64,000 nucleotides of DNA from Streptomyces fradiae (lineage in GTDB: Bacteria > Actinomycetota > Actinomycetes > Streptomycetales > Streptomycetaceae): positions 6,386,001-6,450,000 of the forward strand of contig NZ_CP065958.1 in assembly GCF_041270065.1 (NCBI RefSeq), given 5' to 3'. The position numbers were made by a program, and so were the translations under genes. Positions 1 to 64,000 of this stretch are shown piece by piece (positions within the stretch are counted from its first letter, which is position 1; the number at the start of each line of letters is the position of its first letter). Below the pieces are notes generated by a model. That model was not told the DNA's origin. It worked only from the letters and a program-made list of their open reading frames with translations, and did not search any database.

Positions 1-1019
1 TCGGGCGCGCGCCCGCCGTCGGCGAACGCGCTCAGCAGCGTGCCCATCCTGCCGAGCCCCGTGCGGTCCTCGCGGGCGGGCGGCTCGTCCTCCTCCATGG
101 GCACGACCATGCTGTCGGACGTCAGACGGAACTCCGGGCAGTCCCAGCAGAGGCCGGACACCAGGGCGTCGTACCTCCGCATCGCCTCCCGCGCGAGCTG
201 CTCGGGTGCGGGGCCGCCCGGAGCGGCCGGGCGTCGTACGACCTCCCCCGCCGCCCGGTACGAGGCGGCGAGCTCGGCGCGCAGCTCCGCCGGCTCCCGG
301 ACCCGGAACGAGCCCAGCTCGATCTGGCCGAGCTCGTGGAGGACGTCGGTGGTGACATCGGCCGGACCGGCGCTCCAATCCTCGGCAGGCGTGAAGCCCG
401 CCCGGGCCACGGCCTCGCAGAACGCGGCGACATGCAGGACGACGTCGGCCGCGCACAGCAGCGCGGTCCGCTCCGTGCCCAGGGCGGCGCGCACCCGGCC
501 GGGGTATCCGTCGAGGAGCGCCCGCAGGTCCGCCGGTGGAGAACCGTCCAGGGTCAGCGGCGCCAGCAGCTCCTCGGCGAAGTCCTGCAGCCGCGCCCGC
601 CTCCCGGCCAGGACGGCGACCGCGCCGGCGACATCACCCCCGTCCTCCTCCAGCCAGGCCCGCCGGTCCACCTCGGGACGCGGCGGGCGCTGTCGGCGCT
701 GCTCGCCGGCCTCGGCGTCGGCGAGCACCTCCAGCTCCGCATGGCGGAACCGCCAGTAGGCCGGGTCGAGTGAGAGACCGGGCAGATCGGGGACGCTCGT
801 GTGCTCGCGGCAGAACCGGACGATCCGCAAGACGTCGTCCAGCCGGGGAGCGGTGGAACGGCGTCCGGCCAGCAGCTCGGAGACAGTCGACTCGCTCCGG
901 TGCAGGGCCCGCGCCAGAGCCGACTGCGGCACGTGGTGTGCCTGGACGAGATGGCGCAGCGCGGCACAGAAATGGGCGACGGCGCCCGGAGCATCGGTCA
1001 CGAACTGGCCCCCCGACAT
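1..1019 (-). CDS. XRE-family helix-turn-helix protein, 3' end outside window
   Basis: The reading frame is open from an ATG at 1019 leftwards to the window edge, giving 339 codons without a stop, so it is partial. Residues of about 14-65 form a lambda-repressor-type HTH: the segment SALARALHRSESTVSELLAG has the expected turn and recognition helix. The remainder is Ala/Arg/Glu-rich and probably helical, with a cysteine pair at CWDC near the visible end. The architecture fits actinobacterial regulators with a long uncharacterised C-terminal region. DNA binding is inferred from the HTH; the ligand or partner is unknown. It is transcribed away from the small membrane gene at 1179. Confidence 0.75.
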   Translation of the reverse strand, partial: MSGGQFVTDAPGAVAHFCAALRHLVQAHHVPQSALARALHRSESTVSELLAGRRSTAPRLDDVLRIVRFCREHTSVPDLPGLSLDPAYWRFRHAELEVLADAEAGEQRRQRPPRPEVDRRAWLEEDGGDVAGAVAVLAGRRARLQDFAEELLAPLTLDGSPPADLRALLDGYPGRVRAALGTERTALLCAADVVLHVAAFCEAVARAGFTPAEDWSAGPADVTTDVLHELGQIELGSFRVREPAELRAELAASYRAAGEVVRRPAAPGGPAPEQLAREAMRRYDALVSGLCWDCPEFRLTSDSMVVPMEEDEPPAREDRTGLGRMGTLLSAFADGGRAP

Positions 1020-1178
1020 TCGGACGACTTCGGCCCCAGAAGCAGCAGCGTACGTGCTGACCTGCCAGGACCGCCCGATGCTTCGGGAATCTTCGGCCAC
1101 TCGCCGCCCGGGGCGGCCGGTGGCCCACAGTCGGTCGGGCGGTGGTCCGGAACCGCCGCCCGACCGAGGGGAGTTCCC

Positions 1179-1472
1179 ATGTCGTCCTGGCCGATGGTGC
1201 TGGCGCTGAGCTTGATCGGGCTCTGGCCCGCGCTCCTTCTCGCGGCCGTCGCGCTGCCGGCGGTCTGGTCCGCGCGCCCGGCCCGTCGCCGGGCCGCCGC
1301 GGGCGTGCTCGCCCAGTTGCTCGGTGCCGGCCGGGTCAGTGATCCGGCAGAGGTGCCCGCCCGTCCATCGCCGCCGCCATCGGTCCCGAGTCCCGCAGGA
1401 CGGCCCGGACGAAGGCGGTGCGGCGGAGGCCGAGGGCGCGGAGGGCCGGGCCGTGGTCGTGGGCGACGGTGA
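1179..1472 (+). CDS. Small single-span membrane protein (uncertain)
   Basis: An ATG at 1179 is preceded by a good Shine-Dalgarno (GAGGGGAG, about 6 nt away). The first ~45 codons use G/C third bases like a real gene and encode one hydrophobic span followed by an Arg-rich stretch. After about position 1310 the codon pattern decays, and the frame runs 137 nt into the antisense of the ferritin-like gene, ending in low-complexity Gly/Arg. Either the true gene ended near 1330 and has lost its stop, or the tail is non-conserved. No function can be named. Confidence 0.4.
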   Translation: MSSWPMVLALSLIGLWPALLLAAVALPAVWSARPARRRAAAGVLAQLLGAGRVSDPAEVPARPSPPPSVPSPAGRPGRRRCGGGRGRGGPGRGRGRR

Positions 1473-2073
1473 GGGCGGCGGCGGTGAGGAGGGACTGCCA
1501 GACGAGGGTGGCGGCGCGGCGGGCCGGGGGCGGGAAGGGGGCCAGGGACTCGCGGAGGCGGCGGCAGTGGAAGGGGACGTGGCGCTGTTCGTCGGCGAGG
1601 ATGCGGGCGGCGACCTCGGCGGTCAGCGGGTCGGGGGAGCCGTCGCGCAGGGCGCGGTAGTAGTGCAGGGCGACCGCCTCGGCGACCATCAGGACCAGGA
1701 GTTCGGTACGCAGGCCGAGCAGGCGGCGCAGGCGTACGAAGGCGGTGTCGGTCCAGTGGCCCGGCAGGGTCGGGGCGTCCGCCGCGGCGAGCAGCAAGGC
1801 GAGGAGTCGGGCGTGGTTCTGCTCCTCGGCGACGAAGAGGGCGACCGCCTCGCCGTACACCGGGTCGCCGGCCCGGCGTGCCTTGGCCTTGAGCTGCGCG
1901 CCGTCGCCGTCCTCGCCGACCTGGAAGCGCTGGACGCTCCGGATCAGCGCGGCCGGCAGCCGGGCGCCGCGGGTCCAGTCGGGGTCGCCGAGGGCGTCCC
2001 GGCGGGCGCGCTCGGCGGTGAAGTCGTCGACCCAGTCCTCGTACCCGTTCGTCGTGCCTATCGTTTTGATCAT
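1336..2073 (-). CDS. Ferritin-like diiron-domain protein
   Basis: 245 residues, almost all helical. Carboxylate/histidine motifs typical of a four-helix diiron bundle are visible: Glu54, EEQNH around residues 83-87, a later Glu in MVAEAVALHYY and a second DEQRH. This is the E...ExxH...E...ExxH pattern of the ferritin/rubrerythrin superfamily. Members bind two irons and act as oxidases, peroxidases or hydroxylases; the substrate here is unknown. The start at 2073 is ATG, with AGG about 9 nt upstream. It lies downstream of ribonuclease D on the same strand but is separated from it by a strong hairpin, so it probably has its own transcript. Confidence 0.75.
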   Translation of the reverse strand: MIKTIGTTNGYEDWVDDFTAERARRDALGDPDWTRGARLPAALIRSVQRFQVGEDGDGAQLKAKARRAGDPVYGEAVALFVAEEQNHARLLALLLAAADAPTLPGHWTDTAFVRLRRLLGLRTELLVLMVAEAVALHYYRALRDGSPDPLTAEVAARILADEQRHVPFHCRRLRESLAPFPPPARRAATLVWQSLLTAAALTVAHDHGPALRALGLRRTAFVRAVLRDSGPMAAAMDGRAPLPDH

Positions 2074-2152
2074 GTTCAGAAACCTAGCGGCGGTTGAGCG
2101 TGTTCAAAACGACTTCGCCGGAGCGGTGACAGAACCGGGACACAGGACACGC

Positions 2153-2192
2153 AGAAGCCCCCGGTGCCTCTCCCGAGGCACCGGGGGCTTCT
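2153..2192. terminator. 18-bp perfect stem hairpin
   Basis: AGAAGCCCCCGGTGCCTC (2153-2170) pairs perfectly with its complement at 2175-2192 around the loop TCCC. It lies 10 bp downstream of the ribonuclease D stop, so it most likely ends that leftward transcript before the ferritin-like gene. There is no long U tract, as is usual in high-G+C actinobacteria. Confidence 0.85.
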
Positions 2193-2202
2193 GCCGGTTC
2201 CC

Positions 2203-3483
2203 TTACGCGTTCGCCCGCAGCGCCTGCACAAGCAGCGGCGCCACCAGATGCACCTGCCAGGGGCGGGCGCCGTAGCCGCTGAGGGCGGCCTCGACCGCGT
2301 CCTCCGTCGGCTGCGGCGGCTCCCAGCAGACCCGGCGCACGGTGTCCGGGGTCATCAGGTTCTCCTGCGGCAGATGCAGCTGCTCCGCGAGCGCCGAGAC
2401 CGCGGTACGGGCCGCGGACAGGCGCGCCGCGGCCGCCGGGTCCTTGTCCGCCCAGGCGCGCGGCGGCGGCGGGCCCGCCACCTGCTGGCCCGGCTGCGGC
2501 AGCTCGGCCTCCGGCAGCGCCTTCGCCCGGTCCACCGCCGCCTGCCACTGCTCCAGCTGACGCCGGCCCATCCGCTGCCCGAAGCCGGGCAGCGCGGAGA
2601 GCGCGCCCGCGTTCGGCGGCAGCGCCAGGGCCGCCTCGACGATCGCCGCGTCGCTCAGCACCTTGCCGGGGGAGACGTCGCGCCGCTGGGCGATCCGGTC
2701 ACGGGTCGTCCACAGCTCCCGTACCACCGCCATCTGACGGCGCCGGCGCACCTTGTGCATGCCCGAGGTGCGGCGCCAGGGGTCCTTGCGCGGCGGCGCC
2801 GGCGGGGCCGAGGCGATCGCGTCGAACTCCTGCAGCGCCCACTCCAGCTTGCCCTGCCGGTCGAGCTCCTTCTCCAGCTCGTCGCGCAGGTCCACGAGGA
2901 GCTCCACGTCGAGCGCCGCGTAGCGCAGCCAGGGGTCGGGGAGCGGGCGGGTGGACCAGTCGACCGCGGAGTGGCCCTTCTCCAGGGCGAAACCGAGCAC
3001 CGACTCGACCATCGCGCCCAGGCCCACCCGCGGGAAGCCCGCGAGCCGCCCGGCCAGCTCGGTGTCGAACAGCCGGCTCGGCAGCATGCCTATGTCCCGC
3101 AGGCAGGGCAGGTCCTGCGTCGCGGCGTGCAGGATCCACTCGGTCCCGTCGAGCGCCTCGCCGAGTCCGGACAGATCGGGGCAGCCCACGGGGTCGATCA
3201 GCGCGGTCCCCGCGCCCTCCCGGCGCAGCTGGACCAGATAGGCGCGCTGCCCGTAGCGGTAGCCGGACGCCCGTTCGGCGTCGACGGCGACGGGCCCGCG
3301 GCCGGCCGCGAAGGCGGCGACCACCTGCGCCAGGGCGTCCTCGGAGGCCACGACGGGCGGAATGCCCTCGCGGGGTTCGAGCAGCGGGATCGGCAGCCCA
3401 CGCGGAGGGACGTCGTCGTCCGAGGGGGCGCCCCCGGTGGTTCGCAGTGCGGTGTCACTCGCGGTGTCTTGGGCGTCGGTCAC
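2203..3483 (-). CDS. rnd: Ribonuclease D (DEDD exonuclease with HRDC domain)
   Basis: 426 residues. The N-terminal DEDD 3'-5' exonuclease fold (about 45-220) shows the metal-binding acids in VAVDAERASGYRYG, the second motif with Asp in ATQDLPCLRD, and the final tyrosine/aspartate motif WLRYAALDVELL. An HRDC helical domain follows at about 245-320 (LWTTRDRIAQRRDVSPGKVL and SALPGFG). RNase D trims tRNA and stable RNA 3' ends. Length and domain order are normal for actinobacterial members. The ATG start at 3483 leaves a short acidic leader. Upstream 3541-3567 holds an inverted repeat, GATCCGA...TCGGATC. Confidence 0.92.
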   Translation of the reverse strand: MTDAQDTASDTALRTTGGAPSDDDVPPRGLPIPLLEPREGIPPVVASEDALAQVVAAFAAGRGPVAVDAERASGYRYGQRAYLVQLRREGAGTALIDPVGCPDLSGLGEALDGTEWILHAATQDLPCLRDIGMLPSRLFDTELAGRLAGFPRVGLGAMVESVLGFALEKGHSAVDWSTRPLPDPWLRYAALDVELLVDLRDELEKELDRQGKLEWALQEFDAIASAPPAPPRKDPWRRTSGMHKVRRRRQMAVVRELWTTRDRIAQRRDVSPGKVLSDAAIVEAALALPPNAGALSALPGFGQRMGRRQLEQWQAAVDRAKALPEAELPQPGQQVAGPPPPRAWADKDPAAAARLSAARTAVSALAEQLHLPQENLMTPDTVRRVCWEPPQPTEDAVEAALSGYGARPWQVHLVAPLLVQALRANA

Positions 3484-3577
3484 CTGTCAAGGGTATCTGT
3501 GAATGGCAAGCGCCCAGCGACGGAACAGTCCGCGACATCGGATCCGAGTTCGGTTTCGCGTCGGATCGGAGCTGACC

Positions 3578-3611
3578 GGGACGCCGGGCCGTCGTGCGGA
3601 CCCGGCGTCCC
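3578..3611. terminator. Hairpin between LuxR regulator and rnd
   Basis: GGGACGCCGGG (3578-3588) and CCCGGCGTCCC (3601-3611) form an 11-bp perfect stem with a 12-nt loop. It lies about 70 bp downstream of the stop of the leftward response-regulator gene, so it is a likely terminator for that gene. Confidence 0.55.
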
Positions 3612-3680
3612 GATGAGAGGGAACGTTCCGTCGGTGGGCGCCCACCGTTCTTCACGCCCGGCGGGAGACCGGGCCGCCGC

Positions 3681-4346
3681 TCAGTGGATGATCCCGGTGC
3701 GCAGGGCCACCGCGACCATGCCGGCGCGGTCGCCGGTGCCCAGCTTGCGGGCGATGCGGGCGAGGTGGCTCTTCACCGTGAGGGCGGAGAGGCCCATGGA
3801 GACGCCGATCGCCTTGTTCGACTGGCCCTCGGCGACGAGGCGCAGGACCTCGACCTCGCGGCCGGAGAGCTCGCGGTAGCCGCCCGGGTGGCTCGGGGCA
3901 CCCGGGGGGCGGCGGTGGCCGAGGCGGGCGGCCGCCGAGCCGATGGGGGCCGCGCCCGGGCGGGTGGGGTGGCCGATGTTGGTGCGGGTGCCGGTGACGA
4001 CGTATCCCTTGACGCCGCCGGCGAGGGCGTTGCGCACGGCGCCGATGTCGTCGGCGGCGGAGAGGGCGAGGCCGTTGGGCCAGCCCGCCGCGCGGGTCTC
4101 GGACAGCAGCGTCAGACCGCTGCCGTCGGGCAGATGGACGTCGGCCACGCAGATGTCGCGCGGATTGCCGACGCGGGGACGGGCCTCCGCGATGGACGAC
4201 GCCTCGATGACGTCGCGCACCCCGAGCGCCCACAGGTGGCGGGTGACGGTGGAGCGGACGCGCGGGTCGGCCACGACGACCATGGCCGTCGGCTTGTTCG
4301 GGCGGTAGGCGACCAGGCTTGCGGGCTGCTCGAGGAGAACGGACAC
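3681..4346 (-). CDS. LuxR/NarL-type response regulator
   Basis: 221 residues. The N-terminal receiver-like domain (about 18-115) has the phosphoacceptor context VADVHLPDGSG and the conserved lysine in GGVKGYVV. The usual acidic pair near the start is reduced to VVADPR, so metal binding may be weakened. A linker rich in Gly, Pro and Arg precedes a canonical LuxR HTH (about 158-215; LSGREVEVLRLVAEG and LTVKSHLARIARKLG). It probably binds DNA as a dimer. No sensor kinase is adjacent, so it is either an orphan or phosphorylated by a distant partner. Confidence 0.88.
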   Translation of the reverse strand: MSVLLEQPASLVAYRPNKPTAMVVVADPRVRSTVTRHLWALGVRDVIEASSIAEARPRVGNPRDICVADVHLPDGSGLTLLSETRAAGWPNGLALSAADDIGAVRNALAGGVKGYVVTGTRTNIGHPTRPGAAPIGSAAARLGHRRPPGAPSHPGGYRELSGREVEVLRLVAEGQSNKAIGVSMGLSALTVKSHLARIARKLGTGDRAGMVAVALRTGIIH

Positions 4347-4675
4347 CAGGCCTCCTGGGGAAGGTGCGGGACGGAGCCGGCTCGGGGAAGAAGCCGGGGG
4401 CGAACCCGTGCTGTGAAGGGGTCACTGACTCCTTCGGCACCTTGCCCGCCCGCCTTTAGGGAAAGATCACGATTTGGTGAGTAACAATTGGGGCAATTCG
4501 GACGCGTGATCGATCATCGTACGAGCCTCACGCGGTCGTGAGTCTTTCGGGGGACGGTCCGGCGGGCCCTTTCGAACGCTTTCGAGCCCTCGCGGGCCCG
4601 AAGCCGCCCGCGCCCCGACCGCGACCCGACCGAAAATGTCCGAAAAACGCCCCCGCGCCCCAGCCCCCACACTGG
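4347..4675. promoter_or_regulatory. 329-bp non-coding region upstream of the LuxR regulator
   Basis: No convincing gene is seen here. The stretch 4470-4500 is markedly A+T-rich for this genome and contains AATTGGGGCAATT (5-bp arms, 4486-4498), a plausible promoter/operator for the leftward LuxR regulator. A short inverted repeat, CTCACG-CGGT-CGTGAG, at 4527-4542 could be a weak terminator for the DUF3000 gene, whose stop is at 4676. Confidence 0.4.
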
Positions 4676-5428
4676 CTACGCCTGCTGCGGCCCCCGGCGC
4701 TGCGGCAGCGACACCACACCCGCCCCCGAGGTCGTCCCCGCGCCCGGCCCCGCCCCCGGGTCCGCCGGCGCCGGCGGAAGCCCCGCGACCTGGCACAGCA
4801 GATCGCACCAGGCCGCCAGGTGCGCCCCGGTGTCCGGCACCCCCGCCGGGCCCGCCTCCGGCGACCACGAGGCCCGGATCTCGATCTGCGTCGCCGGCCG
4901 CCGCTCCGCGAGTCCCCCGAAATAGTGGGAGCCCGCCATCGTGACGGTCCCGCTCGCCTCCCCGTACGCGAGCCCCCGCGCGTCCAGCGCCCCGGTCAGC
5001 CAGGACCAGCACACCTCCGGCAGCAGCGGGTCCGCCGCCATCTCCGGCTCCAGCTCCGCCCGTACCAGCGTCACCAGCCGGAAGGTGCCCTTCCAGGCCT
5101 CGTGCCCGGCCGGGTCGTGCAGCAGCACGAGCCGCCCGTCCGCCAGGTCCTCCTCGCCCGCCACCACCGCCGCCTCCAGGGCGTACGCGTGCGGGGCGAG
5201 CCGCTGCGGCGGGCGGGTCGGGTCGACCTCGATCTCCGGCCGCAGCCGGGCCGCGCGCAGCCCCTCGACCGCCCGCCGGAACGCGGCCGGCACGGGGTTC
5301 GTCTCGTGGGGATCCACGGAGTTCGTGGGATCCGTGGAATCCGTGGGATTCACCCTGTCGCCCGCCGTCTTCCTCGTCCCTCTGTCGCCGTCGGAATGAT
5401 CGGAAAAATGTCCCTGAGCCGCAGCCAT
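4676..5428 (-). CDS. DUF3000-type conserved actinobacterial protein
   Basis: 250 residues from the ATG at 5428, which was chosen because it is the first ATG clear of the divergent hemE leader. The conserved body begins at about residue 45 ([21 protein letters not shown]) and runs to about 215. The first 44 residues include Asp/Thr/Ser/Pro repeats encoded by a short tandem DNA repeat. Proteins of this kind sit next to hemE in many Streptomyces genomes, and their function is unknown. No membrane segment or signal peptide is visible. The C-terminal Gly/Ala/Pro tail is low complexity. A later start inside the repeat is possible. Confidence 0.7.
5308..5351 (+). repeat. Short degenerate tandem repeat inside DUF3000 gene
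   Basis: Several near-copies of GGATCCGTG, GGAATCCGTG and GAGTTCGTG follow each other. They encode the Thr-Asp-Ser-Thr-Asp-Pro-type run near the N terminus of the DUF3000 protein. Expansion or contraction by multiples of three would stay in frame. Confidence 0.7.
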
Positions 5429-5519
5429 GCGGGGAAGAGTAGGCGGAACGGAGCCCGCGTGCGGGGAGGGACACCCGGGCCGGGCGAGCGGCTTCTCGCC
5501 ACATGCGAAGATTCTGGGC

Positions 5520-6596
5520 GTGAGCGCCAACCACGGCCCCGAGGGGCAGCAGACGAAGCACCAGCCGCAGACGTACGACTCCGCCTTCCTCAAGGCGTGC
5601 CGGCGGGAGGCCGTGCCGCACACCCCGGTGTGGTTCATGCGGCAGGCCGGGCGGTCCCTGCCCGAGTACCTCAAGGTCCGCGAGGGCATCCCCATGCTCG
5701 AGTCCTGCATGCGGCCCGAGCTGGTCACCGAGATCACCCTGCAGCCGGTGCGCCGCCACAAGGTCGACGCCGCCATCTACTTCAGCGACATCGTCGTCCC
5801 CCTCAAGGCCATCGGCGTCGACCTCGACATCAAGCCCGGTGTCGGCCCGGTCGTCGCCGAGCCCATCCGCACCCGCGCAGACCTGGCCCGGCTGCGCGAC
5901 CTCACCCCGGAGGACGTGCACTACGTCACCGAGGCCATCGGCATGCTCACCGCCGAGCTCGGCGCCACCCCGCTGATCGGCTTCGCCGGCGCCCCGTTCA
6001 CCCTCGCGAGCTACCTCGTCGAGGGCGGCCCGTCGCGCAACCACGAGCACACCAAGGCGCTCATGTACGGCGACCCGCAGCTGTGGGCCGATCTGCTCGA
6101 CCGCCTCGCCGAGATCACCTCGGCCTTCCTCAAGGTGCAGATCGAGGCCGGCGCCTCCGCCGTCCAGCTCTTCGACTCCTGGGTCGGCGCCCTCGCCCCG
6201 GCCGACTACCGCCGCTCGGTGATGCCCGCCTCCACCAAGGTCTTCGACGCGGTCGCCTCGTACGGCGTGCCGCGCATCCACTTCGGTGTCGGTACGGGCG
6301 AGCTGCTCGGCCTCATGGGCGAGGCGGGCGCCGACGTCGTCGGCGTCGACTGGCGGGTCCCGCTCGACGAGGCGGCCCGCCGGGTCGGACCGGGCAAGGC
6401 GCTCCAGGGCAACCTCGACCCGGCCGTGCTGTTCTCGACCCGGGAGGCCGTGGAGGCCAAGACGGACGAGGTCCTGGCCGCCGCGAAGGGCCTGGAGGGG
6501 CACGTCTTCAACCTCGGTCACGGGGTGCTGCCGACGACCGACCCGGACGCGCTGACCCGCCTGGTCGACCACGTCCACACGCGGACGGCGGTCTGA
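5520..6596 (+). CDS. hemE: Uroporphyrinogen decarboxylase
   Basis: 358 residues from the GTG at 5520 (MSANHGPEG). An in-frame ATG at 5427 would add a non-conserved leader. The substrate-pocket motif [15 protein letters not shown] appears at about residues 36-50, followed by the conserved catalytic Asp region (YFSDIVVPL) and the C-terminal GHGVLP signature. The enzyme converts uroporphyrinogen III to coproporphyrinogen III in the cytosol. With HemY/CgoX and HemQ/ChdC downstream, it supplies the coproporphyrin-dependent haem route of Actinobacteria. It is divergent from the DUF3000 gene, with only 91 bp between the start codons. Confidence 0.96.
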
Positions 6597-6597
6597 C

Positions 6598-6652
6598 GGA
6601 CCGAGGCCCGCAGCCGGACCGAGGCCCGAGCCGGAGCGAGGCCCGAGCCGGC
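6598..6652. repeat. Threefold degenerate repeat after hemE
   Basis: The unit GACCGAGGCCCG-AGCCG occurs about three times with small changes immediately after the hemE stop. It lies between convergent genes. No clear hairpin terminator is formed. Confidence 0.5.
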
Positions 6653-6691
6653 ACGGCGGCCCGCGCGAGAGCACGGGCACGGGCACGGGGG

Positions 6692-7183
6692 TCACACCTC
6701 GCAGTCGAAGGCCGGATTGCCCGTGCCGATCCGGCACACGTCGAGGCCGCTGTCACCGGTGACCACGCCCTCGTTCGTGGCGACCTGGATGTAGTCGTTC
6801 CCGGAGCCGCCGGCGACGAGGTTGGTCACCGTGCCGGCGACCCTGATGAGGTCGGAGTCCTCGGCGCCGACGATGAACCCGTTCACCGTGGCGGCCGACT
6901 GCGCCGTGATGCTGTCGCGGCCGGGTCCGCCGTAGACGAGACCGTTCACGGGCCCGGTCAGGGTGATGTAGTCGCTGCCGGCGCCGCCGTTGACGCTCTC
7001 CCCGGATTCGACCAGGGAGCAGACGATGATGTCGCTGCCGGGTGTGCCGTTCACGTTCGGGCCGGTGACCGGCACGCCGTTCACCGTGCACGAGGTCTGG
7101 GCGTGCGCCGGCGCGGCGCCGAGGGCGAGCGGGGCGAGGGCGAGGGAGGCGGCGCAGAGCGCGCGCAGTGTCTGTCGCATCAT
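6692..7183 (-). CDS. Secreted RTX-like (calcium-binding repeat) protein
   Basis: 163 residues. A Sec signal peptide is evident (RQTLRALCAASLALAPLALG, with AxA cleavage near APAHA, residues 1-28). The mature part carries repeats related to the GGxGxDxx nonapeptide, such as GGAGSDYI, GGPGRDSI, GAEDSDLI and GGSGNDYI, each followed by a beta-strand-like Thr/Val stretch. Such repeats fold as parallel beta rolls that bind calcium. A cysteine near the mature N terminus and cysteines near both ends could pair. There is no catalytic domain, so a structural or surface role is inferred. Confidence 0.8.
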   Translation of the reverse strand: MMRQTLRALCAASLALAPLALGAAPAHAQTSCTVNGVPVTGPNVNGTPGSDIIVCSLVESGESVNGGAGSDYITLTGPVNGLVYGGPGRDSITAQSAATVNGFIVGAEDSDLIRVAGTVTNLVAGGSGNDYIQVATNEGVVTGDSGLDVCRIGTGNPAFDCEV

Positions 7184-7249
7184 GCGATCAGTCGCGCACG
7201 GTGACGGAAGGCTCGCAACTCGTCACCATCCGTAACGCCGCCGCCCGGG

Positions 7250-8623
7250 TCACCCCGCCGCCCGTACGGCCGTCACCGCCTTCCGCGCCGCCACCAGGAC
7301 CGGGTCCCACACCGGCGAGAACGGCGGCGCGTACCCCAGGTCCAGGGCCGTCATCTGCTCCACCGTCATCCCGGCCGTCAGCGCCACCGCCGCGATGTCC
7401 ACCCGCTTCGCCGCGCCCTCGCGGCCCACGATCTGCACGCCGAGCAGCCGGCCGGTGCGGCGCTCCGCGAGCATCTTCACCGTCATCAGCGCCGCCCCCG
7501 GGTAGTAGCCCGCGCGGCTCGTCGACTCGATCGTGACCGTCACATAGCGCAGGCCCACCTCGCGGGCGTCCTTCTCGCGCAGCCCGGTCCGGGCGATCTC
7601 CAGGTCGCACACCTTGGACACCGCCGTGCCCACCACGCCCGGGAAGGTCGCGTAGCCGCCGCCCACGTTCGCACCGATCACCTGGCCGTGCTTGTTGGCG
7701 TGCGTGCCGAGCGCGATGTGCCGCTCGCGGCCCGACACCAGGTCGAGGACCTCCACGCAGTCGCCGCCGGCCCAGATGTTCTCGTGCCCCCGCACCCGCA
7801 TCGCCAGATCGGTGAGCAGCCCGCCGTACGCGCCGAGGGGCAGCCCCGCCGCCCGCGCGAGGCCCGTCTCCGGCACCACACCCGTACCGAGGACGACCAC
7901 GTCCGCCGGGTACTCGCCCGAGTCCGTCGCCACCGCCCGCACCCGGCCGTCCCCGCCGGTGAGGACCTTCCTCACCGGCGACGAGCCGACCGTGGTGATG
8001 CCCAGACCGTCCATCGCCTCGTGCACCAGCCGCCCCATGTCCGGGTCCAGGGTCGCCATCGGCTGCTCGCCCCGGTTCAGGACCGTCACCTCGAAGCCGT
8101 GGCCGAGCAGCGCCTCCGCCATCTCCACGCCGATGTACCCGGCGCCGACCACCACCGCCCGCCGGCCCTTCGCCCGGTCCAGCGAGGCCAGCAGCGCCTC
8201 CCCGTCGTCCAGGGTCTGCACCCCGTGCACGCCCGGCGCGTCGATGCCCGGCAGCGGCGGGCGCAGCGGCCGCGCCCCGGTCGCGATCACCAGCTTGTCG
8301 AAGCCGGTCCACGTCTCCGCGCCCGACTCCAGGTCCCGGGCGCGCACCCGCTGCCCGGCGACGTCGATCTCGACCACCTCGGTCCGGGTCCGCAGGTCGA
8401 TGTCCCGGGCCCGGTGCTCCTCCGGGCTGCGGGCGATCAGCTTGTCCCGTACGGGTACGTCGCCGCCGACCCAGTACGGGATGCCGCAGGCCGAGTACGA
8501 GCTGAAGTGCCCCCGCTCGAAGGCGACGATCTCCAGTTCGTCCGGCCCCTTGAGCCTGCGCGCCTGCGAGGCGGCGGACATGCCCGCGGCGTCGCCCCCG
8601 ATGACCACCAGTCGTTCGCTCAT
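7250..8623 (-). CDS. FAD-dependent pyridine nucleotide-disulfide oxidoreductase (CoA-disulfide reductase/Nox type)
   Basis: 457 residues. N-terminal FAD motif [13 protein letters not shown], then a single redox cysteine in [14 protein letters not shown] (about residue 46), which is characteristic of CoA-disulfide reductase and NADH oxidase/peroxidase enzymes. The NAD(P)H motif [16 protein letters not shown] lies at about 152-167, the second FAD motif IWAGGDC at about 290, and a C-terminal dimerisation domain follows. The likely role is NAD(P)H-dependent thiol-disulfide or oxygen/peroxide reduction in the cytosol. It is divergent from the haem oxidase gene at 8788. Confidence 0.88.
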
Positions 8624-8731
8624 ACGAACACGCTACGACGAAGGGTCCGTTCGGCCGGGGCCCTTCGGCCAGGGTCCGGAACCGGCCCGCCCGGGCGATT
8701 TGAGAGAGTGGTCCCATGGGCGCTGCCTCCC

Positions 8732-8781
8732 TGAGCACGGTCCCCAGGAGCGCCGCCCCCTGAGCACGGTCCCCAGGAGCG
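8732..8781 (+). repeat. Direct repeat of 21 bp upstream of hemY/cgoX
   Basis: TGAGCACGGTCCCCAGGAGCG occurs identically at 8732-8752 and 8761-8781 (period 29). The downstream copy supplies the AGGAG ribosome-binding site 8 nt before the ATG at 8788, so the duplication has copied the translation-initiation region. Confidence 0.9.
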
Positions 8782-8787
8782 AGGAGC

Positions 8788-10302
8788 ATGAGCCCGATGA
8801 ACGCGAACGCGCAGCAGGTCGCGGGCGGTCCCGAGGTCGTCGTCGTGGGCGGCGGCATCTCCGGTCTCGCCGCGGCGCACCGACTCGTCACCGCGGGCGC
8901 CCGGGTGACCCTCCTGGAGGGCGGCGACCGGATCGGCGGAAAACTGCTCGCCGGGCAGATCGCCGGCGCCCCCGTGGACCTCGGTGCCGAGTCGCTGCTC
9001 GCCCGCCGCCCCGAGGCCGTCGCGCTCGCCGAACGGGTCGGCCTGGCCGGCCGCATCCAGGCCCCCGCCACCACCACCGCCTCCGTCTGGTCCCGCGGCG
9101 AGCTCGTGCCCATGCCGAAGGGCCATGTCATGGGCGTCCCCGCCGACGGCCGGGCCGTCGAGGGGCTGCTCTCCGCCGAGGCGGTCGAGCGGATCGGCCG
9201 CGACCGCGAACTCCCGCCGACCGAGATCGGCGAGGACATCGCCATCGGCGCGTACGTCGCCGAGCGCATGGGCCACGAGGTCGTCGACCGGCTCGTCGAA
9301 CCCCTCCTCGGCGGCGTGTACGCGGGCGACGCGTACCGCATCTCCATGAAGGCCGCCGTCCCCGCGCTCTTCCACGCCGCCCGCGCGCACGCCACCCTCG
9401 GCGAGGCCGTCCGCGCCGTGCAGCGGGCCGGCGCGGCCACCCCGAGCGACGCGGCCGGCGCCGGTACGGGCCTGGGCGGGGCCGGTTCCACCGCGGGCCC
9501 CACGCCGGGCCCCGGCGGCGCCCCCTTCGCCGGCCTCGAAGGCGGCGTCGGCACCCTCCCGCTCGCCGTCGCCGACGCGATCCGCGCCGCCGGCGGCACG
9601 ATCCTGACCCTTACCCCGGTCACGGAACTGCGCCGCACCGGCGCGACCGGCGGCTGGCAGGTCGTGACCCCGGACCGTACGTACACCGCCGACGCCGTCG
9701 TCCTCGCCACCCCCGCCGGGCCCGCCGCCGCGCTCCTCGGCGCCCACGCCCCGGCAGCGGCCACCGAACTGGCCGCCGTCGAGTACGCCTCCATGGCCCT
9801 GGTGACCCTCGCCTTCCAGCGCAGCGAGATCTCGGCCCTCCCGGGCTCCGGCTTCCTCGTCCCGCCCGTCGACGGCCACACCATCAAGGCCTCCACCTTC
9901 TCCAGCGCGAAGTGGCGCTGGGTGACCGACGGCGCCCCCGACCTCTTCGTCCTGCGCACCTCCGTCGGCCGGCACGGCGAGGAGGCGCAGGTGCACCGCG
10001 AGGACGCCGACCTCGTCGACGTCTCCCTCAAGGACCTGGCCGCCGCCACCGGACTCACCGCCCGGCCCGTCGCCTCCACCGTGACCCGCTGGCTCGGAGG
10101 GCTGCCCCAGTACCCGGTCGGCCACCTCGCCCGCGTCGAGCGGATCCGCGCCGCCGTCGCCGGCCTGCCCGGACTCGCCCTCGCGGGCGCCGTCTACGAG
10201 GGCGTCGGCATCCCCGCCTGCGTCGCCTCCGCCGAGCGCGCGGCCGACGAGATCATCGCCACGTCGAAAACCACCCACCCTGGTGCGGGGCACGCATCGT
10301 GA
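8788..10302 (+). CDS. hemG: HemY-type porphyrinogen oxidase (coproporphyrinogen III oxidase, CgoX)
   Basis: 504 residues. The N-terminal FAD dinucleotide motif [16 protein letters not shown] is followed by [10 protein letters not shown], which is typical of the HemY/PPO/MAO superfamily. The C-terminal FAD motif is around [21 protein letters not shown]. Residues of about 215-255 are a Gly/Ala/Pro-rich insert not expected in the core fold. In Actinobacteria HemY homologues oxidise coproporphyrinogen III to coproporphyrin III, so the older name protoporphyrinogen oxidase is probably misleading. The gene lies 17 bp upstream of hemQ, almost certainly in one operon. Confidence 0.93.
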
Positions 10303-10319
10303 CGGGCGAGAATAGGCGT

Positions 10320-11033
10320 ATGAGTGCGCCCGAAAAGATCCCGAACGCCGGTAAGAAGGCGAAGGACCTCAACGAGGTCATCCGCTACACCCTGTGGTCT
10401 GTGTTCAAGCTGCGCGACGTTCTGCCCGAGGACCGGAGCGGCTACGCCGACGAGGTCCAGGAGCTGTTCGACCAGCTCGCCGCCAAGGACATCACCATCC
10501 GCGGCACGTACGACCTGTCCGGTCTGCGCGCCGACGCCGACGTGATGATCTGGTGGCACGCCGAGACGAGCGACGAGCTCCAGGAGGCGTACAGCCTCTT
10601 CCGCCGTACGAAGCTGGGCCGCGCCCTTGAGCCGGTCTGGTCGAACATGGCGCTGCACCGCCCCGCCGAGTTCAACAAGTCGCACATCCCGGCCTTCCTG
10701 GCCGACGAGACCCCCCGCGACTACGTCTCGGTCTACCCGTTCGTGCGCTCGTACGACTGGTACCTGCTGCCCGACGAGGACCGCCGCCGGATGCTCGCCG
10801 ACCACGGCAAGATGGCCCGCGGCTACCCGGACGTGCGCGCCAACACGGTCGCCTCCTTCTCGCTCGGCGACTACGAGTGGATCCTCGCCTTCGAGGCCGA
10901 CGAGCTGCACCGCATCGTCGACCTCATGCGTCACCTGCGCGGCTCCGAGGCGCGGATGCACGTCCGCGAGGAGATCCCGTTCTACACCGGCCGCCGCAAG
11001 AGCGTCGCCGACCTGGTGGCGGGCCTGGCCTGA
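10320..11033 (+). CDS. hemQ: Coproheme decarboxylase (HemQ/ChdC)
   Basis: 237 residues from the ATG at 10320. It belongs to the chlorite-dismutase superfamily. The actinobacterial hallmarks are [14 protein letters not shown], whose first Tyr is the likely radical residue, and the proximal haem His in [15 protein letters not shown]. It decarboxylates coproheme to haem b as the last step of the coproporphyrin-dependent pathway. Start choice: homologues begin with a short Ser/Pro/Lys leader, and the upstream cistron ends 17 nt before. It is a peripheral cytosolic enzyme that needs peroxide. Confidence 0.95.
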
Positions 11034-11056
11034 CGGCCTCCCCGCACCGTTGACCC

Positions 11057-11089
11057 GGTCACCGCCCGGCGCCCAGCCGGGCGGTGACC
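11057..11089. terminator. Bidirectional terminator between hemQ and the secreted hydrolase
   Basis: GGTCACCGCCCGGC (11057-11070) pairs perfectly with GCCGGGCGGTGACC (11076-11089) around a 5-nt loop. It sits 24 bp after the hemQ stop and includes the stop codon of the convergent hydrolase gene, so it can serve both transcripts. Confidence 0.85.
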
Positions 11090-12738
11090 CCTTGACCCGG
11101 AAGATCAGACGGCCGGCGAAGCTTCGCCGCCCGCTCCAGCGACACCGGGTCCGGCTCCGGGTGCGGCGCGCATGACGCGCGCCGCACCGGCGTCCCTTCC
11201 GACGGGACCCTCGCCGCGTCCGGCACGGCGCCGGTGAGCAGATACCGCTCCAGATAGGCGTTCACGCAGGCGTTCGCGCCGCCCCCGATGCCGTGCGACC
11301 CGGCGTCCCGCTCGGTCACCAGCGCCGCGCCGCCCAGCCTGCGCTGCAACTCCAGGGCCCCTTCGTACGGCGCCGCCGCGTCCCGCTCCGCCGCCAGGAT
11401 CAGCACCGGCGGCAGCACCCCGGGCCCCGTCCGTACGTCCAGCGGCTTCTGCCGCGGCGTCGTCCAGTACGCGCAGGGCAGGTTCGCCCACACGTTGTCC
11501 CAGGTCTCGAACGGCGCCTGGCGCGCGAGCCGCGTGTTGTCCCGGTCCCAGAGCGCGAAGTCCTCGGGCCACGGCGCGTCGTTGCACTCCACCGCCGTGT
11601 AGACGGCCCCCGCGTTCCCCGGATCGGCCACCTCGGCGCCCTCCGCACGCCCGGGCGGCGGATCGGCCGGACCCGCCTGCGCGACCAGCGGCTTCGGATC
11701 GCCCTTCAGATACGCGCCGAGGGCGCCCGCCCGCGCGGCCCAGAACCGGTCGTCGTACAGCGCCTGCAGCATCGCCGAATGCAGCTGCCCGGGCCCGACC
11801 TTCCCGCCCGCCGGCGCCGCCGCCAGCTCGGCCCGCACCTTCTCGTAGCTCCGCGCCACCTCGCCGGCCGTCGCGCCGAGCCCGTACACCTCGTCGTGCT
11901 TCGCCGCCCACGTACGGAAGTCCGTCCAGCGCCGCTCGAACGCCAGCGACTGGTCGAGGTTGTTCACGTACCAGACCTGCTCCGGCGCCGGGTTCACCGG
12001 CGCGTCGAACACCATCCGCCGCACCCGGTGCGGGAACAGCGACGCGTACAGGGCCCCGAAGTACGTGCCGTAGGACGCGCCCATGTACGTCAGCCGCCGC
12101 TCGCCCAGCGCCGCCCGCAGCACCTCCAGATCGCGGGCGTTGTTCAGCGAGTGGTAGTGCCGCAGGGCCGCGCCCGTACGCCGGGCACAGCCGTCGGCGT
12201 ACGTCTTGGCGCGCGCGATCCGCTCCTGCTTGAACACCTCCGACGGCACGGTGGGCGCGAGCGTCGGCCCCTTCGTACGGTCCGCCGGGTCCTGGCACGA
12301 CACCGGCGCCGACCGGCCCACCCCGCGCGGGGCATAGCCCACCAGGTCGTACGCGGCGGAGATCCGCTGCCAGGCCGGGAGCCCGGCGGCCAGCGGGAAG
12401 TACGTCGACGAGGCCCCCGGCCCGCCCGGGTTGTAGACCAGGGCGCCCTGCCGCTCGGCCGCCGGCCCCGAGGCCTTCACCCGGCTGACGGTGAGCGGGA
12501 TCCGGGTGCCGTCCGGGTCCGCGTAGTCCAGCGGCACCCGCACGGTGCCGCACTCCACCGGCGCCGGCAGCTTCTCTGCCTTGGCACAGGGCCCGAAGGC
12601 GATCCCCGCGGCCGCCGCGGCCCGGGCGGCGGCGGTGACGCCCCGGCTCTCGGAGGGCGGGGCGTCGGCGCGGGGCACGGCGACGGCGGTGGGCGCGAGG
12701 AGAGCGGACAGCACGAGCGCGACGGACTTCATGCGCAT
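11059..12738 (-). CDS. Secreted alpha/beta hydrolase, tripeptidyl aminopeptidase (TAP) type
   Basis: 559 residues. A Sec signal peptide is visible (KSVALVLSALLAPTAVAVPRADA). The fold has NPGGPGAS (oxyanion region), the nucleophile elbow YMGASYGTYFG (Ser near residue 215), the acid in ILAAERDAAAPYEG and the His in DAGSHGIGGG, matching S33-family peptidases of the Streptomyces TAP/SlpD/SlpE group. Cysteines in FGPCAKAE and VECGTVRVP suggest disulfides. Members remove N-terminal peptides or amino acids outside the cell. It is 60 bp downstream of the TIGR04222-type genes on the same strand, so it could mature or trim their products; that link is inference. Confidence 0.85.
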   Translation of the reverse strand: MRMKSVALVLSALLAPTAVAVPRADAPPSESRGVTAAARAAAAAGIAFGPCAKAEKLPAPVECGTVRVPLDYADPDGTRIPLTVSRVKASGPAAERQGALVYNPGGPGASSTYFPLAAGLPAWQRISAAYDLVGYAPRGVGRSAPVSCQDPADRTKGPTLAPTVPSEVFKQERIARAKTYADGCARRTGAALRHYHSLNNARDLEVLRAALGERRLTYMGASYGTYFGALYASLFPHRVRRMVFDAPVNPAPEQVWYVNNLDQSLAFERRWTDFRTWAAKHDEVYGLGATAGEVARSYEKVRAELAAAPAGGKVGPGQLHSAMLQALYDDRFWAARAGALGAYLKGDPKPLVAQAGPADPPPGRAEGAEVADPGNAGAVYTAVECNDAPWPEDFALWDRDNTRLARQAPFETWDNVWANLPCAYWTTPRQKPLDVRTGPGVLPPVLILAAERDAAAPYEGALELQRRLGGAALVTERDAGSHGIGGGANACVNAYLERYLLTGAVPDAARVPSEGTPVRRASCAPHPEPDPVSLERAAKLRRPSDLPGQGVTARLGAGR

Positions 12739-12798
12739 CCCCTTCTAGGTGCGGGGCGGGGCTTCAGCGGACCCCAGCGCACCGCCCAAGTAAAGGAT

Positions 12799-13581
12799 CT
12801 ACGGCCGGTGTCGGGTGTCATGTACCCGAAAGGCGGTCCGGAAGGCGGCCCGCAGCTCCGGTTCGAGCACCGCCGTGCCCCGGCGGGCCAGGGCCGTCAT
12901 CGGGTCGCGGGGCGAGAGCTCCGCGAGCAGCCGGCGCCCGGCGGGGGAGGCCCAGCAGCCGGGCGCGTCGGCGCGGGCGACCAGCAGGCACAGGCCCGCC
13001 GCGAGCAGCGGCAGCGCGAACCAGGCGAGCACCGGGCCGCGTTCGCCCTCCGGCACCAGCAGTGCCGCCGCCGCGCCGAGCCCCAGGGTCAGCAGGAACG
13101 CGGCCCGCAGTCCCCGGCCGCCCGCCACCGTGGCCCGCCGCGCGGGCTCCGGCAGCGCGAGCCCGCGCGCCACCAGGCCGTCCGCGAGCGCCCGTACACA
13201 GGCCGCCTCGGCCACCAGCGGCCGGACCGCCGGGATCGGCGACTGCCCGTCCGGGCCGATCGCCCCGAGCACCGTCCGCTCCAGCTCGTCCCGCCCGCCG
13301 GCCGCGTCCACGACCGTCGCCCAGCCGGTGTGCGCGAGCAGCACGAGCCGCGCCCGGTGCAGGCTCACCAGGGTCAGGTCGGCGACCCGCAGCGGCCCGC
13401 CCGCGAGGTACGCCGCCTCCAGGACGGTCAGTTCGGGCGCCGCGCCCCGCCCCAGCAGGTCGGCCGTGACGGCGTCCCGGCAGGCCCGCGCGCAGGCGAT
13501 GCCGGTGACCACGAGGGCGACGAGGAACAGCGGGACCCAGACCATGATCCGGTTGTACGGCAGCGGGGCCGGGCCCGCCAC
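12799..13581 (-). CDS. TIGR04222-type membrane protein, short form
   Basis: 260 residues from a GTG at 13581; an ATG at 13545 is possible but lacks a ribosome-binding site. It has an N-terminal transmembrane span (VWVPLFLVALVVTGIA), two central spans (about 162-178 and 182-200), and a middle soluble segment whose motifs (AAYLAGGPLRVADLTLVSL, IPAVRPLVAEAA) match the neighbouring longer protein. It is a paralogue of the 13624-14646 product but lacks the cysteine tail. The end is RVHDTRHRP. It is likely co-transcribed (42 bp gap), and its function is unknown. Confidence 0.75.
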   Translation of the reverse strand: MAGPAPLPYNRIMVWVPLFLVALVVTGIACARACRDAVTADLLGRGAAPELTVLEAAYLAGGPLRVADLTLVSLHRARLVLLAHTGWATVVDAAGGRDELERTVLGAIGPDGQSPIPAVRPLVAEAACVRALADGLVARGLALPEPARRATVAGGRGLRAAFLLTLGLGAAAALLVPEGERGPVLAWFALPLLAAGLCLLVARADAPGCWASPAGRRLLAELSPRDPMTALARRGTAVLEPELRAAFRTAFRVHDTRHRP

Positions 13582-13623
13582 CGGAAAACGGTCCTAGGGC
13601 CTGTCCGGCGCCCCAGGAGCGCA

Positions 13624-14646
13624 CTACGAGCTGGAACCGCAGCTCGAACCGCTGCTGGAGGAGCAGGAACTGCCCGACGAGGACGAGCACGAACTGCCGC
13701 TGGACGAGGAGCAGCCGCTGACGCCGCCGCCCCCGGAGCACGAACTGCCGCTGGAGCACGAACTCCCGCCGCCCCCGCAGCCGCCGCCCTCGCCGCCGGC
13801 CGCCGCCGCGCACCACATCACGGGCAGCAGGGCGGCGTCGGACGAGGACGAGGAGGTGGACGGGTGGTGGTGGTGCGCGGCGGAGCGGCGCGGCGGCGGC
13901 GCCGGGCGGTAGCTGCGGGCCGTCGTGGCGAGCTGGTCGCGCAGTACGGGGTCGGGCAGCCCGGGCAGGCCCTGCAGGGTCACGAGCAGGGCCGGGTCCG
14001 CGACGGCCTGCGACCGGGCGAAGGCGTCGACCGCCGCCCGCCCCGCCGGAGTGACCCGCCGCTTCCCCGCGACCGCGCACATCACGGCCGCGGTCAGCGT
14101 GACCGCGAGCACCGGAAGCACCTTCAGGACGAAGGGCACCTGCCGCGGCCCGAAGCCGACGAGGTCGGGCAGCGAGAACATCAGGGCGAACAGCGTCGCC
14201 ATGCCGCAGAACATGCCCACGAAGGCCCCCCACACGCCCGCCGAGCGGCACGCCCGCGGCTGCAGGATCAGCCCGCGCGCGGCGAGCCCGTCGCCGATCT
14301 CCTGCACCGCCGGGTGCCGCATCACGGCGAACCGCAGCGGGCCAAGGGCCGCCGTCAGCGCACTCGACAGCTCCTGGAGGACCGCCCGCTCGACCGGGTC
14401 GTACGCGGTCGGCCGCAGCACCTGCACGATGCCGGGGCCGCCCACCATGAGCCGCCCGTCCGCATGCAGGGCGGTGATCGCCGTGTCGGCGACCCGGGCC
14501 GGGCCGCCGTTGAGGAACGCCGTCTCGTAACGGTCGTGCACCGCGACGCCGCCGGGCGGGGTGCGCCGGATCCGGCGCAGCTTGGCGACGAGGACGGCGG
14601 CGAACGGAGTGAAGAACAGGTAGTAGAGGAAGGCGATGGTGTTCAC
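13624..14646 (-). CDS. TIGR04222-type membrane protein with Cys/Ser/Gly tail, probable MNIO substrate
   Basis: 340 residues from a GTG that overlaps the stop of the DUF692 gene (GTGA). There is an N-terminal membrane span (1-20), a soluble domain ([39 protein letters not shown]) and two spans at about 150-200. A His/Ser linker ([12 protein letters not shown]) leads to a 57-residue tail (284-340) containing only Gly, Ser, Cys and a few others. Seven cysteines lie near 290, 297, 303, 312, 320, 328 and 336, the last four exactly eight residues apart. The domain is membrane-anchored; direct overlap with a DUF692/MNIO gene suggests that the tail cysteines are modified. What the modified tail does (metal binding, redox, signalling) is unknown. 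Confidence 0.8.
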
Positions 14647-16040
14647 TCCTTCTCACCCCTTCCCAGTGCGGTCTTGCCCAGTGCGGTCTTGCTCAGTGCG
14701 GTACGGATCCGGTGGCCGAGGCGGGCCGCCGGGCCGGGCGGCCGGATGCCCGCCCGTTCCCGCCACCAGGCGGTGAGGCGGGCGCGGGCCGCGTCGTCCT
14801 CGGGGCGGCCGGCGACGAGCAGCGTCTCGACGAAGTCGAGGGCGTCGTGCCGGTAGCCGTCGGTCATGGAGCGCTTCCGGGCATACGCGAGGAAGGCCGG
14901 CCGGTACTCCGCGCCGAGGATCTCCGGCAGCTCCGGCGCCACCTTCGCCACCACGTCCGCCCGCTTGGCCGCGAGCGCCCGGCTCTGCACGCCGAGCCGC
15001 TTCACGTCGAAGCCCTCCGGCGCGGGCGTCCCGGCGACCAGCGCGGAAAGCAGCGCGGCCTCGGCGAGGCCGACCCGCTGCCGGGCCGCCGCCGCGTCGA
15101 CCGTACGGGGTGGGGGCACGGGTGCCGGCGTGCGTACAGGCACGGGCGCGACCGGCATCGCGCCGCCCGAGGCCCGGGCGCCCGCGCCGATCAGCAGCGG
15201 CCGGGACCGGGCGGTCTCCACCGTCGTACGGATCGCGGCCAGCTCGGCGGCCAGCTCCTCCGGCGCCGGGAACCGGTCGTCCCGCTCCAGGAGCACGCCC
15301 GGCGGGGCGACCCGCGCCGACAGGTCGGCGAGCACGTCGAGCACCGCCGGGGACACCGGGTGCGCGTGGGTGTCGTGCCAGACCCCGTCCCGCTCCAGGC
15401 CGCCCGCCACGTGCACGTACGCGAGGGACTCGACCGGCAGCGCGGACAGCGCCTCGGCCGGGTCCTCGCCCCGGTTGACGTGGTTGGTGTGCAGGTTGGC
15501 CACGTCGATGAGCAGCCGCACCCCCGTGCGCTCCACCAGCTCGGCCAGGAACTGCCCCTCCGTCAGCTCCTCGCCCGGCCAGGCGACCAGGGCGGCGATG
15601 TTCTCCAGGGCCAGCGGCACCGGCAGGGCGTCCTGCGCGATCCGCACGTTCTCGCAGAGCACGTCGAGGGCGTCCCAGGTGCGCGGCACCGGCAGCAGGT
15701 GCCCGGCCTCCAGGAGCGGCGTCGCGGTCAGCGGGCCCCCGGCCCGTACGAACGCGATGTGCTCCGTCACCAGCGGCGCCCCCAGCGCCTCCGCCTTCCG
15801 TGCGAGCGCGTCGAGCCGCCCGGCGTCGGGCCGGTCCGCCCCGCCGAGCCCGAGCGACACCCCGTGCGGCACGACGGTGACCCCGCGCCCCTTCAGCCGT
15901 ACCAGGGAGTCGGGCAGGTGGCCGGCGCAGATGTTCTCGGCGACGACCTCCACCCAGTCGACCCCGGCCAGCGCCTCGACCGCCTCCGCGATCTCCGGCC
16001 GCCACCCGATCCCGACCCCGAGCTTCTTCATGTCCCCCAT
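14643..16040 (-). CDS. DUF692/MNIO-family iron-dependent oxidase with extra C-terminal domain
   Basis: 465 residues from the ATG at 16040, which follows AAGGAGG by about 5 nt; a second ATG lies 9 nt on. Residues of about 5-285 are a TIM barrel with DUF692 metal-ligand motifs in order: VVPHGVSL (His59), VTEHIAF (His94), [36 protein letters not shown] and LLERDDR. A Pro/Ala linker (about 300-325) precedes a helical C-terminal domain (about 330-450). The family (MbnB, TglH and relatives) uses two or three irons to oxidise Cys residues of ribosomal peptides. The C-terminal domain could present the substrate, as MbnC-type partners do; this is inference. The end carries a repeated KTALG. Confidence 0.88.
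14664..14706 (-). repeat. 15-bp tandem repeat at the 3' end of the MNIO gene
   Basis: On the plus strand CAGTGCGGTCTTGCC (14664-14678), CAGTGCGGTCTTGCT (14679-14693) and a partial third copy follow one another. They encode the repeated pentad [10 protein letters not shown] just before the C terminus. The array stays in frame at any copy number. Confidence 0.9.
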
Positions 16041-16157
16041 GTCCCCCTCCTTCGGTCCCTGGGGTGATGGCCCCGAAGCCGTCGTTCGAATCCGCACCGC
16101 CGCACCTTCAGAGCTTGATTTGAGGTTCGCGGCACGGGATGCCCATGGTGGTGGGAC

Positions 16158-16188
16158 TTGAAGCTGCCGCTGCGGCAGCTTCTACGGT
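16158..16188 (+). promoter_or_regulatory. MerR/TipA-type promoter with 19-bp spacer and palindromic operator
   Basis: The -35 TTGAAG (16158-16163) and -10 TACGGT (16183-16188) are separated by 19 bp. The spacer is almost filled by the perfect inverted repeat GAAGCTGCCG-CTG-CGGCAGCTTC (16160-16182). Over-long spacers with a dyad between the hexamers are the hallmark of promoters activated by MerR-family proteins through DNA distortion. The predicted start is about 50 bp upstream of the MerR gene at 16245, implying autoregulation. Confidence 0.85.
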
Positions 16189-16244
16189 CGTGACCAGGGC
16201 CGGAGAGACCGGCCCGGTGAAGCGATCGTGAGGAGGAGGCGGGG

Positions 16245-17006
16245 ATGGACTGGCCGATCGCGGAGGTCGCCCGGATGTCGGGCGTGACCGCCCGGACCCT
16301 GCGGCACTACGACGAGATCGGCCTGCTGCCGCCCGCGCGGATCGGCTCCAACGGCCACCGCTACTACGGCGAGCGCCAGCTGCTGCTCCTGCAGCAGATC
16401 CTCGTCCTGCGCGGGCTCGGCCTCGGCCTCGATGACATCGGCCGGGTCCTGGCCGAGCAGGTCGACGAGGTGGCGGCCCTGCGCGGGCACCACCGGCGGC
16501 TGCTCGCCGAACGGGACCGGCTCGACACCCTGGCCGCCACCGTCTCCTGCACGATCGCCGAACTGGAGCAGTCCAGGAAGGACGACGCGCCCATGACCGT
16601 CAACCGCCCCGAGAACCTGTTCGACGGCGTCCGGCCCGCGCAGTACGAGGAGTCCCTGCGCGACTTCCCCGAGCACGCCGAAGCGGTCGCCCGCCGGGTC
16701 GCCGCGATGACCCCCGAGGACATCGAGGCCGGGCAGCGCGAGCGCACGGCCCAGATGATCCGCCTCGCCGAACTCATGGCCGCGGGCCACCCCGCCGACG
16801 CCGAGCCCGTGCGGGCCGAGATCGACGCCCAGTACCGGGCCCTGATCGCGCTGCGCCCGGTGACCGCCGAGGAGTACCGCGCGATCGGCCGCTCCTGCGT
16901 CGACAACCCCGCCTGGCGCGCGGCCTACGAGGCCGTCGCGCCCGGCCTGGCCGCGTACCAGCGGGACGCCATCGAGGCCCATGCCGCGAGCCGGCTCGGC
17001 GACTGA
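16245..17006 (+). CDS. MerR-family regulator with TipAS-like ligand domain
   Basis: 253 residues. The winged HTH (1-70; PIAEVARMSGVTARTLRHYDEIGLL) is followed by a coiled-coil dimerisation helix (about 75-110) and an all-helical C-terminal domain of about 140 residues (FDGVRPAQYEESLRDFPEHAEA...) like the antibiotic-recognition domain of TipA. An internal ATG at codon 117 (MTVNRPENLFDG) marks the domain boundary and could in principle give a TipAS-like short form. It is expected to bind drug-like ligands and activate the palindromic promoter just upstream. No obvious efflux target is adjacent. Confidence 0.9.
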   Translation: MDWPIAEVARMSGVTARTLRHYDEIGLLPPARIGSNGHRYYGERQLLLLQQILVLRGLGLGLDDIGRVLAEQVDEVAALRGHHRRLLAERDRLDTLAATVSCTIAELEQSRKDDAPMTVNRPENLFDGVRPAQYEESLRDFPEHAEAVARRVAAMTPEDIEAGQRERTAQMIRLAELMAAGHPADAEPVRAEIDAQYRALIALRPVTAEEYRAIGRSCVDNPAWRAAYEAVAPGLAAYQRDAIEAHAASRLGD

Positions 17007-17021
17007 CCGTCCTTCCGCCGA

Positions 17022-17738
17022 TCAGGCGCCGTCGGCCGCCCGGATCCCGAGCGCCGGGTACTCGGACACCACCGTGCACGAGCCCGGCGCGATCTCGGTG
17101 AAGCCCGCGTCCTGGACCACCGGGAGCTCGCCCGACGTGAGGTGCGGCCAGCGGGCCGGGTCGGCGGTGCGGACGGAGAGGGGGAAGCCGGCGGCGCGCC
17201 AGGCCTTGCGGTCGGCGTCGGACAGACGCCACCAGAGGAGCTGCGCGCCGTGGCCGGTCTGGGCCATCGTCTTGCCGGCCGACATGTCGAGCTCGGGGTT
17301 GAGCCACAGCACGGGCCACTCCGCCGGGGCCGGGCCCGGCGCCGCCGGGTCCTCCAGGTCGGTGCCCGAGACCTGGAGCCGGGCCAGGTCCTTGGGCCAG
17401 CCGTCCAGCGGGACCGGCGGGAAGACCCGTACCTCCGTGCCCTGAGCACTCGTCACCGTCAGACCCGGCAGGGCCTCCGCGCGGCGCCACTCCGCACCGC
17501 GCGCCCGGCGCACCACCTTGCGGATCCGGGCGTCCTGCCAGTCCTCGATGGCCCGCGCCCACTCGCCCTCGCCCTGCGAGCGCTCGTCCGCCAGGATCTC
17601 CAGGACCGCGCGGGCCGAGGTCTCCAGGGCGTCGGTACGGGCCGGGGGCGCGGCGCGCTCGATGCGCACCACGAGGGGGAGGACGAACTGCGGCTTCTCG
17701 TCACGGGGATCGTTGTCAGGGAGGTCGTTGCTGCTCAC
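17022..17738 (-). CDS. Pth2-like peptidyl-tRNA hydrolase domain protein
   Basis: 238 residues from a GTG at 17738. The C-terminal half resembles the Pth2 (bacterial/archaeal-type peptidyl-tRNA hydrolase) fold: ELDMSAGKTMAQTGHGAQLLWW matches the K-x-x-x-Q-x-x-H/A helix near the active site, and DAGFTEIAPGSCTVV matches the terminal strand with D...T/PG...T. The N-terminal ~110 residues are specific to Streptomyces. The role is probably release of peptidyl-tRNA or binding of tRNA-like ligands. It is convergent with MerR and divergent from the AIM24 gene. Confidence 0.7.
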   Translation of the reverse strand: MSSNDLPDNDPRDEKPQFVLPLVVRIERAAPPARTDALETSARAVLEILADERSQGEGEWARAIEDWQDARIRKVVRRARGAEWRRAEALPGLTVTSAQGTEVRVFPPVPLDGWPKDLARLQVSGTDLEDPAAPGPAPAEWPVLWLNPELDMSAGKTMAQTGHGAQLLWWRLSDADRKAWRAAGFPLSVRTADPARWPHLTSGELPVVQDAGFTEIAPGSCTVVSEYPALGIRAADGA

Positions 17739-17825
17739 CCGGCAAGTCTGCCACCGCGCGGCGGAAGCCTGCCCCGAGGGAGGGTTCCTTGTGGGAACGG
17801 GACGTTCCGGGACAGGATGCCTGCC

Positions 17826-18500
17826 ATGAAGAGCGACCTTTTCAGCAAGGAACACCTCGCCGAGGCGGCGCAGATACCGGGGATGACCCTCCAGAACGCC
17901 AAGTCGGTCAAGTACACCGTCAACGGGGAGATGCACGCCCGGCAGGGCTCGATGGTCGCCTTCCGGGGGAACCTGCAGTTCGAGCACAAGAGCCAGGGCC
18001 TCGGCGGGCTGCTCAAGCGCGCCGTGACCGGCGAGGGCCTGGCGCTGATGGCCGTACGCGGCCAGGGCGAGGCGTGGTTCGCGCACGAGGCGCAGAACTG
18101 CTTCATCGTCGAGATCGAGCAGGGCGACGCGCTCACCGTCAACGGCCGCAACGTGCTGTGCTTCGACGCCACGCTGCACTACGAGATCAAGACGGTGAAG
18201 GGCGCCGGCATGACCGGCGGCGGCCTGTTCAACAGCGTCTTCACCGGCTACGGCAAGCTCGCCCTGATGTGCGAGGGCAACCCGATCGTCATCCCGGTCA
18301 CCCCGCAGGCGCCCGTCTTCGTCGACACCGACGCCGTCGTCGGCTGGAGCGCCGATCTGCAGACCTCGCTGCACCGCTCGCAGTCCTTCGGCTCGATGAT
18401 CCGCGGCGGCTCGGGCGAGGCGGTGCAACTGCGCCTGGACGGCCAGGGCTTCGTCGTCGTCCGCCCGAGCGAGGCCACCCCGCCGAAGGTGTCCAACTGA
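17826..18500 (+). CDS. AIM24 family protein
   Basis: 224 residues. The ATG at 17826 was chosen over one at 17817 because AGGA lies at a proper 9-nt spacing. The product is beta-rich and fits AIM24 (TIGR00266-like): VKYTVNGEMHARQGSMVAFRG at about 29-50, LAVRGQGEAWFAHE in the middle, then the LTVNGRNVLCFDATL and GGGLFNSVFTG segments. Bacterial AIM24 proteins are homotrimeric beta prisms without known enzyme activity; the yeast relative acts in mitochondrial inner-membrane organisation. No signal peptide. It is followed 19 bp later by an ABC transporter. Confidence 0.85.
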   Translation: MKSDLFSKEHLAEAAQIPGMTLQNAKSVKYTVNGEMHARQGSMVAFRGNLQFEHKSQGLGGLLKRAVTGEGLALMAVRGQGEAWFAHEAQNCFIVEIEQGDALTVNGRNVLCFDATLHYEIKTVKGAGMTGGGLFNSVFTGYGKLALMCEGNPIVIPVTPQAPVFVDTDAVVGWSADLQTSLHRSQSFGSMIRGGSGEAVQLRLDGQGFVVVRPSEATPPKVSN

Positions 18501-18519
18501 CACCAGGGATTATGGCGGC

Positions 18520-19317
18520 GTGAGGTTCGAAGGCGTCGGGCGGCGGTACGGGCCGCGCGGACCCTGGGTGCTGCGCGGGGTCGGGTTCGCGCTGCCCGCG
18601 GGCACCCTGGTCCGGATCGGCGGCGGCAACGGCAGCGGCAAGTCGACCCTGCTGCGGCTCGTCGCGGGCATCGACGCGCCCGGCGAGGGCCGGATCACCG
18701 GCCGCCCGGCCCGTACCGCGTACGTCCCCGAGCGTTTCCCCGCCGCCCTCCCGCTCACCGCGGCCGGCTACCTCGTCCACCTCGGCCGCATCCAGGGCCT
18801 GGACCGGCGGACCGCCCGGGCCCGGGCGGGGGAGTGGCTGGAACGCTTCGGCGCGGCAGGCTACCGCGACACCCCGCTCGCCGAACTCTCCAAGGGCACC
18901 AGCCAGAAGGTGGCCGTCGCGCAGGCCCTGCTCGCCGAGCCGGGCCTCCTCGTCCTCGACGAGGCCTGGACCGGCCTCGACGCCGCCGCCCGCACCGAAC
19001 TCGACCGCGCGGTGCGCGAACGCGTCGCCGCCGGCGCCCGGGTCGTCTTCGTCGACCACGACCCGCGCCGCCTCGCGGGCGAGCCGGACGCGGCGTACGA
19101 GGTGACGCAGGGCCGGGTCCGGCGCGCGGAACCCGCGCCGGTGCCGCCTCCCCGGCTCCGTATCACCGCGTCCGGAGGCACCGAGCTCCCGGCCGACGGC
19201 ACGGTGGAGGACACCCGGGACGGACGGCTGACCCTCACCGTCGCAGCCGAACACTCCGACAAGGTGCTGCGGACGCTGCTCGACACCGGCTGGCACATCG
19301 AAGGGGTACGGCCATGA
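18520..19317 (+). CDS. ABC transporter ATP-binding protein
   Basis: 265 residues from a GTG. Walker A GGNGSGKST (about 35-43), Walker B LLVLDEAWTGLD (about 147-158) and the switch His in FVDHDP are intact. The signature LSKGTSQKVAVAQAL is the degenerate form common in small exporters with KxxQK. A C-terminal extension of about 60 residues (after GRVRR) may regulate activity. It overlaps the permease gene by ATGA, so the two are translationally coupled. The substrate is unknown. Confidence 0.88.
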   Translation: MRFEGVGRRYGPRGPWVLRGVGFALPAGTLVRIGGGNGSGKSTLLRLVAGIDAPGEGRITGRPARTAYVPERFPAALPLTAAGYLVHLGRIQGLDRRTARARAGEWLERFGAAGYRDTPLAELSKGTSQKVAVAQALLAEPGLLVLDEAWTGLDAAARTELDRAVRERVAAGARVVFVDHDPRRLAGEPDAAYEVTQGRVRRAEPAPVPPPRLRITASGGTELPADGTVEDTRDGRLTLTVAAEHSDKVLRTLLDTGWHIEGVRP

Positions 19318-19964
19318 GCGCGCTGCTCCGCTACCAGGCCGCGCTGCTCCTGCGCTCCCAGCGCTGGCTCGCGCCCTTCCTCCTGTACGCGGCCTTCGTG
19401 GGCGTCGGCATCCAGGCGGGCGAGCCGGTGCTCGGCGCCCTCGGTTACGCGGTGGCCGGCCTGGTCCCGGTCGCGGCCTGGGCGGTCCGCATCTGCCTCA
19501 ACCAGGAGCCGCCCGCCGCCCGCACCGTCATCGCGGCGGCCTCCGGCCGGGCCCGCGCCCATCTGGCGGCGGTCCTGACCGCCGCCGGCGCCACGTTCCT
19601 CGTCGGCGTCACCGCCGTCCTCGCGGTCACCGGGATGAGCGACCACCGTGTGGTCGCCCCGCTTCCGGCAGCCGTGGCGGGCATCGTGGGCGCGACCGTG
19701 TGCGTCCTGACGGGCACCGCGATCGGCGCCCTGACCACCCGCCCCCTGATCCGGGCCCGCGGCTGGTCCCTGACGACCCTGCTCCTCGCCTCGCTCCTCG
19801 GCCTGGTGACGACGGGCTCCCCGGCCGCCTCGGCGGTCTCGTCCCTGGTCGCCGCCTCGACCCCGGGCGCGGTCCCGTACCCCTGGCCGGCCCTGGCGGG
19901 TGCCGTGGCCCTCACGGCGGCGGCCGTGACCCTGGCATGCAAGGCCACGGCCTGGCGCGAGTGA
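19314..19964 (+). CDS. ABC transporter membrane subunit
   Basis: 216 residues starting at an ATG that overlaps the ATPase stop. About six hydrophobic segments are visible (WLAPFLLYAAFVGVG, ALGYAVAGLVPVAAWAV, LAAVLTAAGATFLVGVTAV, PAAVAGIVGATVCVL, LTTLLLASLLGLVTT, WPALAGAVALTAAAV). It lacks similarity to well-known exporter families that I can name. With its ATPase it probably forms a homodimeric exporter. The stop overlaps a GTG that may start the next small gene. Confidence 0.8.
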   Translation: MSALLRYQAALLLRSQRWLAPFLLYAAFVGVGIQAGEPVLGALGYAVAGLVPVAAWAVRICLNQEPPAARTVIAAASGRARAHLAAVLTAAGATFLVGVTAVLAVTGMSDHRVVAPLPAAVAGIVGATVCVLTGTAIGALTTRPLIRARGWSLTTLLLASLLGLVTTGSPAASAVSSLVAASTPGAVPYPWPALAGAVALTAAAVTLACKATAWRE

Positions 19965-20173
19965 GTACGCTCGAAGACATGACCGAGGACACCTCGTACT
20001 GCGCCCCGGCGGACGGACCCACCCCGCCGGCCACGCCCACGGCCGCCGACGGCCCCTTCGCGGCCTGCGTCCTGTGCCAGGAACCGACCGAGTACCCCGA
20101 GTCGACCAAGGGCATCGTGCTCTGCCCGGTGTGCGAGTGGCAGGAGGCCCAGCGCACGGCCTGCTCGGGGTAG
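19961..20173 (+). CDS. Small cysteine-rich (zinc-ribbon-like) protein
   Basis: 70 residues from the GTG at 19961, which overlaps the permease stop (GTGA); a start at the ATG 19979 would give 64. Two CxxC pairs, CVLC and CPVC, about 24 residues apart, predict a single zinc ribbon. The rest is Pro/Ala/Thr-rich. Translational coupling to the ABC operon suggests an accessory role, but no function is known. It converges with the polysaccharide deacetylase gene, with only 7 bp between the stops. Confidence 0.7.
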   Translation: MSTLEDMTEDTSYCAPADGPTPPATPTAADGPFAACVLCQEPTEYPESTKGIVLCPVCEWQEAQRTACSG

Positions 20174-20180
20174 CCGGTCG

Positions 20181-21059
20181 CTACCGGCTCATCAGCTCCG
20201 ACACCTTCACGAAGCGGTAGCCCTTCGCCCGCAGCTCCGGGACGATGCGGCGGATGGCCTGCTCGGTGACCGGGGCGGCGCTGCGGGTGCAGTGCATGAC
20301 GACCAGGGAGCCCGGCTTGACGCCGTCGAGGACCTGGTCGGCGACGGCGTCCGGGTCCTTGGCGAAGGCGTCGCCGCTGACCACGTCCCACTGGACCGCC
20401 GTGACGCCGGTCGGGGCGAGGGCGCGGCGGGCGGTGTCGTCGTAGCAGCCGCCGGGGAAGCGGAAGTACGGGACGACGTTGGTGGCCCCGGCGTCGCGGA
20501 AGGCGTCGAAGGCGCGCTGGACGTCGGCGGCCATGTCGGGGCGGGCGACGGTCGGCAGGCCGTAGCAGGGCTCCGCGAAGGCGTAGTGGCTGTAGGAGTG
20601 GTTGGCGATCTCGAACCGCGGATCGTTGCCGATGGACTTCGCCTGCTCCGGGTACTCCTCGGCCCAGCGGCCCGTCATGAAGACGGTCGCGTCCACCTTC
20701 AGGCGGCGGAGCGTGGCGATGAGCTGCGGGTTGTCGAAGTGCTCCCCGCGCGCCGCGCGCGGGCCCTGGTCGGCCGTCATGTCGGCGTCGAAGGTGAGCG
20801 CGACGACCTTCTCCGGGCTCTTGGCGCGGTGCGTGTACACGGCCGCGAGCCCGCCCGCCGCCGGCGCGAGCGTCGGCGGGGCCTTGCGGGCGGGTGCCTT
20901 GCGGACGGGCGGGGCGGGCGCGGCGGCCGGGTTGGCCGACTGGGTGGCTGGCGTGGAGGGTTTCGCGGGCGCCGGAGTGTCGGCCGCGCCCCCGCCGCAG
21001 CCGACGAGTACGGCACCCAACAGGGCGAGTGCCGACAGTCTTCGTACAGGAATGGTCAC
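20181..21059 (-). CDS. Lipoprotein polysaccharide deacetylase (NodB domain)
   Basis: 292 residues. The signal peptide ends in a lipobox (LGAVLVGCG; Cys21), so it is membrane-anchored outside the cell. A Pro/Ala linker (about 25-70) precedes a carbohydrate esterase family 4 domain: TFDADMT (motif 1; the canonical TFDD is TFDA-D here), HSYSH (motif 2, metal His pair), RFPGG (motif 3) and MHCT (motif 5). The likely reaction is N- or O-deacetylation of peptidoglycan or another cell-wall glycan. The start at 21059 is ATG. Confidence 0.9.
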   Translation of the reverse strand: MTIPVRRLSALALLGAVLVGCGGGAADTPAPAKPSTPATQSANPAAAPAPPVRKAPARKAPPTLAPAAGGLAAVYTHRAKSPEKVVALTFDADMTADQGPRAARGEHFDNPQLIATLRRLKVDATVFMTGRWAEEYPEQAKSIGNDPRFEIANHSYSHYAFAEPCYGLPTVARPDMAADVQRAFDAFRDAGATNVVPYFRFPGGCYDDTARRALAPTGVTAVQWDVVSGDAFAKDPDAVADQVLDGVKPGSLVVMHCTRSAAPVTEQAIRRIVPELRAKGYRFVKVSELMSR

Positions 21060-21086
21060 ACCCGGAAAATATCCGATCAGATGCCC

Positions 21087-21284
21087 CTATCGTTCGCGGC
21101 TCGACAGCAGCAGCGCCCGAGTCCACGCGGTGAGCTGACGCACCATGGCCTGCGCGTGCGCCGCGCGGTCGCGGCGGAAGGGGAGGACGAGCAGGGCAGG
21201 GAGGAAGGCGAGCGTCACGAGGAGCAGGGGGAGGGTGGACACGAGGACGATGAGGGCGCGCTGGGCCCAGCGGAGAGTTCGCAT
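21087..21284 (-). CDS. Small membrane protein
   Basis: 65 residues with one long hydrophobic segment (ALIVLVSTLPLLLVTLAFLPALLVLP) flanked by arginines. It is 27 bp upstream of the deacetylase on the same strand. No Shine-Dalgarno is obvious, so it may be leaderless. Divergent from the HTH gene at 21369. Function unknown. Confidence 0.5.
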   Translation of the reverse strand: MRTLRWAQRALIVLVSTLPLLLVTLAFLPALLVLPFRRDRAAHAQAMVRQLTAWTRALLLSSRER

Positions 21285-21325
21285 GGGGAGAGGCTCGGCC
21301 GTCTGAGGGATGATGCGGAAGCCGC

Positions 21326-21339
21326 AACCGTTGCCGGTT
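21326..21339. promoter_or_regulatory. Inverted repeat upstream of the HTH gene
   Basis: AACCG-TTGC-CGGTT is a perfect dyad in the 84-bp gap between divergent genes, 30 bp before the ATG at 21369. It is a candidate operator for the HTH protein encoded downstream. Nothing else supports it. Confidence 0.3.
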
Positions 21340-21368
21340 CGGAGTCAATACCACCGGGGGATCGCACC

Positions 21369-22871
21369 ATGACCGAAGTCGCCCGTGCGCGGGTCAACAC
21401 GTCCGAGATCGAACGCGGGGTCGTGCCCGAAGTTGCGGAGCTCGGCAACGTGTTGAGGGAGCTGTTCAACAAGCTCGGCATCTCCCAGAGTCAGTATGCC
21501 CACCGTGTCCACCTCGACAAGTCGGTGGTCTCCCGCTTCCTCAGTGGCCGGCGGCTTGCCTCGCAGGAGTTCATCGACAGGCTCTTCTCCGAGGTGGAGG
21601 CCCACCTTGGCGCCCCGGTGAAACTGGAGGCCAAGGAAGTCGTCAAGGCTCAGCGTCTGAAGGCGCTGAGCGTCACCGACCCGGACGAGTTCCGCCTGGA
21701 GAAGCTCCGCGGCGAGCTGGCCCGCTCGCGGCGCGACGCCGAACGCGCCGACCGGAACGTCGAGGCCCTGCACGCGCTCCTGGAGAAGAAGGAGGCGGAG
21801 GCCCGCGCGGCCACCGACGAGCTCGACCGCCTCCGCCTCGACTGGGGCGCCGAGATCGCCGCCCTCCGCCAGGACCTCGCGGACGCGGAGGACCTGCGCC
21901 GGGACGCGGAGCGCCGTGGCGAGGAGCTGCGGGAGGAGGTCCTGCGCCTGGAGGGCGAGCTGTCGCGGCGGAACCCGGAGGGCGGCGCGGCGGGGCGGCT
22001 TCCGCTGGCGGTGTTCCAGGAGCAGCTGGAGGCGCTGTGGGAGGCGGAGGAGTTCGCGGAGGCGGGGCGGGAGCTGACGGAGGCGGCGTGGGCGCGGCCG
22101 CTGGAGGAGGTGGGGGCGTTGCTGGAGTGGCTGCGGAGCAGCGGCCGTGCCGACGTGACGCAGCACTTCGTGTCCGATGTCGGGCGGCTGAGGCCCCTGG
22201 ACGATCTGCTGTGCTTCGCCCCGCAACTCGCCGGCGAGCGGGTTCGGCCGGCCGTCGCGGAGGCCTGGGCCTTCGCTCTCGCGTCAAGGATGACCGAACG
22301 TAATGCGGCTGTCCTTTACGACGGGCTGAAGAGGTGCGAGGCGGGTTCGAGTACCTACGCGGACTGGGTGCTGGCCACGGCGGTGCGACGCCTCCGGGAG
22401 ACCGATCGGGTGACCGGTCTCGTGGTGAGCGCACTGGCGCACGAGCCGTCACCCGACCGGCTCCCGCGGACGTTGCGTGCCCTGGGAGGGCCTTCGAGGT
22501 CGGCCAGAGTATTCTCCTTCCCCGCCATGGCCGGCCTCGCCGAGGCGGGACGCACCGATGTCGCGGTACTCGTCATGGCCGATTACCTGGTGCGGCGGCA
22601 CTCGCGGTACACGCTCGAACGGACCGTCCAGGCGCTCATGGAGCTGCCCGAGGCCCGGGTCGGAACCCTGCTCGACGTCATGGCCGGTCTCGAACCCGGA
22701 CGCGGCACCGGCACCGCCGCCCAGGTCCTTGCCGCCGCCGACGACACCGCCCTCCTCGACCGCTTCCTCGCCGCCGTCGAGGCACACGGCGGGCTCGACC
22801 CGCTCGAAGAGCAGGTCCCGCGCGACCTTGCGCGCCGCATCAGGAAATGGCGCCGCTCACGAGGCGACTAG
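21369..22871 (+). CDS. HTH protein with long coiled coil and helical C-terminal domain
   Basis: 500 residues. An XRE-type HTH at about 25-75 (LGISQSQYAHRVHLDKSVVSRFLSGRR) is followed by a coiled coil from about 110 to 205 with heptad-like Glu/Arg/Leu (RGELARSRRDAERADRN...). A helical domain of about 280 residues contains repeated LxxLxW/A segments. DNA binding plus oligomerisation is inferred. The 3' half uses slightly fewer G/C third bases than neighbours. Its 3' end overlaps that of the PPK2 gene by 15 bp in opposite orientation. Confidence 0.75.
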   Translation: MTEVARARVNTSEIERGVVPEVAELGNVLRELFNKLGISQSQYAHRVHLDKSVVSRFLSGRRLASQEFIDRLFSEVEAHLGAPVKLEAKEVVKAQRLKALSVTDPDEFRLEKLRGELARSRRDAERADRNVEALHALLEKKEAEARAATDELDRLRLDWGAEIAALRQDLADAEDLRRDAERRGEELREEVLRLEGELSRRNPEGGAAGRLPLAVFQEQLEALWEAEEFAEAGRELTEAAWARPLEEVGALLEWLRSSGRADVTQHFVSDVGRLRPLDDLLCFAPQLAGERVRPAVAEAWAFALASRMTERNAAVLYDGLKRCEAGSSTYADWVLATAVRRLRETDRVTGLVVSALAHEPSPDRLPRTLRALGGPSRSARVFSFPAMAGLAEAGRTDVAVLVMADYLVRRHSRYTLERTVQALMELPEARVGTLLDVMAGLEPGRGTGTAAQVLAAADDTALLDRFLAAVEAHGGLDPLEEQVPRDLARRIRKWRRSRGD

Positions 22872-23741
22872 CCTCGCCCGGCACCCCGCCACATCAAAAT
22901 CCGCCTCCGGATACCTCGGGTCCAGCTCCTCCAAATGCTCGAGCAGCAGCGAGCTGATCGCCCAGTTCCGGTACCACTTGTGGTCCGCCGGGACCAGGTA
23001 CCAGGGGGTGCGGTCGGTGGCGCAGCGTTCCAGCGCGATGCCGTACGCCTCCTGGTACGCGGGCCACAGCGCGCGCTCCTCGATGTCGCCCGGGTTGAAC
23101 TTCCAGTGCTTGTCGGGGTTGTCCAGGCGCTCCAGGAGGCGGGCGCGCTGCTCCTCGTAGGAGATGTGGAGGAAGACCTTGATGACGGTGACGCCCTCGT
23201 CGGCGAGGGACTTCTCGAAGCGGTCGATCTCGCCGTAGCGGTCCTCGATCACCTCACGCGCGGCCAGCTCGCGGACCCGGGCGATGAGGACGTCCTCGTA
23301 GTGGGAGCGGTCGAAGATGCCGATCTCGCCGGCGACGGGGAGGGCGCGGGTGATGCGCCAGAGGAAGGGGTGGGCGCGCTCCTCCTCCGTCGGGGCCTTG
23401 AAGGCGCGGATGCGGCAGCCGGAGGGGTTGAAGTGGCCGATGACGTGCTTGACGGTGCCGCCCTTGCCGCTGGTGTCCATGCCCTGGAGGACGAGGAGCA
23501 GCCGGCGCCCGTCGCCCGCGGTGCTCGCCGCGTACAGGCGTTCCTGGAGTTCGGCGAGGCGCGGGCCGAGCGCGGCGGTGGCGGCGGCGCCGGCCTTCTT
23601 GCCGTCCGGGCCGCCCGGCGTCCCGCCCGCGTCGTACGCGGAGAGGTCGATCCGCTCGCCGACGGGGAGCCGCAGCAGCTCCCGCACGGACCGGTCCCGC
23701 TGGTCCTGCTCGTCCCGCTGATCCCGCTTCTTCTTCGGCAT
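22857..23741 (-). CDS. ppk2: Polyphosphate kinase 2 family protein
   Basis: 294 residues from the ATG at 23741. Walker A VLQGMDTSGKGGTVKHV (about 83-99), Walker B IGIFDRSHYEDVLIARV (about 144-160), the lid module with KVFLHISYEEQRARL and the terminal WYLVPADHKWYRNW match PPK2 class I-type enzymes. They use polyphosphate to phosphorylate nucleoside di- or monophosphates. The charged leader (KKKRDQRDEQDQRDR) is non-conserved. It is followed upstream-to-downstream by the TetR gene 26 bp before its start, possibly in one transcript. Confidence 0.92.
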   Translation of the reverse strand: MPKKKRDQRDEQDQRDRSVRELLRLPVGERIDLSAYDAGGTPGGPDGKKAGAAATAALGPRLAELQERLYAASTAGDGRRLLLVLQGMDTSGKGGTVKHVIGHFNPSGCRIRAFKAPTEEERAHPFLWRITRALPVAGEIGIFDRSHYEDVLIARVRELAAREVIEDRYGEIDRFEKSLADEGVTVIKVFLHISYEEQRARLLERLDNPDKHWKFNPGDIEERALWPAYQEAYGIALERCATDRTPWYLVPADHKWYRNWAISSLLLEHLEELDPRYPEADFDVAGCRARLVAS

Positions 23742-23767
23742 ACGCCCGCCCGCCCTTCTCGGTCCTG

Positions 23768-24391
23768 TCACCGATCCTGCGCGTCGAGCGCCGGTCGCAC
23801 CACCGCGAAGGCCCGGTCGAGCAGGTCGAGCGGGTCGTCCGCCGCGTCGCTGTCGCCCCAGCGCTGCAGCGCCGTGTGGAAGGCGACGAGCGCGGTGCCG
23901 GCCGCGAGCCGTGGGTAGAGGTCGGCGGCCGGGTCGAGGCCCCGGCGGCGGGCCAGCTCCGCCGCGAGCGCCTCGCGCCACTCGGCCTGGCGCTCCAGGA
24001 AGCGGGCGAGCAGCGCGGGGGTGCGCAGGATCAGCTGGACCACCCGCAGGGCGCGGGCCGCGTGGTCGGGGTGCTGGTCGGTGCAGGCGAGGAGGGGTAC
24101 GGCGAGGGCGTGGCGCAGCGCCGCGGACGCGGGCTCGTCCGCCGGGCGGGCGGCGAGGGCCGCGTGGATGTCGCCGCCCATCCCGGACAGGAACTGGACG
24201 ACCACGTCCTCCTTGGACGCGAAGTAGCGGAAGAAGGTCCGCTTCGACACCCCCGCCTCGGCCGCGATCTCGTCCACGGTGACCGCGTCGAAGCCGCGCA
24301 GGGCGAGGAGCTGGAGCGCCGCCTCGGAGAGCTCGGTCGCGACGAGGAGGCGCTTGCGCTCGGCCAGCGAGAGAGGGGAGTCGGAGGTCAT
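23768..24391 (-). CDS. TetR-family transcriptional regulator
   Basis: 207 residues from the ATG at 24391 (AGGA 8 nt upstream). The N-terminal HTH is AALQLLALRGFDAVTVDEIAAEAGVSKRTFFRYFASKEDVV (about 20-60), given here in two parts: EIAAEAGVSKRTFFRYF is the recognition region. The C-terminal ligand domain is of the TetR_C_17/MftR-like type with helices rich in Ala/Leu. Divergent from the SDR at 24469, with shared operator-like repeats between, so it probably represses that SDR and itself. Confidence 0.9.
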   Translation of the reverse strand: MTSDSPLSLAERKRLLVATELSEAALQLLALRGFDAVTVDEIAAEAGVSKRTFFRYFASKEDVVVQFLSGMGGDIHAALAARPADEPASAALRHALAVPLLACTDQHPDHAARALRVVQLILRTPALLARFLERQAEWREALAAELARRRGLDPAADLYPRLAAGTALVAFHTALQRWGDSDAADDPLDLLDRAFAVVRPALDAQDR

Positions 24392-24414
24392 GGAACGCAT
24401 CCTAGCGACACCCC

Positions 24415-24448
24415 TGTCACTCCGCGAAAAGCTTGACACCGAGTGACA
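24415..24448. promoter_or_regulatory. TetR/SDR intergenic operator-promoter
   Basis: TGTCACT (24415-24421) and AGTGACA (24442-24448) form a 7-bp inverted repeat with a 20-bp spacer. Between them TTGACA (24433-24438) is a consensus -35 for the rightward SDR, with CAACGT at a 17-bp spacing. The arrangement would let a TetR dimer pair block both divergent promoters. Confidence 0.55.
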
Positions 24449-24468
24449 CCAGCGGCAACGTGTGCCGC

Positions 24469-25422
24469 ATGACCGAACAGTCCAAGACCGAACCCTCGAA
24501 GTGGACCGCCGCCCGCATCCCCGACCTCACCGGCCGGACCTTCGTCGTCACCGGGGCCAACAGCGGCCTCGGCCTCGCCACCACCCGCGCCCTCGCCCGC
24601 CACGGCGCCGACGTCGTCCTCGCCGTCCGCGACGAGGCGAAGGGGCACACCGCCGCCGAACAGATCGCCCGCCGGCTCCCCGGCGCCCGGGAGCGGCTCG
24701 ACGTCCGCCGGATCGACCTCGCCGACCTCGACTCCGTACGCGAGTTCGCCGCCAAGCTGCGCGCCGAGCGCCCCCGCCTCGACGTCCTCGTCAACAACGC
24801 GGGCGTCATGGCCCCGCCCCGCACCCTCAGCGCCCAGGGCCACGAACTCCAGTTCGCCGCCAACCACCTCGGCCACTTCGCGCTCACCGGGCTGCTGCTC
24901 GACCGCCTCGCCGCCACCGGCCGCGACCCCCGGGTCGTCACCGTCAGCAGCCTCCAGCACCGCAAGGGCACCCTCGACTTCGCCGACATCGACGGCGAAC
25001 GCCGATACTCGCCCATGGGCCACTACAACCAGTCCAAGCTGGCGAACACTGTTTTCGGCCATGAACTGCACCGGCGGCTCACCGCCGCCGGCAGCCCCGT
25101 CCGCAGCGTCCTCGCCCACCCCGGCTACACCGCCACCAACCTCCAGAACGACACCCCGGTCGCCCTCGTCCGCTGGCTGTACGGCCGGGTCCTCGGCCCG
25201 CTGCTCGCCCAGGCGCCGGAGCGCGGCGCGCTGCCGCAGCTGTACGTGGCGACCGCCCCGGACATGGAGAGCGGCGCTTTCTACGGGCCCGACGGCCCCG
25301 GCGAACTGCGCGGCGCGCCCAAGCCGGTCGCCTACGCGCCGGCGGCGACCGATCCGGAGAACGGCCGCCGCCTGTGGGAGCTGTCCGAACGCCTCACCGG
25401 CGTCCGGTACGACCCCGCCTGA
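24469..25422 (+). CDS. Short-chain dehydrogenase/reductase (retinol dehydrogenase-like)
   Basis: 317 residues. Cofactor motif TGANSGLG (about 27-34), the NNAG motif in LVNNAGVMAPP, catalytic Ser in VTVSSLQH and YxxxK as YNQSK. The length and the terminal segment (GVRYDPA) match WW-oxidoreductase/RDH-like SDRs that act on lipophilic alcohols or aldehydes. The substrate is unknown. Likely controlled by the divergent TetR. Its TGA abuts the stop of the convergent PhoX-like gene. Confidence 0.9.
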   Translation: MTEQSKTEPSKWTAARIPDLTGRTFVVTGANSGLGLATTRALARHGADVVLAVRDEAKGHTAAEQIARRLPGARERLDVRRIDLADLDSVREFAAKLRAERPRLDVLVNNAGVMAPPRTLSAQGHELQFAANHLGHFALTGLLLDRLAATGRDPRVVTVSSLQHRKGTLDFADIDGERRYSPMGHYNQSKLANTVFGHELHRRLTAAGSPVRSVLAHPGYTATNLQNDTPVALVRWLYGRVLGPLLAQAPERGALPQLYVATAPDMESGAFYGPDGPGELRGAPKPVAYAPAATDPENGRRLWELSERLTGVRYDPA

Positions 25423-26832
25423 TCAGCACCAAGGACCGCGCACCGCGAACGTCGTCCCCGGCGTGTAGCAGTTCACGTACATGGTCGAGCCGTCCGGCGA
25501 GAACGTCACCCCCGCGAACTCGCCCCACTCCGGGGCATCCGGAGTGCCGCCCGCCGCGGTAGCGGCTGATGTCACGGCCTGCGCGCCGCGCGCCACCGCG
25601 TACACCTCGCCGCGCCGGCTCACGCCGAACACGTGCTGCGCGCCGTTGCCGTCCTCGCACACCATCAGACCGCCGGTCGGCGACAGACAGATGTTGTCGG
25701 GCGACTCGCCCGGCAGCTGCACATCCGTGTCCGGGCCGAAGACGACGACGAGGGTGAGCCGGCGCCGCCCCGGCTCGTACTTCCACACCTGCCCGAAGTG
25801 GGCGCCCGCCGAGCCGTCCTTGGTCCGCGCGAACGACGACACGAAGTAGACGGCGCCTCCGGAGCGTTCGCCCCCGCCCCAGTAGCAGCCCTCCAGCTTC
25901 TGCGCGTGCGTGATCCCTCTCGGGCCGAAGTCCTGCAGCCGGATCGGCGTCCCGGCCGCCAGCGGATCCGGTACGGGCACCCACTCGACGCGCTCGAACC
26001 GCGTGCCCGGCTCCTGCACCACCGACAGATCGGGCACCCCCGGCACCCGCATCGCCTCAAGGGCGCCGCCCGCGCGCAGCGAACCCGTACCGCCCAGCGG
26101 CTTCTTGGGCAGGAAGCGGTAGAAGAGCCCGAAGGGGCGCTCGAAGGCGTCCTCCGTCTCGTAGACGATGCCGCTGTGCGGGTCGACGGCGACGGCCTCG
26201 TGCTGGAAGCGGCCCATCGCGGTCAGCGGCACCGCGCCCGTACGGCGCGGATCGGCGCCGTCGACCTCGAAGATGAAGCCGTGGTCCTTGGTGTAGCCGT
26301 TGGTGCCGGCCCGGTCCTCGGTCTCCTCGCAGGTCAGCCAGGTACGCCAAGGGGTGGGCCCGCCCGCGCAGTTGACGGCGGTGCCGGCGATGGCGACCCG
26401 CTCGTCGAGCACGGTGTCCTTCCGCCCGTCGAGGGTGAGGGCCGTGCAGCCGCCCTTGGCGGCCGGGTCGTAGGTCAGGCCGTCGACGACCGGCACGCCG
26501 ATCCTCCCGGTGACCCGGTTCTCGTGGTTGCGGACCAGATGCACCCGGCCGCGGCGCCCCGCGAAGGCGCCCATCCCGTCGTGGTTGCTCGGCACCGGCC
26601 CCTCGCCGGAGCGGAGCCGATCGCCCTCCCGGGAGAGGACCCGGTACGAGAAGCCGGCCGGCAGATCGAGCAGCCCGGCCGGGTCGGGGACCAGCGGGCC
26701 GTAGCCGCTGGAGCGGAGGGGCGGCGCGGCGACGGCCGTGCCGGCGAAGAGTTCCGACAGCGCGCCGGAGAAGACGATCCCGGCGACGGACGCGCCGGTT
26801 CCGGTGAGGATCTGACGTCGTGTTGCGGACAT
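25423..26832 (-). CDS. Tat-exported PhoX/DUF839 family phosphatase-like protein
   Basis: 469 residues from the ATG at 26832. The Tat signal has the twin arginine SATRRQILTGTGAS, a hydrophobic stretch and an AVAAP cleavage site. The body is a beta-propeller-like DUF839 protein with NHDG, HLVRNHENR, WLTCEET, GRFQHEAVAVDP, YETED and SPDNICLSPTGGLMVCEDG, where acids and His bind Ca2+/Fe3+ in PhoX alkaline phosphatases. It probably hydrolyses phosphomonoesters or phosphodiesters outside the cell. I looked for a PHO box upstream and did not find a convincing one. Confidence 0.87.
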   Translation of the reverse strand: MSATRRQILTGTGASVAGIVFSGALSELFAGTAVAAPPLRSSGYGPLVPDPAGLLDLPAGFSYRVLSREGDRLRSGEGPVPSNHDGMGAFAGRRGRVHLVRNHENRVTGRIGVPVVDGLTYDPAAKGGCTALTLDGRKDTVLDERVAIAGTAVNCAGGPTPWRTWLTCEETEDRAGTNGYTKDHGFIFEVDGADPRRTGAVPLTAMGRFQHEAVAVDPHSGIVYETEDAFERPFGLFYRFLPKKPLGGTGSLRAGGALEAMRVPGVPDLSVVQEPGTRFERVEWVPVPDPLAAGTPIRLQDFGPRGITHAQKLEGCYWGGGERSGGAVYFVSSFARTKDGSAGAHFGQVWKYEPGRRRLTLVVVFGPDTDVQLPGESPDNICLSPTGGLMVCEDGNGAQHVFGVSRRGEVYAVARGAQAVTSAATAAGGTPDAPEWGEFAGVTFSPDGSTMYVNCYTPGTTFAVRGPWC

Positions 26833-26950
26833 GAGGCAACTCCTGTCTGGCGGTACAGGAAATGACGTGCGACCCGCATGTGTGTACCACGCACAGTGGT
26901 GACACGTGAACCACGCGGGCCGCACGTCGCCTCGTGAGAACGAGGAACGC

Positions 26951-27379
26951 TTACGCCAGTTCGGCCGTCAGCGTGATCGTCGTGCCCGTCAGCGCCTGGC
27001 TCACCGGGCAGTTCTTCTTCGCGTCCTCCGCCAGCTCCTGGAACCGGTCCGCGTCCAGGCTCGGCACCTCGCCGCGCACGGTGAGGTGGATGCCCGTGAT
27101 GCCCTTGCCCGGCACGAAGGTGACGTCGGCCCTGGTCTCCAGACGGGTGGGCGGGGTGCCGTTCTTGGCGAGGACGTTGGAGAACGCCATGTTGTAGCAG
27201 GAGGAGTGCGCGGCGGCGATCAGCTCCTCGGGGCTGGTCCTCCCGTTGGCCGCCTCGTCGGTGCGAGCCGGCCAGGAGACGTCGTACGTGCCGAGACCGG
27301 ACGAGTCGAGCGTCACGACGCCCTTCCCGCTGAGCAGGTCGCCCTCCCAGACGTTGTGGGCGGTACGCGTAGCGGCCAT
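26951..27379 (-). CDS. osmC: OsmC-family peroxiredoxin
   Basis: 142 residues from an ATG at 27379 (AAAGGGA upstream). The two redox cysteines of OsmC/Ohr proteins are present: AAAHSSCYNMAFS and KKNCPVSQAL. The start WEGDLLSGKGVVTLDSSG and the conserved SPEELIAAAH are typical of the OsmC rather than Ohr branch. It reduces organic hydroperoxides in the cytosol using thiols. It is downstream of zapE on the same strand with a 34-bp gap. Confidence 0.92.
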   Translation of the reverse strand: MAATRTAHNVWEGDLLSGKGVVTLDSSGLGTYDVSWPARTDEAANGRTSPEELIAAAHSSCYNMAFSNVLAKNGTPPTRLETRADVTFVPGKGITGIHLTVRGEVPSLDADRFQELAEDAKKNCPVSQALTGTTITLTAELA

Positions 27380-27413
27380 GGTGTGTCCCTTTCGATCGGG
27401 TATGGCCCCCAAG

Positions 27414-28499
27414 CTACTGCGCCACGAGCCCCTTCGCGTCCCGCGCGAGGGCGGTGAGCCGGGAGATCGCCCGGAAGTACTTCTTCTTGTACCCGCCGTT
27501 CAGCATCTCGTCGCTGAACAGCTTGTCGAAGGGGAGTCCGGAGGCGAGCACGGGTATCTCGCGGTCGTAGAGCCGGTCGGCGAGGACGACGAGCCGCAGC
27601 GCGGTCGACTGGTCGGGGACCGCCTGCACGTCGGTGAGGCAGACCGCGGTCAGCTCGTCCGTCAGCGCCCCGTACCGGCTCGGGTGAACCCTGGCCAGGT
27701 GTTCGAGCAGGTGCGGGAAGTCGTCGAGCGAGGCGCCGGGGGTGGCGTACGCGGTCCGGGTCACGGTCTCGTCGTCGTACGGCGCGGGGGCCTCCGGCAG
27801 GCCGCGGTGGCGGTAGTCCTCGCCGTCGATCCGCAGCGGGCGGAAGTGCGCCGACAGGCCCTGGATCTCGCGCAGGAAGTCGGCGGCGGCGAAGCGGCCC
27901 TCGCCGAGCTTGCCGGGCAGGGTGTTGGAGGTCGCGGCGAGCGCCACGCCGTGCTCCACGAGCCGGCTGAGCAGGGAGGAGACCAGGACGGTGTCGCCCG
28001 GGTCGTCCAGCTCGAACTCGTCGATGCACAGCAGTCGGTGCCCGCTCAGCGTCTGCACGGTCTGCTGGAAGCCCAGCGCGCCCACAAGGTTTGTCAGCTC
28101 CACGAAGGTGCCGAAGGCCTTGAGCGCGGGCTCCGCCGGGGTGGCGTGCCAGAGGGAGGCGAGCAGGTGGGTCTTGCCGACGCCGTAGCCGCCGTCCAGG
28201 TAGACACCGCGCGGTCCGGCCGGGGCCGTGGCCTTGGGGGCGCGGGAGAACCAGCGGCGCTTGCCGGCGCCGGTGGCGTGCGCGCCGCCCAGGCCCTCGG
28301 CGAAGCCGCTCAGGACCTTGACCGCCTCGATCTGGCTGGGCTGGTTCGGGTCCGGGATGTACGTGTCGAAGCGCACCGAGTCGAACCGCGGCGGCGGCAC
28401 CATCTCCGCCACAAGGCGGTCGGCGGGCACGCGGGGCTCCCGGGAGCAGAGCGAGAGCGGGGCCGCCTCGGTGGAATCGAGGGAAGCGGCTTCTGTCAT
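27414..28499 (-). CDS. zapE: ZapE/AFG1-like AAA ATPase
   Basis: 361 residues. Walker A YLDGGYGVGKTHLLASL (about 98-114), Walker B LLCIDEFELDDPGD (about 157-170), sensor region LAATSNTLPGKLGEGRF and the C-terminal LYDREIPVLASG match ZapE, which in E. coli influences FtsZ polymerisation; eukaryotic AFG1 acts in protein quality control. Start at ATG 28499; a GTG 18 nt upstream is also possible. Divergent from the RibD-like gene at 28551. Confidence 0.9.
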   Translation of the reverse strand: MTEAASLDSTEAAPLSLCSREPRVPADRLVAEMVPPPRFDSVRFDTYIPDPNQPSQIEAVKVLSGFAEGLGGAHATGAGKRRWFSRAPKATAPAGPRGVYLDGGYGVGKTHLLASLWHATPAEPALKAFGTFVELTNLVGALGFQQTVQTLSGHRLLCIDEFELDDPGDTVLVSSLLSRLVEHGVALAATSNTLPGKLGEGRFAAADFLREIQGLSAHFRPLRIDGEDYRHRGLPEAPAPYDDETVTRTAYATPGASLDDFPHLLEHLARVHPSRYGALTDELTAVCLTDVQAVPDQSTALRLVVLADRLYDREIPVLASGLPFDKLFSDEMLNGGYKKKYFRAISRLTALARDAKGLVAQ

Positions 28500-28550
28500 G
28501 GCACGGGTCGACACAGTTATCCACTGTAAGCGCCGTGTCAGACTGCCGGG

Positions 28551-29381
28551 ATGCGACGCTTGCTTCCTGTGACGGACATGACAGCGACAGCCCCCGACAC
28601 CGTTGCCGCTCCCAGCGCCGACCGCACCGCCCGTACCGACCATGCCGGCCCCTCGGTCCACGACTGGTCGCTCGACGAGCTCGCCGACGCCTACGCGTAC
28701 CCGCCCGAGGCGGCGACCGGGCGCTGGCTGCGGGCCAACATGGTCTCCTCGCTCGACGGCGCCGGCCAGCACGACGGCCGCTCGCAGCCGTTGTCCTCCG
28801 AGGCCGACATGCGGATCTTCGGCACCCTGCGGGGTCTGGCGGACGTCGTGGTCGTCGGCGCGGAGACGGTACGGAGCGAGGGCTACCGCCCGGCCCGGGC
28901 GCGGGACGCGTTCGCGGCGCGGCGGGCGGCGGCGGGCCAGGGCCCGGCGCCGGTGATCGCGGTCGTGACCGCCTCGCTCGACCTGGATTTCTCGCTTCCG
29001 CTTTTCACCGAGCCGCTCGTCCCCACCCTCGTCCTCACCGGCGCCGGCTCCTCCGCCGAACGCCGTGCCGAGGCCGAGCGCGCGGGCGCCGAGGTGGTGA
29101 TCGCCGGCGACGACCGCGGCATCGATCCGGAGCGCGCGGTGACGGCCCTCGCGGAGCGCGGACTGCGGCGCCAGCTGACCGAGGGCGGGCCGCGCCTGCT
29201 CGGGCAGTTCGTGGCCGCCGGGGTGCTCGACGAGCTGTGTCTGACCCTCTCCCCGACCATGACGGCGGGCGCCGCGCAGCGGATCGCCGGGGGCCCGTCC
29301 GTCGCGGTTCCGAAACGCTTCGCCGTGGCGTCGGTGCTGGAGCAGGACGGCTTCCTCTTCACCCGCTACCGTCGGATCTGA
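28551..29381 (+). CDS. Pyrimidine reductase family protein (RibD C-terminal domain)
   Basis: 276 residues; the conserved part starts at about residue 55 (RWLRANMVSSLDGAGQ). Dihydrofolate-reductase-like fold with VSSLDG, the cofactor motif VVVGAETVRSEGYRPAR and LTEGGPRLLGQFVAAGVLDEL, which is typical of RibD_C reductases. No deaminase domain is attached. It could reduce a riboflavin precursor or another pyrimidine. The ATG at 28551 is used; an ATG at codon 10 (MTATAP) is an alternative. Confidence 0.85.
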   Translation: MRRLLPVTDMTATAPDTVAAPSADRTARTDHAGPSVHDWSLDELADAYAYPPEAATGRWLRANMVSSLDGAGQHDGRSQPLSSEADMRIFGTLRGLADVVVVGAETVRSEGYRPARARDAFAARRAAAGQGPAPVIAVVTASLDLDFSLPLFTEPLVPTLVLTGAGSSAERRAEAERAGAEVVIAGDDRGIDPERAVTALAERGLRRQLTEGGPRLLGQFVAAGVLDELCLTLSPTMTAGAAQRIAGGPSVAVPKRFAVASVLEQDGFLFTRYRRI

Positions 29382-29487
29382 CAATCGGCGGAATTTGTCG
29401 TTCCGCTTAGCGTCCGCTGGGCAGAATCACTCTCGCAATCCCCGTGGGGCCACGGGGAAGGATGGTTTCCGCAGAAGGGCTCCTGAG

Positions 29488-29958
29488 GTGTTCACAAGCG
29501 TTCTGATGATCGAGAAGCCCCTCACGTCCACCGACGTGGACTTCGTCACCACGCTCCACGGTGACGAGGTCGTCTCGTTCATCGTTCTGATGCAGCCGCG
29601 TGGTGACCAGGCCGATCTACTGCTGCGCGCCATCGACGACGTGGCGATGGGCGAACTGAAAGAGGCGACCCGCGAGGGCGACGAGCCCGAGGGCAAGGAG
29701 GCCCGGCCGCTCGCCGAGCAGGCCCTGGAGGCCTCGCTCCAGGCGTTGCGGGCCGCGGGTTGCGAGGCCGTCGGACAGGTGGTCGAGGACCACCCCCTGA
29801 ACAAGATGAAATCGGTGGTCGACGAGTCCGAGGCCGACGAGGTGATCGTGCTGACCGCCCCGCACTACGTGGAGGAGTTCTTCCACCGCGACTGGGCGTC
29901 CCGGGCCCGCCACAAGGTGGGGGTGCCGGTCCTGAAGCTGTTCGCACACAGCGACTGA
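29488..29958 (+). CDS. Uncharacterised USP-like protein conserved next to murC
   Basis: 156 residues from a GTG at 29488. The first half (FVTTLHGDEVVSFIVLMQP) and second half (CEAVGQVVEDHPLNKMKSVV..., EVIVLTAPHYVEEFF) have the alternating strand-helix pattern of universal-stress-protein/HUP folds, but no ATP motif is evident. Homologues are sometimes labelled indole-3-glycerol phosphate synthase; none of that enzyme's barrel motifs occur here, so I do not use that name. Possible role in stress response; unproven. Confidence 0.7.
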   Translation: MFTSVLMIEKPLTSTDVDFVTTLHGDEVVSFIVLMQPRGDQADLLLRAIDDVAMGELKEATREGDEPEGKEARPLAEQALEASLQALRAAGCEAVGQVVEDHPLNKMKSVVDESEADEVIVLTAPHYVEEFFHRDWASRARHKVGVPVLKLFAHSD

Positions 29959-29972
29959 CGCACAGCGACTGA
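29947..29972 (+). repeat. Direct duplication of the gene's last codons
   Basis: CACAGCGACTGA, which encodes the last three residues and stop, is repeated 14 bp later (29961-29972). Readthrough of the first stop would not matter because the second copy is out of frame with it. Confidence 0.85.
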
Positions 29973-29979
29973 TTCCTCA

Positions 29980-30022
29980 CGGGGTGGGAGGGCCGGGCTC
30001 GCCGCCCGGCCCGCCCACCCCG
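29980..30022 (+). terminator. Strong hairpin terminator before murC
   Basis: The arms 29980-29998 and 30004-30022 form a 19-bp stem with one mismatch and a 5-nt loop. It lies 22 bp after the USP-like gene stop and separates it from the murC transcript. Confidence 0.85.
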
Positions 30023-30100
30023 AACCACTAGGCTTGGCTTTTCAAGCACTCTCAGGCAACGACACGTACGACAGCGACACGCACTCGGGGAGAGAACCGC

Positions 30101-31495
30101 ATGGCACCCGCCATCCCTGCCGCCATGGAACGGCCGCACTTCATCGGCATCGGCGGTGCCGGCATGTCGGGCATCGCGAAGATCCTCGCCCAGCGCGGCG
30201 CCAAGGTCGCCGGCAGCGACGCCAAGGAGTCCGCGACCGCCGAGGCCCTGCGTGCCCTGGGCGTCACCGTGCACATCGGCCACGCGGCCGAGCACCTGGC
30301 CGACGACGCCTCCGCCGTCGTCGTCTCCAGCGCCATCCGCGCCGACAACCCGGAGCTGGCGCGCGCCGCCGAGCTCGGCATCCCGGTCGTGCACCGCTCC
30401 GACGCGCTCGCCTCCCTCATGGACGGCCTGCGTGCGATCGCCGTCGCCGGTACGCACGGCAAGACGACCACCACCTCCATGCTGGCCGTCGCGCTCACCG
30501 AGCTCGGCCTCGACCCGTCGTACGCCATCGGCGGCGACCTCGCGGGCCCCGGCACCAACGCCCGGCACGGCGAGGGGGAGGTCTTCGTCGCCGAGGCCGA
30601 CGAAAGCGACCGCAGCTTCCAGAAGTACGACCCGAGCGTGGCGATCGTCCTCAACGTGGAGCTGGACCACCACGCCAACTACGCCTCCATGGACGAGATC
30701 TACGAGTCCTTCGAGGCCTTCGCCGCCAAGATCCGCCCCGGCGGCACCCTGGTCGTCGGCGAGCACGCGGGCGCCCGAGAGCTGGCCCGCCGGGTCGCCG
30801 GCCGCGAGGGCCTGACCGTCCTCACCGTCGGCGAGGACGAGGGCGCCGACGCCCGCATCCTGAAGATCGTCCCGAACGGGATGAAGAGCGAGGTCACGGT
30901 CGCCCTCGACGGCGCCGAGCACATCTTCACCGTCTCCGTGCCCGGCCGCCACTACGCCCACAACGCCGCCGCCGCCCTCGCCGCCGGCTCCCGCGCCGGC
31001 GTCGACCCGGCCGCCCTCGCCCAGGCGCTCACCGCCTACACCGGCGTCGGCCGCCGCCTCCAGCTCAAGGGCGAGGCCGCGGGCGTGCAGGTCATCGACT
31101 CGTACGCGCACCACCCCACCGAGATGACCGCCGACCTGGAGGCCATGCGCGGCGCCGCCGGAGCCTCCCGCCTCCTCGTCGTCTTCCAGCCGCACCTCTT
31201 CTCCCGCACCCAGGAACTGGGCAAGGAGATGGGCGACGCGCTCGCCCTCGCGGACGCCTCGGTCGTGCTCGACATCTACCCGGCCCGCGAGGACCCGATC
31301 CCGGGCATCACCAGCGAGCTGATCGTCGCCGCGGCCCGTACGGCCGGCGCCGACGTCACGCCCGTGCACGAGAAGGAAGCCGTCCCGGAGGTCGTGGCGG
31401 GAATGGCGAAGCCCGGCGACCTGGTTCTGACCATGGGCGCGGGCGACGTCACCGACCTGGGCCCGAAGATCCTGGACCGGCTGGCCACGAACTGA
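30101..31495 (+). CDS. murC: UDP-N-acetylmuramate-L-alanine ligase
   Basis: 464 residues. N-terminal Rossmann GIGGAGMSGIAKIL (about 16-29), the Mur ligase P-loop AVAGTHGKTTTTSML (about 114-128), the central acids in EADESDRSF and NVELDHHANY, and the C-terminal domain with SYAHHPTEM and VVFQPHLFSRT. All catalytic motifs of MurC are intact. It adds L-Ala to UDP-MurNAc in peptidoglycan synthesis. It is isolated from the main dcw cluster, as is usual in Streptomyces. The msrB gene follows after 11 bp. Confidence 0.96.
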   Translation: MAPAIPAAMERPHFIGIGGAGMSGIAKILAQRGAKVAGSDAKESATAEALRALGVTVHIGHAAEHLADDASAVVVSSAIRADNPELARAAELGIPVVHRSDALASLMDGLRAIAVAGTHGKTTTTSMLAVALTELGLDPSYAIGGDLAGPGTNARHGEGEVFVAEADESDRSFQKYDPSVAIVLNVELDHHANYASMDEIYESFEAFAAKIRPGGTLVVGEHAGARELARRVAGREGLTVLTVGEDEGADARILKIVPNGMKSEVTVALDGAEHIFTVSVPGRHYAHNAAAALAAGSRAGVDPAALAQALTAYTGVGRRLQLKGEAAGVQVIDSYAHHPTEMTADLEAMRGAAGASRLLVVFQPHLFSRTQELGKEMGDALALADASVVLDIYPAREDPIPGITSELIVAAARTAGADVTPVHEKEAVPEVVAGMAKPGDLVLTMGAGDVTDLGPKILDRLATN

Positions 31496-31506
31496 GGAGC
31501 GCACTC

Positions 31507-31920
31507 ATGGCGTACGAGGTCGAGAAGACCGACGAGGAATGGCAGGCCGAGCTGACGCCGTCCGAGTACCAGGTGCTGCGGCTCGCCGGCACCGAGCCGG
31601 CCTTCCGCGGTGAGTACACGGACACCAAGACCAAGGGCGTCTACTCCTGCCGGGCGTGCGGCGCCGAGCTCTTCACGTCCACCGAGAAGTTCGAGTCGCA
31701 CTGCGGCTGGCCGTCCTTCTACGACCCGAAGGACAGCGAGGCGGTCGAGCTGGTCTCCGACACCTCGCACGGCATGATCCGCACCGAGGTCCGCTGCGCA
31801 CGCTGCGGTTCCCACCTCGGACATGTCTTCGAGGGGGAGGGCTATCCCACCCCGACCGACCAGCGGTACTGCATCAACTCGATCTCGCTCCGCCTGGAGC
31901 CTGCGGAGGACGAGAGCTGA
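31507..31920 (+). CDS. msrB: Peptide-methionine (R)-S-oxide reductase
   Basis: 137 residues. Zinc-binding CxxC pairs (SCRACGAEL and RCARCGSHL), the conserved ESHCGWPSFYDP segment, HGMIRTEV, and the catalytic cysteine in QRYCINSISLRL (near residue 121). Complete MsrB. It reduces methionine-R-sulfoxide in proteins. It is 11 bp downstream of murC and probably co-transcribed; a 17-bp hairpin follows. Confidence 0.96.
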   Translation: MAYEVEKTDEEWQAELTPSEYQVLRLAGTEPAFRGEYTDTKTKGVYSCRACGAELFTSTEKFESHCGWPSFYDPKDSEAVELVSDTSHGMIRTEVRCARCGSHLGHVFEGEGYPTPTDQRYCINSISLRLEPAEDES

Positions 31921-31946
31921 GCGAGATGCTCCAGCACCACCAGCAC

Positions 31947-31983
31947 CTGAGCCGATCGGCGCGACCCGCGCCGGTCGGCTCAG
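31947..31983. terminator. Terminator between msrB and the Fur-family gene
   Basis: A 17-bp stem (31947-31963 with 31967-31983, one G-U pair, loop ACC) lies 26 bp after the msrB stop and 14 bp after the convergent Fur-family stop. It likely works in both directions. Confidence 0.85.
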
Positions 31984-31997
31984 CTGCTTTCGGGGCG

Positions 31998-32438
31998 CTA
32001 TTCCGTGGCCGACTCCACGGCCTCCTCCGCCCCGCACACCGGGCAGAGCCCGCGGTACGTGATCTCCACCCCCGTCACCGTGAAGCCGAAGCGCTCCGCC
32101 GCCGGCAGCCCCTCCAGGAGGTCGCCCTCCGGGTGCACGTCGCGCACCGTGCCGCAGCCCGCGCAGACCAGGTGCTGGTGGTCCCGGTGCGCGTTCGGGT
32201 CGTAACGCTTGGCGCGGCCGACGCCGGACACCTCGATCACCTCGCCGAGCGAGACCAGCTCGCCCAGCGTGTTGTACACGGTCGCACGCGAGATCTCGGG
32301 CAGTCTCGCGGTGGCGCGCGCGAGCACCTCGTCCGCGGTGAGGTGGATGTGCTCGCCGTCGAGGACCTCGGCGACCACGCGCCGCTGGGCGGTCATCCGC
32401 CAGCCGCGTCGGCGAAGCCGTTCCAGCAGGTTGCTCAT
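31998..32438 (-). CDS. Fur-family regulator (PerR/FurA-like)
   Basis: 146 residues from the ATG at 32438. Winged HTH (RGWRMTAQRRVVAEVL to ISRATVYNTLGELVSLGEV), regulatory metal ligands in HRDHQHLVCAGCGTVRDV, and a second CxxC pair in GLCPVCG, which together give the structural Zn(Cys)4 site. Divergence from katG points to peroxide-responsive repression of the catalase-peroxidase, like Streptomyces FurS/FurA. In those systems the regulator usually precedes the catalase on the same strand, so the divergent layout is different. Confidence 0.9.
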   Translation of the reverse strand: MSNLLERLRRRGWRMTAQRRVVAEVLDGEHIHLTADEVLARATARLPEISRATVYNTLGELVSLGEVIEVSGVGRAKRYDPNAHRDHQHLVCAGCGTVRDVHPEGDLLEGLPAAERFGFTVTGVEITYRGLCPVCGAEEAVESATE

Positions 32439-32502
32439 GGTCACCAGCCTTGCTGCGCGAGTGATGGCGGCGCGCGTCATCCGTAGGAGTCCGGCTGTCG
32501 TA

Positions 32503-32530
32503 TTGACTTGGACTGCGTCCAGCATAGGAT
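32503..32530 (+). promoter_or_regulatory. katG promoter with internal dyad
   Basis: The -35 TTGACT (32503-32508) and -10 TAGGAT (32525-32530) are 16 bp apart. The spacer contains the perfect dyad TGGAC-TGC-GTCCA (32509-32521). Position and symmetry suit binding of the divergent Fur-family repressor. The ribosome-binding site GGAAGGAAAG precedes the ATG at 32597. Confidence 0.7.
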
Positions 32531-32545
32531 CGACTCCAGTAGTAG

Positions 32546-34822
<2,277 letters not shown>

Positions 34823-34847
34823 GCATGACCGGCTCTCGGTAGCCGAC

Positions 34848-34878
34848 GGGCCCCGGGCGGTTCCTCCGCCCGGGGCCC
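34848..34878 (+). terminator. katG terminator
   Basis: GGGCCCCGGGCGG (34848-34860) pairs perfectly with CCGCCCGGGGCCC (34866-34878) around TTCCT, 25 bp after the katG stop. Confidence 0.88.
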
Positions 34879-34941
34879 GGTCGCGTCGCCCTGACAGAAT
34901 GGCGCCCGAATCGATCACCCGAATCGATCGAAGGAGGGGGC

Positions 34942-35706
34942 ATGACTGTCACACGCAGACTGTTCATGGGCGGATTCACGGCCGGAGCCGTGACCGTGGC
35001 CGTCGGAGCGACCGCGGGGGAGGCGGGGGCCGCCGAGGCGGTGGGGGAGACCACGAACTTCCCCGGCCCGGTCGTCGCCCAGGGCCAGGTGACCGCACCC
35101 CGCTTCTACGCCACGACGGACGGCGAGGGCCTGTACGTGAAGTCGACGAACACCGTCGACAACGCGGCCACCGTCTTCCTGGCCGCCACCTCCGGCGGCG
35201 GCTCCGCGCTCAACGTCAGCTCCTACAACGCCGACAGCTCGGCCATGTACCTCAGCGGCAAGGAGCGCAACAGCCGCGGCACCCTGAAGATCGCGCACGT
35301 CGGCTACGCCGACGGCTCCGACAGCGGCGCCTCCGCCCTGTCCATCGACCTCCAGACCCAGGGCACCGCCTCGCAGGGCATCTATGTCACCGCGACCAAC
35401 GGCCCCACCACCGGAGCCCTGATCGTCCTGCGCAACAACGCGGGCCTGGAAGACCTGACCGTCAAGGGCACCGGCCTCATCGGCATCGGCATCGACCGCG
35501 GCGCCACCCCGCGCGCCCAGGTCCACATCGTCCAGCGGACGGAGAAGCCGGGCCTGCTCGTCGACGGCACCGTCGAGATCGGCAACGTCACCACCCCGCC
35601 CACCGGCACCGTCTCCTCTCACGGCGGCGGCACCCTCTACGCCCAGAACGGCGAGCTGTGGTGGCGCGGCCCCGCCGGAACCCCCACTCGTATCGCCCCC
35701 GCATAG
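34942..35706 (+). CDS. Tat-exported beta-rich protein (hyaluronidase/phage-tail-like)
   Basis: 254 residues. The Tat-type signal MTVTRRLFMGGFTAGAVT is followed by an Ala-rich stretch. The mature part is Gly/Ser/Thr-rich with short repeated strands (GLYVKSTNT, ALNVSSYNA, ALSIDLQTQ, GIYVTATNG, ALIVLRNNAG) like the beta-helical trimeric segments of phage tail fibres and proteins annotated hyaluronoglucosaminidase. The terminal GGGTLYAQNGELWWRGPAGTPTRIAPA resembles a tail-fibre end. No catalytic residues can be assigned. It is followed 23 bp later by a coiled-coil gene. Confidence 0.65.
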   Translation: MTVTRRLFMGGFTAGAVTVAVGATAGEAGAAEAVGETTNFPGPVVAQGQVTAPRFYATTDGEGLYVKSTNTVDNAATVFLAATSGGGSALNVSSYNADSSAMYLSGKERNSRGTLKIAHVGYADGSDSGASALSIDLQTQGTASQGIYVTATNGPTTGALIVLRNNAGLEDLTVKGTGLIGIGIDRGATPRAQVHIVQRTEKPGLLVDGTVEIGNVTTPPTGTVSSHGGGTLYAQNGELWWRGPAGTPTRIAPA

Positions 35707-35729
35707 GACACAGGAGAGGAAACCCACCG

Positions 35730-36002
35730 ATGGTGCAGCTCACCCCGGACCAGCTGGTCGCCGAGTTCCAGGACGCAGTCGTCGAGCTCTACTTCGCGCG
35801 CAAGCGCATAGCGAACCTGGAGGCCGAGAACGCCGACCTGACGGCGCGCCTGACGGCCCCCGTTCCTGCGGGTGCGACCGTGCCGCCCCAGGAGATGCCG
35901 GTCGAGATGCCGGTCGAGGCCGCCCCCGTCGCCGACCCCGCCGACCCCGCCGGCGAGCAGTGGTTCTCGGGCGGGCAGGGCCAGGGAGAGCCGGGGCAGT
36001 AA
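35730..36002 (+). CDS. Small coiled-coil protein
   Basis: 90 residues. An N-terminal coiled coil (about 5-42, EFQDAVVELYFARKRIANLE) is followed by a Pro/Ala/Glu tail with the repeat MPVEMPVE. AGGAGAGG precedes the ATG. It is close behind the Tat-exported beta protein and is probably co-transcribed. It has no signal peptide. It may oligomerise with an unknown partner. Confidence 0.65.
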   Translation: MVQLTPDQLVAEFQDAVVELYFARKRIANLEAENADLTARLTAPVPAGATVPPQEMPVEMPVEAAPVADPADPAGEQWFSGGQGQGEPGQ

Positions 36003-36038
36003 CGCCACCGGCCCTCCTCGGGGCGCCGCGCTGCGGAC

Positions 36039-36812
36039 TCAGTGGACGGAGAACCCGCCGTCCACGAACACCGCCTGCCCCGTGACGTACGCGGAGGCAG
36101 GGCTCGCCAGAAAGACGGCGGCGCCCTCGAAGTCCTCCGGCAGACCGTTGCGCCCGACCAGGGTGCGGGCCGCGAGATCCGCGACCCGGTCCGGGTCGGC
36201 GGACAGGCGCTCGTTCAGCGGGGTCATCACGAACCCGGGTACGAGGGTGTTCACGGTGACGCCGTACGGCGACCAGGCCTCGGCCTGCGAACGCGCCAGC
36301 GACTCCAGGGCGCCCTTCGACACCCCGTACGCCCCGGACTGAACAAACGCCCGGTGCGCCTGCTGGGACGTCACATGGATGATCCGCCCGAAGCCCCGCT
36401 CGGCCATGCCGGGCCCGAAGCGCTGCCCGAGCAGGAACGGCGCCTCCAGGTTCACCGCCATCGTCCGGTCCCACACCTCGTCGGTGAGGTCGGACAGCGG
36501 TGGCCGCAGATTGATCCCGGCGGAGTTCACGACGATGTCCGGCTCGCCGCCGAGCGCCTCCACGGCGGCCTCGGCCGCCGCCCGTACGCCCTCGCGGCTC
36601 CCGAGATCCCCGCTCACCCACGTCGCCGTGCCGCCGAGCCCGGTGAGCTCGTCCACCGTCTCCTTCAGCTCCGCCTCACGCCGCGCCACGACCACCACGG
36701 ACGCCCCGGCCCGGGCAAGGGCGCGCGCGATGGCCCGCCCGATGCCCGAACTGCCGCCGGTGACGAGGGCCTTGCGCCCGGAGAGGGAGAACAGCTGGTC
36801 CAGGTACGCCAC
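36039..36812 (-). CDS. SDR-family oxidoreductase (gluconate 5-dehydrogenase-like)
   Basis: 257 residues from a GTG that overlaps the DUF397 stop by one base. TGGSSGIG cofactor motif (about 19-26), NSAG (about 93), Ser in VTSQQ and catalytic YGVSK (about 153-157), PGFVMTPL and the C-terminal VDGGFSVH. A classical NAD(P)H-dependent SDR; the substrate is unknown. It is the last cistron of a leftward operon XRE-DUF397-SDR, which is unusual company for a metabolic enzyme and may be the regulated output. Confidence 0.88.
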   Translation of the reverse strand: MAYLDQLFSLSGRKALVTGGSSGIGRAIARALARAGASVVVVARREAELKETVDELTGLGGTATWVSGDLGSREGVRAAAEAAVEALGGEPDIVVNSAGINLRPPLSDLTDEVWDRTMAVNLEAPFLLGQRFGPGMAERGFGRIIHVTSQQAHRAFVQSGAYGVSKGALESLARSQAEAWSPYGVTVNTLVPGFVMTPLNERLSADPDRVADLAARTLVGRNGLPEDFEGAAVFLASPASAYVTGQAVFVDGGFSVH

Positions 36813-37057
36813 TACAGCTGCTCGCAGCCGCCGACGAACGCGCTCCAGGCGCCGGGCGCGAGCGCGAGCTGGGCGTCCTCGGGCCGCTTGGAGTCACGGA
36901 CGTGGACGGTGGTGGGGCAGGTGGCGACCTCGACGCAGTCGTCGCCCGATCCGCTGCTGTAGGTCGACTTGTGCCAGGCGAGGGCGACTTCCACGCAGTC
37001 GCCGTCGCCGCTGCTGCTGTAACTGCTCTTAGACCAGGACAGGTCAGTGGTGCTCAT
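36812..37057 (-). CDS. DUF397 protein with duplicated N-terminal half
   Basis: 81 residues. DUF397 proteins are small partners of WhiJ-like/DUF5753 regulators. The usual KSSYSS...CVEVA motif occurs twice: KSSYSSSGDGDCVEVA (about 10-25) and KSTYSSGSGDDCVEVA (about 30-45), then the single C-terminal part VHVRDSKRPEDAQLAL...WSAFVGG. The start ATG overlaps the XRE stop (ATGA). It probably binds and modulates the XRE regulator. Confidence 0.9.
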   Translation of the reverse strand: MSTTDLSWSKSSYSSSGDGDCVEVALAWHKSTYSSGSGDDCVEVATCPTTVHVRDSKRPEDAQLALAPGAWSAFVGGCEQL

Positions 37058-37875
37058 GTCGCTCCTCGCATCTGCCGCAACAGGCTCTGGGAGTCTTCCA
37101 GCGTAAGAGCCTGTGACCGCATCCTGGCATACCGCATCTGGAGGATGCCGACGACTTTGGCGTCGGAGATGAGCACCCCGCTCTCCTGGCCCTCGACGTA
37201 CCCGTACCAGCGGTTCTCGGGGGTCTCAAGTAACCGCATAGCTCCGGCGAGCCCCGCGTGGTTGCCCCGCCTCTGCTCCATCACCTGGATCTCGATGTTG
37301 CGCCGCTCGGACATCCGCAGGATGTGCTCGATCTGCGCGCGGTGGACTGCAGGTCCGCCGGTCTCCCTCCGCAGCACGTTCTCCTCGATGATGAAGCTGT
37401 ACGCGGTGTTGGGCCGCTCGGTGAGCAGCTTCTGCCGCTTCACGCGGGCGACGAGGTTCTCCTCGATCTCCTCGTCGCCCAACGGCGGCAACTGCTCCTC
37501 GAAGAGGACGCGTTGGTACTCCTCGATCTGGAGCAGTCCGGGTACGAATCGGTTCTCGTACGTGTAGAGGCAGAGCGCCTTCGCCTCAAGCGCCGCCCAC
37601 CGCCGGAACCAGTTGGCCAGGGGCTCCCGCGACAGGTGCTTCGCCGGACCCTTGATCGCCCCGAAGGCGTCGAAGAACTCCTCCGACCGGTCCACGAACT
37701 TCGGCGACGGGAACCGCCGTCCCTGTTCGACGGACGAGACCGTCTCCACCGAGTACCCCACCTGCGGGGCGTACTGTTCCTGGGTGAGCCCCGCCCGCTT
37801 GCGGAATGCCTTGATCACCTCTCCGAAGGCCTTCAGGCTGTCCGAGGTCTCCGGTTCCGCGTCGCTGTCTGTCAT
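37054..37875 (-). CDS. WhiJ-like XRE regulator with DUF5753 domain and a TTA codon
   Basis: 273 residues; the ATG at 37875 was chosen for its 6-nt spacing to GGAGG, although a GTG lies just before it. HTH at about 14-65 (FGEVIKAFRKRAGLTQEQYA; YSVETVSSVEQGRRFPS), then a DUF5753 domain (about 85-268; ENRFVPGLLQIEEYQRVLF; RQKLL) expected to bind a ligand or the DUF397 partner. Codon 215 (37231-37233) is TTA Leu, so translation should depend on bldA tRNA. The cluster is a paralogue of the whiJ/abaA-type developmental loci of S. coelicolor. Confidence 0.9.
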   Translation of the reverse strand: MTDSDAEPETSDSLKAFGEVIKAFRKRAGLTQEQYAPQVGYSVETVSSVEQGRRFPSPKFVDRSEEFFDAFGAIKGPAKHLSREPLANWFRRWAALEAKALCLYTYENRFVPGLLQIEEYQRVLFEEQLPPLGDEEIEENLVARVKRQKLLTERPNTAYSFIIEENVLRRETGGPAVHRAQIEHILRMSERRNIEIQVMEQRRGNHAGLAGAMRLLETPENRWYGYVEGQESGVLISDAKVVGILQMRYARMRSQALTLEDSQSLLRQMRGAT

Positions 37876-37908
37876 CACGCACCTCCTTCATGCTTGGTGC
37901 GCACATCG

Positions 37909-37967
37909 TCACGGGCCGTGATGAGTACTGTCTACCCTCCGAGGTCGTACGCTTGCGGAGCGTACGA
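37909..37967. promoter_or_regulatory. Two dyads between the XRE gene and the ATPase gene
   Basis: TCACGG-G-CCGTGA (37909-37921) and TCGTACGCT-TGCGG-AGCGTACGA (37945-37967; perfect 9-bp arms) lie in the 137-bp gap between divergent starts. The second dyad is a strong candidate operator for the WhiJ-like protein, controlling both directions. Confidence 0.6.
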
Positions 37968-38012
37968 GTTTCTGACCTGGGGGAGCGGCCTGGAAGTCGC
38001 CACATTGGCCTC

Positions 38013-38444
38013 ATGACTCCCCCTCAGACCCGCGAAGTGCCGGTTACCGTACGTGTGTTCACCCAGCGCTTCAGCTCGACCCCGCGCGGCGCCCGCCTCG
38101 CCCGCCGGCTCGCTCTCCACCAGCTCGACCGCTGGGGGCACGCCTACGGAACGCCACTCTCCGACACCGTCGCCCAGATCGTCGCCGAGCTCGCCGCGAA
38201 CGCGGTCACCCACGGGCGGGTGCCCGGCCGGGACTTCGAGCTCACGCTCTCGTACACGCCGGAACGACGTCTGGTCGTCGACGTCTCCGACACCCGCACC
38301 GAACGCCGGCCCGGCCTCGTCGCCCCGCTGCCGCTCTCCGACTCGGGCCGCGGCCTGCTCCTCGTCGACGCGCTCGCCACCCGCTGGGACATCCTGGACC
38401 GCCTGCCCATCGGCAAGACGGTCCGCGCCGAGCTTGATCTATGA
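38013..38444 (+). CDS. RsbW/AbaA-like ATP-binding protein (HATPase)
   Basis: 143 residues from the ATG at 38013. GHKL-type ATPase motifs: N box IVAELAANAVTHG, G1 box VVDVSDTRT and G2 box LSDSGRGLLLVDALATRW. This is the anti-sigma-factor-like kinase that accompanies WhiJ/DUF397 pairs. It may bind or phosphorylate a partner; no cognate sigma factor is adjacent. Divergent from the XRE regulator and convergent with a VOC protein (6-nt stop overlap). Confidence 0.88.
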   Translation: MTPPQTREVPVTVRVFTQRFSSTPRGARLARRLALHQLDRWGHAYGTPLSDTVAQIVAELAANAVTHGRVPGRDFELTLSYTPERRLVVDVSDTRTERRPGLVAPLPLSDSGRGLLLVDALATRWDILDRLPIGKTVRAELDL

Positions 38445-38834
38445 GACCGGCTTGAGCCGGGTCCTCAGGAGACAGAATTCGTTGCCCTCCGGGTCCGCGA
38501 GCACGTACCAGCTCTCCTCACCTGTCTGCCCGACATCCGCGTGCCGGGCACCGAGCGCCAGCAGGCGCTCCAACTCGGCGTCCTGGTCGCGGTCGGTGGG
38601 GTTCACGTCGAGATGCAGCGGCAGCTTCCCCGCCTTCGGGGTGTCGCTCGGGCTGAGGATCAACGTCGGCTGCGGGCCGCCGAACCCGGCATCGGGCGGC
38701 CCGATCGCGATGCTGCCGTCCTCCTCCCGTTCGATCTCCACGTACCCGAGCACCTCGCTCCAGAACGCGGCGAGCCGCTCGGGATCGGCACAGTCAAGGA
38801 TCAGTTCACTGATGCGGCAGGCCATGCACGGCAT
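38439..38834 (-). CDS. VOC-family (glyoxalase-like) protein
   Basis: 131 residues; an ATG at 38825 (MACRISEL) is an alternative start. Two beta-alpha-beta-beta-beta modules: LILDCADPERLAAFWSEVLGY at about 11-31 and LHLDVNP (about 75) to SWYVLADPEGNEFCLLR. This is the common Streptomyces VOC type. The start region overlaps the 3' end of the WYL regulator gene, suggesting coupling. The reaction is unknown. Confidence 0.85.
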   Translation of the reverse strand: MPCMACRISELILDCADPERLAAFWSEVLGYVEIEREEDGSIAIGPPDAGFGGPQPTLILSPSDTPKAGKLPLHLDVNPTDRDQDAELERLLALGARHADVGQTGEESWYVLADPEGNEFCLLRTRLKPVS

Positions 38835-39801
38835 CGTAGTGCGCGGCCAGCGCGCCGGCCCGGTCCCGCAGCGCGGCCCGCAGCGACTCCGGGCTTATCG
38901 CTTTCGCGTCCGTACCGAGCTGCCACAGCGCCCACTCGGCGTGCCGGGCGTCCTGGAAGGTCACTTCGAGCCGCAGCCAGTCGTCGGTGCCGGGCTCCTC
39001 CATCCGTACGGCGAGCGCGGTGTTGAGCAGCTCCTCCCGGCGCGCCGGGGCGAGCCGCATCCGTACGGTGACGTGGTCGCCGTCGGCGAGGAAGCGCGCC
39101 GAGCGCTCCCGCCAGATCCGGTCCAGATCGATCTCGCCCGGCCGCTCCGCCGCTTCGGGAAGCTCCTCGGCGGCCCGCACCCGCGACAGGCGGTACGTGC
39201 GGTCCTTGCCGGACCGCGTGGCCAGCAGATACGCCTTGTCCCGTACGGTGACGAGCCCGATCGGGTCCACCGTGCGCCACCGCGGGTCCTGGTCCGTGGC
39301 CGCGTACAGGATGCGCAGCTTGCGTCCGGCGAGCACCGCGCGCCGGACCTCGGCCATCGCGGGGCCGGGGATGTCCTCGTCGTCCGTCGTAGTCCGGCGG
39401 GAGAGCAGATCGGTCTCCGGCTCGATCAGGATGCGCTGCACCGCATCGCTCGCGGTCCCCCGAGGGCCCTCCGGCAGCGCGTCCACCACCTTCCTCATCG
39501 CTGACGCGAGCGCCGCCCCGAGCCCGAACGCCTGCTCCCCGCGCCCCGATCCGGCGGTCAGCAGGGCCAACGCCTCGTCATGGTTCAGGCCGGTGAGCTC
39601 GGTCCGGAAGCCGGGAAGCAGCCCGAAGCCACCGTGCCGGCCGCGCTCGGCGTACACGGGGACGCCGGCCGCGGACAGCGCCTCGATGTCCCGGAGCACG
39701 GTTCGGGTCGACACCTCCAGCTCCCGGGCGAGCGCGTCGGCGGTCATCCGCCCGCGCTGCCGCAGCAGGAGTACCAGGGAGACCAACCGGTCGGCGCGCA
39801 T
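38806..39801 (-). CDS. YafY-type WYL-domain transcriptional regulator
   Basis: 331 residues from the ATG at 39801. DeoR-like HTH_11 (1-55; LVSLVLLLRQRGRMTADALA; VSTRTVLRDIEALSAAGVPVY) and a WYL domain (about 145-225; RKLRILYAATDQDPRWRTVDPIGLV...YLLATR) plus a WCX tail. WYL domains bind nucleic acid or nucleotides. Divergent from the RidA gene at 39895 and upstream of the VOC gene, both plausible targets. Confidence 0.9.
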   Translation of the reverse strand: MRADRLVSLVLLLRQRGRMTADALARELEVSTRTVLRDIEALSAAGVPVYAERGRHGGFGLLPGFRTELTGLNHDEALALLTAGSGRGEQAFGLGAALASAMRKVVDALPEGPRGTASDAVQRILIEPETDLLSRRTTTDDEDIPGPAMAEVRRAVLAGRKLRILYAATDQDPRWRTVDPIGLVTVRDKAYLLATRSGKDRTYRLSRVRAAEELPEAAERPGEIDLDRIWRERSARFLADGDHVTVRMRLAPARREELLNTALAVRMEEPGTDDWLRLEVTFQDARHAEWALWQLGTDAKAISPESLRAALRDRAGALAAHYDAVHGLPHQ

Positions 39802-39894
39802 CCCGGAACCGTAACGGAATACCTGACGAAGGGTGTCGTGATTCCTTGCGAGCCTCGTCCCCACGACATCCGAATCGAACGGAACGGAGCTGAC

Positions 39895-40299
39895 GTGACA
39901 GTCGAACGCACGGCGATCAACCCGGTGCCCTGGTCGGTGGAACTGGGCTTCAACCAGGCCGAACTCGTCTCCGGCCCCACCCGCACCCTGTACATCTCGG
40001 GCCAGACAGCGACGAACCCCGACGGCAAGCCCGAGCACGAGGCCGACATGGCAGCCCAGTTGGCCCTGAGCCTCGACAACCTGGAGTCCGTCCTCACCGC
40101 CGCCGACATGACCCTCGCGAACCTCGTCCGCCTCAACGTCTACACGACCGACGTCGACGCCCTCTTCCCCCACTACGGCCTGCTCGCGGCCCGCCTGGCC
40201 GCCGCCGGCGTCGCACCGCCCAGCACCATGCTCGGCGTCACGCGCCTCGCGGTCCCCGGCCTCTTGGTCGAACTGGAGGGCACCGCCGTCGCGGACTAG
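39895..40299 (+). CDS. RidA/YjgF family protein
   Basis: 134 residues from a GTG at 39895 (GGAG 6 nt before). The core contains NPVPWSVELGFNQAELVSG, LYISGQTATNPDG, LENLESVL-like LDNLESVLTAADM, VRLNVYTTDVD and PPSTMLGVTRLA...VELEGTAVA. The canonical catalytic Arg of RidA (in the motif R-x-x-x-x-V-x-x-L) is replaced here by PSTMLGVTRLAVPGLLVE, with Arg inside TRLA. It could hydrolyse enamine/imine intermediates. It faces the WYL regulator across a 93-bp gap. Confidence 0.85.
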   Translation: MTVERTAINPVPWSVELGFNQAELVSGPTRTLYISGQTATNPDGKPEHEADMAAQLALSLDNLESVLTAADMTLANLVRLNVYTTDVDALFPHYGLLAARLAAAGVAPPSTMLGVTRLAVPGLLVELEGTAVAD

Positions 40300-41657
40300 A
40301 AGGGAGGTTCCGAGGAGTACCCGTTTTCGTCCAGCGGGACGGGCTTCGGCTTGGCAGCCCGTTGCTCGGCCACGGTGGGATGGACGGCCACCGCCTCGGC
40401 CGCTCGGCCCTGCCGGACCAGGACGTCGAACAGTTCCTGCCGTGCCTCGATCGTGCCGAGGGCGCGCAGTTCGGTGGCGGCGGCGTCGAGGTGGCCGGCG
40501 GTGGCGAGGAGGCCGGCCTTGACGATACGGGGGTCCTTCCAAGGGGCCGGGTCGGCTTCGGCCACGGCGATCGCCTCGTCGATGCGGCCGAGCTCGGCGA
40601 GGGCCCAAGCTCGCCAGTTGTGCTGGAACTCCTCGTGGCCGTGGTGGGGCACGGTAAGGGGGTGCTCCAGGAGCCGGAGCAGTTCCTCGGGGCGGTCGTG
40701 AAGCTGGTGGACGAGTGGCGCCAGGAGGTTGGAGCAGTCGTACCAGCTGAAGCCGGGTTCGGCGACCGCGACCGCGTCGTCGAGCCGCCCGTCCTGCAGC
40801 AAGGCCGAGGAGAGCCAGGCTCGGTACCCGACCCAGTCGTCGGCGGCGATGGCTTCGCACATCACGGTCTCGGCCTCCTTGGCCCGGCCGCCGGTGCGAA
40901 GGGCGTCGGCATAGACGTCCAGGAGCTCGTGCGCGTTCTGGACGGCCAGCTCGCGCAGCTCGTCGAGCCGACCATGGCGCGCCAGCAGCTCGGCGTAGGC
41001 GATGAGGGTGTTCTGGGTGAGGAACCGGCGCTCGGCTATGTCCTCGCCGAGGGTCCGGATCGCCTCGTCGGCACGACCGGCGCGCTCCATCACCTGGGCC
41101 TGGAGCTCCTGCGCGTTGGAGAGGTCGCTGTTCCATCGGCCCTCTCCCCGAGCCTGCCGCGCGCTCTCGGCGTGCGGGGCGATCAGCTCAAGGACCTGTT
41201 CGTCGCGGCCCTGGCCTTCGGTGATCTCCACCAAAAGGAACCGGGCCCACCCTCCGTCGAGGTGCGGGACGAGTAGCGCGATGGCTTGGTCGATGCGGCC
41301 TGCCCTGGTAAGCAGCCTGGCGAATCGATGGACCTTGGCTGTCCCACCGGCTTCATCCGGACGTACCAGATCCAGCGCTTCCTGCGTCCGGCCTGCCTGG
41401 AGCACGACGTCGGCCTTCGCCCACAGAGCCGCCCGCCACCCGCTCGCGACGAACGGCTCCACCACCTCAAGCGCCCGTCCGAACTCCCCCGCCCGGCACA
41501 ACTCCTCTGCCGCGCCCTCCGCGCAGAACCACTCGCCGCGTTCCGCCGCCGTCTGGATTATCAGGCCCAGGTGACCGTGCTCCAACAGGAGGCGCACGCT
41601 TCCCGGGGCGATGCCGCCGTAGTTGCTCGCCTGCCAGTCAAGATCGTCCACGTTCAT
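40296..41657 (-). CDS. Tetratricopeptide-type repeat protein
   Basis: 453 residues from the ATG at 41657 (MNVDDLDWQ); an ATG 13 codons upstream is possible. About ten helix-turn-helix units with repeating A..L...GR.DEA.....P motifs (AGRTQEALDLV, AGRIDQAIALL, AGRADEAIRTL, GGRAKEAETVM, DGRLDDAVAVA, LGRIDEAIAVA). No signal peptide or enzyme domain. A scaffold for protein interaction is inferred. Such genes are common and multi-copy in Streptomyces. Its stop overlaps the RidA stop by 4 bp. Confidence 0.85.
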   Translation of the reverse strand: MNVDDLDWQASNYGGIAPGSVRLLLEHGHLGLIIQTAAERGEWFCAEGAAEELCRAGEFGRALEVVEPFVASGWRAALWAKADVVLQAGRTQEALDLVRPDEAGGTAKVHRFARLLTRAGRIDQAIALLVPHLDGGWARFLLVEITEGQGRDEQVLELIAPHAESARQARGEGRWNSDLSNAQELQAQVMERAGRADEAIRTLGEDIAERRFLTQNTLIAYAELLARHGRLDELRELAVQNAHELLDVYADALRTGGRAKEAETVMCEAIAADDWVGYRAWLSSALLQDGRLDDAVAVAEPGFSWYDCSNLLAPLVHQLHDRPEELLRLLEHPLTVPHHGHEEFQHNWRAWALAELGRIDEAIAVAEADPAPWKDPRIVKAGLLATAGHLDAAATELRALGTIEARQELFDVLVRQGRAAEAVAVHPTVAEQRAAKPKPVPLDENGYSSEPPF

Positions 41658-41714
41658 GACGGGAAGCGTAGAACGACCCACTGACTCCCCGGCCATGACG
41701 GGCGTGGGGTCGGC

Positions 41715-42671
41715 TCAGCGGAACCGGGGGAGCAGGCCCTGGTCGGAGACCGGGCCCAGGTGGGTGAGCTTGTCGGGGTTGGTGAGGGAGTGGATCGCGC
41801 CGACCGTGCCGTCCTGGAGGTGGAGTTCGACGACGCTGAGGACGCGGCCCTCGGCGTCGTACAGGACGATCCCCGGGGCGCCGTTGACCTGCGCCGGGCG
41901 GAGGGTCGCGCCGAGGGTGCGGAGGCGGCGGAAGCCCGCGACGAGGAGCGCGGCGGTCTGGTGCGGGTCGTGGACCGTACGGCTGATGGCCTGGGCCTTG
42001 CCGCCGCCGTCGCCGTGGAAGACGACGTCCGGCGCGAGCATGCCGAGCAGGGCGTCGAGGTCGCCGCCGTCGGCGGCCGTGAAGAAGCGGCGGGCGAGTT
42101 CGGCGCCCTCGGCGCGGCGCTCGCGGGGGAGTCGGGCGGTGGCGTCGGCGGGGATGCGGCGGCGGGCGCGGGCGAAGATCTGGCGGCAGTTCGCCTCGGT
42201 CTTGCCGGTACTCCGGGCGATGTCCGGGTAGTCGTGGCCGAAGACCTCGCGGAGCACGAACACCGCCCGCTCCATGGGCGAGAGCGCTTCGAGGAGGACG
42301 AGGAGGGCCATGGAGAGCGCGTCGGTGAGCTCGGCGTGCTCGGCGGGGCTGCCGGCGGGGCCGTCGTCATGGGTGACGAGGGGTTCGGGGAGCCAGTCCC
42401 CGACGTAGGTCTCGCGGCGCACCCGGGCCGAGCCGAGATGGTTGATGCCGAGGCGGGTGACCGCCGTTGTCAGATACGCCTTGGGCGCGTCGATCACCGT
42501 GCCCGCCCGCTGGGCCTTGGTCATGCCGAGGAACGCGTCCTGCACCAGGTCCTCGGCGTCGCCGACGGAGCCCGTCATGCCGTACGCGATCGAGAAGAGC
42601 AGCGGCCGGTAGCTCGCCGCCGCGGCCCCCGCCGGGTTCCGGTCCGGGGTCCGGTCCGTCATCTCCGCCAA
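41715..42671 (-). CDS. ECF41-type RNA polymerase sigma factor with SnoaL-like extension
   Basis: 318 residues. The TTG at 42671 is preceded by GGAGGGGG at 7 nt; an ATG three codons later lacks a good SD. Sigma region 2 (YRPLLFSIAYGMTGSVGDAEDLVQDAFL, in parts 22-50), region 4 (LSPMERAVFVLREVFGHDYPDIA) and then a C-terminal SnoaL_2 domain (about 195-300). Hallmark ECF41 motifs: WLPEPL in the linker, DGGGKA (about 223) and NPDKL near the end. In this group the fused domain acts as an in-cis regulator instead of a separate anti-sigma factor. Confidence 0.93.
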   Translation of the reverse strand: MAEMTDRTPDRNPAGAAAASYRPLLFSIAYGMTGSVGDAEDLVQDAFLGMTKAQRAGTVIDAPKAYLTTAVTRLGINHLGSARVRRETYVGDWLPEPLVTHDDGPAGSPAEHAELTDALSMALLVLLEALSPMERAVFVLREVFGHDYPDIARSTGKTEANCRQIFARARRRIPADATARLPRERRAEGAELARRFFTAADGGDLDALLGMLAPDVVFHGDGGGKAQAISRTVHDPHQTAALLVAGFRRLRTLGATLRPAQVNGAPGIVLYDAEGRVLSVVELHLQDGTVGAIHSLTNPDKLTHLGPVSDQGLLPRFR

Positions 42672-42687
42672 CTTATTTCCCCCTCCG

Positions 42688-42714
42688 TGTCACAGCGCGG
42701 GGACGTCCTCTGTC
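42688..42714 (+). promoter_or_regulatory. Candidate ECF41-dependent promoter of the DoxX gene
   Basis: TGTCACA (42688-42694) is the -35 motif described for ECF41 sigma factors. After 16 bp comes TGTC (42711-42714), one base from the -10 CGTC; a perfect CGTC also occurs at 42704, but too close. The promoter points to the DoxX gene at 42764. Confidence 0.6.
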
Positions 42715-42763
42715 CAAGAGGGCGACACCGAATCCACCGACTCACCGGAAGAGAGTGAACCCC

Positions 42764-43129
42764 ATGAACATCGCGCTGTGGATCGTGACCGGACTGCTCG
42801 CCACCGCCTACTTCCTCGGCGGCGGCTTCAAGCTGATCACGCCGAAGGAGAAGATAGCCGCCCTCGGCCACAGCGGGGCCTGGGTGGAGGACTTCCCGGC
42901 GGCGGGCGTCAAGGGCATCGGCGCCCTGGAGATGCTCGGCGCCCTGGGCCTCGTCCTGCCGGCCGCGCTCGACATCGCGCCGGGGCTTGTGCCGTTCGCG
43001 GCCGTAGGACTCGGGCTGATCATGGTCGGGGCCGCGGCGCTGCGGTTGCGGCGCCGCGAGTACTCCCTGGTGGGCGTCGACCTGGTCTATCTGGTGCTGC
43101 TGGTGGTCGTGGCCGCCGGGCGCTTCTAG
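42764..43129 (+). CDS. DoxX-family membrane protein
   Basis: 121 residues with four hydrophobic segments (ALWIVTGLLATAYFLGG, VKGIGALEMLGALGLVLPAAL, LVPFAAVGLGLIMVGAAAL, LVGVDLVYLVLLVVVAA). The segment FKLITPKEKIAALG is typical of DoxX-like proteins found with ECF41. It is a membrane protein linked to redox or thiol stress in other bacteria. Its divergent neighbour is the ECF41 sigma gene, a classic genomic association. Its stop overlaps the methyltransferase stop by 4 bp. Confidence 0.88.
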   Translation: MNIALWIVTGLLATAYFLGGGFKLITPKEKIAALGHSGAWVEDFPAAGVKGIGALEMLGALGLVLPAALDIAPGLVPFAAVGLGLIMVGAAALRLRRREYSLVGVDLVYLVLLVVVAAGRF

Positions 43130-43878
43130 CGCTCCTCGGCCCGGCAGCGCAGCATCTCCAGCGGCGGGTTGCCGGTCAGGTCGGCCCAGAACTCCGCGTC
43201 GTACGCGCGGCGGCCGGCCTCCGACACCTCCAACGGCACCCACTCCAGGCCACCGAAGCCCGCCGCCCGCAGCGACTGCTCGTACACCTCGCGGCGCGGG
43301 GCGGCACCGACGAAGGAGATCGGCGGGTCGAGCAGCGCCGTGATCCGCACCCGCGGCCCGGTCTCGATCTCCTCGCCGGTCGGCTCGCACAGGAAGCCGT
43401 ACTTGGCGAGGGGCGGGCCGTCGAAGCGGAAGTCCGGCGACTGGGCGAGGACGAAGAACTCCCCGCCCGGGGTGAGGTTGCGGTGCACGCTCCGGCACAT
43501 GCGCTCCATCGCGGCCACGTCCGGGGCGTAGTTGAGTAGCTGGACCCCCAGTGCGATGTCGAACTTATGCTCCAGGTCCCCGAGTTCGGCGACATCACCC
43601 ACCGCGTAGCGCACGCCCAACGGCTCGGCGTCCTCGAACGCCCGTGATGCCGCGACCATTTCGGTCGAGATGTCGACGCCGAACACCTCCGCCGCCCCGC
43701 GCCGCTTCAACTCCCGGCTATAGAAGCCGGTGCCGGAGGCGAGATCGAGGACCGACTTCCCCCGGACGTCCCCGACCAGGGCGAGGAAGCTCGGCACCTC
43801 CCCGTACCGTGTCAGGGGCAGGGACTTGAACCCCTCGAACGCCTCGCCGATCTCGTCGTACTGCTGCCGCACGCTCAT
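43126..43878 (-). CDS. Class I SAM-dependent methyltransferase
   Basis: 250 residues from the ATG at 43878. SAM motif I VLDLASGTGFYSREL (about 43-57), motif II acid in VFGVDIS, GDVAELGD, and LLNYAPDVAAMERM...LTPGGEFFV as in UbiE/toxin-like methyltransferases. The substrate is unknown. Divergent from the NmrA-like gene, with 257 bp between. Confidence 0.88.
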   Translation of the reverse strand: MSVRQQYDEIGEAFEGFKSLPLTRYGEVPSFLALVGDVRGKSVLDLASGTGFYSRELKRRGAAEVFGVDISTEMVAASRAFEDAEPLGVRYAVGDVAELGDLEHKFDIALGVQLLNYAPDVAAMERMCRSVHRNLTPGGEFFVLAQSPDFRFDGPPLAKYGFLCEPTGEEIETGPRVRITALLDPPISFVGAAPRREVYEQSLRAAGFGGLEWVPLEVSEAGRRAYDAEFWADLTGNPPLEMLRCRAEER

Positions 43879-44061
43879 CGTGCCGCCTCCCCGTGCTCGT
43901 TCGTGCTCGGTGATGGACTGTGACGCGTTCGGCAGTCTCTCCAAGGCGCGGCCCGTGTCCGTACGGGCGGAAAGCACGAAGATGCGGGCGGTCGGCAGGC
44001 GTCCTCTACGAACGGCCTCCACGAACCGCGGAGCGGCCCGAGCGGGCCCGAGCGGGCCCGA

Positions 44062-44089
44062 TGTCACATCTCTGCGGTCGCGATCCGTC
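44062..44089 (+). promoter_or_regulatory. Candidate ECF41-dependent promoter of the NmrA-like gene
   Basis: TGTCACA (44062-44068), a 17-bp spacer and CGTC (44086-44089) match the ECF41 promoter form. The predicted transcript starts about 40 nt before the ATG at 44136. The rest of the 257-bp gap holds the repeated GAGCGGGCCC (44040-44060) and no gene. Confidence 0.65.
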
Positions 44090-44135
44090 CCCTTTCTGTC
44101 GGACGATGCAGAGAGAGACAGAGAGGTTCATCGCG

Positions 44136-44921
44136 ATGAGCACGGAGAACGTGTCGCAGAACGTTTCGCGGAACGTGCCGCACACCATCCTGGTCACCGG
44201 CGGTACCGGCACCCTGGGCCGGATCGTCACCGAGCGGCTGCGGACGGCCGGACACCAGGTGCGGGTGCTCAGCCGGCACTCCCGGCCCTTCGCCGTCGAC
44301 CTGCGCGAGGGCGGGCCCGGTCTTGACGCGGCCCTGGACGGCGTCGACACCGTCGTGCACTGCGCCAGCAGCCCGCGCGGCGGCGACGAGGACGCGGCCC
44401 GCAACCTGGTGGCGGCGGCCGGCCGGGCCGGCGTCCGCCATCTGGTCTACATCTCGATCGTCGGCGTCGACCGCGTGCCGTTCCCCTACTACCGCACCAA
44501 GTTCGCGGTCGAGAGGATCGTCGAGCAGTCCGGACTCGGCTGGACGGTCCTGCGCACCACCCAGTTCCACGACCTGGTCCACCAGGTGCTCGCCGCCCTC
44601 GCGAAGTCGCCGGTCATGCCGTACTTCTCCGGGATCTCCGACCAGCCGATCGAGGTGGCCGAGGTCGCCGACCGCCTCGCCGAACTGGCCGCCGGCCCGC
44701 CCGCCGGACTGGTGCCGGAGATGGGCGGCCCCGAGGTGCGCACCTTCGCCGACCTGGCCCGCGCCTACCTGGCGGCGAGTGGGCGGAGGCGTGCGCTGCT
44801 GCCCGTACGGCTCCCGGGGAAGACGTACCGGGCGTTCGCCGCGGGTGGGCACCTGACGCCGGAACGGGCGGTGGGGAAGGGGACGTTCGAGGACTTCCTG
44901 GCGGCGAGGAGGAAGGCGTAG
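44136..44921 (+). CDS. NmrA-like/SDR-a NAD(P)-binding protein
   Basis: 261 residues. The ATG at 44136 was chosen over 44106 because GAGAGG lies upstream and the extra residues are non-conserved. VTGGTGTLGRIV cofactor motif (about 18-29), YRTKFAVERIVEQSGLGWTVLR and the terminal AGGHLTPERAVGKGTFEDFL. Similar epimerase/oxidoreductases are members of the COE set controlled by ECF41 sigma factors. No catalytic YxxxK-type dyad is obvious beyond Y-RTK. The substrate is unknown. Confidence 0.88.
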   Translation: MSTENVSQNVSRNVPHTILVTGGTGTLGRIVTERLRTAGHQVRVLSRHSRPFAVDLREGGPGLDAALDGVDTVVHCASSPRGGDEDAARNLVAAAGRAGVRHLVYISIVGVDRVPFPYYRTKFAVERIVEQSGLGWTVLRTTQFHDLVHQVLAALAKSPVMPYFSGISDQPIEVAEVADRLAELAAGPPAGLVPEMGGPEVRTFADLARAYLAASGRRRALLPVRLPGKTYRAFAAGGHLTPERAVGKGTFEDFLAARRKA

Positions 44922-44939
44922 GCAGGGGTTTCCCTCAGC

Positions 44940-45293
44940 TCAGCGGAAGGTGTGGACGAGCTCGATCGCGCCGACGATGTGCGCGTTGAACTCGTCCAGC
45001 TCCTCCGCCGGCACCCACAGCTCCAGGATCGTCCGCCCGCCGGCCTGCTGCACCGGGTAGCGGGCCAGGAAGGCGGTGTCGACCTCGAAGCGGGTCACGT
45101 GACCGACGCCGCTGTGCTTCACGTTCCAGTCGCGGGCGATCCGGATCGCGTAGTCCTCGTTGAGGACGGGGTAGAAGATCGGCTGCTCCGGGAGCCGGGG
45201 CGGCCACGCCTTCCAGTCGAGGGCGCGCACGAGATCCAGCTCTTCGGGGCCGGTGGGGCGCCAGAGGGTGGTGGTCGCGCGGCGGCTGGTCAT
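44940..45293 (-). CDS. Small protein of the ADP-ribosylation/crystallin J1-labelled family
   Basis: 117 residues from the ATG at 45293. Conserved features are LWRPTGPEELDLVRAL, PPRLPEQPIFYPVLNEDYA, IARDWN, VTRFEVDTAFLARY and LWVPAEELDEFN. This matches a widespread small family that is often given the crystallin J1 label without any experimental basis. No catalytic residues can be named. Upstream, CGATACGG (45310-45317) and CCGTATCG (45333-45340) form an inverted repeat that could be an operator. Confidence 0.75.
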   Translation of the reverse strand: MTSRRATTTLWRPTGPEELDLVRALDWKAWPPRLPEQPIFYPVLNEDYAIRIARDWNVKHSGVGHVTRFEVDTAFLARYPVQQAGGRTILELWVPAEELDEFNAHIVGAIELVHTFR

Positions 45294-45358
45294 GGTGTCG
45301 CTCTCGGTTCGATACGGGAGGGGGAGCCGTGACCGTATCGGGGCGGGCGCGGTGGGAG

Positions 45359-45381
45359 CCACCGGGTTTCGGGCCCGGTGG
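45359..45381 (-). terminator. Hairpin after the VOC gene
   Basis: CCACCGGG (45359-45366) pairs with CCCGGTGG (45374-45381), just past the stop of the leftward VOC gene at 45388. An 8-bp stem, so a moderate terminator. Confidence 0.5.
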
Positions 45382-45387
45382 GGGCTT

Positions 45388-45804
45388 TCAGGAGCCTGCA
45401 CCGGCCGGCTGCAGGAGGTCCCAGCGGTTGCCGTACAGGTCCTCGAAGACGGCGACCGAGCCGTACGGCTCGTGGCGCGGCTCCTCCAGGAAGCGCACCC
45501 CGGCGGCGGTCATCCGCGCGTGGTCGCGGGCGAAGTCGTCGGTGTGCAGGAAGAACCCGACCCGGCCGCCCGTCTGCGCGCCGACCGCCGCGGCCTGCGC
45601 CTCGCCCTTGGCGCGGGCGAGCAGCAGCCCGGTGCCGTGCGCGCCCGCGCCCCGGGGCCGTACGACGACCCAGCGGGTGCCGTCGCCGCGGTCGGTGTCC
45701 TCGGCGAGCTCGAAGCCGAGGGCGCGGGTGTAGAAGTCGACGGCCTCGTCGTAGTCGCGGACGACGAGGGTGACGAGGGCGAGGGCGGGCAGCGTGGCGT
45801 CCAT
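45388..45804 (-). CDS. VOC-family (glyoxalase/bleomycin-resistance-like) protein
   Basis: 138 residues. Two VOC modules: LALVTLVVRDYDEAVDFYTRALGF (about 9-31 in parts) and GFFLHTDDFARDHARM to GSVAVFEDLYGNRWDLLQP. It has the metal-type residues His and Glu at the expected strand ends (HTDD; FEDLYGNRWD). It may bind or modify small electrophiles or drugs. Similar layout to the other VOC gene in the window, but only distantly related. Confidence 0.85.
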   Translation of the reverse strand: MDATLPALALVTLVVRDYDEAVDFYTRALGFELAEDTDRGDGTRWVVVRPRGAGAHGTGLLLARAKGEAQAAAVGAQTGGRVGFFLHTDDFARDHARMTAAGVRFLEEPRHEPYGSVAVFEDLYGNRWDLLQPAGAGS

Positions 45805-45856
45805 GGGGGCAGGTTATACGTATGATGCCGCTTCTGTGGGCGCACGCGCCCGCGCG

Positions 45857-46702
45857 TCAGGCGGTCTTCCGGCCCCAGGCGGAGATCAGCGGCGAGGTGG
45901 TCAGGTCGAGCCGGCCCGCGGTGACGCTCGCGAGATGCCGGTCGACCTCCTCGTCGGTCGCGAGGCCCGCCGCCACGAGCCGGGCGCGCACCTGGCGTAC
46001 GGTCGCCGCCTCCAGGGCGTCGCAGACGGGCGAGGTGACCGGGAAGTACGCGTCGGCGGCCACGTCCGTCAGGCCCGCCTCGCGCAGCAGCCGGGGGAGC
46101 TTCCTGCCGTACGCCAGGTCGGCGCCGCGCTCCGCCAGCAGCGTGCGGAATCCGCGCCGCAGCTTGTTGGCGAGCGCCTGCTCGGGGCCATACTCGTCCA
46201 GGCAGATCAGCGGCTGGGCGGCCGGGTCCGCGTCCTCCACGAGCAGCCAACCGCCCGGCCGCAGCGCCCCGACCATCGCACGCAACGCCCGGTCCCGGTC
46301 GGCCACATGCACCAGGACGAGCCGCGCGTGAACCAGGTCGAAGCCCCCGCCGGGCGGGGCGTCCCGGCCCACGTCATGCCGCAGCACCTCGACCTGGGCG
46401 GGCATGGGTGCGGCCGCCGTCCACGACGTGTCGATGTCGGTCGCGACGACCCGCCCCCGCGCCCCTACCCGCCCCGCCAGCCACTTCACCACCGAGGTCC
46501 CGCCCGCCCCGACCTCCCAGCACCGCCACCCGGGCGCGATCCCCAGTTCCGCGATGTGCCGGAAGGTCGTCGAGTCGAAGAGCGCCCCGAGCGCGTCGAA
46601 GCGGTCACCGGCCTCGGGCTGCGCGTTGTCGAGGAGGTAGCGGGGAGGGACGGGCGGGGTGGGGGTCCCAGGGGTCCCGGGGGTTTCGGGGGAGTGCGTC
46701 AC
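45857..46702 (-). CDS. Class I SAM-dependent methyltransferase
   Basis: 281 residues. The N-terminal Pro/Thr-rich leader precedes WEVGAGGTSVVKWLAG (motif I, about 61-76), VVATDID, HDVGRDAPPGGGFDLVHARLVLVHV and LRPGGWLLVEDADP. The C-terminal cap has RRGFRTLLAERGADLAYG. The substrate is unknown. The region 46703-46875 upstream holds no gene that I can support. Confidence 0.87.
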   Translation of the reverse strand: MTHSPETPGTPGTPTPPVPPRYLLDNAQPEAGDRFDALGALFDSTTFRHIAELGIAPGWRCWEVGAGGTSVVKWLAGRVGARGRVVATDIDTSWTAAAPMPAQVEVLRHDVGRDAPPGGGFDLVHARLVLVHVADRDRALRAMVGALRPGGWLLVEDADPAAQPLICLDEYGPEQALANKLRRGFRTLLAERGADLAYGRKLPRLLREAGLTDVAADAYFPVTSPVCDALEAATVRQVRARLVAAGLATDEEVDRHLASVTAGRLDLTTSPLISAWGRKTA

Positions 46703-46875
46703 GGAGGGATTCTCCCGCTCGGGGGGCGGCGGGCGCGGGTCGGAGGCGCGCCGGCGCGCCAGACCCGGCGACCCCGGCCAGGCTGGCGGCCTCAGCCCGT
46801 CGGCCGTGACCTGGCCGGCCCGGCGGCCGGTACATCGGTCAGATCGCCCCGACTCCCCATGGCTGTCTCAACGAA

Positions 46876-47112
46876 TCACGCGCTCGGCGGACGCGGCTCT
46901 CGATCGATCCGCTCGGCGCCCGCCAGCAGCTCCGGGTGCAGCCGGCGTCTGGCGCTGAACAGCTCGATGCCCAGAAGTCGTCCGTGTGAGTCGTAGTCGA
47001 GAATCGCCGTGTCGTCCTCGGCAGGTACCTGCCGGACGGCCTCACCTGGGGCGATGCTGTCGACAAGGTAGATGTACGCCATATTCGCTGATGCGTCGTA
47101 TGTGACCCGCAT
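46876..47112 (-). CDS. DUF2283 protein
   Basis: 78 residues from the ATG at 47112. The DUF2283 signature is clear: RVTYDASANMAYIYLVD, AEDDTAILDYDSHGRLLGIELFSAR. DUF2283 proteins are often the small partner of a DUF4258-type toxin-like gene. No such partner is next to it here, so it is a solitary or orphaned member. It is followed upstream by an IS-end-like sequence (47172-47208). Confidence 0.85.
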   Translation of the reverse strand: MRVTYDASANMAYIYLVDSIAPGEAVRQVPAEDDTAILDYDSHGRLLGIELFSARRRLHPELLAGAERIDREPRPPSA

Positions 47113-47194
47113 GACCGGCCTTCCCCGTTGTTCACCGACCTGCGGTCTCAGGTCCAGGTCTTCCGGAGAGCGTACTGACGTCAAAAGATCGCCA

Positions 47195-47207
47195 GGACAG
47201 GCCCTAG
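47195..47207 (+). repeat. Possible insertion-element end remnant
   Basis: GGACAGGCCCTAG at 47195-47207 recurs in reverse orientation at 13594-13606 between the two TIGR04222-type genes. The adjoining GACGTCAAAAGATCGCCA (47178-47194 area) is unusually A-rich here. CTAG is a common target/terminal motif for IS5-group elements in Streptomyces. No transposase is present. This is a weak inference. Confidence 0.3.
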
Positions 47208-47239
47208 TGGCTCCGCCCCCCGATGGGACAATGCCCCGC

Positions 47240-47878
47240 ATGGACGCGCGGGAACTCGAACGGCTCGCCGGGCGGGCGCGGCGGCTCGCCGAGGGCGGGG
47301 GTCGGGACGGGCGGCGGCGGGTGCTTGGGATTGTCGGGCCGCCCGGGGTCGGGAAGTCGACGCTGGCCGGGCGGCTGATCGCCCGGCTCGACGGGCTGGC
47401 CGTGCTGGTGCCCATGGACGGGTTCCATCTGGCGCAGGCCGAGCTGGAGCGGCTCGGGCGGGCCGGGCGGAAGGGGGCGCCCGACACGTTCGATGCCGCC
47501 GGGTACGTGGCGCTGCTCGCCAGGATCCGGGCGGCCGAACCCGGTGTCACCGTGTACGCGCCCGCCTTCGACCGGGGTCTGGAGGAGCCGGTCGCGGGAG
47601 CGATAGCCGTACCGCCCGAGGTGCCCCTCGTCATCACCGAGGGCAACTACCTGCTGCATGACGAGGGCCCGTGGGCCGCCGTACGCCCGCTCCTCGACGA
47701 GGCCTGGTACCTGGACCTGGACGACCGGCGCCGGGTGCCGCGGCTGGTCGCCCGGCACGTGCGCTTCGGCAAGGAGCAGGCCCACGCCGAACGCTGGGTC
47801 GCCGAGTCCGACGAGGCCAACGCCCGGCTCGTCGCGCGCGGCCGGGACCGCGCCCATCTCGTCGTACGGATGGAGTGA
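47240..47878 (+). CDS. P-loop nucleoside/nucleotide kinase-family protein
   Basis: 212 residues from the ATG at 47240; another ATG lies 9 nt upstream. Walker A GIVGPPGVGKSTLAGRL (about 28-44), the substrate segment VPMDGFHLAQAELE, TFDAAGYVALLAR and the lid LDDRRRVPRLVARHVRFGK are typical of the uridine-kinase/PanK-like (frcK) group. The phosphate acceptor, perhaps a sugar or nucleoside, is unknown. The next gene starts 35 bp downstream. Confidence 0.87.
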   Translation: MDARELERLAGRARRLAEGGGRDGRRRVLGIVGPPGVGKSTLAGRLIARLDGLAVLVPMDGFHLAQAELERLGRAGRKGAPDTFDAAGYVALLARIRAAEPGVTVYAPAFDRGLEEPVAGAIAVPPEVPLVITEGNYLLHDEGPWAAVRPLLDEAWYLDLDDRRRVPRLVARHVRFGKEQAHAERWVAESDEANARLVARGRDRAHLVVRME

Positions 47879-47913
47879 ACTCCCGTACCCCAGCGTCTGG
47901 TTATCCTCGGCGG

Positions 47914-48483
47914 GTGACCCACGCCCCGGCGCTCCTCGTCATCGACATGCAGAACGCCCTCGCCGCCATCGCCCACCGCGCGGACGAGACCGTCGCCGTC
48001 ATCGCCGGCCTCCGGGCCCGGGCGCGGGCCGCCGGCGTCCCCGTGATCACCGTCCAGCACCGCGGCGGCGACCTCGAACCCGGCACGGAGGGCTGGCGGA
48101 TCGTCCCCGAACTCGCCCCGGCGGACGGCGAGACGGTGATCGCCAAGACCAGCGCCGACAGCTTCCTCGACACCGGCCTCGACGCGGCCCTGCGCGCCCT
48201 CGGCACCACTGAACTGCTCGTCACCGGCTTCGCCACCGAGATCTGCGTCGACACCACCGCCCGCCAGGCCCTCAGCCGCCGCTACGACCTCGTGCTCGTC
48301 GCCGACGGCCACACCACCTCCGTGCGGGAGCCGGGCTCGGGGCCGTACGCCGCGCCCGACGCGTCCGTCGCCCACCACAACGAGATCTTCCGCCACCTGG
48401 ACTTCCCCGGCCGGTCCGTACGCGTCCTGGCCGCCGCCGACGTGGACTTCAGCCCGCCGTCTGCAGGGACATCGCGCGGCTGA
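47914..48483 (+). CDS. Cysteine hydrolase, isochorismatase-like
   Basis: 189 residues from a GTG. Catalytic triad Asp in LLVIDMQNAL (about residue 11), Lys in VIAKTSADSF (about 76) and Cys in TGFATEICVDTTARQA (about 112). It follows the isochorismatase/nicotinamidase fold; the amide or ester substrate is unknown. The 3' end overlaps the convergent amidotransferase-like gene by 35 bp. Confidence 0.9.
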   Translation: MTHAPALLVIDMQNALAAIAHRADETVAVIAGLRARARAAGVPVITVQHRGGDLEPGTEGWRIVPELAPADGETVIAKTSADSFLDTGLDAALRALGTTELLVTGFATEICVDTTARQALSRRYDLVLVADGHTTSVREPGSGPYAAPDASVAHHNEIFRHLDFPGRSVRVLAAADVDFSPPSAGTSRG

Positions 48484-49228
48484 CGGCCGCCCGCGCCAGG
48501 GCTCGGACGATCGGGTGCGGGCGCGAGCCGTCGCCGGCCAGCTCCGGCTGGAAGAGGGTGGCCAGGAAGAAGGGGTGGCCGGGGAGTTCCGCGATCCGGA
48601 CCTGACCGTCGTCGTCCACGCCCGTGAAGCGCATCCCGTGCGCCTCCAGGGTGTCCAGATGGCGGCTGTCCGGACCGTAGTTGCAGTGGTAGCGCTCGGT
48701 GGACCGCTCGGCGCCGAGCACCGACTCCGCGAGCGAGCCGGGCGTCACCCGTACCGCGCCCTCGTGCCCGACGAGCGAGCAGGCGAGCGGCGCGATCAGC
48801 AGGTCGCCGGTGTCGGCCGCCGGGTCGTTCTCGGCGTGCGCGGCGCGGGGCAGGCCGCAGACGTCCCGCGCGTACTCGATCAGCGCGTGCTGGAAGCCCG
48901 CGCAGGTTCCGAGGAACGGAACGCCCTCCTCGCGCGCCGTGCGGATCGCGGCCAGCGCACCCTCCTCGCTCTCGTACGGGCTGCCCGGCAGCAGCCACAC
49001 CGCGTCGAAACCCGACACCGCGCCGGGCTCGGCCGCGTCGCCGCTGCGGATCCAGTACGCGTCGAGGACGAGGCCGTCCTGCTCGGCGAGCGCGTCGAGG
49101 AGGAGCGGGATGCGGACATGGGACTTGACGTGCGGGGAGCGGTCGCCGACCAGGGCGATCCGGGGCGTGCGGGCGGGGGCGTCGTACGGGGCGTCGTATG
49201 CGGCGTTCATGGAGTTCATGGAGTTCAT
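48449..49228 (-). CDS. Class I glutamine amidotransferase-like protein (CTP-synthase-related)
   Basis: 259 residues from the first of three in-frame ATGs (49228, 49219, 49210) created by a 9-bp tandem repeat. The GATase fold has the nucleophile in FLGTCAGFQHALIEY (Cys near 111) and the terminal acid in FLATLFQPE; the catalytic His is not in the usual H-x-E form. It matches the CTP-synthase C-terminal-related family without the synthetase domain. The reaction is unknown. Confidence 0.82.
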   Translation of the reverse strand: MNSMNSMNAAYDAPYDAPARTPRIALVGDRSPHVKSHVRIPLLLDALAEQDGLVLDAYWIRSGDAAEPGAVSGFDAVWLLPGSPYESEEGALAAIRTAREEGVPFLGTCAGFQHALIEYARDVCGLPRAAHAENDPAADTGDLLIAPLACSLVGHEGAVRVTPGSLAESVLGAERSTERYHCNYGPDSRHLDTLEAHGMRFTGVDDDGQVRIAELPGHPFFLATLFQPELAGDGSRPHPIVRALARAAVSRAMSLQTAG

Positions 49229-49229
49229 G
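49205..49229 (-). repeat. 9-bp tandem repeat generating three start codons
   Basis: On the plus strand GTTCATGGA occurs at 49205-49213 and 49214-49222, followed by GTTCATG at 49223-49229. In the gene it reads ATG AAC TCC repeated, giving three possible starts (MNS-MNS-MN). Next to it a 12-bp near-repeat encodes AYDAPYDAP. Confidence 0.9.
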
Positions 49230-49328
49230 CTGGCCGGGTCCCGCCGTTCACGTCCAACGATGATTCCTGCACTCTCCATCACGGATGCTTATGGGCCTTC
49301 CCCCCGGCCCGCCGGATAGGGTGCCGCC

Positions 49329-49862
49329 ATGAACAACGACGACTGGGAGCAGCGCCTCGCCGACCGCTGGGCCGAACTCGACGCGTACGAGAAGGACCAG
49401 GACCCGGCCGGTTTCCGCGCCCGGATCGCCGAACTCGCCGCCGAGCTCCCCGAGGACGACCCGGTCGCCCTGTTCGAGCAGGGCGCCGCCCACGACTCGA
49501 CGGGCGAGCCCGAGCAGGCCGTCCGGTTCTACCGGCGGGCCCTCGACGGCGGGCTCACCGGCCTGCGCCGCCGCCGTGCCGTCATCCAGCTCGCCAGCAG
49601 CCTGCGCAACCTCGGCCGCCCCGACCTCAGCGTCGAACTCCTCACCGAGGAGCGCGCCATCCCCGCCGACCGGCTCGACGCCGACGAGACCGCGCTGTCC
49701 GCCGCCGTCGACGGCTTCCTCGCCCTCGCGCTCGCCGACACCGGCCGCGAGCGCGAAGCCGCCTCGCTCGCGCTCGGCGCGCTGGCCCCGCTGCTGCCGC
49801 GCTACAACCGCTCCCTCGCGTACTACGCCCGCGATCTGCTCAAGACCGCCGGGCCGTCCTGA
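49329..49862 (+). CDS. Tetratricopeptide-repeat protein
   Basis: 177 residues, helical, with about three TPR-like units: VALFEQGAAHDSTGEPEQAVRFYRRALDGGL, given here as its central motif GEPEQAVRFYRRAL; LRNLGRPDLSVELL; and DTGREREAASLALGAL. It matches the short TPR_5-type proteins common in actinobacteria. It is 27 bp upstream of the LysR gene, so the two may be co-transcribed. Confidence 0.85.
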   Translation: MNNDDWEQRLADRWAELDAYEKDQDPAGFRARIAELAAELPEDDPVALFEQGAAHDSTGEPEQAVRFYRRALDGGLTGLRRRRAVIQLASSLRNLGRPDLSVELLTEERAIPADRLDADETALSAAVDGFLALALADTGREREAASLALGALAPLLPRYNRSLAYYARDLLKTAGPS

Positions 49863-49889
49863 GGCAAGGACAGGCAGGCAGCACCGCCG

Positions 49890-50624
49890 ATGGACCCGCA
49901 CCTCCTCCGTACGTACGTGACCGTCGCCCGGCTCGGCTCCTTCTCGGCGGCGGCCCGGGAACTCGGCTACACCCAGTCCGCCGTCTCCCAGCACATCGCC
50001 GCCCTGGAGGCCGACCTCGGCCTGGCGCTGCTCGGCCGGCGGCCGGTCGCGCCCACCCCGGCCGGCGAACGGCTCCTCGAACACGCCGGTTCGCTGCTGT
50101 TGCGGCTCGACGCGGCGCGCGCCGACCTCGCCCGGTACGCGGCCCCGCCGCGCCGCACCCTTACGCTGGCCGCCGCCCCGCTCACCGCGCTCGTGGTCGC
50201 CGAGGAACCCCTGGTCGTCGTCCTGCCCGCCGGCCATCCGCTCGCCGGGCGGCGTGACGGGCTCGACCTCGGCGACCTCGTCGACGCGCGCTGGCTCGAC
50301 GCCCCCGGCGCGGGGCTGCCGCTCGACCGGCTGCGCGCCGCGCAAGGGGCGCCGGGCGGGCACGGCTTCCGGCCGTCGCTGCGGTACGAGGGCACCGACG
50401 TCCGTACGGTCGCCGCGCTCGCCGCCGCCGGGCACGGGCTCGCCCTGCTGCCCCGGTCCGCGGCCGCCTCCGGCCCCGGTGCGGTGCTCGTGCCGCTTGC
50501 CGCGCCCCGCCTCGTACACCGCACCGAGCTTCTGCACGGCGGCCTGCCGCACGGCGGCGAACCGGACGGTCCGGCTGCGGAGTTGCTCGGCCGTCTCGGC
50601 CACCGGGAGACGGCCGCTCGCTAA
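49890..50624 (+). CDS. LysR-family regulator with a shortened effector domain
   Basis: 244 residues, about 50-60 shorter than usual. The N-terminal winged HTH is complete (LLRTYVTVARLGSFSAAARELGYTQSAVSQHI in parts, residues 5-40) with the linker helix. After RRTLTLAAAPLTALVV (about 90-105) the sequence jumps directly to EEPLVVVLPAGHPLAGRRD, so most of the first half of the effector-binding domain is missing. The second half looks normal. Target genes are not evident. Confidence 0.85.
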   Translation: MDPHLLRTYVTVARLGSFSAAARELGYTQSAVSQHIAALEADLGLALLGRRPVAPTPAGERLLEHAGSLLLRLDAARADLARYAAPPRRTLTLAAAPLTALVVAEEPLVVVLPAGHPLAGRRDGLDLGDLVDARWLDAPGAGLPLDRLRAAQGAPGGHGFRPSLRYEGTDVRTVAALAAAGHGLALLPRSAAASGPGAVLVPLAAPRLVHRTELLHGGLPHGGEPDGPAAELLGRLGHRETAAR

Positions 50625-50693
50625 TCTGGCGGGTACGGCGGAAGTGAACGCCGTGCACGGACGGCGGGAACAGGCGACGAAAGGCGGGACGGC

Positions 50694-51647
50694 GTGGGGT
50701 GGTTCCGGCGGGGGCCCAGGCGGGACGGCGACGACGCGCCGCGGGACCCGGAGTTCACGTACTTCTCCGAGCGCGAGGCCGCGCTCTTTCGCAGGGAGGT
50801 GCGAGCGGTCTTCGCCGAACTCGGCCTCGAAGTGACCGTGTACGCCGACTCCGTCACCGACGACTCCGGCCGCCGCTTCGGCCTCGGCAACCTCGCCGCC
50901 GTCTGCCACCAGGACCCGCGCGGCACCCGCATCTGGCCGCGGCTCATCGAGCGCCACGTCCGGCTCGTCGTCCGCGCCCTCGAAGGGCCCTCCGCCCTGG
51001 AGACCCTGCCGCCCGAGCAGATCCGCGCCCAGCTCTATCCGCGGGTCGTCAGCGGCGAGGGCATCGACCCCGGGGCCTTCGGCTACGCCCGTACGGTCGC
51101 CCCCGGGCTGTACGAGGTGCTCGCGCTCGACCTGCCGGAGAGCGTCATGACCCTCACCGACGAGGCCCTGGAACGCCTCGGCGACCCCGTCCGGCTGCGC
51201 GAGCGCGCCATCGACAACCTGCGCGGGCTGCCGGTCGAGGGCCACGAGACCGTCAAGGACGCGGACGGCATGCGCTTCGAGGTCATCCTCGGCGACTCCT
51301 TCTACACGGCGAGCCGGGTCCTCGACCTCGACGCGGTCGTCCGCCGCGTCACCGGCCGCCCGCTCACGGAGGACGGCGCGCTGGTCGCCATGCCCTTCCG
51401 CCACCAGCTGGCCTTCCACCCCATCCGCGACACCACCATCGTCCCCGCCCTCGGCGCGATGGCCTCCTTCGCCGCGTCCGGCTACGAGGACACGCCGGGC
51501 GCCATCAGTCCGTACGTCTTCTGGTGGCGCGCCGGCACCCTCACCCAGCTCAGCGAGCACGCCGAGGACGACGGCCAGCTCCGCATCGTCGTCGGCGACG
51601 ACTTCCAGGCCCTCCTCGAACGCCTCATCGTGCGCGAGCCGGAGTAG
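50694..51647 (+). CDS. Uncharacterised protein (DUF1444-like)
   Basis: 317 residues from a GTG. I recognise no catalytic motif. The N terminus (MGWFRRGPRRDGDDAPRDPE) is charged; then FTYFSEREAALFRREVRAVFAELGLEVTVY...FGLGNLAAVCHQDP resembles the DUF1444-type start. The later part has QLYPRVV, LALDLPESVMTLTDEALE and HPIRDTTIVPALGAM. It is soluble and follows LysR after 69 bp. A Streptomyces-wide protein of unknown role. Confidence 0.65.
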   Translation: MGWFRRGPRRDGDDAPRDPEFTYFSEREAALFRREVRAVFAELGLEVTVYADSVTDDSGRRFGLGNLAAVCHQDPRGTRIWPRLIERHVRLVVRALEGPSALETLPPEQIRAQLYPRVVSGEGIDPGAFGYARTVAPGLYEVLALDLPESVMTLTDEALERLGDPVRLRERAIDNLRGLPVEGHETVKDADGMRFEVILGDSFYTASRVLDLDAVVRRVTGRPLTEDGALVAMPFRHQLAFHPIRDTTIVPALGAMASFAASGYEDTPGAISPYVFWWRAGTLTQLSEHAEDDGQLRIVVGDDFQALLERLIVREPE

Positions 51648-51720
51648 GCGGGCGGAGTAGCCGGGTAGCCGGACCCGGCGGCTCCCGGCAGGATGCTGTA
51701 CGTCGAGGAGGAGATCACCC

Positions 51721-52890
51721 ATGCCCGAGAGCACCGCATCCGAGTCCGAATCCGCGTCCGACGGCGGCACCGCCCCCGCCCCCTTCACCGCCGACGACTA
51801 CCGGGCCCGGATGGCCCGGGCCGCCGAGTCCGCCGCCGCGGCGGGGCTCGCCGGGGTGCTGGTCGCGCCCGGGCCCGATCTGGTCTATCTGACCGGGTAC
51901 CAGCCCACCGCGATCACCGAGCGGCTCACCGTGCTCGTCATCGCCCCCGGCCAGGACCCGGTGCTCGTCGTGCCGACCCTGGAGGCGCCGGACGCCGAGA
52001 AGGCCGCGGGTGCCGCCGCGCTGTCCCTGCGGGACTGGACCGACGGGAAGGACCCGTACGCCGTCACCGCGCCCCTCCTCGACGTCTCGGGCCGCTTCGG
52101 CGTCAGCGACAACGCCTGGGCCATGCACCTGCTCGGCCTCCAGCAGGCCCTGCCCGGCACCTCGTACGTCTCCCTCACCGAGGCCCTGCCGATGCTCCGC
52201 GCCGTCAAGGACGCCCACGAACTGGCCCGGGTCGAGGCCGCCGGGGCCGCCGCCGACCGGGCGTACGGCGAGATCCTCAAGGTGCGCTTCGCGGGCCGCA
52301 AGGAGACCGACGTCGCCGCCGACCTCGCCGCGCTCCTCATGCGCTTCGGGCACTCCCAGGTCGACTTCACCGTCGTCGGCTCCGGCCCCAACGGCGCCAA
52401 CCCCCACCACGAGGCCGGCGACCGCACCATCGAGCCCGGCGACATGGTCGTCCTCGACTTCGGCGGCCTCAAGCACGGCTACGGCTCCGACACCACCCGC
52501 ACCGTCCACGTCGGCGCCCCCACCGACGAGGAACGCCGCGTCCACGACCTCGTCCGCGAGGCCCAGCAGGCCGGCTTCGAGGCCGTACGGACCGGAGCGG
52601 CCTGCCAGGACGTGGACCGCGCCGCCCGCAAGGTCATCACCGACGCCGGCTACGGCGAGTACTTCATCCACCGCACCGGCCACGGCATCGGCGTCACCAC
52701 CCACGAACCCCCCTACATGATCGAGGGCGAGGCACGCCCCATCGTCCCCGGCATGTGCTTCTCCATCGAACCCGGCGTCTACCTCCCCGGCCGCTTCGGC
52801 GTCCGCATCGAGGACATCGTCACCCTCACGGACGCCGGCACGGGCCGCCGCTTCAACAACACCCCGCACGAGATGGCCATCGTGGAGTGA
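51721..52890 (+). CDS. M24-family Xaa-Pro aminopeptidase-like protein
   Basis: 389 residues. The N-terminal creatinase-type domain (about 25-165) is followed by a pita-bread domain with the five metal ligands in order: VVLDFGGLKHG (Asp), YGSDTTRTV (Asp), HRTGHGIGV (His), SIEPGVYL (Glu) and RIEDIVTL (Glu). A Ser/Glu-rich leader is non-conserved. It is likely to cleave X-Pro peptides or a related imido bond in the cytosol. Confidence 0.92.
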   Translation: MPESTASESESASDGGTAPAPFTADDYRARMARAAESAAAAGLAGVLVAPGPDLVYLTGYQPTAITERLTVLVIAPGQDPVLVVPTLEAPDAEKAAGAAALSLRDWTDGKDPYAVTAPLLDVSGRFGVSDNAWAMHLLGLQQALPGTSYVSLTEALPMLRAVKDAHELARVEAAGAAADRAYGEILKVRFAGRKETDVAADLAALLMRFGHSQVDFTVVGSGPNGANPHHEAGDRTIEPGDMVVLDFGGLKHGYGSDTTRTVHVGAPTDEERRVHDLVREAQQAGFEAVRTGAACQDVDRAARKVITDAGYGEYFIHRTGHGIGVTTHEPPYMIEGEARPIVPGMCFSIEPGVYLPGRFGVRIEDIVTLTDAGTGRRFNNTPHEMAIVE

Positions 52891-52917
52891 CACCAGCCTG
52901 AGGCTTTCGGTCGGGCC

Positions 52918-53118
52918 TCACTTGCCGAACTGCGGGTAGGGGCATGGTTCCAGGGGGTCCTCCGGCCGATCAGCCCAGTGCCACCAAAGGTGCCGGTCGG
53001 GGCACCGCCACACCATGCGGCAGGTACGCCGCTGATCCTCCTCTCGCAGGAAGAGGGCAAACGCGCTCGAAGCCATCGGCTTGTCGCACTCGGGGCAGAG
53101 GGGCGGTCCACTGGTCAT
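52918..53118 (-). CDS. Small zinc-ribbon-like protein
   Basis: 66 residues from the ATG at 53118 (MTSGPPLCPEC); an ATG three codons upstream is in frame. Cys at CPEC and CR...C with a His (TCRMVWRCPDRHLWWHW) predict a metal site, and a further Cys lies in EPCPYPQFG. It contains four Trp residues. No function known. It is convergent with the M24 peptidase gene. 53119-53295 shows nothing convincing. Confidence 0.6.
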   Translation of the reverse strand: MTSGPPLCPECDKPMASSAFALFLREEDQRRTCRMVWRCPDRHLWWHWADRPEDPLEPCPYPQFGK

Positions 53119-53295
53119 GCCGCGCAACCTACCCCGGCGTTGTCAGTGGGTAGGGGGCCGCGCCGCGTTCGGGACCGGGCTGCTGGCGGCCTGTCCCGCC
53201 CGACCGAACCGCCCCGGGCGTGATCGGCGGGAGCTCTCGTGCCGGTGGGGGCGGACGGTTTCGAAGCGTCGGCGTCTGCTGTGGAGGGGCCGTGC

Positions 53296-55050
53296 TCAGC
53301 CGTCCGTCAGGACCACCGCCGACTCCGCCGGCAGTGACAGCAGGCCGTCGCGGCCCGGGGCGTCGGCGGTGGGGTCCCAGGTGGCGAGGACGCGGTCGCG
53401 GCCGTTGGAGCCGAGGGCGATCGAGGCGGGGGACTTGCCGAGGTTGACGGCGACGCGGATGTCGCCGCGGCGGAAGACGAGCCAGCGGGCCTCCTCGTCG
53501 TAGGCGACCTTGACGCCGGCGAGGTCCGGGTCGGTGAGGTCGGGGAGGGTGCGGCGGAGGGCGATGAGTTCGCGGTGCCAGGCGAGGAGGCGTTTGTGGG
53601 GGTCGCGGTCGCGTTCGGCGCGGTCGAGGACCGAGCGGTCGCGGGTGGCCGGTTCCTGGGGGTCGGGGACGTCCTCCTCGGCCCAGCCGTGGGCCGCGAA
53701 CTCACGGCGCCGGCCACGCCGTACGGCCTCGGCGAGCTCCGGGTCGGTGTGGTCGGTGAAGTACATCCATGGGGTCGTCGCCCCCCACTCCTCGCCCATG
53801 AACAGCATCGGCACCGACGGGCCGGTCAGGACGAGGGCCGCCGCGCAGGCGAGCAGCCCGGGGGAGCAGGTGGCCGAGAGGCGGTCGCCGGTGGCGCGGT
53901 TGCCGATCTGGTCGTGGGTCTGGGCGTAGCCGAGGAAGCGGTGCGCGGGGGTGCGCTCGCGGTCCACCGGGCGCCCGTGGTGCCGGCCGCGGAAGGAGGA
54001 CCAGGTGCCGTCGTGGAAGAAGACCCGGGTGAGGGTCTTGGCGAGCGCGGCCATCGGGGCCCGGGCGAAGTCCGCGTAGTAGCCCTGGGACTCGCCGGTG
54101 AGCGCCGTGTGCAGGGCGTGGTGGAAGTCGTCGTTCCACTGCGCGTGGACGCCGAGCCCGCCGACCGTGCGCGGGGTGGTGGTGCGCGGGTCGGCCAGGT
54201 CCGACTCGGCGATCAGGAAGTGCTGCCGGCCCTGCTCCCTGGCCAGTTCGTCGACGGCCGCCGACAGCTCCTCCAGGAAGGTCAGCGCCCGGGTGTCGGC
54301 CAGCGCGTGGACCGCGTCGAGCCGGAGCCCGTCGATCCGGTAGTCCCGCAGCCAGGCGAGCGCGCTGCCCAGGAAGTACGCGCGGACCTCGTCCGAGCCC
54401 GGCGCGTCCAGGTTCACCGCCGCGCCCCACGGCGTGTGGTGGGTGTCGGTGAAGTACGGCCCGAAGGACGGCAGATGGTTGCCGTCCGGGCCCAGGTGGT
54501 TGTGCACCACGTCCAGGATCACGCCGAGCCCGAGGCCGTGCGCCGTGTCCACGAACCGCTTCAGCGCGGCCGGACCGCCGTACGGCTCGTGCACCGCCCA
54601 CGGCGCCACCCCGTCGTACCCCCAGCCGCGCACCCCCGGGAACGGGCACAGCGGCATCAGCTCCACATGGGTGACGCCGAGCCCCGCGAGCTCCCCGAGC
54701 CGGCCGGCCGCCGCGTCGAGGGTGCCCTCGGGGGTGTACGTGCCGATGTGCAGCTCGTACACGACGCCGCTGCGCAGCCGAAGCCTCGGGGTCTCGTGCC
54801 GCCAGGCGTACGTGTCGTGGTCGACGACCGCCGTGAGCCCGTCCGGGCCGTCCGGGAGACGGCGGGAACGCGGGTCGGGGACCACGGGCCCGGCGTCGAG
54901 GGCGTAGCCGTAGCGGTCGCCGTCGGCGGCCGGGAAGACGCCGCTCCACCAGCCGGCCCGCTCGGCGTCCCGCTCCAGCGGATGCCGGACGCCGTTCAGC
55001 TCCAGCGTCACCCGGTCACGGGCGTGCGGCGCCCACACCTCGAACAGCAC
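53296..55050 (-). CDS. treZ: Malto-oligosyltrehalose trehalohydrolase
   Basis: 584 residues from the GTG at 55050, preceded by GAGGGGACC. N-terminal E-set domain (VWAPHARDRVTLELNG), then a GH13 barrel with the four conserved regions: VILDVVHNHLG, GLRLDAVHAL (nucleophile Asp), FLIAESDLADP (acid Glu) and YAQTHDQIGNR. The sequence MPLCPFPGVRGWGYDG is typical of TreZ. It releases trehalose from maltooligosyl-trehalose made by TreY. Upstream, GTCGACTGGTCGAC (55065-55078) may be an operator. Confidence 0.95.
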   Translation of the reverse strand: MLFEVWAPHARDRVTLELNGVRHPLERDAERAGWWSGVFPAADGDRYGYALDAGPVVPDPRSRRLPDGPDGLTAVVDHDTYAWRHETPRLRLRSGVVYELHIGTYTPEGTLDAAAGRLGELAGLGVTHVELMPLCPFPGVRGWGYDGVAPWAVHEPYGGPAALKRFVDTAHGLGLGVILDVVHNHLGPDGNHLPSFGPYFTDTHHTPWGAAVNLDAPGSDEVRAYFLGSALAWLRDYRIDGLRLDAVHALADTRALTFLEELSAAVDELAREQGRQHFLIAESDLADPRTTTPRTVGGLGVHAQWNDDFHHALHTALTGESQGYYADFARAPMAALAKTLTRVFFHDGTWSSFRGRHHGRPVDRERTPAHRFLGYAQTHDQIGNRATGDRLSATCSPGLLACAAALVLTGPSVPMLFMGEEWGATTPWMYFTDHTDPELAEAVRRGRRREFAAHGWAEEDVPDPQEPATRDRSVLDRAERDRDPHKRLLAWHRELIALRRTLPDLTDPDLAGVKVAYDEEARWLVFRRGDIRVAVNLGKSPASIALGSNGRDRVLATWDPTADAPGRDGLLSLPAESAVVLTDG

Positions 55051-55064
55051 GCGAAGGTCCCCTC

Positions 55065-55078
55065 GTCGACTGGTCGAC
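55065..55078 (-). promoter_or_regulatory. Symmetric repeat upstream of treZ
   Basis: Two GTCGAC palindromes separated by TG lie 15 bp upstream of the treZ start. Overall GTCGAC-TG-GTCGAC. It is also found with further TCGA-type words up to 55088, consistent with a repressor site, but no protein can be assigned. Confidence 0.35.
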
Positions 55079-55116
55079 CGTCGAGTGATCAACGGTTACG
55101 GGGACCATCCTGGCAG

Positions 55117-56091
55117 TCAGGAGCCCGCCGCGCCCGGCGCGTCCCACACGAAGTTGATCGAGCGCTCGAAGTTCACGTAACCGGCCCGCGCGAAGGACTT
55201 CGCCATGGGCACGTTCCCGACGTCGGTCGCCGCCCGGATGTTCGGCACGTCCTCGGCGGCGAGCACCCGGGTGCCCTCGGCGAGGATCTCGTCGACGTGG
55301 CCGCGGCCGCGGTGGGCGGGCAGCACGCCGATGTACGCGATGATCGGGTGGTAGTTGTTGCGCGCGGGCACGACGAAGCCGACCGGCTCGCCGGTCTCCG
55401 GCAGCTCGGCGATCCGCCACCAGTCGCGGGGCGTGGTGTAGTGCGCCAGCTCCTCGTCGTAGTGCAGCTCGGCGGCCTCGCGCGGGGAGAGCCCGGTGGC
55501 GAGGTCGGCCTGACCGTGGGCGTCGAGGGTGCCCTCCATGACCGGGGTCATCAGCGCGAGCAGGTCCTCGCGGTCGCGTACGGGGCGGAAGGCGAGCCGC
55601 CCGGCGGGCGCGGGCACGGCGGTCCCGGCCCGCCACTCCAGGCGCAGCCGCTCCACGAGCGGGCGGGCGCCGGACGCCTCAAGGACGCCGAAGAGACGTT
55701 CCAGCTGGGTGCGGGTCCCGGCGACCTCGCGCCAGTCCGCCGGCATGAACCGGCCGTACTCGGGGCGGGGCGCACCCGCCGGGACGACGGCCGCGGTCGC
55801 CGTCTCCAGGAGCCGCAGACCGATGTCCGCGGCGTCCTCGGCGGACAGCTCCGGGTCCAGGTCGAAGAAGTCGAGCGCCTGCGGGGCGTTGCCGGGCCGC
55901 CCGGTCCACCAGCCGATCCGGCCGACGAGCCGGTCGCCGCGCAGCGCCACCCACATCCACTCGGGGAGGCGGCGGCCGGTGGCGAGGTCGTCGGGGAGTT
56001 CGTGGTCGAGGACGTAGTCGAGGCGGTCGAAGAGGTCGAGCTCCTGCGGTCCGGCGAGCGGACGGATGACGAGCGCAGGGTCAAGCTGCAT
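55117..56091 (-). CDS. GNAT-family N-acetyltransferase (two-domain)
   Basis: 324 residues from the ATG at 56091. Two GNAT-like halves: the first (about 8-150; IRPLAGPQELDLFDRLDYVLDHEL) lacks a clear acetyl-CoA loop, while the second has VLPAHRGRGHVDEILAEGTR (pyrophosphate loop, about 258-277) and the FARAGYVNFERS end strand. Streptomyces members of this type are often resistance-linked, but the substrate is unknown. It is 66 bp upstream of treZ on the same strand. Confidence 0.87.
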   Translation of the reverse strand: MQLDPALVIRPLAGPQELDLFDRLDYVLDHELPDDLATGRRLPEWMWVALRGDRLVGRIGWWTGRPGNAPQALDFFDLDPELSAEDAADIGLRLLETATAAVVPAGAPRPEYGRFMPADWREVAGTRTQLERLFGVLEASGARPLVERLRLEWRAGTAVPAPAGRLAFRPVRDREDLLALMTPVMEGTLDAHGQADLATGLSPREAAELHYDEELAHYTTPRDWWRIAELPETGEPVGFVVPARNNYHPIIAYIGVLPAHRGRGHVDEILAEGTRVLAAEDVPNIRAATDVGNVPMAKSFARAGYVNFERSINFVWDAPGAAGS

Positions 56092-56123
56092 ATAGGGGTT
56101 CTCCCAGAATGTGTGAGGTGATC

Positions 56124-56184
56124 CGATCGGCGTGCGACCGGTGTGCGACTGGTGGTGCGGCCGGCGTGCGATCGGCGGCCGACC
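56124..56184. repeat. Degenerate GTGCGAC repeats
   Basis: GTGCGACCGG, GTGCGACTGG, TGCGGCCGG and GTGCGATCGG follow one another upstream of the GNAT gene (about 13-17-bp period). The copies are imperfect. The region lies between divergent genes and could be regulatory or simple slippage. Confidence 0.6.
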
Positions 56185-56286
56185 GTAGCAACGATCGGGC
56201 GCCGCGGCACGTGAGTTATCGCCCCGCCCGCCGGCCGCCGACGGCCCTTCTGGACACCCCGGTGCCTCGCGTCGGACAATCACGAT

Positions 56287-56844
56287 GTGACGACCCCTTA
56301 CGAGCTGCCGGCCGGACCGCCGGACGCCCCTCGGCTGACCGACGCCGAGCGGGAACGCGCGCTCGCGGTGCTCCGCGAGGGTGCGGCACAGGGACGTCTG
56401 TCGCACGACACGTTCCTCTTCCGGATGGAGCGGGCGCTCGTCGCCCGCCGCTCCGACGAACTCGCCCTGCTGACGGCGGACCTGGCCACCGAGTCGACCT
56501 GGACCCGCCGGGTGGTGGGCGCCGTCGGCAAGATGTCCGCGTTCACGGCCCGCCTCGGCCGCGCCTGGCACACCGAGCGCCTCCCGAAGCTCCTGCTGCC
56601 CGTGCCCGGCCCGTATCCGCTGCGCATCGGCCGCGACCCGGTGAACGGACTCCGGCTCAGCCACGAGACGGTCTCCCGGCTCCACGCGGAGCTCTCCTCC
56701 CAGGCCGGCACCTGGATCCTGCGCGACCTCGGCTCGACGAACGGCACGACGGTCAACGGGCGGCGGGTCACCGGCGCGGTGGTGGTGCGGGCGGGGGACG
56801 CGGTGGGGTTCGGGCAGATGTCGTTCCGGCTGTCGCTGAACTGA
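56287..56844 (+). CDS. DUF1707-FHA domain protein
   Basis: 185 residues from a GTG. DUF1707 (about 17-70; LTDAERERALAVLREGAAQG, LSHDTFLFRMERAL) is followed by an FHA domain (about 110-182) with the phosphopeptide-binding signature LRIGRDPVNGLRLSHETVSRLHAEL (parts GRDP, SRLHAEL) and DLGSTNGTTVNG. It is cytosolic and recognises phosphothreonine, probably downstream of a Ser/Thr kinase not in this window. The 139-bp gap to the P450 gene holds no extra gene. Confidence 0.9.
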   Translation: MTTPYELPAGPPDAPRLTDAERERALAVLREGAAQGRLSHDTFLFRMERALVARRSDELALLTADLATESTWTRRVVGAVGKMSAFTARLGRAWHTERLPKLLLPVPGPYPLRIGRDPVNGLRLSHETVSRLHAELSSQAGTWILRDLGSTNGTTVNGRRVTGAVVVRAGDAVGFGQMSFRLSLN

Positions 56845-56983
56845 GCCGCGGCCGGACCGGTTCCGATGGCTGATTCGTGCCGAATTCCACCCGTTCGGCG
56901 GTGTACGTGCTGCGATGTCACTCGATCGGTGGTGTGCTGAGGGGACCGCAACAGGCGGGCCGGCCGACCACCGAGGGGGTCAG

Positions 56984-58009
56984 ATGAGCCACGAGCCGCA
57001 CCGGAGGCAGGGTGGGTGGCGCGAGCACTGGGCCGTGCTGCCCCCGATGGCGCCCGCCGGTTCGCAGGCCGCCGCAGCCGCGGCGGACCGCCCGCGCCGG
57101 GTCGCGCCGAGCCCCCTGGAGCCGGGGTCCGGGCGGGACCCCTACCGGACGTACCGGGTGCTCCGCGAGGAGTTCCCGCTCACCCACGATCCGCTGCTGC
57201 GGGCCTGGGTGCTCAGCCGGTACGCGGACGTGGCCGGGGCGCTCACCGACGCCCGGTTCACGCACGGGCACCGGCCCGGCGACCCGCCGTGCGCTGAGAC
57301 GCACACGGACGTGGACGAGGGCGAACTGCGGGCCGTCGCTGAACGCACCGCGTTCGTGCTCGCCCGCCGGATCGCCGACCGGCCGCGGGCCGATCTGGTG
57401 GCGGACTTCTGCCACTGGCTGCCCGCCGGGACTGTGGCCGCCGCGGTGGGGGTGCCGTACCGGGACATGATGCGCCTCGTGCGCGGCCGGGCCGCGTCCG
57501 CGCTCGCCGGGCAGTGCACCGGGCAGATCGCCGTACGGGAGAAGGCCCTTGCCGGGTTCCTCGCGGACGTGCTCAGCGACGCCGACCGCGTCGAGGCGCT
57601 GCGCGACGCGCCTGCCGGGCTCGTCGCCCGCGCCTGGACCGAGTCGCTGCGGCGCGAGCCGCCGGTGCAGATCATGATGCGCCGCACCCGCGGCGAGATC
57701 ACGGTCAGCGGCGGCACCCTCCCGGCCGGCGCCCCGGTCGCCCTGCTCCTCGGCGCCGCGGGCCGCGACCCCGACCGCTTCCGCGACCCGGACCGCTTCG
57801 ACCTGTTCCGCGACGACCCCGGCCAGCTCACCTACGGCCCCGGGCCGTGCCCCGCCGTCACCCTCGCCGCCCTGGAGGCCGAATACGCCCTCCGCGCCCT
57901 CTTCCAGGCCATGCCCCGGCTCCGCCTCGCCGACGGCTTCCGCCGCCCCGAACGCACCGGAGTCATCACCCGCGCCCCGCGCGCCCTGATCGTCCGCCCC
58001 GGCGGCTAG
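56984..58009 (+). CDS. Cytochrome P450-like protein, shortened
   Basis: 341 residues (usual about 400). The fold ends are recognisable: DPYRTYRVLREEFPL and AWVLSRYADVAGALTDARF at the N terminus, ExxR as ESLRRE (about 222-227), the RDPDRF...FDLFRD segment, and a haem-loop remnant YGPGPCPAV in which the usual F-G-x-G-x-H-x-C-x-G is two residues shorter and lacks the His. The helix I region with the A-G-x-x-T oxygen-activating motif is missing: the sequence passes from helix H to helix K directly. Catalysis as a normal monooxygenase is doubtful. The nitroreductase gene follows. Confidence 0.82.
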   Translation: MSHEPHRRQGGWREHWAVLPPMAPAGSQAAAAAADRPRRVAPSPLEPGSGRDPYRTYRVLREEFPLTHDPLLRAWVLSRYADVAGALTDARFTHGHRPGDPPCAETHTDVDEGELRAVAERTAFVLARRIADRPRADLVADFCHWLPAGTVAAAVGVPYRDMMRLVRGRAASALAGQCTGQIAVREKALAGFLADVLSDADRVEALRDAPAGLVARAWTESLRREPPVQIMMRRTRGEITVSGGTLPAGAPVALLLGAAGRDPDRFRDPDRFDLFRDDPGQLTYGPGPCPAVTLAALEAEYALRALFQAMPRLRLADGFRRPERTGVITRAPRALIVRPGG

Positions 58010-58116
58010 GCCCGCTCGGGGAGGCCCCCACCCAGGCGCCCGCCCCGGGTCTCCACCCAGGCCCCCGCCGGGACCCCGGCGGAATACGCCGCCCCGGCCG
58101 CCGGTTGCAGCCGGAC

Positions 58117-58698
58117 ATGCGACGTGATCAAGCTGGGCCGGAAGCGGGCGTGCGGACCGGCGGGGGCATACACCCGCTTCTGGCGGGGCGGTTCAGTCCC
58201 TCGCGGTTCGATCCGGACGCCGTCGTGGACGACGGCGCGCTCGGGCTGCTCCTGGAGGCCGCGCGGTGGGCGCCGTCCGCGGGGAACTCGCAGCCGTGGG
58301 GGTTCTTCGTGAGCCGGCGCGGGGAGCCGGGGCACGGTCGGGTGGTGCGGCATCTGGCGGCGAGTTCGGCGCGGTGGGCGACGGACGCGGGGCTGCTCGT
58401 CGTCACCTCGGCGCGCCGTTACGTGGACGACACGCCGCTGCTGTACTCGGAGTTCGCGGACTACGACCTCGGTCAGGCCGTCGCCCACATGACGCTGCAG
58501 GCCGAGGCGTTGGGGCTGGCCTCGCACCAGTTCCGGGCCTTCGACCTGGAGGGGCTCACCGAGGAGCTGCGCCCGCTGCCGGGGTGGGAGATCATCTCCA
58601 TGATCGCTCTGGGCAGGGCGGCCGAGGAGCCGCCGGAGGGCCGCGACCGGCGCAGCGTCGCCGACCTCCTCTCCGCGCCCTGGACGCCGGAGGCGTAG
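58117..58698 (+). CDS. Nitroreductase-family protein
   Basis: 193 residues from the ATG at 58117; a GTG at 58150 (VRTGGGIHPLL) is an alternative. FMN-binding pattern: RFSPSRFDPDAVVDDGALGLLLEAARWAPSAGNSQPWGFFV (SPR-like start and APSAGNSQPW), the middle Gly/Asp YDLGQAVAHMTLQAEALGLASHQF, and the end MIALGRAAEE. Likely reduces nitro- or quinone-type compounds with NAD(P)H. 107 bp after the P450-like gene. Confidence 0.88.
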   Translation: MRRDQAGPEAGVRTGGGIHPLLAGRFSPSRFDPDAVVDDGALGLLLEAARWAPSAGNSQPWGFFVSRRGEPGHGRVVRHLAASSARWATDAGLLVVTSARRYVDDTPLLYSEFADYDLGQAVAHMTLQAEALGLASHQFRAFDLEGLTEELRPLPGWEIISMIALGRAAEEPPEGRDRRSVADLLSAPWTPEA

Positions 58699-58730
58699 CC
58701 GTACCCCCACCCGTAGCCGTAGCCGTGGCG

Positions 58731-59177
58731 TCAGGACCCCGCGCCCAGATTCCGTACCTCCGCCGCCCAGTCGACGTGGTCCGGTTCCGTGCCCGGCGGG
58801 ACCGCCTCGAAGGTGGTGGCCAGCCAGGCGCGGAGCTCGCGGCGGTCGACGTCCACCAGGACCGGGGGGCCGATGCCGCCGAGGCGGATCCGGAGCCGGC
58901 CGCCGCGGCCGCCGAGCCGGACCGGCCAGAGCCGGACGTCGCCGACGCCGCACGAGGTGCGGATGCCGGAGCGGAGCAGTTCGCGGGAGAGGGTCCAGTC
59001 GGTCGCCCGGGCGAGATGCGCGAACGACACCCGGACCGCCCAGGGGTCGCCCGGATCGTAGGAGAAGGTGACGTCGATCGGGATCTCCAGATCCGCGTGC
59101 ACCTGCCGTCGGCCGCTCGTCCGCCAGGGTGCCACGAGGGCCGCCGCCCGGTCGTCGGGTCGCCGTGCTTCGGACAT
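58731..59177 (-). CDS. SsgA-like sporulation/cell-division regulator (SALP)
   Basis: 148 residues; GGAGGAG precedes the ATG at 59177. SALP features: LEIPIDVTFSYDPGDPWAVRVSFAHL (YDPxDPxAV, about 30-55), TDWTLSRELLRSGI, GVGDVRLWPVR and VLVDVDRRELRAWLATT near the C terminus. SALPs occur only in sporulating actinobacteria and direct septum or spore-wall events. It is not SsgA or SsgB itself as far as I can judge. Convergent with the nitroreductase. Confidence 0.88.
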   Translation of the reverse strand: MSEARRPDDRAAALVAPWRTSGRRQVHADLEIPIDVTFSYDPGDPWAVRVSFAHLARATDWTLSRELLRSGIRTSCGVGDVRLWPVRLGGRGGRLRIRLGGIGPPVLVDVDRRELRAWLATTFEAVPPGTEPDHVDWAAEVRNLGAGS

Positions 59178-59296
59178 GTCGCTCTCCTCCGCTGCTTCAC
59201 CTGTTCCCGACCTTCGCCTTACCGCTGGCGGCGCGCCCATGCCTCCCGTACGAAATCCGTGTGCGCCGGCCCGCCCCGCCCTGGAACCATGCCGGC

Positions 59297-61489
59297 ATGG
59301 TCCACACCCTCGAACGCCTGGTCGTACGGCACACCCTCCGCGTCCCCGTCCCCTCCGGGACCGGCCAAGGGGCCGCCGCCGCACGGCAGTTCGACATCGC
59401 GCTGATGTCCGTCGGGTTCAAGCTGTCGGGCGAGCTGTTCACCGCCCTGTCCGGGTGCGAGGAGAAGACGGTCGCCGCCCTCGCCGCCCGCACCCTGGAC
59501 ACCGTCCGGGAACTCGTCGGGGACCACGTCCGGCACAACCCGTACTTCCTCCGCTTCCCGGCCGGCGTCCCCGACACCGCAGCCTTCTGGGCCGAGTGCC
59601 TGGTCAAGGCACTCGGCGACGAGACGGCGCGGCCCCTGGTGCTCGGACAGCTCAGCACCGGGACACTCGACCTGCTGACCCTGCCCACGTACGGGCGGTA
59701 CCAGCACGCGTACGAGGACCTGCTCGCCGCTCACGGCGAACTGGTCGCGGCGGCCGGCGACCGGGTCACCCTCCTGCACCCCGGCGGCGCCCTCCTCGAC
59801 GAGGTGAGCGCGCTCTACCTCGCCCTCGCCGGCAGCCGCACCCCGCTCGGCGAGGAGCACCTCGCCGACCTGGCCGTGCTCGCCGGGAACCAGGCGCACG
59901 GGCCGCAGCCGGAGAGGATCCCGGTCCGGGAGGTCCGGGCCGTGGTCAACCGGGCCCGCCTGAAGGCCGGGGCCGCCCTGCTCGTCGACACCGTCACCGA
60001 TGTGCTGCGGCTCGCCTGCGCGCTGTCGGTCGGCGATGTGGGCCTGCGCGAGCCCACCCGGTTCCGCGCGCCGTCCCGGGCGCACCGTCGCGCGCTGCTC
60101 GCCGCCCTCGACGCGGTCGTCGCCGCGCAGCCCGCCAAGCTCGTCGACGTCACCCGGCACCGCGAGGCGTGGAAGCGGCTCGGGGAGCGGCTGCACCCGC
60201 ACGAGTACCCGCAGTGGCCGCACGCGGCCGAGGTGTTCGCCGTCGCGCGCGGCGAGCGCAAGGCGCCCTCGCTCGCCGGGCGGGCCGAGGCGCTGCTCGC
60301 CGGCGGCGACGTCGCCAGCGCCGCCGACCTGCTCGCGACCACCGCGCCCGGCGCGCTGTTCCGCGGGCTCGACCGGTTCGTCCGCACCGCGCAGGAAGGC
60401 CCGGAACTCGACGCCGTCCTCACCGCCGCCGAGCGTGCCGCAGCCCGGGTGTCGGGGCGTGTCGTGCTGTCCCTGCGCGAGCACGTGCAGAACCGCACGG
60501 AGGCCACAGGAGCGGCCGAGTCCGGCGCACCGCGCCGGGTGTTCGTGAACCGGTCCGGCGGCGCCTGGGTCACCGAGGACACCCGCGGGCCGCTGCCCGA
60601 GGCCGTACGGGACCGGCTCACCGCCCTGCTCGACGCCGAGACCCGGCGCCGGCTCACGGTCCCCGAACGGCTCCTCGTCGACCCCGAAGTCCTGTCCGTG
60701 GCACTGCCGTTGAGCGGCCGGGCCGCCGCGGCCGGCCTCGGCACGCTGCCGCGCGGCTCCGTGTCGCGGATCGAGGGCGAGCTGCTGCGCTTCTTCACGT
60801 ACTGGAAGCAGGCCCGGGCCACCACCGACCACGACCTGTCAGCCCTGGTCCTGGACGCCGGCTACGACGCCGTCACCTGGCTCTCGTACACCGCCCTCAC
60901 GTCTGTCGAGGGCACCCACTCCGGCGATGTCACCAACGCGCCCGACGGCGCCACGGAGTTCATCGACCTGCGGCTCGGCGCGGTGCGCGGCGACTTCATC
61001 GTCCCGCAGGTGCACGTCTACAGCGGCGAGGGCTTCGACCGCGTCGAGGAGTCGTTCTTCGGCTTCATGCTGCGCGAGGCCGACCAGGGCGGCCGGCCCT
61101 TCGAACCGCGCACCGTGCGCATGAAGTCGGACCTGCGCGGCCCCGGCCGGATCGCCCTGCCGCTCGCCTTCCAGCGCGACGCCGAGGGCGGCTGGCACGC
61201 CCGCTGGCTGCACCTCTACCTCAAGGGCGAGCCGCACGGGAACCGGGTCGAGGAGAACAAGGTGACCTTCGCCGTCCTCGTCCGCGGCCTGGTCGAGCGG
61301 ACCCCGCTCACCGTCCGGCACCTCACCGACCTGATGACCGCGGCGGGCGCCCGCACCGAACTGTGGGACGGCCGCACCCCGGCGCCCGAGGAGCCGGTCA
61401 CCTACATCGGTCTGGAGCGCCCCGAGGGGCTCGCCCCGGGCTCGCGGGTGATCACGCCGGAAAATCTGCGCGACCTGATCCCCGCCTGA
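59297..61489 (+). CDS. Large protein with TerD-like C-terminal domain (MXAN_6230/SCO0854 type)
   Basis: 730 residues from the ATG at 59297. The helical N-terminal ~450 residues show no clear catalytic or RING-type Cys motif. From about residue 520 a TerD-like domain is seen: DHDLSALVLDAGYDAVTWLSY, THSGDVTNAPDGATEFIDL and VPQVHVYSGEGFDRVEESF, with the acidic Ca2+-binding context of tellurium-resistance TerD proteins. It corresponds, from memory, to a Streptomyces/Myxococcus family named MXAN_6230/SCO0854. A role in stress or membrane processes is inferred. Confidence 0.8.
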   Translation: MVHTLERLVVRHTLRVPVPSGTGQGAAAARQFDIALMSVGFKLSGELFTALSGCEEKTVAALAARTLDTVRELVGDHVRHNPYFLRFPAGVPDTAAFWAECLVKALGDETARPLVLGQLSTGTLDLLTLPTYGRYQHAYEDLLAAHGELVAAAGDRVTLLHPGGALLDEVSALYLALAGSRTPLGEEHLADLAVLAGNQAHGPQPERIPVREVRAVVNRARLKAGAALLVDTVTDVLRLACALSVGDVGLREPTRFRAPSRAHRRALLAALDAVVAAQPAKLVDVTRHREAWKRLGERLHPHEYPQWPHAAEVFAVARGERKAPSLAGRAEALLAGGDVASAADLLATTAPGALFRGLDRFVRTAQEGPELDAVLTAAERAAARVSGRVVLSLREHVQNRTEATGAAESGAPRRVFVNRSGGAWVTEDTRGPLPEAVRDRLTALLDAETRRRLTVPERLLVDPEVLSVALPLSGRAAAAGLGTLPRGSVSRIEGELLRFFTYWKQARATTDHDLSALVLDAGYDAVTWLSYTALTSVEGTHSGDVTNAPDGATEFIDLRLGAVRGDFIVPQVHVYSGEGFDRVEESFFGFMLREADQGGRPFEPRTVRMKSDLRGPGRIALPLAFQRDAEGGWHARWLHLYLKGEPHGNRVEENKVTFAVLVRGLVERTPLTVRHLTDLMTAAGARTELWDGRTPAPEEPVTYIGLERPEGLAPGSRVITPENLRDLIPA

Positions 61490-61590
61490 GTGCTAGGTTC
61501 TTTCCAAGGCGAGGCCATGAAGGGGCTTCCTTCTCACTCGAATTCAATCGACGCCAGTAGTCCCTTCGCTTTCCTCGCCCCTTTTCTTTT
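61490..61590. other. Purine-tract/AT-richer gap between the TerD-type gene and treY
   Basis: About 100 bp between convergent genes. The plus strand of 61560-61597 is a C/T tract that includes CCCCTTTTCTTTTC, unusual for this genome. GAAGG-GGCTT-CCTTC (about 61517-61531) can form a small hairpin. No gene is seen. Confidence 0.5.
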
Positions 61591-63945
61591 CTACGGGCGC
61601 ACCAACAGTGCCACCGGCCGCGACTCGAACAGTTCCGCCAGCTTCACCGGGGTCTGCGCCCCGCCGCTGAACTCCCGTACGCCGTCGAGGACATCGAGCC
61701 ACCGGCCGTCCGGCAGCGCGAGCGCCGTGTCCTGCCAGCCGCCCGCCTCCGCGAGGCGGAGCGACAGCCGGGTCACCGCCGTCAGGACCCGGTCCGCGCG
61801 GGTGAACGCCAGACAGTGCGGGGCCGTCGGGCCCGTCGCCGGCAGCGCCGTGTAGTGGCCGGCCGGGCCGAAGTACTCGGGGTGCGTACGGCGCAGGCCG
61901 AGGGCCGCCCGGACGAGCGCCGTCTTGTCGTCGTCCGGGCCCGGCGCGTACGGCGCCCGGTTGTCCGGGTCGACAAGGGCCCGGTACTCCCGCTCGGTGT
62001 TCTGGTAGAGCTCGGGCACGCCCGGCATGGTCAGCTGCACCAGCGCCGCGCCCAGGACCTGGGCGCGGATGTGGGGTTCGAGTCCGAAGGCCGCCTCGGA
62101 GGCGGTACGGAGCGGGATCCGGCCCGGGCCGGCCGCCACGAACTCGGTCACCGCCCGCTCGTACGCCGGATCCGGCTCCGTCCAGCTGGTGTGCAGACCC
62201 GCCTCGCGCACCGACTTGAGGACGGCCGGCCCGAGCCGCGCCGCGTCGGGGGCGCCGAAGCCGAAGGCGGTCTGCCAGGCCGTCCACGCCAGGTGCGGAT
62301 CGGGCGCGGGCACCCCGGCGACCTCCTCCAGGAGCTCCGCCCAGCGCTGCGGGCACTGCGACAGGACCGCGATCCCGGCCCGTACGTCCGCGCTGCGCTT
62401 GGTGTCATGGGTGGTGAGCACCGTGCCGGTGCCCGGCCAGTCGCGGGCGAGCCGGGCGCAGAAGGCGTGGAACTCGTCGGGGGTGACCGCCGGGCGGCCC
62501 GGGTCGCCGCCCACCTCGTTCGCCGAGAGCAACGGGGTGTAGCGGTAGAAGGCCGTGTCCTCCACGGACTTGGCGCGCAGCGCGGACGAGGTCTGCGCGA
62601 ACCGGGCCCGGAACGCCCGGTGTTCGGGCCCGTCGCCGTGGGCGGTGCCGAGCGCGAGGTCGCGCACCACGTCCACCGCCGTCGCCTCCTCCGGCACCGC
62701 GAACGCGGCCTTGGCGCCGCGCGCCGCCTCCGTGGTGAGGAAGTGCTCGCCGCCGGTGCGGTAGGTGCGGTACACCGGGACGCGGACGAGGAGTTCGCGG
62801 ATCGCGGTGTGCAGCGCCCACGGCGCGTGGTCGCGCAGCGCGGGGTCGGCGGCGCAGATCCGTTCGGCCAGGCGGGTCAGGGCGGCGGTCTCCGAGGCCA
62901 GTTCATGGGTGACGACCTTGTACGCGGCGCGGCGCGCGGTCGCCGCCCAGTAGCCGCCCCGGTCCCCGGCCCGACCGGCGAACTCCCGGTACACGTCGGC
63001 GAGTTCGTCGGCGCCCACCGGGTCGGTGAAGAGCCCGTCCACGTACCGCAGGGCGTCGTAGCCGGTGGTGCCGGCCACCGGCCAGGAGGCGGGCAGCGGT
63101 TCGGTGCCGGTGAGGATCTTCTCCACCACCGTCCAGCAGCGTCCGCCGGTCGCCTCGGCGAGCCGCTCCAGATAGCCCTCCGGGTCGGCGAGCCCGTCCG
63201 GGTGGTCGATCCGCAGCCCGTCGACGACACCGTCGGCGACCAGCTCCAGGACCTTGGCATGGGTCGCGGCGAACACCTCCGGATCCTCGACCCGCACCCC
63301 GATCAGATCCGAAATGGTGAAGAAGCGGCGGTAGTTGAGCTCGGTGCGGGCGAGCCGCCACCAGGCGAGCCGGTACCACTGGGCGTCGAGCAGCTCGTCC
63401 AACGGCAGCTCCTCGGTGCCGGCCCGCAGCGGGAACTCCTGCCCGTCGAGGACGAGGACACCGTCCGCGACCCGCAGCCGGTCGCGCACCTCGGGCAGCC
63501 GGGCCGGAAGCACCGGCAGCAGCATCCGGCCGTCGCCCGCCGCCCAGTCGATGTCGAACCAGCGCGCGTACGGCGACTCCGGGCCCTCCCGCAGCACCTC
63601 CCGCAGGGCCCGGTTGTGCCGGGGCGAGGCCGCCATGTGGTTGGGCACCAGATCGAGGACCAGGCCCAGGCCGTGCGCGCGGGCCGTCGCCGCGAGCGCC
63701 CGCAGCCCCTCCTCGCCGCCCAGTTCGCCCCGTACCCGGCCCGGATCGGTCACGTCGTACCCATGGGTGGAACCCGGCACCGCCTCCAGGACCGGCGACA
63801 GATGCAGATGCGAGACCCCGAGCGCGGCGAGCCGTGGCACGGCCGCCTCGGCGGCGGCGAACGGGAACTCCGGCTGCAACTGGATCCGGTAGGTCGCGGT
63901 GGGCAGCGCCCGTTCCAGGGCTGAGGGCAGCGAGAAGGACGTCAT
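61591..63945 (-). CDS. treY: Malto-oligosyltrehalose synthase
   Basis: 784 residues. GH13 barrel with YRIQLQPEFPFAAAEAAVP, LHLSPVLEAVPGSTHGYDV, LDLVPNHMA (region I), LRIDHPDGLADPEGYL (nucleophile Asp region), VVEKILTGTEPLP (acid Glu) and TTGYD. The C-terminal part has FYRYTPLLSANEVGG, THDTKRSADVRAG and PGVPELYQNTE. It converts the reducing end of a glucan into alpha,alpha-1,1 linkage, giving the TreZ substrate. A treX/glgX gene would be expected upstream, beyond the right edge. Confidence 0.96.
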   Translation of the reverse strand: MTSFSLPSALERALPTATYRIQLQPEFPFAAAEAAVPRLAALGVSHLHLSPVLEAVPGSTHGYDVTDPGRVRGELGGEEGLRALAATARAHGLGLVLDLVPNHMAASPRHNRALREVLREGPESPYARWFDIDWAAGDGRMLLPVLPARLPEVRDRLRVADGVLVLDGQEFPLRAGTEELPLDELLDAQWYRLAWWRLARTELNYRRFFTISDLIGVRVEDPEVFAATHAKVLELVADGVVDGLRIDHPDGLADPEGYLERLAEATGGRCWTVVEKILTGTEPLPASWPVAGTTGYDALRYVDGLFTDPVGADELADVYREFAGRAGDRGGYWAATARRAAYKVVTHELASETAALTRLAERICAADPALRDHAPWALHTAIRELLVRVPVYRTYRTGGEHFLTTEAARGAKAAFAVPEEATAVDVVRDLALGTAHGDGPEHRAFRARFAQTSSALRAKSVEDTAFYRYTPLLSANEVGGDPGRPAVTPDEFHAFCARLARDWPGTGTVLTTHDTKRSADVRAGIAVLSQCPQRWAELLEEVAGVPAPDPHLAWTAWQTAFGFGAPDAARLGPAVLKSVREAGLHTSWTEPDPAYERAVTEFVAAGPGRIPLRTASEAAFGLEPHIRAQVLGAALVQLTMPGVPELYQNTEREYRALVDPDNRAPYAPGPDDDKTALVRAALGLRRTHPEYFGPAGHYTALPATGPTAPHCLAFTRADRVLTAVTRLSLRLAEAGGWQDTALALPDGRWLDVLDGVREFSGGAQTPVKLAELFESRPVALLVRP

Positions 63946-64000
63946 GCGAACGTACGTACCCCGCGCGGAGGGTTCCGTGTCATCGCCCCATGCGTCCGTT

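Follow-up and report, generated by a model that had tools for sequence, protein, structure and literature searches.

A DUF692-family MNIO with a fused partner-like domain adjoins a Cys-tailed TIGR04222 membrane protein, its putative substrate, in Streptomyces fradiae

The window analyzed here is a stretch of 64,000 nucleotides of Streptomyces fradiae (NZ_CP065958.1, GCF_041270065.1, positions 6,386,001-6,450,000), in which an operon on the minus strand encodes an MNIO (DUF692) enzyme and two TIGR04222 proteins (Table 1). The first-pass annotation of this DNA had described a GTGA overlap between the enzyme gene and the first TIGR04222 gene, a 57-residue Gly/Ser/Cys tail with seven cysteines on the encoded membrane protein, and a tail-less second TIGR04222 gene and a TAP-type gene on the same strand. 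Indeed, the TGA stop codon of the MNIO gene overlapped the GTG start of its neighbor (junction on the minus strand, GAAGGAGTGAACACC), the tail occupied residues 284-340, and profile searches identified the two further genes. The C-terminal domain of the enzyme, a Trp-Cys pair and an upstream motif were additional to that annotation. The closest named relative of the locus was that of Streptomyces sp. SKN60 (95% MNIO identity), and a short motif of the TAP-like hydrolase was present at 16 of 24 Streptomyces MNIO loci. Profile searches of the S. fradiae genome returned one PF05114 match and three TIGR04222 matches; the third TIGR04222 gene (L070, C1:6676433-6677074) is unlinked, has one tail Cys, and lacked the upstream motif at up to four mismatches. 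Adjoining the operon and divergent from it is a gene for a MerR-family regulator with a TipAS antibiotic-recognition domain (16245-17006, plus strand). Convergent genes at 8788-11033 (plus strand) resembled protoporphyrinogen oxidase (HemY) and HemQ, as judged by reading only, and similar ORFs were also found past the operon in many relatives.

Table 1. Features of the MNIO operon, in window coordinates.
Feature	Position	Strand	Basis
MNIO (DUF692) gene; the 465-aa product includes a partner-like domain at its C-terminus	14643..16040	-	PF05114 match
MNIO catalytic barrel, residues 8-273	15222..16019	-	PF05114 E 2.7e-76; Foldseek
C-terminal domain fused to MNIO, helical and TglI/MbnC-like, about residues 316-430	14751..15095	-	Profile and structure model
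GTGA overlap of MNIO TGA stop and TIGR04222 GTG start	14643..14646	-	Sequence
Putative substrate, a TIGR04222 membrane protein of 340 aa with a Cys tail	13624..14646	-	NCBIfam TIGR04222, 133.4 bits, cut-off 43
TIGR04222 domain, residues 15-231	13954..14604	-	Profile; hydropathy gives three transmembrane segments for most relatives
Conserved Trp-Cys, W278-C279, directly before tail	13810..13815	-	WC in 62/68 Streptomyces tails
Gly/Ser/Cys tail, 57 residues (284-340), seven Cys, putative modification region	13627..13797	-	Sequence
Second TIGR04222 protein, tail-less	12799..13581	-	113.1 bits, cut-off 43
TAP-like alpha/beta hydrolase, next gene on same strand	11059..12738	-	PF08386 E 1e-23; PF00561
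Conserved MNIO-operon upstream motif CCTCAAATNNNNCTCTGA, 11-bp direct repeat CTC..CTC	16108..16125	-	Exact sites

The window MNIO scored above the gathering threshold of PF05114 (256.8 bits, cut-off 25). In Foldseek comparisons of the barrel, ranks 1-9 were chains of TglHI, the DUF692 protein 3bww and MbnABC or MbnBC (E 8.5e-19 to 3.1e-12), and the barrel fold is the same as in the TglH-TglI and MbnB-MbnC pairs. Residues H59, H94, E146, D179, H210, D223, H225 and E252, putative metal ligands, were invariant across 39 aligned MNIOs. The best NCBIfam match was the bufferin maturase BufB (NF050167), at 175.1 bits, below the curated cut-off of 310, and the PME-type 1 partner domain DUF2063 (PF09836) gave no match to the enzyme up to E 1 in a Pfam search. 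MNIO enzymes reportedly modify cysteines of ribosomal peptides, for example in the methanobactin and 3-thiaglutamate routes.

The C-terminal domain of the enzyme is probably a partner domain. Re-alignment of the model to 254 chains placed TglI first and MbnC second, making these the best re-aligned solved structures, and a PDB sequence search with the domain returned chance-level matches only. TglI and MbnC are separate, larger proteins (268- and 180-residue chains), whereas the domain in the window is fused to its MNIO; moreover, TglH-TglI and MbnB-MbnC act on a peptide, whereas the putative substrate here is the tail of a membrane protein. A partner-like domain was found at 59 of the 60 MNIO loci searched, fused in 32 and as a separate downstream ORF in 27; 27 of the 60 loci had been used in building the partner-domain profile, which matched 32 of the remaining 33. 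In the literature searched (main texts, mostly non-subscription), no other report of a fused MNIO partner or of a single-span tail carrier was found.

The pairing of MNIO with TIGR04222 proteins and the idea that the latter are substrates are already published. In the portions available, Antoine et al. 2025 (PMC12452194) report that TIGR04222 proteins with Ser/Gly/Cys ends adjoin MNIOs and propose subsets of them as substrates, that is, the same two families, C-terminal tails and proposal as here. The same portions state that C-proximal Cys are missing in over a quarter of TIGR04222 proteins, that MNIO is missing from 490 of 1372 genomes with TIGR04222, that at least 10% of TIGR04222 loci have PME-type 2 partners although a partner gene seems to be missing from many, and that the tails are likely periplasmic. 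Relative to that accessible text, the present analysis adds a partner-like domain, often fused, at 59/60 MNIO loci, where many were apparently partnerless; similar tails on carriers other than TIGR04222; a predicted cytoplasmic rather than periplasmic tail; and a Streptomyces upstream motif. In the same text these authors leave open the question of modification at TIGR04222-type loci without partner genes, to which the partner-like domain is relevant. A 2016 study (PMC5183585) placed a TIGR04222 peptide, with predicted ribosomal-peptide processing, in a Pseudonocardia bacteriocin-type cluster; the accessible portion of its description includes a sulfur transferase and nucleases and does not mention an MNIO. 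In the literature searched, only these two papers name TIGR04222. According to the excerpted text of PMC13097082, the MNIO and partner of bufferins and captophorins (BufB-BufC, FonBC) act on Cys-rich precursors, comparable to the Cys-rich tail here. However, those precursors, which bear Lys-Cys or Cys-Lys motifs, are free peptides, and their partners are DUF2063 (PME1) proteins, whereas the tail here is membrane-tethered with (S/G)C(G/S) motifs and its enzyme lacks a DUF2063 match.

The tail of the window protein carries Cys at positions 290, 297, 303, 312, 320, 328 and 336, and an eighth, Cys279, sits in the preceding Trp-Cys. Across 68 Streptomyces tails with 571 Cys, the preceding residue was most often Ser (388), Gly (99) or Trp (62), the following residue Gly (321), Ser (191) or Ala (59), and the commonest Cys spacing 6. 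Lys stood before or after none of the 571, so the Lys-Cys or Cys-Lys motif of bufferins and captophorins was absent from these tails. Four TIGR04222 proteins of MNIO-free genomes (L078, L079, L080 and L089) had Gly/Asp ends such as GGGDGGGGD instead of Gly/Cys ends.

A Cys tail adjoined the MNIO in 68 of 80 named loci retrieved with the window enzyme, all from Streptomyces, with one record titled [Kitasatospora] papulosa. Among the 12 loci without an adjacent tail were six on public contigs that stop within 2.6 kb past the MNIO start (L148, L151, L155, L180, L182 and L183), and because the last residues visible in L151 and L180 fall at the start of the tail, tail repeats may break assemblies. 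A wider sample of 296 genomes of the class gave TIGR04222 matches in 100 (74 above cut-off) and MNIO in 66, and 100 regions were retrieved. Omitted were 16 of 77 PF05114 rows (three of 367-370 bits, two of 185-193 bits, ten weaker, and G292, which entered later in the loci of the family of G111) and the TIGR04222 rows that were below cut-off, belonged to G079 or were second pieces of split matches. Tails were initially scored on the last 60 residues (three Cys, half Gly/Ser/Cys), which missed short tails; the criterion was revised after the first result to a 25-residue stretch within the last 70 (three Cys, 75% Gly/Ser/Cys/His), and both outcomes are given.

Under the final criterion, a Cys tail was found at the retrieved TIGR04222 loci of 29 of 31 MNIO-bearing non-Streptomyces genomes and of none of 20 MNIO-free ones (Fisher 3e-12). 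Under the first criterion and across the whole sample, the counts were 34/53 and 1/20, and the lone MNIO-free case (G183) looks like an out-of-frame extension. Non-Streptomyces TIGR04222 proteins linked to an MNIO bore the tail in 26 of 29 cases (final criterion), and unlinked ones in 5 of 12 in MNIO-bearing genomes versus 0 of 21 in MNIO-free genomes. A same-strand Cys-tail ORF was present at 31 of 36 non-Streptomyces MNIO loci; none lay on the opposite strand at any of the 60 MNIO loci examined. On a tree of 86 TIGR04222 domains, the MNIO-free label was explained by only four changes, and the 51 genomes are thus not independent observations. A DNA pattern for Cys-Gly tails was, by eye, no commoner in the 296 genomes than its reversed pattern and was therefore uninformative. 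The case that the first-pass annotation had named as counting against its proposal, a Cys-tailed TIGR04222 protein without DUF692, was encountered in none of the 20 MNIO-free non-Streptomyces genomes under the final criterion. From these comparisons, the Cys tail and the MNIO-partner pair are judged to belong together as a real, widespread system.

Tails of this kind were also found on other carriers. At five MNIO loci that lack a neighboring TIGR04222 gene, a small single-span protein is encoded between MNIO and partner (L096, L097, L101 and L102) or after both (L104); in this protein one transmembrane helix is followed by an Arg-rich stretch and a Gly-rich Cys tail that ends like TIGR04222 tails. 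At 30 loci of the family of G111, which overlap the class sample, the MNIO-side carrier was TIGR04222 in 14, the single-span protein in seven and a protein of about 450 aa in two; no carrier was adjacent in three loci with the partner domain, and four lacked the domain. Among the 14 TIGR04222 loci, L211 had no Cys tail and L205, L215 and L225 had short ones. Pfam gave no match for one example each of the ~450-aa and single-span proteins, nor did NCBIfam for two single-span examples, and one relative of the single-span anchor was found, in Pseudofrankia sp. EUN1h. The similar Cys tails on the single-span anchor and the ~450-aa protein suggest that what travels with the MNIO is the tail and not TIGR04222, and the fact that different carriers of the tail adjoin one kind of enzyme makes the tail its likely target.

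The pattern in Streptomyces was mixed. An MNIO gene occurred in 58 of 61 genomes, and at 24 class-sample Streptomyces loci besides the window an adjacent Cys-tail ORF was present in nine and absent from 15, including one (G208) whose contig stops 647 bp past the MNIO match. On a tree of 98 MNIOs (78 with tail, 20 without; six contig-cut loci of the 80 omitted), 15 of the 20 tail-less rows clustered, with long branches and open forks making the details unsure. Pairs within the tail-less group had dN well below dS, indicating that the MNIO of this clade is under purifying selection. This part of Streptomyces is at odds with a Cys-only view of the substrate. The claimed link of enzyme and tail is upheld by the 29/31 versus 0/20 distribution and by the tails on other carriers, but not in the reverse direction, as MNIO persists with no adjacent Cys tail in this large clade. 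At eight tail-less loci (L005, L007, L008, L010, L018, L019, L022 and L025) a membrane protein lies downstream of the MNIO; that of L005, the single example scanned, was a DUF4142 protein. It was considered as an alternative substrate and set aside, position being its sole support.

Exact copies of the upstream motif CCTCAAATNNNNCTCTGA numbered 58 in the 61 Streptomyces genomes, and the pattern read backwards had no site in them. Within 400 bp upstream of an MNIO lay 46 of the 58 sites; seven preceded an unlinked short TIGR04222 gene, and five marked what appeared, from neighboring ORFs compared by eye, to be the same second locus minus that gene. Twelve MNIO-bearing genomes lacked an exact site. 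Seven unlinked TIGR04222 loci scanned in the class sample had an exact site (two), a one-mismatch site (one), a weak site with three or four mismatches (two) or none (two, one being that of S. fradiae itself), and motif-linked TIGR04222 genes encoded 0-4 tail Cys only, which, like the tail-less clade, counts against a simple model of Cys as the substrate. Just downstream, the second motif loci (L185-L196) had in common, by eye, a GC-rich inverted repeat, GGCCCGCC...GGCGGGCC, which was kept even where the TIGR04222 gene was missing. HbpS-SenS-SenR was rejected as a candidate regulator, the SenR sites described in the accessible text being unlike the motif; SCO6045 presumably corresponds to the MNIO described here.

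Topology was assessed by a simple hydropathy and positive-inside count. The canonical three segments were recognized in 172 of 206 TIGR04222 proteins. In the 15-residue flanks on the side of the tail, K+R per residue was 0.193 after segment 1, 0.198 before segment 2 and 0.181 after segment 3, compared with 0.063 ahead of segment 1 and 0.048 for the loop between segments 2 and 3; densities rather than counts matter, as the inside counts span more residues. An additional hydrophobic stretch occurred in 5 of 113 Cys tails. Because basic residues flank the segments where these face the soluble domain and the tail, the tail was placed in the cytoplasm, a prediction we regard as probable. The cell-surface device suggested by the first-pass annotation was therefore not borne out. 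A modified tail exposed outside the cell as a metal or redox device would agree with the periplasmic location stated in the available text of Antoine et al. 2025 (PMC12452194), but it is improbable given the charge bias in the 172 proteins and the single-span anchors, which run from transmembrane helix through Arg-rich sequence to tail.

The anatomy of the locus, the enzyme fold, the association of tail and enzyme across carriers, the charge bias and the shared upstream motif together provide the computed support for the explanation that the cytoplasmic tail of a membrane protein is modified by a partner-fused MNIO, to which we assign a probability of about 0.55. The substrate would be the flexible C-terminal tail of the membrane protein, lying on its cytoplasmic side, and the built-in partner domain of the MNIO would bind the tethered protein. 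The enzyme would then oxidize Cys within the (Ser/Gly)-Cys-(Gly/Ser) repeats of the tail and perhaps also that of the preceding Trp-Cys. Going by BufB, the nearest named family, the product would probably be 5-thiooxazole-like or a related four-electron product, and it would remain attached at the inner membrane face, where it would bind metal, most likely copper, or act as a redox device. That the tail is the MNIO substrate is somewhat better favored than the explanation as a whole; a role in copper binding is possible but tentative. The MNIO might instead modify another, unlinked peptide or protein common to Streptomyces, the Cys-tailed protein being a co-regulated neighbor with unmodified thiols for metal or disulfides. 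Such a role would fit the presence of MNIO in 58/61 Streptomyces genomes and its purifying selection where the adjacent tail is absent, yet it appears unlikely, since similar tails adjoin MNIO and partner on three carriers and no MNIO-free genome of 20 has one (final criterion). Less likely still, the tail could be a mere expansion-prone Gly/Ser/Cys repeat linked to MNIO by shared ancestry rather than by substrate recognition: its composition is low-complexity and the independent changes on the tree are few, but similar tails stand beside the enzyme pair on different carriers, the commonest Cys spacing is 6, and Trp-Cys occurs in 62 of 68 tails.

Modification of the cytoplasmic tail by the partner-fused MNIO may extend to a more general arrangement, to which we give slightly less than even odds: a portable Gly/Ser/Cys tail that MNIO-partner enzymes modify while it is part of an intact protein at the cytoplasmic membrane face. 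The tail would then have moved among unrelated carriers, namely three-span TIGR04222 proteins, a single-span anchor and a soluble-looking protein, and would be a tethered, protein-borne metallophore and not a released peptide. In the portions of the literature covered, the characterized MNIO products are peptides, several of them copper-binding. If the explanation is true, an intracellular tail that stays attached to its entire protein would represent a different use of MNIO chemistry. The shared upstream motif offers a starting point for learning under which conditions the system operates.
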